Shown in pieces: positions 1 through 21,404 of a stretch of 21,404 nt of DNA (position 1 is its first letter; the number at the start of each line of letters is the position of its first letter). The translations under genes were made by a program, and so were the position numbers. The notes beneath the pieces are model-generated. The model was not told where the DNA came from. It saw only the letters and a program-made list of their open reading frames with translations, and ran no database searches. The DNA lies in IMG/VR virus record IMGVR_UViG_3300045999_009021, positions 1 to 21,404 of that record, one strand, 5' to 3'. The stretch comes from a virus.

Positions 1-1
1 T

Positions 2-871
2 ATTGATGGTGAAGCACTCGCTACTCTTATTGTTAACAAAATGAGAGGTATTTTGAATGTATGTGCTGTTAAAGCTCCTGACTTTGGTGATCGTCGTACT
101 TTGCTTATGAATGATATGGCTACATTAACTGGTGGTCAAGTAGTTGATAAGGACAAAGGTATGAAATTGGAAAAGTTTGATTTGAATTGGTTAGGTGAAT
201 GCCGTACAGTCACTGTTACTAAAGAAACTACAACTATTGTAGATGGAGCTGGAGATGCTGATACAATTAAAGAATTATGTACTTCACTCCAAAACCAAAT
301 TGAAAATTCAACTTCACCATTTGAAACTGAAAAGCTCCAAGAACGTTTAGCTAAATTGGTTGGTGGTGTAGCTGTCATTCATGTAGGTGGAAACACTGAA
401 ACTGAGATGAAAGAGAAAAAAGATCGTGTTGATGATGCTCTTCAAGCTACTAAAGCTGCTATTGAAGAAGGTATTGTTCCTGGAGGTGGATTAGCCTTAC
501 TCCACTCAGCGTATAACACAGTTTGTGAAACTAAAAATTATGATGAAGAATTAGGCTGTAAAATTATGCAATCAATCCTCCAGAAACCATTTGAACAAAT
601 TCTTATTAATGCTGGACTGGAAGATGAAGTACATTCTATTAAATATTCTATTTTAGATCAAGAAGATAAAAATGTAGGTTATAATATTAAAGCTTCTGAA
701 TTTATTGATTTCTTTGAGGCTGGTATTATTGATCCAACTAAGGTTACAAGATGTGCTCTTGAAAACGCTGTTTCTATCGCTGGTACTATTTTGTTAACTG
801 AATGTACTATGGTTGAGAAACCAAAAGAAAAGAGTGAAGAATCACTTGGAGGTATGCCTGGAATGTTTTAA
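2..871 (+). CDS. groL: Phage-encoded GroEL chaperonin (60-kDa, group I), C-terminal half, 5' truncated by window edge
   Basis: This is the large chaperonin subunit that folds proteins inside an ATP-driven double ring. The open frame runs from the first in-frame codon (IDGEALATLIVNKMRG), so about 250 N-terminal residues lie outside the window; the internal Met at 41 is not a start. Visible family landmarks are VKAPDFGDRR and LTGG in the apical domain, then EKLQERLAKLVGGVAVIHVG, EMKEKKDRVDDALQATKAA (its second Asp matches the catalytic Asp398 of E. coli GroEL) and EEGIVPGGGLALL in the equatorial domain. The protein ends GGMPGMF, a short version of the Gly-Gly-Met tail. All fragment hallmarks are intact, so it is probably active. 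Its partner may be host GroES or a phage co-chaperonin outside the window. It directly precedes the replication genes with a 9-bp gap. In phages such proteins usually assist capsid folding. Confidence 0.95.
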   Translation: MDGEALATLIVNKMRGILNVCAVKAPDFGDRRTLLMNDMATLTGGQVVDKDKGMKLEKFDLNWLGECRTVTVTKETTTIVDGAGDADTIKELCTSLQNQIENSTSPFETEKLQERLAKLVGGVAVIHVGGNTETEMKEKKDRVDDALQATKAAIEEGIVPGGGLALLHSAYNTVCETKNYDEELGCKIMQSILQKPFEQILINAGLEDEVHSIKYSILDQEDKNVGYNIKASEFIDFFEAGIIDPTKVTRCALENAVSIAGTILLTECTMVEKPKEKSEESLGGMPGMF

Positions 872-880
872 ATTTAAGTG

Positions 881-1147
881 ATGTCTGAATTCGAAACTGT
901 TGAACAAAAACAGCTCATTGCTAAGAGAGTACCACCTGGTGACAGGTGGGCTCTCATTAATGAGCCTAATATTGTAATTTCTTCTCTAACAGAAGCATTA
1001 GAAAAATATTTTCAACAAACTAAATTTAATAAAGCATTTTATCTTGATCCTTTAGGAGGTGCTTTATATTCTGTAGATAGAGTAGAAATAGAAATTAAAC
1101 CTGAACCAATCAAAACATTTGACTTCTACGGAGATGGCTATCAATAA
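881..1147 (+). CDS. Unknown small phage protein (88 aa) between groEL and the clamp loader
   Basis: I do not recognise this protein. It is soluble-looking with no signal peptide or membrane segment. It has a conserved-looking core, VPPGDRWALINEP (about residues 18-30), and an acidic, aromatic end (KTFDFYGDGYQ). ATG at 881 is preferred over the GTG directly before it. The end overlaps the clamp-loader ATG by 14 nt, which suggests translational coupling. It lies where a GroES might be expected, but I see no GroES mobile loop or beta-barrel motifs. A strong inverted repeat (913-965) is embedded near its 5' end, so part of its base sequence may be constrained by RNA structure as well as by the protein. 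Confidence 0.75.
   Translation: MSEFETVEQKQLIAKRVPPGDRWALINEPNIVISSLTEALEKYFQQTKFNKAFYLDPLGGALYSVDRVEIEIKPEPIKTFDFYGDGYQ
913..965 (+). other. Strong potential RNA hairpin with GNRA-type tetraloop, early in the 881-1147 gene
   Basis: Seen directly: 913-919 (GCTCATT) is the exact reverse complement of 959-965. Inside it, 925-929 (GAGAG) pairs with 951-955 (CTCTC), 930 can wobble with 950, A931 bulges, and 932-938 (CCACCTG) pairs exactly with 943-949 (CAGGTGG) around a GTGA loop. That gives about 20 pairs in 53 nt, with an unusually GC-rich core for this genome. GTGA fits the GNRA tetraloop consensus. It starts 32 nt after the ATG and 42 nt after the groEL stop. The role is unknown: mRNA stabilisation, processing, or control of groEL or downstream translation are possible. 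Confidence 0.55.
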
Positions 1148-2054
1148 TACACTTTGGGTTGAAAAATATCGCCCTGATATTTTAGAAAATTATGTTGGAA
1201 ATGAAAATTTAAAAGAAACTATTTCCAAGTATATTGAACAGAATGATATACAAAATTTAATTTTCTACGGACCCGCTGGTACAGGTAAGACAACCTTAGC
1301 TAAACTTTTAGTTAAGAATATTAATTGTAATTTCATCTATATTAATGCTTCAGATGAAAGAGGAATTGAAACCATTAGAGACAAAGTATCAGGATTTGCT
1401 AGTACAATGTCTTTTAAACCACTTAAAGTAGTTATTTTAGATGAGGCTGATTTCTTGACTATTCAAGCTCAAGCCTCACTTCGAAATGTTATTGAAACAT
1501 TTTCTAAAAGTACTCGGTTTATTCTTACCTGTAACTATATAGAACGTATTATTGACCCACTTCAATCTCGTTGTCAGACACTTAAAATTATACCTCCTAG
1601 TAAAGCTGATGTAGCTAGACATCTCTGTAAAGTTTTAAGTCAAGAGAATGTTAATTATGATACTGATAGTGTAGTTAACATTGTTAAAAAACAATACCCA
1701 GATGTTCGAAAGATGTTGAACATCTGCCAAATGTCATCTAAAAAAGGTGAATTAGTTGTTGATTCTCAAACTTTAGTATCAAGTAATTATATTGATCAAA
1801 TTATTGAGCTATTACCTAATAATAAATCTTTCAAACAAATTAGACAAATAATTGCTGATTCTAATGTAGATGATTTTGAAGCCCTATATAAGGCACTTTA
1901 TGAGAGAATAGATGATTATACTATAAGAGATGCTGAAGCTATAATCATTATTGAAGAATATCTTTACCATGCTAACTTCAGAATTGATAAAGAAATAAAT
2001 GTTATGGCTTGTATAGCTAAATTATTAACTCTTACAGGTAAAAAAATTTTATGA
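1134..2054 (+). CDS. 44: Sliding-clamp loader large subunit, T4 gp44-like AAA+ ATPase (RFC small-subunit type)
   Basis: This ATPase opens the sliding clamp and loads it onto primer-template DNA for the phage replisome. The 306-aa protein begins WVEKYRP (residues 8-14), the typical RFC-family opening. It has Walker A GPAGTGKTT (46-54), Walker B VVILDEAD (99-106), the sensor region TRFILTCNY (about 127-135) and the SRC arginine-finger motif QSRC (144-147). The length suits gp44 (about 319 aa in T4). ATG 1134 is chosen over TTG 1119 because it is ATG and leaves only a 14-nt overlap with the upstream gene. It overlaps the next frame by 4 nt (ATGA). Its predicted partner is the gp62-like protein at 2449-2859, separated here by two small genes. 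Confidence 0.93.
   Translation: MAINNTLWVEKYRPDILENYVGNENLKETISKYIEQNDIQNLIFYGPAGTGKTTLAKLLVKNINCNFIYINASDERGIETIRDKVSGFASTMSFKPLKVVILDEADFLTIQAQASLRNVIETFSKSTRFILTCNYIERIIDPLQSRCQTLKIIPPSKADVARHLCKVLSQENVNYDTDSVVNIVKKQYPDVRKMLNICQMSSKKGELVVDSQTLVSSNYIDQIIELLPNNKSFKQIRQIIADSNVDDFEALYKALYERIDDYTIRDAEAIIIIEEYLYHANFRIDKEINVMACIAKLLTLTGKKIL
1163..1183 (+). other. Potential RNA hairpin early in the clamp-loader gene
   Basis: AAAATATC (1163-1170) is exactly complementary to GATATTTT (1176-1183) around a 5-nt loop, GCCCT. It begins 29 nt after the ATG at 1134 and 16 nt after the previous gene's stop. A perfect 8-bp stem is expected several times by chance in a window this AT-rich. It matters only because similar repeats recur at the same place in other genes. 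Confidence 0.3.
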
Positions 2055-2239
2055 GAGAGATAATAGAGTTTGGAGATCGAAAATTTCTTTTATATCGTAT
2101 GATAAGAGAGTTTGAAAAATTAGAACCTAACACCCTAAAAGAATATTGGTACTGTGATACAGTATTAAAAAAAGAAGATATATATTATTTTTGTAACGAA
2201 ATTAAAGACATAGAATATGAAGAAATCAGAAACAACTAA
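2051..2239 (+). CDS. Unknown small phage protein (62 aa)
   Basis: Not recognised. It starts in the ATGA overlap with the clamp-loader stop, so it is probably translationally coupled. The sequence is rich in Glu, Lys, Tyr and Ile (RMIREFEKLEP, EYWYCDTVLKKEDIYYF), consistent with a small, mostly helical soluble protein. It has two Cys residues but no metal motif. It lies where T4 has gp62, yet it is much shorter than gp62 and lacks the MVNR-type motif carried by the 2449-2859 gene. It overlaps the following gene by 23 nt. Confidence 0.7.
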   Translation: MREIIEFGDRKFLLYRMIREFEKLEPNTLKEYWYCDTVLKKEDIYYFCNEIKDIEYEEIRNN

Positions 2240-2462
2240 TACTCAACCTCAAATTGAGTTGAAAAACACCACAGCTATCCAAACTGAAAATGGAAGTGAC
2301 ATTTGGAAACAAGGAGTAGTTCTAAGACGAGTATCTCGTTTTATTACTAATAGTGCTGAAGATGCTATCCTCCCTATTCCTGTATTTTATGATGGTTCAA
2401 CTGGTAAGATTTTGAAAGAATCTCTTCCACTTGACTTGAGAGAAGAATATGACACTATTTGA
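2217..2462 (+). CDS. Unknown small phage protein (81 aa)
   Basis: Not recognised. The N-terminal 25 residues are polar and low in hydrophobics (KKSETTNTQPQ), probably disordered. The rest has a compact segment, VVLRRVSRFITNSAEDAILPIPVFYDGSTGKILKE read in two parts, which looks like a small beta-rich domain. There is no membrane segment. ATG 2217 lies inside the previous gene (23-nt overlap), and the 3' end overlaps the gp62-like gene by 14 nt. A short inverted repeat (ACTCAA at 2241-2246, TTGAGT at 2254-2259) lies 2 nt after the upstream stop. Its position within the clamp-loader operon hints at a replication-linked role, but nothing in the sequence proves it. Confidence 0.7.
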   Translation: MKKSETTNTQPQIELKNTTAIQTENGSDIWKQGVVLRRVSRFITNSAEDAILPIPVFYDGSTGKILKESLPLDLREEYDTI

Positions 2463-2859
2463 TTGGTTAAAAGAGTTGACAGGTAGTAAACGTGATTGGG
2501 ATTCCTTCTCTGATAAAGAGAGGGAATCCTTTAATCCGTATATGGTTAATCGTTTTCTATCAATGCATCAACCTTTTATTGAATTAGTTAATTATGTTCA
2601 AACTATTCCTTATACTGATAAGGAAAAATATTATAAAGTATATTGTGGTTTACTCCCCAAACAAAATGTTTGGCTTAAATATGTTAAATCAAGTATGAAA
2701 CAACCCACCTCTGATCTTGTAGAAGCTATAGCTAAAATTTATGAGTGTTCTACCCGTGAAGCTGCTAACACTGTAATAGTATTAGATAATTCTGATTTGG
2801 AAGATATACTTTACAAAGCAGGTTATCAAGATAAAGAAATAGTTAAAATGTTTAAATAA
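2449..2859 (+). CDS. 62: Sliding-clamp loader small subunit, T4 gp62-like
   Basis: This is the predicted non-ATPase subunit that completes the gp44/gp62 clamp loader. The 136-aa protein shows the gp62-type signature FNPYMVNRFLSM (about 28-39), then a region PKQNVWLKYVKSS (about 70-82) and SDLVEAIAKIYECSTREA (about 88-105). The last two correspond to the basic W-K and LAKRYQVNTNDA-like stretches of T4 gp62. It is shorter than T4 gp62 (187 aa), like the reduced versions in marine T4-like phages. The assignment is from motif memory plus operon context, with no alignment run. It overlaps upstream by 14 nt, and its stop shares one base with the next ATG. Confidence 0.82.
   Translation: MTLFDWLKELTGSKRDWDSFSDKERESFNPYMVNRFLSMHQPFIELVNYVQTIPYTDKEKYYKVYCGLLPKQNVWLKYVKSSMKQPTSDLVEAIAKIYECSTREAANTVIVLDNSDLEDILYKAGYQDKEIVKMFK
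2498..2530 (+). other. Strong potential RNA hairpin early in the gp62-like gene
   Basis: Seen directly: 2499-2511 folds onto 2517-2529 with 12 Watson-Crick pairs and one T-G wobble (2506 with 2522), leaving a 5-nt loop GATAA. A further G-T pair (2498 with 2530) can close it. It begins 49 nt after the ATG at 2449 and 36 nt after the upstream stop. A stem this long is unlikely by chance in this window, by a rough estimate below one expected. Regulation of clamp-loader subunit ratio is a possible role; this is inference. Confidence 0.5.
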
Positions 2860-3068
2860 TGGATAGTATAGTAAAATCAATAATAAATCAATTTACAACC
2901 CGAGCAGAAGCAGGTGAAACTAAATATGGTGTAAACATGGACCGAAATGATTTATCATTTCAAGAATGGATTACCCATATGAAACAAGAACTAATGGATG
3001 CTATCATCTATTTAGAAAAAATAGAAAAACTATATGGCGAAAAAGACAAAGCCACAGATACTAAGTGA
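2859..3068 (+). CDS. Small helical phage protein, MazG/all-alpha NTP-pyrophosphatase-like motif (69 aa)
   Basis: This short, probably all-helical protein has a conserved phage motif: KYGVNMDRNDLSFQEW (22-37), followed by EWITHMKQELMDAIIYLEKI (36-55). The ELMDA segment with E44 and D47 resembles the E-x2-D metal-binding helix of MazG-like pyrophosphohydrolases. The protein is too short to be a full MazG, and no second complete E-x-x-E helix is obvious, so activity is uncertain. Similar small proteins are common in phage nucleotide-metabolism segments. It starts on the last base of the gp62-like stop codon and overlaps the nuclease gene by 35 nt. No Shine-Dalgarno sequence is visible. Confidence 0.72.
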   Translation: MDSIVKSIINQFTTRAEAGETKYGVNMDRNDLSFQEWITHMKQELMDAIIYLEKIEKLYGEKDKATDTK

Positions 3069-3972
3069 GATAAAAACAAAACAATTACCTGAGGTAAACT
3101 ATGCTTACCATAAGGTAATTTCCTACTCCCAGATCTCTATGTTTCAGAATTGTCCCCATAAATGGGCACTTCAGTATAGAGATGGACATTATGATGAATC
3201 TCCCTCTATCCATTTTACATTTGGTACCGCTATGCATGAAACCATTCAAGAATGGCTCACCATTATGTATGAAGAATCAGCAGCTAAAGCTGATTCTATT
3301 AATTTAGAGGAACTTTTTCAAAGTAAGTTTATAAGTTTATATCAAGAAGAATTTAAAAAGAATTCTAATACCCACTATTCTTCACCTGAACAATTAAGAG
3401 AATTTTTTGATGATGGAGTAGCTATACTTGATTTCTTAAAAAAGAAACGAAATCTATACTTTAAGAAAAAAGAATGGCATTTAGTAGGAGTAGAATTACC
3501 TATTCTAATAGAATTAGGTAAAAATATCATATATAAGGGTTATATTGACTTAGTTTTATATGATGAAAAGAATGATAAGTTCTATGTTTATGATATAAAA
3601 ACTTCAACTAAAGGATGGGGTGATAAGGAAAAGAAAGATGAGACTAAACAAATGCAACTTGTCTTTTATAAAAAATTCCTTAATGAGTTATATGGAGTGC
3701 CTCTTGACAATATTGAAGTAGAATTCTTTATCTTACGCCGCAAAATATGGGAAAATACCGACTATAATATAGCTCGTATACAACAACATAGACCGGCGGC
3801 GGGCCGTAATAAATTAAATAAAGCTAAGAAAATAATAGAAGATTTTATTAATGATTGTTTTGATTCTAAAGGAAAACCATTAACTAAAGAACATAACAAA
3901 ATAGTATCTAAAGGTTGTCAATATTGCCCATTTAATAGTAAAAAAGAGCTTTGCAACAAGCTACACTCTTAA
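3034..3972 (+). CDS. PD-(D/E)XK nuclease of the RecB/Cas4/AddB type with putative Fe-S staple
   Basis: This is a predicted metal-dependent DNA nuclease for phage recombination, repair or DNA processing. Motifs in order in the 312-aa protein: SYSQISMFQNCPHKW (30-44) with C40; GTAMHE with catalytic-type H68; GYIDLVLYD with D172; the core YVYDIKTS with D187 and K189; and the motif-III helix QMQLVFYKKF with Q208 and Y212. C40 together with C295, C298 and C307 resembles the one-plus-three cysteine [4Fe-4S] staple of AddB and Cas4, though the last spacing (C-x8-C) is longer than usual. There is no helicase domain. The start at 3034 overlaps the upstream gene by 35 nt. Around 3793-3806 the gene contains an unusual 14-nt run of only G and C, encoding part of HRPAAGR. 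Confidence 0.88.
   Translation: MAKKTKPQILSEIKTKQLPEVNYAYHKVISYSQISMFQNCPHKWALQYRDGHYDESPSIHFTFGTAMHETIQEWLTIMYEESAAKADSINLEELFQSKFISLYQEEFKKNSNTHYSSPEQLREFFDDGVAILDFLKKKRNLYFKKKEWHLVGVELPILIELGKNIIYKGYIDLVLYDEKNDKFYVYDIKTSTKGWGDKEKKDETKQMQLVFYKKFLNELYGVPLDNIEVEFFILRRKIWENTDYNIARIQQHRPAAGRNKLNKAKKIIEDFINDCFDSKGKPLTKEHNKIVSKGCQYCPFNSKKELCNKLHS
3083..3120 (+). other. Potential two-part RNA hairpin early in the nuclease gene
   Basis: AATTACCT (3083-3090) pairs exactly with AGGTAATT (3113-3120). Inside, GGTAA (3093-3097) pairs exactly with TTACC (3105-3109) around a 7-nt loop, with a small GA/ATA internal loop between the stems. It starts 49 nt after the ATG at 3034 and 15 nt after the stop of the previous gene. 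Confidence 0.4.
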
Positions 3973-4020
3973 CACCTCCCAATATATTTATATACATAAA
4001 TACTAAACAATTAATAAGTC
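3973..4020 (+). promoter_or_regulatory. Longest intergenic gap: candidate T4-type late promoter/operator before the RHH gene and glycan island
   Basis: This 48-bp gap is the largest non-coding stretch in the window and separates the replication genes from the glycan island. CATAAATA at 3995-4002 matches the NATAAATA form of the T4-like late promoter and lies 18 nt before the ATG at 4021. Just upstream is ATATATTTATATA (3982-3994), which recurs exactly at 16007-16019 in the second-largest gap. That makes it a candidate operator or promoter part. In DNA this AT-rich such octamers arise often by chance, so the call is tentative. No Shine-Dalgarno sequence and no GC-rich terminator hairpin are seen. 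Confidence 0.35.
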
Positions 4021-4200
4021 ATGTCAGATAAAGTTTTAACAAGTGTTAAGATACAACCCGAACTCTTTGAAGAGTTTAAGGTTGCTTGTGTAAGGCATAA
4101 ATTCTCATTACAAAAGCTTGCCGATCGATGTATTCATTTATATCTTACGGATGAGGATTTTAGAAAAAAAGTTCACAATCATAATAATTTAGAAATATGA
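4021..4200 (+). CDS. Ribbon-helix-helix (CopG/Arc-type) small DNA-binding protein (59 aa)
   Basis: This small gene encodes 59 residues from MSDKVLTSVKI to HNNLEI. TSVKIQPELFEEFKVACVRH (7-26) fits an RHH strand and first helix, followed by SLQKLADRCIHLYL (29-42) as the second helix. RHH proteins dimerise and insert a two-stranded sheet into the DNA major groove, usually acting as repressors. The gene follows the longest gap in the window and ends in an ATGA overlap with the first glycosyltransferase, so it heads the glycan island. Autoregulation through the AT-rich gap upstream is plausible but inferred. An inverted repeat, AACTCT/AGAGTT with a TTGA loop, lies at 4061-4076. Confidence 0.8.
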   Translation: MSDKVLTSVKIQPELFEEFKVACVRHKFSLQKLADRCIHLYLTDEDFRKKVHNHNNLEI

Positions 4201-5630
4201 AACCAGGTTACATTCCAAGAGAAAAACGTAAAAAAATTCTCCTAATGTGTGATGACATTAGGACACATTCCGGTATAGGAACAGTTGCTAAAGAAATTGT
4301 AATTCATACAGCTCATCACATTAATTGGGTAAATGTTGGAGCTGCTATTAATCATCCTGAAGCAGGTAAAAGATTTGACTTAAGCCAAAACACAGGTGAA
4401 TTAGCAGGCGTTGATGATGCTTCAGTTATCTTATACCCAAGTAATGGATATGGTTCTCCTGATCTAGTTAGACAATTAATAGATATGGAAAAACCAGATG
4501 CTATATTCATTATTACTGATCCTAGATATTGGGTATGGTTGTTCCAAATTGAAAATGAGATTAGGAAAAAAATTCCTATTATTTACTTAAATATTTGGGA
4601 TGATTATCCGGCACCAATGTATAATGATGCTTTCTATGAATCATGTGATTTGTTGATGGGTATTTCAAAACAAACTGTAAATATTAATAAGTTAGTACTG
4701 GGGGATAAGGCTAAGAATAGATTAATTAAGTATGTCCCTCATGGTTTGAATCATGAAATTTTTAGACCTTTAGATAAGGAAGATGAACAGTTAGTTGAGT
4801 TCAAGAAAAACTTATATAAGGATAAGGAAATAGAGTTTGCAGTTTTGTTTAATTCTAGAAATATTAGACGTAAACAAGTACCTGATACTATTTGGGCCTA
4901 TAAGATGTTTGTTGATAAGTTGCCCTTAGAACAAGCTAAAAAATGCGCTTTGGTTTTACATACTCAACGTGTTGATGAGAATGGAACTGATTTGCCTGCT
5001 GTTATTGATATGTTGTGTGGTGATGATGAAAGGTATAACATCATATTCTCTGATCAAAGACTTGATCCTTATGGTATGAATTTGTTGTATAATAGTACTG
5101 ATTGTCAAATACTATTGACTTCAAATGAAGGGTGGGGTTTAAGTTTAACTGAGGCTTTATTGGTTGGAAATCCAATTATAGCTAATGTTACTGGTGGAAT
5201 GCAAGACCAGATGAGATTTGAGGATGAAAAAGGATTATGGATTGATTTTGATGATCAGTTCCCTTCAAACCATAGAGGTAGATATAAAAAGTGCGGCCCA
5301 TGGGCATTCCCAGTATTCCCAACTAGCATTTCAATAGTAGGTTCAGTTCCAACACCTTATATCTTTGATGATAGATGTGAACCAAGTGATGCAGCTGAAA
5401 AGATTTTTGAAGTATACAGTTTAAGCCCTGATGAAAGAAAGGCTAGAGGATTATTAGGCAGAGAATGGGCTATAGGAGATGAAGCCGGATTTACTTCAGC
5501 TCAACAAGCAGAACGTGTTATTGAAAATATAGAAGAATTGTTTGCTAATTGGACACCTAGAAAAAATTATCACATAATTAAATGTGATCCTGTTAAGAAA
5601 AAAGTTGCACCTCATAATTTAGTATATTAA
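4197..5630 (+). CDS. GT-B glycosyltransferase, GT4-like
   Basis: This is a predicted retaining glycosyltransferase that moves a sugar from a nucleotide donor to an unknown acceptor. The 477-aa protein begins KKILLMCDDIRTHSGIGTVAKE read in parts (12-33), with the glycine-rich N-terminal loop of GT-B enzymes. A linker region PHGLNHEIFRP follows (181-191), then FNSRNIRRKQVPDTIWAY (218-235), matching the GT4 'R..-K' donor-site segment. The C-terminal donor motif SNEGWGLSLTEAL has E311 and E319 in the E-x7-E arrangement. The C-terminal tail of about 100 residues is longer than in minimal GT4 enzymes. There is no membrane segment. It starts within the RHH gene's stop (ATGA) and abuts another GT-B gene. 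Confidence 0.87.
   Translation: MKPGYIPREKRKKILLMCDDIRTHSGIGTVAKEIVIHTAHHINWVNVGAAINHPEAGKRFDLSQNTGELAGVDDASVILYPSNGYGSPDLVRQLIDMEKPDAIFIITDPRYWVWLFQIENEIRKKIPIIYLNIWDDYPAPMYNDAFYESCDLLMGISKQTVNINKLVLGDKAKNRLIKYVPHGLNHEIFRPLDKEDEQLVEFKKNLYKDKEIEFAVLFNSRNIRRKQVPDTIWAYKMFVDKLPLEQAKKCALVLHTQRVDENGTDLPAVIDMLCGDDERYNIIFSDQRLDPYGMNLLYNSTDCQILLTSNEGWGLSLTEALLVGNPIIANVTGGMQDQMRFEDEKGLWIDFDDQFPSNHRGRYKKCGPWAFPVFPTSISIVGSVPTPYIFDDRCEPSDAAEKIFEVYSLSPDERKARGLLGREWAIGDEAGFTSAQQAERVIENIEELFANWTPRKNYHIIKCDPVKKKVAPHNLVY
4240..4263 (+). other. Potential RNA hairpin early in the first glycosyltransferase gene
   Basis: TCCTAATGT (4240-4248) is exactly complementary to ACATTAGGA (4255-4263) around a 6-nt loop, GTGATG. 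The perfect 9-bp stem begins 43 nt after the ATG at 4197 and 40 nt after the RHH stop. It is one of the clearest members of the early-coding hairpin pattern described in the findings. Confidence 0.42.
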
Positions 5631-6940
5631 TGAAACCAATGTTTGTAGTTAGCTGTCCGATTGACACGTACAGCGGTTATGGAGCTAGAGCTCGTGATTT
5701 TGTAAAAGCACTTATCAAATTAGATAAATATGATGTTAAAGTATTACCTCAAAGATGGGGTAATACACCTTGGGGGTTTATTGAAGATCATCCTGAATGG
5801 CAATTTTTAAAGGCTTATTTATTACCTGTGGGTAATCAATTACCAAAGCAACCTGAGATTTGGTGTCAAATTACAGTACCTAATGAATTTCAACAAGTTG
5901 GGAAGTATAATATTGGATTAACAGCTGGTATTGAAACAACAGGATGTCATCCAACTTGGATAGAAGGATGTAATAGAATGGATTTGGTTTTAACTTCCTC
6001 TACCCATAGTGCTGAAGTATTTAGACAAATTAGATTTGAACAACGTGATAGAAATACTAACCAAGTAGTAGGGCAATATGAATTACAAAAACCTGTTGAA
6101 GTACTAATAGAAGGAGTTGATACTGAAAAATATAGTTCTAAAAAATCAAATTTTGATTTATCTCAAATTAAAGAAGAATTTGCCTATTTATTTGTAGGAC
6201 ATTGGATGCAGGGTAACTTAGGCCATGATAGAAAAAATGTTGGCCTTTTAATTAAATTATTTTTTGAAGCCTTTAAAAACAAGAAAAACACACCAGCTCT
6301 TATCCTTAAAACAACTTGTGTAGGTGCTTCTTATATGGATCGAGATGAAATTCTTAAACGAATTGATATAATTCGTGATTCTGTGGATGCTCGATCTACC
6401 CCTAATGTTTATTTAATTCATGGTGAGTTGACTGATGAAGAAATGAATGAGTTATATAATCATTCTAAAGTTAAAGCAATGGTTAGTCTAACTAAGGGCG
6501 AAGGATTTGGTAGACCGCTTTTAGAATTTAGTTTAACTAAAAAACCAATTTTAGCTTCAAACTGGTCAGGCCATAAAGACTTCCTCTCAGAAGAATTCAC
6601 AACATTAATCCCAGGTGAACTTCATAATTTAGATGATAGTTCAGTTGTGCAAGATATGTTAATGAAAGAATTTCAATGGTTTGGGGTTGATAATGGGGCC
6701 GCTTTCGCATCATTAAGAGATGTCTTTGCTAATTATAAAGATTATAAAGAAAAAGCTAATAGACAGGCTTTTAGAAGTAAAACTAATTTTAGCTTTGAGA
6801 AAATGATTGAACAATTAGATAATTATTTAACTAAATATTTACCTGAATTTCCAAAACAAGTTCAACTCAAGTTACCACAGTTGAAGAAAATAGAGTTACC
6901 TAAACTTAAAATAGTAGAAAATGTCGAAAGTTCAAGATAA
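5630..6940 (+). CDS. GT-B glycosyltransferase, GT4-like (second copy type)
   Basis: This predicted nucleotide-sugar glycosyltransferase has 436 aa. An N-terminal Rossmann half carries DTYSGYGARARDF (12-24). The C-terminal half carries GHWMQGNLGHDRKNVGLLI (190-208) and the donor motif SLTKGEGFGRPLLEFS, with E291 and E299 in E-x7-E. NWSGHKDFL follows, as in GT4 donor sites. The extreme C-terminus (KQVQLKLPQLKKIELPKLKI read in parts, about 407-428) is a lysine/leucine/proline repeat, likely a flexible or membrane-surface tail. It is not a close copy of the upstream GT: their N-terminal halves differ. The start shares one base with the preceding stop (TAATG), and the end overlaps the next gene by 20 nt. 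Confidence 0.86.
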   Translation: MKPMFVVSCPIDTYSGYGARARDFVKALIKLDKYDVKVLPQRWGNTPWGFIEDHPEWQFLKAYLLPVGNQLPKQPEIWCQITVPNEFQQVGKYNIGLTAGIETTGCHPTWIEGCNRMDLVLTSSTHSAEVFRQIRFEQRDRNTNQVVGQYELQKPVEVLIEGVDTEKYSSKKSNFDLSQIKEEFAYLFVGHWMQGNLGHDRKNVGLLIKLFFEAFKNKKNTPALILKTTCVGASYMDRDEILKRIDIIRDSVDARSTPNVYLIHGELTDEEMNELYNHSKVKAMVSLTKGEGFGRPLLEFSLTKKPILASNWSGHKDFLSEEFTTLIPGELHNLDDSSVVQDMLMKEFQWFGVDNGAAFASLRDVFANYKDYKEKANRQAFRSKTNFSFEKMIEQLDNYLTKYLPEFPKQVQLKLPQLKKIELPKLKIVENVESSR

Positions 6941-7367
6941 TTTAATTATATGCGCTCGATGTGGTAGTGATGCTTGCTATGAGCATATAATTCATTCTGA
7001 TTATGTTATTAATATGTGTTATGGTTGTGGTTTTACAACTAATACTTTAATGACTGATGAAAGTGAATTTTTAGAAGAACAAGTTGAAGTATTACCTGAA
7101 TTATATAAAGATCTTCTTTATAAGGATTATGAGAATAAGTATTGGATGCCTTCCACTATTAATGTACCTGATAAAGGTATGATTTTCATCAATGGTAAAT
7201 CTACTGAAAATTGGAAATGGACCGCTGTTAAAGCTATTGAAATACTTGAAGAAGAAAAATCTAAGTTTCCTGAAGGTAATACTCATAAGATGGATATGGG
7301 TAATGCTAAAGAGTTTGAAGAAAAAGATTTTATGGATGCCTTAAGTTACATTGGTCTTTTACCTTAA
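6921..7367 (+). CDS. Zinc-ribbon protein of unknown function (148 aa)
   Basis: The N-terminus carries two CxxC knuckles, CARC (C11, C14) and CYGC (C33, C36), about 18 residues apart. This is a classic zinc-ribbon arrangement and the only clear motif. The remainder (about 45-148) is acidic with a WKWTAVKAIEILEEEKSKF helix (roughly 94-112) and a C-terminal DFMDALSYIGLLP. I do not recognise the family. It lies between two glycosyltransferases and overlaps the upstream one by 20 nt. It could be a small accessory or nucleic-acid-binding protein. A 10-bp inverted repeat (AATTATATGC at 6944-6953, GCATATAATT at 6983-6992) spans the first knuckle codons. Confidence 0.78.
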   Translation: MSKVQDNLIICARCGSDACYEHIIHSDYVINMCYGCGFTTNTLMTDESEFLEEQVEVLPELYKDLLYKDYENKYWMPSTINVPDKGMIFINGKSTENWKWTAVKAIEILEEEKSKFPEGNTHKMDMGNAKEFEEKDFMDALSYIGLLP

Positions 7368-7388
7368 ATTTATTATATTTAGGTAATA

Positions 7389-8012
7389 ATGAAAATTAGT
7401 TATGGAATCACTGTATGTGATGAATATGAAGAAATAGTTCGGTTAATTGATTTTCTTCATGAACGTAAATATCCCGAAGATGAGATTTGTGTTTTATTAG
7501 ACAAACCAAAAGCGTCTCCTATTCTATTTGATAGGTTATATAGATACTCATCTGCTAATTGGATTCTTCTAAAAGAAAGTGCCTTTCAAGGACACTTTGC
7601 TGATTGGAAAAATGAACTAACTAGAATGTGTTCTGGTGATTATATTTTTCAAATTGATGCTGATGAAGTACCTAATGAATATTTAATGGAATCCCTACAT
7701 GAGATATTAGAGGCCAACCTTGAAGTCGAAGTATACCAAGTACCCAGAGTTAATACTGTTGAGGGTTTAACTCAAGAACATATCAATAAATGGGGATGGA
7801 ATGTCAATGAAAAAGGATGGGTTAATTTTCCTGACTATCAATGGCGTATCTATAAAAACATTCCTGAAATAAAATGGAAAAATAAAGTCCATGAGATTTT
7901 AGAAGGATATAAAACAGTAGCTTTGATTCCATCATATGAAGACCTATCTTTATATCATCCTAAAACTATAGAAAGACAAGAAAAACAAAATAACTATTAT
8001 AACACACTATGA
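7389..8012 (+). CDS. GT2-family glycosyltransferase (GT-A fold, LPS-core type)
   Basis: This is a predicted inverting glycosyltransferase using a metal-bound nucleotide sugar. The 207-aa protein opens ISYGITVCDEYEEIVRLI (3-20), the typical first strand and helix. The metal-binding DxD motif lies in FQIDADEVPNE (D90, D92), and an acceptor-side motif KVHEIL is at about 165-170. The C-terminus has YHPKTIERQEKQNNYY, like the His/Arg-containing ends of WaaE/LgtF-like GT2 enzymes. It is shorter than many GT2 enzymes but contains the whole catalytic core. The 21-bp leader before it holds AGG six bases before the ATG, the nearest thing to a Shine-Dalgarno site in the window. The end overlaps the next gene by 4 nt (ATGA). 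Confidence 0.87.
   Translation: MKISYGITVCDEYEEIVRLIDFLHERKYPEDEICVLLDKPKASPILFDRLYRYSSANWILLKESAFQGHFADWKNELTRMCSGDYIFQIDADEVPNEYLMESLHEILEANLEVEVYQVPRVNTVEGLTQEHINKWGWNVNEKGWVNFPDYQWRIYKNIPEIKWKNKVHEILEGYKTVALIPSYEDLSLYHPKTIERQEKQNNYYNTL
7426..7460 (+). other. Potential RNA hairpin early in the GT2 gene
   Basis: ATGAAGAAA (7426-7434) is exactly complementary to TTTCTTCAT (7452-7460), with a 17-nt loop. It begins 37 nt after the ATG at 7389. The loop is long, so its stability is modest. Confidence 0.25.
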
Positions 8013-8413
8013 GTGAAAGAAAATATCTACCAACATTAAGTGAATTGATTGATCGTTTATCAATCACACAATTAAAAGAAGTGTTCATTACAGAACATAA
8101 AATAGAATATGCTGCTGAGATAGCTGATATAGTTCATGATATTCAATTACATTTAAATGAATGTAAAGAACCAATCACTGCTGAAACAATTCGCGCTATT
8201 ATAGTTTTATCGCAAATGAATCTTCATATTTGGCATAATGAATCAAATGTTAGAAGTGGAAAATCAGGCCCAAATGCTTTAGCTTTAACCCATGGGTTAA
8301 ATGGTATCCGTAATACAGCTAAAAATCAAATTCAAGAAATAATGGGAGGTCGTAAAGATTATAAAATTGATTGTTTAGCAGCTGATTTTAAGGGCTGGGA
8401 AGTTAGTTGGTAA
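8009..8413 (+). CDS. Conserved-looking hypothetical protein (134 aa)
   Basis: I cannot assign a function. The protein is soluble and mostly helical: LPTLSELIDRLSITQLKEVF (7-26), then HKIEYAAEIADIVHDIQLHL (30-49), a middle helix, and NLHIWHNESNVRSGKSG with a basic, polar segment (about 71-87). It ends in an aromatic motif, FKGWEVSW. Several His and Asp residues fall in the helices (H47, D44), but no known catalytic motif is evident. It lies between a GT2 gene and the PLP sugar enzyme, coupled to the former by ATGA, so a role in the glycan pathway is plausible by position only. Two inverted repeats fall in the gene, at 8046-8066 and 8284-8301. Confidence 0.75.
   Translation: MSERKYLPTLSELIDRLSITQLKEVFITEHKIEYAAEIADIVHDIQLHLNECKEPITAETIRAIIVLSQMNLHIWHNESNVRSGKSGPNALALTHGLNGIRNTAKNQIQEIMGGRKDYKIDCLAADFKGWEVSW
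8046..8066 (+). other. Potential RNA hairpin early in the 8009-8413 gene
   Basis: TGATTGAT (8046-8053) is exactly complementary to ATCAATCA (8059-8066) around the loop CGTTT. It begins 37 nt after the ATG and 34 nt after the upstream stop, the same placement as in several neighbours. Confidence 0.32.
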
Positions 8414-8429
8414 TAAAAAAAATATAGTT

Positions 8430-9572
8430 ATGAAAAAAATATGGTATGCTCCTAATAAATTTGAATCCTACGGGGAAGAAGAAATTAAAGCTGTAGAACA
8501 ATGTCTTAGAGATGGTTGGTTAGCTGGTTTTGGTCCTCGTTCAATTGAATTTGAAGAAAAAATAGCTAAATTTTTTGGTAAAAAATATGGTGTCTTTGTT
8601 AATTCTGGTTCATCAGCTTGTTTACTAGCTTTAGCTAGTTTACAACTCCCTAAAGGAACTAAGATAATTACACCAGCATGTACATTTTCCACCACATTAG
8701 CTCCTATTATTCAATTAGGACTTGTTCCTATATTTGTAGATGTAGATTTAACCACATATTGTGCTAATGTAGAGGAAGTGTTAGCAGCTGTTGATAATGA
8801 AGTAAAAGTGCTTATGATACCTAATTTAATAGGTAATAAACCAAATTGGAAAGCAATTAAAGATGGCTTAGCAGCTATAGGAAGAGAAGATATCGTCCTG
8901 ATTGAAGACTCAGCCGACACAATAACACACACCCCAGAAACGGATATAGCTACAACTAGTTTCTATGCTAGCCATGTTATTACAGCTGGTGGAGCTGGGG
9001 GTATGGTAATGTTTAATGATGAAAAATTAAGAAATGTATCATTACAATTTAGAGATTGGGGTAGGATAGGTGACAACTCTGAAGAAATGTCAGATAGATT
9101 TAATCATAATGTAGATGGTATTCCATATGATTATAAATTTTTATATGGAGTATTAGGTTATAATATGAAATCTTCTGAAATGAATGCTGCTTTTGGTTTA
9201 GTTCAACTTGAAAAATTTAAACAATTTGAACAAATTAGACGAGCTAATATTGAACGTTATATTGAAAATCTTCAAGGAGTAGGTGATATTATATTACCTG
9301 ATGATAGTATTAAGCCTAATTGGTTAGCTATCCCACTCCAAACTGAAAAACGATATGAATTACTTCATTTCTTAGAAGAGAATAATATACAAACAAGAGT
9401 AACATTTGCAGGTAATGTAACACGTCATCCTGTTTATAGAGAATATTTGCAAGAATTTAATAATTCAGACACTATCATGAAAAACGGTTTCTTATTAGGT
9501 GCTCATCATGGTATGACTGTTGAGGATGTAGATTATGTTTGTGATAAAATTAAAGAATTTTTTAATAAATGA
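8430..9572 (+). CDS. DegT/DnrJ/EryC1/StrS-superfamily PLP enzyme, RfbH-like sugar 3-dehydrase type (His for Lys)
   Basis: This predicted PLP/PMP enzyme acts on a nucleotide 4-keto-6-deoxyhexose. The 380-aa fold is clear: RDGWLAGFGP (28-37), VNSGSSACLLAL (58-69), TPACTFSTTLAPI (81-93) and IEDSAD with D160 facing the cofactor nitrogen. Where aminotransferases have the Schiff-base Lys (SF.psK), this protein reads SFYASHVIT with H182. The same swap marks the 3-dehydrases RfbH/DdhC (E1) and ColD. YDYKFLYGVLGYNMKSSEMNAAFG (about 234-257, read in parts) also matches the RfbH-type GYN-K-tDMqAA block. The cysteines that follow RDWGR in E1 enzymes are missing (RDWGRIGDNSEEM), so the [2Fe-2S] route is unlikely. 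Deoxygenation at C3 is therefore the best guess. It shares 4 nt with the next gene. Confidence 0.85.
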   Translation: MKKIWYAPNKFESYGEEEIKAVEQCLRDGWLAGFGPRSIEFEEKIAKFFGKKYGVFVNSGSSACLLALASLQLPKGTKIITPACTFSTTLAPIIQLGLVPIFVDVDLTTYCANVEEVLAAVDNEVKVLMIPNLIGNKPNWKAIKDGLAAIGREDIVLIEDSADTITHTPETDIATTSFYASHVITAGGAGGMVMFNDEKLRNVSLQFRDWGRIGDNSEEMSDRFNHNVDGIPYDYKFLYGVLGYNMKSSEMNAAFGLVQLEKFKQFEQIRRANIERYIENLQGVGDIILPDDSIKPNWLAIPLQTEKRYELLHFLEENNIQTRVTFAGNVTRHPVYREYLQEFNNSDTIMKNGFLLGAHHGMTVEDVDYVCDKIKEFFNK

Positions 9573-10531
9573 AAGTAGTATATATAACAGGTTGTTTAGG
9601 TTTTATAGGTTCCTATGTTACTCGAGCTTGCCTTAAAAAAGGTTGGTATATAAAAGGTGTAGATAAAATTACATATGCTGCTAATAAAGATCTATTAGAA
9701 GAATTCAAACAATACCCTAATTTTTCATTTGTACATTGTGATATAAAAGATCTAGAATTTCTATATGATTGTGATTATGTTATTAATACAGCTGCTGAAA
9801 CCCATGTTGGTAATAGCATAGTTAAATCAGATGATTTTGTCCATTCAAATATAAATGGAGTACATCATTTGTTAGAGCTAATTAGAAATTTTAGACAAGA
9901 AGGAAAAGATGTACCTACATTATTTCATTTCAGTACAGATGAAGTATATGGAGATATAGAAAATGGTATTCATACTGAAAGTGATTTATTAAAACCAAGT
10001 AATCCTTATTCAGCTACTAAAGCTGCTGCTGATCAATTAGTATTAGCTTGGGGACGTACATATAATTTACCTTATATTATAGTTAGACCAACAAATAATT
10101 ATGGTATAGGACAATATGTTGAAAAACTTATTCCAAAAACATGTAAATATTTGAAACTAAATAAAAAAATTCCTTTACATAATTATGGAACCCCAATTAG
10201 AAATTGGTTACATGCTCAAGATACAGCAGATGCTGTTATTACAATTATTGAATCAGGAGTGAAAAATGAAATTTATAATATTTGTGGAGGATTTGAACAA
10301 TCTAATTTAGATACCGTAGAAAAAATTATTACATTATATAAGAACATTTTGATACCTAATAAGATTAATATGCATAAATATTGTGATTTTTCATTTAATA
10401 GAATAGGTCAAGATGTTAGATATGCTTTAGATGATTCTAAATTGAGATCCCTAGGGTGGGAACCAAAAATGAATTTTGATAAAGAATTAAAAAATATAAT
10501 AGAATATTACAAAGATAAATTTATATGGTAA
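9569..10531 (+). CDS. Nucleotide-sugar 4,6-dehydratase, RmlB-like extended SDR
   Basis: This is a predicted NAD-dependent enzyme turning an NDP-hexose into the 4-keto-6-deoxy sugar that feeds the neighbouring PLP enzyme. The 320-aa sequence has the NAD motif TGCLGFIGS (7-15), AAETHVGNSI (75-84), FSTDEVYG (121-128) with T123-D124-E125, the RmlB catalytic signature, and Y147-x3-K151 (YSATK). RPTNNYGIGQY and a RNWLHAQDTADA segment follow, as in RmlB. The Asp-Glu pair favours a dTDP-glucose type over CDP-glucose 4,6-dehydratases, which usually have TDK. It is a little shorter than bacterial RmlB (about 350). ATG overlaps the previous stop (ATGA), and the 3' end overlaps the ThDP gene by 7 nt. Confidence 0.88.
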   Translation: MKVVYITGCLGFIGSYVTRACLKKGWYIKGVDKITYAANKDLLEEFKQYPNFSFVHCDIKDLEFLYDCDYVINTAAETHVGNSIVKSDDFVHSNINGVHHLLELIRNFRQEGKDVPTLFHFSTDEVYGDIENGIHTESDLLKPSNPYSATKAAADQLVLAWGRTYNLPYIIVRPTNNYGIGQYVEKLIPKTCKYLKLNKKIPLHNYGTPIRNWLHAQDTADAVITIIESGVKNEIYNICGGFEQSNLDTVEKIITLYKNILIPNKINMHKYCDFSFNRIGQDVRYALDDSKLRSLGWEPKMNFDKELKNIIEYYKDKFIW

Positions 10532-12315
10532 ATAGAAAGGTTTTAGAATATTTAATAGATTGTTTATTACATAACAACATTGATACTTTCTTTTTAGTAA
10601 CAGGAGGAGCCATAGTACCTACTGTAGATTATATAGGTCAAAATCCAAAAACAAAATATTATTGTTTTCAACATGAACAATCAGCTGCAATGGCTGCCGA
10701 AGCCTATTTTAGAACAACTGGAAAGTTGGGAGTAGTATTAAGTACTAGTGGACCTGGAGCTCAAAATTTATTAAATGGGGTTTGTGGATGTTGGTATGAA
10801 TCTATACCTTGTTTATTTATAACAGGGCAGGTTAGTACATATGAATCTATAGATAGTATTTCTACTCAACCAAGACAATTGGGATTTCAAGAAATGCCCG
10901 TTGTTGAATCATTTAAACATTTTACTAAATTTGCTAAAAAAATAAATGATACCAATGAATTCCAAAACGACTTAGAAAATGCTATAAAAAATTGTTTTGA
11001 TGGAAGACAAGGTCCTAGTTTATTAGATATTCCAACCAACATTCAAAATAGTATTATCAATAACGAATTAATAACTTTTACATTAAATCCTAAAATTATT
11101 GATGCAAATTTAGATGATAAAATACAAATTATTAACGAAAAATTAAAATCAAGTAAAAGACCATTATTATTAATAGGACATGGAATTAGACTATCAAATT
11201 CAGTAAATAAAATTAATGTCTTAGTTAATAAATTAAAAATACCATTTGTAACATCTTGGGGTGGATTTGATATAATACCTCATGATCATTCTCAATTTGT
11301 TGGAGATATAGGAGTGTATGGAAGTAGGGGAGGAAATTTTGCTATCCAAAATTGTGATTTACTAATATCAATAGGTTCTAGATTAGACACCAGACAAACT
11401 GGGGGTGATTTAAAAACATTTTCTAGAGAATCATTTAAAGTAATGGTTGATGTAGATAAAAATGAAATATTGAAAGGTAGAGGATTAAATATAGATCTAC
11501 CTGTTATTTGTGATGCTGGAGTTTTTATTGAAGAATGGAGTAATAATTTATCTGAATTTGAAATAGATCAAAATTGGATTAATAAATGTAATGAATGGAA
11601 AAATCTAAAATTAGATAATAGATCTCTCAAACCAAACGTTTTGACTTCATATGAATTTTTAGAATATCTAAATACACAATTACCAAATGATTCAATAGTA
11701 TTACCTGATGAAGGAGGACATTTAGTTTGGTCTATGCAATCTTTGAAAACAAAACCTAATCAAAGGATATTCTCTAATTTTGGAAATTCATCTATGGGTT
11801 GGGGTTTACCAGCAGCTATAGGAGCAGCCGTTGATACAAATAAAATGATAGTTTGTATTGATGGTGATGGTGGATTCCAGATGAATATACAAGAACTTCA
11901 AACTATTAAACACTATAAACTACCTATTAAAATATTCATTATGAATAATAATTGTTATGGAATTATCAAACAATTCCAAGATGCTTATTTTAATTCAAGG
12001 TATACAGCAACAGAAAGTCATGATTATAGTGTACCTGATTTTATAAAAATAGCAAATGCTTATGGAATAAAATCGATAGAGGCTAATAAAGATAATTATA
12101 AAGATGTGGTTAGCTTGGCTCTTGAAGAAAAAGATAGTATATTGGTGAACGTAATTATAGATAGAGAACAAAAATTAACACCTAAACTTGAATTTGGGAA
12201 CCCATTAGAAGACATGTCCCCATATCTTACTGATGAACAAATCCAAAATAATATGATTATCGATATGATACCAAGAAGAGATAATACTCAAGGATGGGTA
12301 ACATTAAATAAATAA
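10525..12315 (+). CDS. ThDP-dependent carboligase, acetolactate synthase-like (possible YerE-type sugar carboligase)
   Basis: This full-length 596-aa thiamine-diphosphate enzyme has three domains. The N-terminal pyrimidine-binding domain has HEQSAAMAAEAYFR (50-63) with catalytic E51 and TSGPGAQNLLNG (74-85). A central domain (about 195-340) has SWGGFD and the GSRLD-type motif. The C-terminal pyrophosphate-binding domain has IDGDGGFQMN (445-454) through NNNCYG (474-479), the GDG-x26-NN motif. The length suits acetolactate synthase. No regulatory subunit gene or ilvC/ilvD is nearby. The flanking sugar 4,6-dehydratase and 3-dehydrase instead suggest the YerE reaction: adding a two-carbon acetyl unit from pyruvate to a keto-deoxysugar, as in yersiniose synthesis. 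Family membership is clear; the substrate is inferred. Confidence 0.88.
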   Translation: MVNRKVLEYLIDCLLHNNIDTFFLVTGGAIVPTVDYIGQNPKTKYYCFQHEQSAAMAAEAYFRTTGKLGVVLSTSGPGAQNLLNGVCGCWYESIPCLFITGQVSTYESIDSISTQPRQLGFQEMPVVESFKHFTKFAKKINDTNEFQNDLENAIKNCFDGRQGPSLLDIPTNIQNSIINNELITFTLNPKIIDANLDDKIQIINEKLKSSKRPLLLIGHGIRLSNSVNKINVLVNKLKIPFVTSWGGFDIIPHDHSQFVGDIGVYGSRGGNFAIQNCDLLISIGSRLDTRQTGGDLKTFSRESFKVMVDVDKNEILKGRGLNIDLPVICDAGVFIEEWSNNLSEFEIDQNWINKCNEWKNLKLDNRSLKPNVLTSYEFLEYLNTQLPNDSIVLPDEGGHLVWSMQSLKTKPNQRIFSNFGNSSMGWGLPAAIGAAVDTNKMIVCIDGDGGFQMNIQELQTIKHYKLPIKIFIMNNNCYGIIKQFQDAYFNSRYTATESHDYSVPDFIKIANAYGIKSIEANKDNYKDVVSLALEEKDSILVNVIIDREQKLTPKLEFGNPLEDMSPYLTDEQIQNNMIIDMIPRRDNTQGWVTLNK

Positions 12316-12328
12316 ATTAAAATAAATT

Positions 12329-13267
12329 ATGGCAGCAGATAGTAAAACTAAAAAAACAATTTTGACCTTAACTAATAATAAGGTTAAAGGTGAAAAAACG
12401 GTTCTTGTAACAGCATATGATTACCCTCAAGCTATTTTAGCTGATAGAGCTGGAGTAGACTGTATTTTAGTAGGTGATTCATTAGGAATGACCCAACTAG
12501 GATATAAAACAACAATTCCAGTTACAATGGAAGATATGATTAGAAGCTGTGAAGCCGTTAGTAGAGGTTCACAAAATGCCTTTTTAATAGGAGATATGCC
12601 TTACATGTCTTATCAACAATCAGACGAATTAGCTATTGAAAATGCTGGTAGATTTATTCGTGCTGGTATGGATATGGTAAAAGTGGAAGGAGCTATGGTT
12701 GACCGTGTAAGAGCTATATCCAGAGCAGGTATTATGGTTATGAGTCATTTAGGATTAACACCACACACTAGAGCTAAATTAGGTGGGTATAAAGTTCAAG
12801 GAAAAACAGCAGATCAAGCAGATATCATTTTACAACAAGCTTTAGCTTTACAAGAAGCAGGATGCTCAGCATTATTATTAGAAGCTATGCCTAAAGAACC
12901 AGCAGAAATGATTGCTAAACAATTATCTATCCCTGTATATGGAATTGGTGGGGGAGATGGAGTTGATGGTCAACTAGTAATTTTTCATGATTTGACTGGT
13001 TTATTTTGGGAATTTAAATCTAAATTTGTAAAACGTTATTGTGAAGCTGGTAAAATTATCCAAGATGCTTTGGAACAATATGTTGATGAAGTCAAATCAG
13101 GTATATTTCCCTCCTCAGAAAATTTCTATGAAATTAAAGAAGATGAATTAGAAAAATTATTAGGGGATGATAAATGGAAATATGAAAAGGATAGAGTTGA
13201 AAATAATGCTGTTCCTAATCATAGTGTTACCCCTATAACTTCAAGACCGACTGAGATAAAAAGATAA
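12329..13267 (+). CDS. panB: 3-methyl-2-oxobutanoate hydroxymethyltransferase (ketopantoate hydroxymethyltransferase), PanB family
   Basis: PanB adds a hydroxymethyl group from methylene-tetrahydrofolate to 2-oxoisovalerate, the first committed step to pantothenate. The match is strong along the TIM barrel: VTAYDYPQAILAD (27-39), ILVGDSLGMTQLGY (46-59), IGDMPYMSY (87-95), MVKVEG (116-121), SHLGLTPH (139-146) and LLLEAMP (182-188). The metal and catalytic positions equivalent to E. coli D45, D84, K112, E114, H136 and E181 are present (D50, D89, K118, E120, H140, E185). A polar C-terminal extension of about 45 residues goes beyond bacterial PanB (about 264 aa). No panC, panE or panD is present. 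Its place between a sugar ThDP enzyme and an SDR raises the option of a sugar-linked keto substrate. Confidence 0.9.
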   Translation: MAADSKTKKTILTLTNNKVKGEKTVLVTAYDYPQAILADRAGVDCILVGDSLGMTQLGYKTTIPVTMEDMIRSCEAVSRGSQNAFLIGDMPYMSYQQSDELAIENAGRFIRAGMDMVKVEGAMVDRVRAISRAGIMVMSHLGLTPHTRAKLGGYKVQGKTADQADIILQQALALQEAGCSALLLEAMPKEPAEMIAKQLSIPVYGIGGGDGVDGQLVIFHDLTGLFWEFKSKFVKRYCEAGKIIQDALEQYVDEVKSGIFPSSENFYEIKEDELEKLLGDDKWKYEKDRVENNAVPNHSVTPITSRPTEIKR

Positions 13268-14181
13268 TGAAGAAAATTTTAATTACGGGAGGAAATGGAT
13301 TTTTAGGTTCTAATTTAGTTAAAAGATTATTAAAGGAAGGTCATAGTGTTTATGTTCTTTCTAGGAGTAATGTTAATTTAGAAGATGTACTAAGTAATAT
13401 AAAATTTAATTCTGCTTCAAATAAAGATTTTTCATTATATAAAAAAGACATTTATAAATTTTCACCTGATGTAGTTTTTCATTTTGGGTGGAATGGAGGA
13501 AATAATTATAAAGATGTTAATGATATATCTCAATTTTATGATAATGTTGGTTATGGTATTGAATTAATTAATATTTTAAATGAATTGCCTAAAAAACCTA
13601 AATTCATTGGTATTGGGAGTTTTTCCGAATATGGAGAACAAAAAAATATTATAACTGAAGAAACATTAGAACTACCTTTAAATTTATATGGTTTATCAAA
13701 ACTTACATTTAAAAAATATAGTGAAATGCTTTGTAAACAATATGAAATGGAATGGGTATGGGTACGTCCATGCTATGTATATGGACCTAAAGACGTTCCT
13801 ACCAGATTAATACCTACTCTTATAAATAAATTTTTAACTAATCAACCAGTAAAATTAGATAAATGTGACACAATTATTGATTATATATACATTGATGATT
13901 TTATTAATTTTATTTATAATTTAACTCTATCTAATAATACAGGAACATATAATATATGCTCAGGACAAGAATATGAATTAAAATATGTTATTTCTCAATT
14001 ATATGATTTAGTGAACAGTAAAAGTGATATTACATTTGATGGTATAAATATGAAATCATCTGTTTCAAAATATATTTGTGGAAGTAATGATAAAATAAAA
14101 AAAGTCACAAACATAGACTGTGAAACAGATTTAAAAACAGGATTAATAAAAACAATAAATTATTATAAAAATAACAAATGA
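13267..14181 (+). CDS. NAD(P)-dependent extended SDR (sugar reductase/epimerase/dehydratase)
   Basis: This 304-aa extended short-chain dehydrogenase acts on a nucleotide sugar. The cofactor motif is TGGNGFLGS (7-15), a catalytic Ser region GSFSEYG is at 117-123, and Y141-x3-K145 (YGLSK) is the active pair, followed by RPCYVYGP. It lacks the TDE signature of 4,6-dehydratases, so a reductase or epimerase is more likely. Its place after the dehydratase, 3-dehydrase and carboligase suits a final keto-reduction, as YerF does in yersiniose synthesis. That role is inferred from context only. The start shares one base with the panB stop. It is more AT-rich and lysine/asparagine-rich than panB, like the following GT genes. 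Confidence 0.83.
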   Translation: MKKILITGGNGFLGSNLVKRLLKEGHSVYVLSRSNVNLEDVLSNIKFNSASNKDFSLYKKDIYKFSPDVVFHFGWNGGNNYKDVNDISQFYDNVGYGIELINILNELPKKPKFIGIGSFSEYGEQKNIITEETLELPLNLYGLSKLTFKKYSEMLCKQYEMEWVWVRPCYVYGPKDVPTRLIPTLINKFLTNQPVKLDKCDTIIDYIYIDDFINFIYNLTLSNNTGTYNICSGQEYELKYVISQLYDLVNSKSDITFDGINMKSSVSKYICGSNDKIKKVTNIDCETDLKTGLIKTINYYKNNK

Positions 14182-14204
14182 TGTATATAGAATCTTTATA
14201 AACA

Positions 14205-15119
14205 ATGAACTATAAAATTACTTGTCATTTAATGCCTTGGGAATTAGATTATGCTTTATTATCTTTTATCCAATTAAAAAAATCTAAATATTATATCAAT
14301 GATAATGATAGAATATATATTGATGTGACTTTAAACCTATCTAGTTATCTAATTAATTGGAGTAAAAGTAAATTATCTAAAGAATTTTTTATTTCCAAAT
14401 TTAAGAACTTCCAACCATTATTGAAAGATTATATTTGCAAATTTAAAATATATGACGGGGATGAGTTATATGGGGGTTTAAACACAACATTTGAAGCTAC
14501 AGAAGAACATATTGATCACTATATGATCCTAAACCCAGATATGTATTTTAGTGAAAATTTATTAGCGTATTTAATAGAAAGTTCTAAAATTATTAAAAAT
14601 GAATATTTTATTATTACCCCTCAAATTCCTAAACTTTGGGATTATACTTGGGATCCCTTAACCCACCCCCAATATCAAAGTACATTATATAACAATTGGA
14701 AAGACATAGATGTATATGATGTTAGATATTTTTTAAAAAATAATGAAGAACCTATAATTCTAACCCCTTTAGATAATCATAAATGGGCTGGGTGGATGGA
14801 TTTATATAATAAAAAAATGTGGGAGACCTTTTACTCAGTTAAAGAATGGAATGGATATGGAGCTCATGATTGGTATACAATGTTATTAACCCAATACGCT
14901 AAAGATAATGGAGTAGATATTCAACAATATATTTTAGAAAATCAAATAGTATGTGAATATGAATCAGGTCCTCTTAAAGAAAATAACTTATCTAAACATT
15001 ATAAAGATATGATATTATTAAATAATATACCAAACCAACGCCAACAATTTGAATCCAAAATACAAGACTACCTAAATAAGGGAATCCAGTCTTTAAAAAA
15101 GAAGAAAATATTAAAATGA
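14205..15119 (+). CDS. Putative GT-A-like glycosyltransferase (304 aa)
   Basis: This is probably a sugar transferase, though the family is not certain. The protein opens YKITCHLMPWELDYALLSF (3-21). It has MILNPDMYFSENLL (107-120), which resembles the strand and acidic motif at the donor site of GT-A enzymes, with D112 as the best metal-binding candidate. Later KWAGWMDLYNKKMW and GAHDWYTMLLTQ resemble the acceptor-side WxxW and HD segments of phage glycosyltransferases. There is no membrane segment. The C-terminus is lysine-rich (SLKKKKILK). It follows an SDR after a 23-bp AT-only spacer and overlaps the GT10-like gene by 4 nt. A role as a hydrolase or unrelated protein is not excluded. Confidence 0.68.
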   Translation: MNYKITCHLMPWELDYALLSFIQLKKSKYYINDNDRIYIDVTLNLSSYLINWSKSKLSKEFFISKFKNFQPLLKDYICKFKIYDGDELYGGLNTTFEATEEHIDHYMILNPDMYFSENLLAYLIESSKIIKNEYFIITPQIPKLWDYTWDPLTHPQYQSTLYNNWKDIDVYDVRYFLKNNEEPIILTPLDNHKWAGWMDLYNKKMWETFYSVKEWNGYGAHDWYTMLLTQYAKDNGVDIQQYILENQIVCEYESGPLKENNLSKHYKDMILLNNIPNQRQQFESKIQDYLNKGIQSLKKKKILK

Positions 15120-15997
15120 AAATATTTACTAATTTTAGAAGTGAGAATGATCCTGATTATGATGGGATTAAAAAAATATGTAAAAATAAACCTATAACAC
15201 TTTTTTATGATTATATTCCTCAAAATATAGATCAATTAAAAATAAATCCTTATAATTTTATATGGTTAGTAGAACCTAATGAATTTTTTGGGATTCATAC
15301 TTGGGTATTTAATAATTATCACTTATTCACGGGGATATTAACATGGAATGATAAAATATTAAAAAATTGCCCTAATGCTGTTCTATTTCCATTTAATGTT
15401 GACGGTGGGGGAATGTATGAAGTAACAGATGAGGAATTTGAAAAATTTATTAAACAAAAAGAAAAAAATAGAAAATTTGAAGTTAGCTTCCTTAGTGGAG
15501 CTAAAACCTTAGTTGAAGGTCATAGATTTAGACAAGAAATATATAAGATAGGAGATCAAATTACCATCCCTAAAAAATGGTTTCATACTTTAGAAGATTT
15601 TGATAAAGAAAATTTTGCTAAAGGAGGGATAGGGCGACCTGATAGGATATGGGGAGCAAAACAAAAATGCTTTAATGAGTCTATGTTTCATATAGGAGTG
15701 GAAAATGTTTGGTATAATAATTGGTATACAGAAAAAATAGCTGATTCTTTTATTACTAAAACAATTCCTATTTATAAAGGATGCCCTAATTTAGAAGAAT
15801 TAGGATATGATGAAAGGGGTATTTTAAGATTTAACACTATACCTGAGTTAATATCTATAGTTAATTCACTAACCCCGGATATATATGAGAAAATGAAACC
15901 CTATATAGATCATAATTATAATGAGGTAAAGAAAAATAGAACTAAACCTTTATTAGATTTCTTTTTTAAAGAATTTATTAAAATTAATAATCTTTGA
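15116..15997 (+). CDS. GT10-like glycosyltransferase (alpha-1,3-fucosyltransferase fold)
   Basis: This predicted glycosyltransferase has the GT10 donor-binding domain. In the 293-aa protein the key block is FHIGVENVWYNNWYTEKI (191-208), continuing SFITKTIPIYKGCPN (211-225). It matches the GT10 pattern F-x-E-N-x-Y-T-E-K-I and P-I-Y-x-G. E196, N197, Y204, E206 and K207 fit the nucleotide-binding residues. FEVSFLSGAKTLVEGHRFRQ (121-140) matches the strand-helix preceding it, where GT10 has S-x-x-S/N...R. The donor need not be GDP-fucose; phage versions are uncharacterised. The N-terminus is short and there is no membrane anchor. It is coupled to the previous gene by ATGA and followed by a 40-bp gap. 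Confidence 0.8.
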   Translation: MKIFTNFRSENDPDYDGIKKICKNKPITLFYDYIPQNIDQLKINPYNFIWLVEPNEFFGIHTWVFNNYHLFTGILTWNDKILKNCPNAVLFPFNVDGGGMYEVTDEEFEKFIKQKEKNRKFEVSFLSGAKTLVEGHRFRQEIYKIGDQITIPKKWFHTLEDFDKENFAKGGIGRPDRIWGAKQKCFNESMFHIGVENVWYNNWYTEKIADSFITKTIPIYKGCPNLEELGYDERGILRFNTIPELISIVNSLTPDIYEKMKPYIDHNYNEVKKNRTKPLLDFFFKEFIKINNL

Positions 15998-16037
15998 TAG
16001 ATACTCATATATTTATATAAAATAAAATAAAAAAGTT
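15998..16037 (+). promoter_or_regulatory. Second-largest gap with repeated ATATATTTATATA element, candidate promoter/operator
   Basis: The 40-bp gap before the SDR gene at 16038 carries ATATATTTATATA at 16007-16019, identical to 3982-3994 upstream of the RHH gene. Both copies are followed within a few bases by TAAAATA/ATAAATA-like tracts and an ATG 19-27 nt further on. In both, TATTTATA is the reverse complement of the T4 late consensus, so the element might work on either strand or be an operator for the RHH protein. AT richness makes chance similarity quite possible. Confidence 0.3.
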
Positions 16038-16976
16038 ATGAAAAAAGTTTTAATCACAGGTGGAGCTGGTTATTTAGGTTCTGTTTTAACAGAAGTTTTA
16101 ATCAATAAAGGATATGAGGTTACAGTAGTAGATAATCTTATTTATAAACAAACATCAGTAGCCCCCTTCACTTACCATCCTAATTTTGAATTTATATTAG
16201 GTGATGTAACTAATGAATTGTTACTTAAATCATTAGTAGAAAAACATGATATAATCATCCCATTAGCTGCTATTGTAGGTATGCCTGCTTGTAAAGCTCA
16301 ACCTGAATTAACTGTAAAAGTTAATTACGAGCAGGTTAAAAATATTACTGAGTGGATAACTAAAGAACAAAAAATTATCATTCCAAACACAAACAGTCAA
16401 TATGGTTCTTCAACTGAAATCATTACTGAAGAATCCCCATTCAAACCACTTTCATTATACGCTGAAACTAAATGTAATGCTGAAAAAGCAGTACTAGACT
16501 CAGGTAATGGAATTGTTTTAAGATTAGCCACTGTATTCGGTATGTCTTATAGAATGCGAATGGATTTGTTGGTTCAAGACTTTGTATATAAAGCAATGAC
16601 TGATGGTTATTTGGTATTATTTGAATCCCATTTTGTTCGCAACTATATTCATGTTAGAGATATTGCTAATACGTTCTTGTTTATGATTGAAAACTATGAT
16701 AAATGTAATAATAATGCGTTTAACGTTGGTTTAACCTCAGCAAATTGTACTAAACTTGAATTAGCCCAAACTATTCAAAAATACATTCCTGATTTAGTAA
16801 TTGTTGAAAATAATTTCAAACAAGATTTTGATCAAAGAAATTATATGGTTTCAAACACTAAACTAGAATCTAAAGGATGGAAACCAGAATATAGTTTAGA
16901 AGATGGTATTAAAGAGTTAATTCAAGGATATCAATTAATCCAAAAATTCAAAAATAAAGATTTCACAAATTTATAA
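16038..16976 (+). CDS. NAD-dependent extended SDR epimerase/dehydratase
   Basis: This 312-aa nucleotide-sugar SDR has the clear cofactor motif ITGGAGYLGS (6-15) with acidic D32 at the end of strand two, favouring NAD. Further motifs are PLAAIVGMPACKAQPEL (75-91), NTNSQYG (117-123) replacing the usual S/T-x-x-x-Y-G, and Y141-x3-K145 (YAETK). Also present are LRLATVFGMSYRMRMDLLV (about 157-175) and FVRNYIHVRDIANTF, typical of phage and O-antigen cluster SDRs. No TDE motif is present, so a 4,6-dehydratase is unlikely and an epimerase or reductase more probable. Base composition is somewhat less AT-rich than its neighbours. An inverted repeat TTCTGT/ACAGAA with TTTA loop lies at 16079-16094, 41 nt after the ATG. 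Confidence 0.85.
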   Translation: MKKVLITGGAGYLGSVLTEVLINKGYEVTVVDNLIYKQTSVAPFTYHPNFEFILGDVTNELLLKSLVEKHDIIIPLAAIVGMPACKAQPELTVKVNYEQVKNITEWITKEQKIIIPNTNSQYGSSTEIITEESPFKPLSLYAETKCNAEKAVLDSGNGIVLRLATVFGMSYRMRMDLLVQDFVYKAMTDGYLVLFESHFVRNYIHVRDIANTFLFMIENYDKCNNNAFNVGLTSANCTKLELAQTIQKYIPDLVIVENNFKQDFDQRNYMVSNTKLESKGWKPEYSLEDGIKELIQGYQLIQKFKNKDFTNL

Positions 16977-16978
16977 TT

Positions 16979-17968
16979 ATGAAAGAAAAAAATATATTAG
17001 TAATATATAATATTTGTGGAATTAAATTTGATAATTTAGAAATGTGGTTAAACCATGTTCAAGATATTTTAAATCAAAAATATTCTAAATTTACAGTTGC
17101 CATTTCAGGATGTGTTGTTTCTGATAATAGTAAAAAAGAATTAGAAAAATTAAAAACCAAATATTCCAATGTAGTTTTTAATTGGATAGAAGATATTCTC
17201 CCAGTAAATGTAACCTTTAACCATACCGCTCAGATTTGTACTGAACAGTTAAGAGAATTTGATGGTTATCTTTATATAGCATCTGATGTTAAATTTGGTA
17301 ATGATACTGAAGTTTTACAAAAATTATCATATCTTCATCAAAATAGTAATAGTGCTATTACATATGCTTTAGTAAATAATGACCATGGTTTAGATGGATG
17401 GTATCCTGAAGTTTGGAGTGACTTAGATAATTTATTAGAAACTGATCATTTCTATATCAATATAGGAAAAACAGCAAATATGCATGTTGCATTATTTGAT
17501 AAAGAAATTTATACTAAATACAACTCTCAAATCATCCCAGACATTTTTGCTACTCATTGTACTGAAACTACATATAGTTATTTAGCAGCTTCATTAGGTA
17601 AAAAGTTTGTTATTCATAATAAAGATATTATGTTGGGTCATATTGGTTTCGCTGATGGGCATAGTATTGGGTTTATTGGAGAAATTAAATATGATGATAA
17701 ATTAAGTTGGAAACACTTATTTAGATCATCCATATCAGCTGAAGAGAGATTATTAAGCGAAGAAGCAAAACTTAGCGGTTTTGGTTATGGAGAATGGAAA
17801 GAAGTTCTTATGCCAGGAGAATACATTTTACATCGAGATAAAACCATGTATGATGAAGATGAAAATCATATAGAACCTCAAAAATTACTTGATTTTCTTA
17901 AAAAAGCCATTTATCTTTCTCAAGATGAATTTAATTATAGCGATATTAAATATCAATTCATAACATGA
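16979..17968 (+). CDS. Putative GT-A/GT2-like glycosyltransferase (329 aa)
   Basis: This is likely a glycosyltransferase-fold protein of unknown substrate. An N-terminal Rossmann-like half runs ILVIYNICGI (6-15) to KFTVAISGCVVSDNSKKEL read in parts. GYLYIASDVKFGND (96-109) aligns with the DxD strand of GT2 proteins; here it reads D103-V-K, so the second Asp is missing. HVALFDKEIYTKY and PDIFATHCTETTYSYLAASLGKKFVIH follow (about 188-215), which looks like the acceptor-domain helix and strand of GT-A enzymes. The altered DxD raises the possibility of a metal-independent or non-catalytic protein. It lies 2 bp after the SDR gene and overlaps the radical SAM gene by 4 nt. Confidence 0.65.
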   Translation: MKEKNILVIYNICGIKFDNLEMWLNHVQDILNQKYSKFTVAISGCVVSDNSKKELEKLKTKYSNVVFNWIEDILPVNVTFNHTAQICTEQLREFDGYLYIASDVKFGNDTEVLQKLSYLHQNSNSAITYALVNNDHGLDGWYPEVWSDLDNLLETDHFYINIGKTANMHVALFDKEIYTKYNSQIIPDIFATHCTETTYSYLAASLGKKFVIHNKDIMLGHIGFADGHSIGFIGEIKYDDKLSWKHLFRSSISAEERLLSEEAKLSGFGYGEWKEVLMPGEYILHRDKTMYDEDENHIEPQKLLDFLKKAIYLSQDEFNYSDIKYQFIT

Positions 17969-19512
17969 TAGATGTATTATTTATTACCCCAGGTAATGCT
18001 AACGGAATATATCAAAATTTAGCTGATAATTATGCCGCTATTGAACCACCAACTTGGGCTCTATTACTAGCCCAATCATGTCGATCTATAGGACATACTG
18101 TTGCTCTTATAGATGCTAACGCAGAACAGTTAGACAAAGAAACAGTAGAACAAAGAGTAAGAGAGTTAAACCCACGTTTAGTTTGTTTTGTTGTCTATGG
18201 GCAGAATGTCAACTCAGGCACAGTTAATATGAGTGGTGCTACCTATTTATCTAAACATTTGAAAAAAGTAGGTATAAATATTCCTATAGCTTATATAGGC
18301 TCATATGTACAAGCTGTTCCAGTTAAAGCTCTTGAAGAAGAATCATCAATTGATTTTGCTTTCACTAATGAGGGAGTTTATGCTTTAAGAAATATACTAG
18401 CCCAAGAAATAATAGATCTTAATAATTTAAACCATATTAAGGGTATTGTTTGGAGAGAAAATGGAGTCCCAAAAATAAATGGGGCTGAAAAAATAGTCCC
18501 AAATGATAAAATGGACATTGACCTACCTGGGTACGCTTGGGATTTGCTTCCAATGAAAGAAAAACCACTTGATCTATATAGAGCTCCTATGTGGCACGCT
18601 GAATATGATCAAAATAAACGCTCACCTTACGCTGCTATTCAAACCTCTTTAGGATGTCAATTTGGATGTGACTTTTGTATGATTAACATTTTAAATAGAA
18701 ATGATGAGGAGGAAATTGGAGTAGCTGGAAATTATAGCTTAATGAGACATTGGTCACCTGAGTTTATTATTAAAGAATTTGATAAATTAGTTGATTTAGG
18801 TGTGTATACCATTAAGATAACTGATGAGATGTTTCTATTAAATAGAAAATATTATGTTCCTCTTTGTGAACTACTAAGAGATAGAGGCTATGGTAAATTC
18901 CTTAGAATGTGGGCATACTCAAGAGTAGACACTGTTCGACGTCCTGAATTACTTAAACTAGTAAGAGAAGCAGGTATTAAATGGTTAGCGTTAGGTATTG
19001 AAAGTGGTGACAAATCAGTTCGTTTAGAGGTATCTAAAGGAAAATTTGAAGATGTAGATATTAATAAGGTAATTGAACAGGTACATGAAGCTGATATTGA
19101 GGTGATGGCTAACTATATTTTTGGACTCCCAGGTGATACTAAAGAGAGTATGCAAAAAACTTTGGAATTATCAAAAGAGTTATGTACATTTGGATGGAAT
19201 GCTTATGCCGCTATGGCTTTACCTGGTAGTCAATTATATAAAAATGCCTTAATGAATAAAATATCTTTACCAAATACTTATGAAGGTTATTCATTTCATA
19301 GTTATGATACACTACCTTTACCTACTGACACATTAAGTGCTGCTGAAGTGTTAATGTTTAGAGATAAAGCCTTTGAAGAATATCATTTATATCCTTTATT
19401 TCAAGAAAAAGTAAGGACTAAATTTGGTCAAATAGCAGTTGATAATATTAATGAAATGTTAAAAATTAAATTAAAAAGAAAAATAATTGAAAATGAACAA
19501 TCTTCTAACTAA
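17965..19512 (+). CDS. B12-binding-domain-type radical SAM enzyme
   Basis: This is a predicted radical enzyme that splits S-adenosylmethionine through a [4Fe-4S] cluster. In the 515-aa protein, residues 1-145 form a cobalamin-binding-like Rossmann domain (DVLFITPG, EPPTWALLLAQSCRSIGHTV, VCFVVYGQ). I see no D-x-H-x-x-G motif, so any B12 would bind base-off without His. C231-x3-C235-x2-C238 (SLGCQFGCDFCM) is the cluster-binding site, followed by the TIM barrel with KITDEMFLLN, WLALGIESGD and GLPGDTKESM. This layout fits class-B-like methyltransferases or anaerobic rearrangement enzymes of the HpnJ/BchE group. It sits directly before the split ThDP pair, overlapping it by 20 nt, suggesting shared work on one substrate, perhaps a sugar carbon. 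Confidence 0.85.
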   Translation: MIDVLFITPGNANGIYQNLADNYAAIEPPTWALLLAQSCRSIGHTVALIDANAEQLDKETVEQRVRELNPRLVCFVVYGQNVNSGTVNMSGATYLSKHLKKVGINIPIAYIGSYVQAVPVKALEEESSIDFAFTNEGVYALRNILAQEIIDLNNLNHIKGIVWRENGVPKINGAEKIVPNDKMDIDLPGYAWDLLPMKEKPLDLYRAPMWHAEYDQNKRSPYAAIQTSLGCQFGCDFCMINILNRNDEEEIGVAGNYSLMRHWSPEFIIKEFDKLVDLGVYTIKITDEMFLLNRKYYVPLCELLRDRGYGKFLRMWAYSRVDTVRRPELLKLVREAGIKWLALGIESGDKSVRLEVSKGKFEDVDINKVIEQVHEADIEVMANYIFGLPGDTKESMQKTLELSKELCTFGWNAYAAMALPGSQLYKNALMNKISLPNTYEGYSFHSYDTLPLPTDTLSAAEVLMFRDKAFEEYHLYPLFQEKVRTKFGQIAVDNINEMLKIKLKRKIIENEQSSN

Positions 19513-20098
19513 AGAACAATTAATCTTTTTTGAAGATAATATAGCTGAGTGTTTCAATAACGCTATGATTAAAGCTCCTATTCATTTATACTATGGAAAT
19601 GAAGAGCAAATGATTGATATATTCAAAAAAGTACAACCTGAAGACTGGATATTTTGTACTTGGCGTTCACATTATCAGTGTTTACTTAAGGGAGTACCCC
19701 AAGAACAGATAAAAAAAGATATATTAGAAGGTAAATCTATTACCCTCTGTTATCCTGAATATAATATCTACTCCTCAGCTATTGTAACAGGTAATATTCC
19801 TATTGCTACAGGTGTTGCTTTAGATATTAAACACAAAGGAGGAACAAATCATGTTTGGTGTTTTGTAGGTGATATGACATCTGAGACAGGTACTTTTTTT
19901 GAAAATTGGAAATATGCTGTTAATCATGATTTGCCTATTACATTTGTAATTGAAGATAATGGCAAATCAGTTTGTACAACTACTAAAGAAGTATGGAATG
20001 ATGATTTATATTTTAAAAATGAAACAAGAAAGATAATTTATTATCAATATGAAACTAAATATCCCCACGCTGGGGCTGGTAAGCGAATTCAATTTTAA
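19493..20098 (+). CDS. ThDP-dependent enzyme, E1-alpha-like subunit (pyrophosphate-binding domain)
   Basis: This 201-aa protein carries the thiamine-pyrophosphate-binding domain of two-subunit dehydrogenase/transketolase-type enzymes. The hallmark GDMTSETGTFFENWKYAVNH (126-145) through FVIEDNGKS is the GD-x28-N motif, with G126, D127 and N156. Upstream, FCTWRSHYQCLLKGV (54-68) matches the R/S-H-x-x-x-L-x-x-G segment of E1-alpha, and SAIVTGNIPIATGVAL (95-110) the GS-mPiA-G-A segment. It is much shorter than bacterial E1-alpha (about 320-370), lacking most of the N-terminal region and the C-terminal tail. ATG 19493 is preferred to TTG 19487. It needs the pyrimidine domain supplied by the next gene, 2 bp downstream. 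Confidence 0.85.
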   Translation: MNNLLTKEQLIFFEDNIAECFNNAMIKAPIHLYYGNEEQMIDIFKKVQPEDWIFCTWRSHYQCLLKGVPQEQIKKDILEGKSITLCYPEYNIYSSAIVTGNIPIATGVALDIKHKGGTNHVWCFVGDMTSETGTFFENWKYAVNHDLPITFVIEDNGKSVCTTTKEVWNDDLYFKNETRKIIYYQYETKYPHAGAGKRIQF

Positions 20099-20100
20099 TC

Positions 20101-20637
20101 ATGAAATACTTTGACGAATTAAAACGATCAATGGATTGGCTTAACGAAAAGCCAGATACATTCTTTTTAGGCCAAGCTGTAACATACGCCGGCACAGCTA
20201 TGACTAATACAGTTAAAGATGTTAATCCATCTAAAATGTTAGAAATGCCTGTAAACGAAGATATGCAGATGGGAATGACAATTGGAATGGCGTTGAACGG
20301 TACTGTTCCTATCTCAATTTATCCACGTTGGAATTTTCTTTTATTAGCTGCTAATCAAGTAGTTAATCACCTAGATAAAATGAAAATAATGTCAGGTGGT
20401 GGGTACACACCTAAAGTAATCATTAGAACATCAATTGGATCACAACGTCCTCTTCACCCCCAACATCAACATATAGCTGATTTTACAGCGGGATTTAAAG
20501 CAATGTGTGATTGGGTTGATATTATTAGGCTAGATGAACCTCATCAAATATTTGAAGCTTTTCAATATGCTTACGAAAGAACAGATAATCGTCCTACTAT
20601 TTTAGTTGAATGGGGAGATTATTATGGAGAAAAATAA
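20101..20637 (+). CDS. ThDP-dependent enzyme, E1-beta-like pyrimidine-binding subunit
   Basis: This 178-aa partner of the preceding protein is a transketolase pyrimidine-domain (E1-beta N-terminal half). EMPVNEDMQMGMTIGMALNG (48-67) matches the E1-beta 'P-I-s-E-x-x-x-x-G-x-A-x-G' segment, with E53 as the catalytic Glu that activates ThDP. PISIYPRWNFLLLAANQVVNH read in parts (70-90) and SQRPLHPQHQHIADFTAG (114-131), a His-rich active-site loop, follow. The C-terminal transketolase_C domain present in normal E1-beta (about 325 aa) is missing; the frame stops cleanly after EWGDYYGEK, so this is a designed short form, not a visible frameshift. Together the pair would form a minimal ThDP lyase or carboligase. 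Its substrate is unknown. Confidence 0.84.
   Translation: MKYFDELKRSMDWLNEKPDTFFLGQAVTYAGTAMTNTVKDVNPSKMLEMPVNEDMQMGMTIGMALNGTVPISIYPRWNFLLLAANQVVNHLDKMKIMSGGGYTPKVIIRTSIGSQRPLHPQHQHIADFTAGFKAMCDWVDIIRLDEPHQIFEAFQYAYERTDNRPTILVEWGDYYGEK
20137..20154 (+). other. Potential RNA hairpin early in the E1-beta-like gene
   Basis: TGGCTT (20137-20142) pairs with AAGCCA (20149-20154) around the loop AACGAA. It starts 36 nt after the ATG. It is short and individually weak. Confidence 0.2.
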
Positions 20638-20663
20638 TATAAAATATAATAAATAATAACAAA
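20638..20663 (+). promoter_or_regulatory. AT-only gap with candidate late promoter before the methyltransferase gene
   Basis: The 26-bp spacer is almost all A/T and contains AATAAATA at 20648-20655, which fits the NATAAATA late-promoter form. The ATG at 20664 is only 8 nt further, leaving a very short or no leader. It may simply reflect the AT bias. No Shine-Dalgarno site is seen. Confidence 0.2.
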
Positions 20664-21299
20664 ATGAGTTACGTTGATGGATTTGAAAAACTAGTGAAGG
20701 ATTATAGAAAACCTAATATGGTTGTGGCTGAAATAGGGACATATGATGGTACTACAACTAAATATGTTGCTCCCATAGTGAAAGAAGAAAATGGAAAATA
20801 TATAGCGGTAGACTGGTTTAAAGGAAATGAAACATTAAGAGCAGGTCAACCTGGATTTTCACATGGTTATGATGAAAATCAACATGACATTGTGTTGGGT
20901 CTTTTTATGTATAATATTAATAAAATAGATTGTAATGATATAACTACAATATATGATATGACTTCATTGGAAGCAGCTACAATTATAGAAGATAAATTTA
21001 TAGATATTTGCTTCATAGATGCTGATCATAGATACACGGCTGTAAAAGCAGATATAATAGCTTATGCTTCTAAAGTTAAAGATGGAGGTATATTATGTGG
21101 TCATGATTTTGATGGAGGTGAACAGTGGTTTAATGAGTTTAGTGATGAAGAATTAGAACAAGATGTATCTAGAGGAGGATACCACGCTGGTGTGACTCAA
21201 GCTTTAGGTGAGTTGATTGGATTTGAAAAAATTACCAAATATCCAAATACAGTATGGGCTGTCAGAATAAACAAAAATCGAGAATTTGAAAAATTATAA
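20664..21299 (+). CDS. Class I SAM-dependent methyltransferase (Methyltransferase_24-like)
   Basis: This is a predicted small-molecule or sugar O/N-methyltransferase. In the 211-aa protein, motif I is VVAEIGTYDGTTTKYV (20-35), with E23 and the glycine-rich loop G25-x3-G29. Residues 47-51 (IAVDW) hold the acidic position at the end of strand two. FIDADHRYTAVKADI (117-131) matches the Methyltransferase_24 motif with its D-A-D-H metal or substrate residues. GGILCGHDFDG (141-151) follows. The full Rossmann fold fits the length. No target-recognition domain is present, so DNA methylation is unlikely. Its place behind the ThDP pair and before a DegT-family gene suggests decoration of the same sugar. 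Confidence 0.85.
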   Translation: MSYVDGFEKLVKDYRKPNMVVAEIGTYDGTTTKYVAPIVKEENGKYIAVDWFKGNETLRAGQPGFSHGYDENQHDIVLGLFMYNINKIDCNDITTIYDMTSLEAATIIEDKFIDICFIDADHRYTAVKADIIAYASKVKDGGILCGHDFDGGEQWFNEFSDEELEQDVSRGGYHAGVTQALGELIGFEKITKYPNTVWAVRINKNREFEKL

Positions 21300-21300
21300 T

Positions 21301-21404
21301 ATGAATAATTTTTATTTACCATTAATGAGTGATAATATTGATAAAGAAGATATTAAATCACTAATTAATTTTTTAGACCAAGAGCAAATACCTAAATTAA
21401 CCTT
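21301..21404 (+). CDS. Probable DegT/DnrJ/EryC1/StrS aminotransferase-family gene, N-terminal fragment (3' truncated by window edge)
   Basis: Only 34 codons are visible: MNNFYLPLMSDNIDKEDIKS, then LINFLDQEQIPKLT. The pattern Y-x-P-L-M-x-(N/D)-x-I-x-x-E-D-I-x-x-L-I-x-x-L, followed by L-T, matches the opening of DegT-family sugar aminotransferases/dehydrases. No PLP-binding residue is in view, so the His/Lys type cannot be told. It begins 1 bp after the methyltransferase stop. The sequence holds a long inverted repeat (21321-21369). Confidence 0.55.
   Translation, partial: MNNFYLPLMSDNIDKEDIKSLINFLDQEQIPKLT
21321..21369 (+). other. Long potential RNA hairpin early in the 21301 gene
   Basis: ATTAAT (21321-21326) pairs with 21364-21369, AGTGAT (21328-21333) pairs exactly with ATCACT (21357-21362), and AATAT (21334-21338) with ATATT (21350-21354). 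One G/A mismatch and an AA bulge interrupt the 17 pairs, around an 11-nt loop. It starts 20 nt after the ATG. Outer and inner arms are AT-only, so its stability rests on the central stem. Confidence 0.4.

Follow-up and report, generated by a model that had tools for sequence, protein, structure and literature searches.

The window, a complete IMG/VR virus record of 21,404 bases that is probably a fragment, encodes a His-type DegT protein that lacks the iron-sulfur ligands of CDP-4-keto-6-deoxy-D-glucose 3-dehydrase (E1) and that is not a lone oddity but one member of a broad bacterial and viral clade, here termed type A (Table 1). Type A is an uncharacterised sister group of E1. Taken as a whole, the observed sequence, clade, absent ligands, predicted fold and gene linkage are best explained by a cluster-free, PMP-dependent 3-dehydrase that probably acts on an NDP-4-keto-6-deoxyhexose through a ColD-like cycle and feeds a thiamine diphosphate (ThDP)-dependent enzyme. 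The virus source setting is marine/freshwater.

Table 1. Coordinates of the type-A gene, its diagnostic residues and the genes downstream of it in the window.
Feature	Positions	Strand	Remarks
Type-A (iron-sulfur-free) His-type DegT protein, 380 aa	8430..9572	+	Proposed PMP-dependent NDP-4-keto-6-deoxyhexose 3-dehydrase
His182 codon (E1 His220 / ColD His188 position)	8973..8975	+	Codon computed from residue number
E-D-S-A-D, residues 159-163	8904..8918	+	Ala162 at the place of E1 Cys193
R-D-W-G-R-I-G-D-N-S-E-E-M-S-D-R-F, residues 208-224	9051..9101	+	E1 Cys251/Cys253/Cys261 loop, here without Cys
RmlB-like NDP-hexose 4,6-dehydratase	9569..10531	+	TIGR01181 306.6 bits, below the 365.1 cut-off; 4-base overlap with the 3-dehydrase gene
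ThDP-dependent carboligase	10525..12315	+	Best PDB matches 5ahk and YerE-like JanthE 8rph
PanB-like, ketopantoate hydroxymethyltransferase family	12329..13267	+	TIGR00222 282.5 bits, above the 207.55 cut-off; catalytic positions kept; proposed 2-oxoacid donor maker
NAD(P)-dependent SDR	13267..14181	+	Candidate ketoreductase of a branch or ring carbonyl

The window protein and the type-A clade

A check against the sequence found the ORF, its coordinates and strand, and the motifs quoted in an earlier note on this DNA to be exact. That note had placed a His at the Schiff-base position and reported the loss of the E1 iron-sulfur cysteines, and both observations hold. H182 of SFYASHVIT aligns with E1 H220 and ColD H188 (the former column is K in the H220K chain 3bb8; the latter is N in 3b8x and K in 2r0t), and all four positions that we take to be the [2Fe-2S] ligands of E1 (Cys193, Cys251, Cys253, and Cys261) are without Cys in the window protein. 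In the alignment, EDCCD of E1 pairs with EDSAD, with Ala162 at the place of Cys193, and RDWGRDCYCAPGCDNTC of E1 pairs with RDWGRIGDNSEEM, which occupies the place of the loop carrying Cys251, Cys253, and Cys261 and provides a counterpart to none of them. The DegT/DnrJ/EryC1/StrS family profile (PF01041) gave 246 bits (cut-off 19.8), and the NCBIfam RfbH model (NF011936) gave 270.7 bits, below its curated cut-off of 423. By sequence, the best solved relatives were E1 (215.7 bits) and then ColD (137.1 bits); 9wvy, a putative NDP-4-keto-6-deoxyglucose 3-dehydratase, was also among the solved-structure matches.

No Lys that would reach PLP occurs at the Schiff-base column in either the viral or the bacterial alignment. 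K236 was considered for this role and rejected, since the aligned E1 rows retain it just as type A does. Among 90 type-A sequences, not one Cys position is fully or almost fully conserved, and there is thus no conserved replacement cluster elsewhere in the protein. Both results favour the earlier note, which had named a Lys of this kind and a Cys cluster as grounds for refuting it. Cys64 and Cys84 (81/81 and 80/81 in viruses, respectively) were set aside as a candidate cluster, these positions being mostly Asn/Leu in bacteria.

The viral scan found 195 relatives, of which 80 loci (76-97% identity) were kept; with the window's own copy, 81 viral members were aligned, and His182, Asp160, Ser161, and Asp163 are present in every one. 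The genome scan found 104 bacterial relatives and 80 were kept (38-78% identity); it favours the TTSFYASH motif, because that motif is one of its two patterns. All 80 bacterial loci have His at the Schiff-base column, and none has the E1 loop. Hosts of type A include Pelagibacteraceae, SAR86, Prochlorococcus, Flavobacteriales, Rhodospirillales, Legionellales, and Patescibacteria, and for some of the MAG contigs (60-78% identity) a viral origin or recent acquisition is possible. Across 157 distinct type-A sequences the CxC...C loop is absent throughout; 119 of them have Ala at position 162 and the other 38 have Cys. The types were set by motif, with type A requiring S-H and type B (E1) requiring CxC, so that the counts of Ser in 157/157 and CxC in 80/80 are circular, being built into the definitions; the absence of the loop from type A is not. 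A motif-independent census, in which the RfbH model was run over 487 genomes, returned 73 places in 71 genomes. Sixty of the 73 could be typed, as 27 E1-type loci with the Cys loop, 18 of type A, and 15 of ColD type, with His in 60/60; all 27 E1-type proteins scored above the RfbH cut-off and the other 33 below it.

Type A is nearest in sequence and fold to E1 (also RfbH, DdhC, AscC; PDB 3bcx, 3bb8). The window protein and E1 share the catalytic His, D163 (E1 Asp194), and W210-G-R; like E1, type A occurs in CDP-sugar clusters, as seen in Flavobacteriales. Unlike E1, type A lacks the [2Fe-2S] ligand loop, has Ala (or Cys) at the place of Cys193, has His-Val/Ile where E1 has His-His, and has xGxGG, with one extra residue, in place of GEGG (with Glu). 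The window protein also lacks the N-terminal stretch of E1, and differs from it in its RfbH score. With ColD, the GDP-4-keto-6-deoxymannose 3-dehydratase (PDB 2gms, 3b8x, 3gr9), the window protein shares the lack of a cluster and the catalytic His; the Ser preceding this His is a further resemblance, although its count is circular because the type-A motif demands Ser. In contrast, ColD belongs to a separate clade, is the more distant match (137 vs. 216 bits for E1), and has RAHGWTR where the window protein has RDWGR. SpnQ, a TDP-4-keto-2,6-dideoxyglucose 3-dehydratase, is likewise of His type and needs no dedicated E3, but it binds a [2Fe-2S] cluster (PMC8987622, available part), whereas type A is without the Cys loop; the tree described below was built without the SpnQ sequence.

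Gene neighbourhood and a proposed viral sugar module

The window genes run in a tight row in the order 3-dehydrase, RmlB-like, ThDP enzyme, PanB, and SDR. Across the 80 viral loci, the type-A gene starts a variable stretch that follows a conserved glycosyltransferase block. Bacterial context was assessed at 79 type-A loci by clustering genes by similarity and scanning representatives (L148 was left out, its gene having been lost in ORF selection). At least one sugar-nucleotide gene lies within six genes in 64/79 loci; by class, SDR/dehydratase genes occur within this distance in 62 loci, RmlC-like in 34, RmlA-like in 20, and cytidylyltransferase in nine. At the Flavobacteriales locus L143, a glucose-1-phosphate cytidylyltransferase (379.2 bits, above 300.25), a CDP-glucose 4,6-dehydratase (444.6 bits, above 278.45), and RmlC-like and RmlD-like genes adjoin the type-A gene; judged by its gene content, this is a CDP-dideoxysugar setting where E1 would be expected.

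Virus scans with the window's own proteins gave 19 loci for the ThDP enzyme and 94 for PanB, of which 80 were kept. A ThDP gene lies within 2.5 kb of PanB in 79/80 viral PanB loci, and a His-type 3-dehydrase is present in the fetched stretch of 67/80 (E1-type in 53, ColD-like in nine, and type A in five; none was found in 13), although these linkages do not count as independent events, because the sets include near-copy contigs and contigs common to both. Together, the two linkages suggest that PanB has been repurposed. The ThDP and PanB partners of type A are not fixed, since a ThDP gene occurs in only 27/80 and a PanB gene in 4/80 viral type-A loci within the fetched stretch. Among the 19 ThDP loci, genes similar to those of the window (RmlB at least 55%, ThDP at least 60%, and PanB at least 60% identity) accompany E1 in six and type A in three; loci without RmlB add a further three with type A and one with E1. 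Different 3-dehydrases therefore stand beside the same downstream enzymes, which is the strongest sign that the type-A product is the E1 product.

PanB adds a hydroxymethyl group to a 2-oxoacid at the carbon adjacent to the keto group, and could therefore supply a hydroxylated donor. The residues that we take as its catalytic site and numbering (D45, D84, K112, E114, H136, and E181) are kept in 72/72 sequences (71 viral PanB ORFs and that of the window). Against solved structures, the window ThDP protein matched 5ahk, presumably a YerE homologue, at 300.6 bits and JanthE 8rph at 292.6 bits, with all other entries at or below 231.6 bits. YerE is described as extending CDP-3,6-dideoxy-4-keto-glucose by a two-carbon unit, and ErwE as having a preference for hydroxylated 2-oxoacids (PMC12247030). 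The YerE-like enzymes (YerE, ErwE, JanthE) resemble the window ThDP protein in their association with a 3-dehydrase, of the kind seen in yersiniose synthesis; the window protein differs in being viral and in belonging to a group often paired with PanB, which the accessible parts of these two sources do not mention (PMC12247030, PMC12188165). This gene content suggests a branched-sugar module in which PanB would make the 2-oxoacid donor. Nucleotidyltransferase genes were not found in 18 of the 20 viral records searched (which may be fragments), and the NDP-sugar would thus come mostly from the host. A PanB match in a record named Microcystis phage MaAM05 was rejected as a member of the module: it lies near panC and suf genes, an ordinary cellular context.

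The ThDP and PanB genes might instead have nothing to do with sugars, and serve as acetolactate synthase and ketopantoate hydroxymethyltransferase for host valine and coenzyme A, with the sugar genes as mere neighbours. Both proteins do fall in those families by profile, PanB above its equivalog cut-off and with its catalytic positions intact. We nevertheless regard such a role as unlikely, given that the ThDP protein scores below the acetolactate synthase cut-off (382.8 vs. 538.35 bits), that 5ahk and YerE-like 8rph outscore the other solved acetolactate synthases, that a His-type 3-dehydrase accompanies most viral PanB loci, and that neither a ketol-acid reductoisomerase (KARI) above cut-off nor a pantoate ligase was found in 20 viral records, in a search that detected its controls.

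A wider scheme, which we offer tentatively and would rate a little short of an even chance, is that many marine/freshwater tailed viruses carry a module for branched sugars: a 4,6-dehydratase and an E1, type-A or ColD-like 3-dehydrase would yield a 3,6-dideoxy-4-keto sugar, a repurposed PanB would hydroxymethylate a 2-oxoacid to give a hydroxylated donor, and the two would be coupled at C4 by a YerE/ErwE-like ThDP enzyme. In this scheme, the ancestor would have been hydrolytic and E1 would have acquired its cluster later.

Two further features of the window lie outside the row of genes described above. Short proteins encoded at 19487-20098 and 20101-20637 resemble the alpha and beta halves of the pyruvate dehydrogenase E1 component, a second ThDP class, and similar pairs occur beside ThDP/PanB genes at L239, L247, L284, and L293; the attachment of an acetyl branch in avilamycin has been tentatively assigned to AviB1/AviB2 (PMC4753412, available part). 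A B12-binding radical SAM protein is encoded at 17965-19512, with relatives adjoining PanB at L266, L269, L271, L277, L285, and other loci; methylation of the sugar or of the donor is a possible function.

Phylogeny, predicted fold and the origin of the E1 cluster

In a midpoint-rooted tree of 77 rows, in which the Lys rows are long-branched, type A (32 rows; support 100/99) and E1 type B (23 rows; 100/98) are sister groups, and the two together are supported at 99/94. A separate clade (100/99) unites the ColD types with a small viral group, and His-type proteins are split from Lys-type proteins at 100/100. The window protein lies outside both the E1 clade proper and the ColD clade, and groups with E1. 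One row, L085_320_1489, is a His protein placed among the ColD types. The simplest history would be one in which E1 gained its cluster, rather than type A having lost it: because ColD and the Lys proteins are also without a cluster, a single acquisition on the E1 stem is more economical than two losses.

A further viral His-type group (EDxCAAL...SFYFGHQL), also without the Cys loop, comprises L269, L294, L266, and L275; three of these four are in the tree, where they form a long branch of their own next to the ColD types. At L245:16734-17642, a DegT-like frame truncated by the contig end shows Gln in the catalytic column, probably because the alignment is shifted next to its His.

An initial structural model, built from 16 close relatives, had a poor active site (pLDDT 66.3) and was set aside. 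The second model, from 90 sequences, reached a pLDDT of 94.8 and a pTM of 0.92. VIA-align ranked E1 first (Z 45.7/45.6; rmsd 1.9 over 358 residues for the match at Z 45.7), ahead by a small margin of ColD (43.9) and of the remaining DegT entries listed (41.6-44.7), most of which are aminotransferases; Foldseek likewise returned E1 as the top match. The predicted fold alone has no power to tell a dehydrase from an aminotransferase.

The DegT fold is common to aminotransferases (Z about 42-45), and transamination is also described for SpnQ without its reductase and for E1 H220K (PMC8987622, available part), both of which are compatible with a His-type aminotransferase that makes a 4-amino-4,6-dideoxy sugar with no C3 deoxygenation. 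This alternative is nonetheless quite unlikely. The column holds His and not Lys in 81/81 viral and 80/80 bacterial members, and in the tree type A joins E1 among the His proteins, away from the Lys rows. Moreover, the ThDP enzyme could not act at C4 of a 4-amino sugar, but type-A and E1 enzymes replace one another next to the same ThDP and PanB genes.

Proposed mechanism and electron supply

E1 is the textbook PMP enzyme coupled to an iron-sulfur cluster. Three types of 3-dehydrase are distinguished in the available part of one source: E1 and SpnQ, with a [2Fe-2S] cluster and electrons from outside, and the cluster-free ColD, in which the intermediate is hydrolysed and PLP is recharged by glutamate; in all three, the reaction opens with formation of a Schiff base to PMP and removal of a proton by the His (PMC8987622). 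For type A, we infer the substrate, the glutamate step, the product, and C4 branching as follows. The enzyme of the overlapping RmlB-like gene would supply the substrate. PMP would condense with the C4 ketone of the sugar, and His182 would take a proton from the cofactor as the 3-OH departs. With no [2Fe-2S] cluster, E1-style reduction of the intermediate would not take place; instead, the intermediate would be hydrolysed to an enamine, and loss of ammonia would give the 3,6-dideoxy-4-keto sugar. An amino donor, for example glutamate, would regenerate PMP from PLP, as in ColD, and the product would pass to the ThDP enzyme, which would add an acyl group from a 2-oxoacid at C4.

The retention of His together with the absence of the cluster makes a ColD-like cycle the likeliest completion of the reaction, and type A is accordingly expected, by analogy, to share the hydrolytic, glutamate-recharged cycle described for ColD (PMC8987622, in part). 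ColD-like turnover is argued from missing parts, there being no positive ColD signature in type A. The suggestion in the earlier note of a PMP/glutamate-driven dehydrase like ColD on an RfbH scaffold thus emerges as the best reading, with glutamate use proposed by analogy; it draws on the E1-sister tree, the fold nearest to E1, the missing ligands, the retained His, and the exchange with E1 in viral clusters. The other option raised there, a new reaction, is conceivable but not needed.

If this reading is correct, a large cluster-free sister of E1 would show how C3 can be deoxygenated either reductively or hydrolytically on a common scaffold, and enzyme swaps would allow a test of whether the cluster was gained and not lost. 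Annotation pipelines place type-A proteins near RfbH despite their sub-cut-off scores. The viral setting adds the testable idea that PanB supplies unusual 2-oxoacid donors for sugar branching by ThDP enzymes. A literature search that covered a minority of subscription papers returned no title or abstract start on an E1 sister clade lacking the cluster, or on a viral sugar module with PanB and a ThDP enzyme.

The earlier note had also pointed to the lack of an E3 reductase nearby. None was found among the scanned window ORFs, but this carries little weight, since a Fer2 gene lies within 10 kb in only two of the 27 genomes with cysteine-type E1 (G399, G368). Fer2, FAD_binding_6, and NAD_binding_1 were sought with Pfam in 20 of the 22 listed window ORFs (smaller ORFs being outside the scan) and had no match; the remaining two (41-871 and 4197-5630) have PHROGs matches to GroEL and a glycosyltransferase, respectively. 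For type A, Fer2 lies within 10 kb in one of 18 genomes (G423), and the proximity of an E3 was discarded as uninformative for telling E1 from type A (2/27 vs. 1/18, on contigs that may be broken). By its size (437 aa), the Fer2 frame in G423 is a candidate NqrF.

It is distinctly improbable that type A is an E1-like reductive dehydrase without its own cluster that takes electrons from an outside donor, such as free flavin, ferredoxin, or another protein. Its position as the E1 sister group and the retained W-G-R part of the loop would fit such an enzyme; in opposition, the CxC...C loop is missing in 157/157, NAD_binding_1 had no match in the 20 viral records searched (possibly fragments), and four of 16 type-A genomes (the four may be small or incomplete assemblies) have no Fer2 gene at all, compared with 0/27 for E1 at a stricter E-value. 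A search with a ferredoxin motif regular expression gave only chance-looking matches. A decayed, inactive E1 that has lost its cluster would also lack the ligands, but is scarcely credible given that H182, D160, S161, and D163 are common to all 81 viral copies, and given the occurrence of type A in many bacterial phyla, and a median identity of the type-A gene over 80 viral loci (80%) that is above that of widely shared neighbour genes (approximately 35-73%).

Cysteine-loop E1-type 3-dehydrases occur in many viruses (L083, L084, L085, and L231-L323), including cyanophage S-B05. By analogy with SpnQ, which can use host ferredoxin, these viral enzymes may rely on the ferredoxin of the host.
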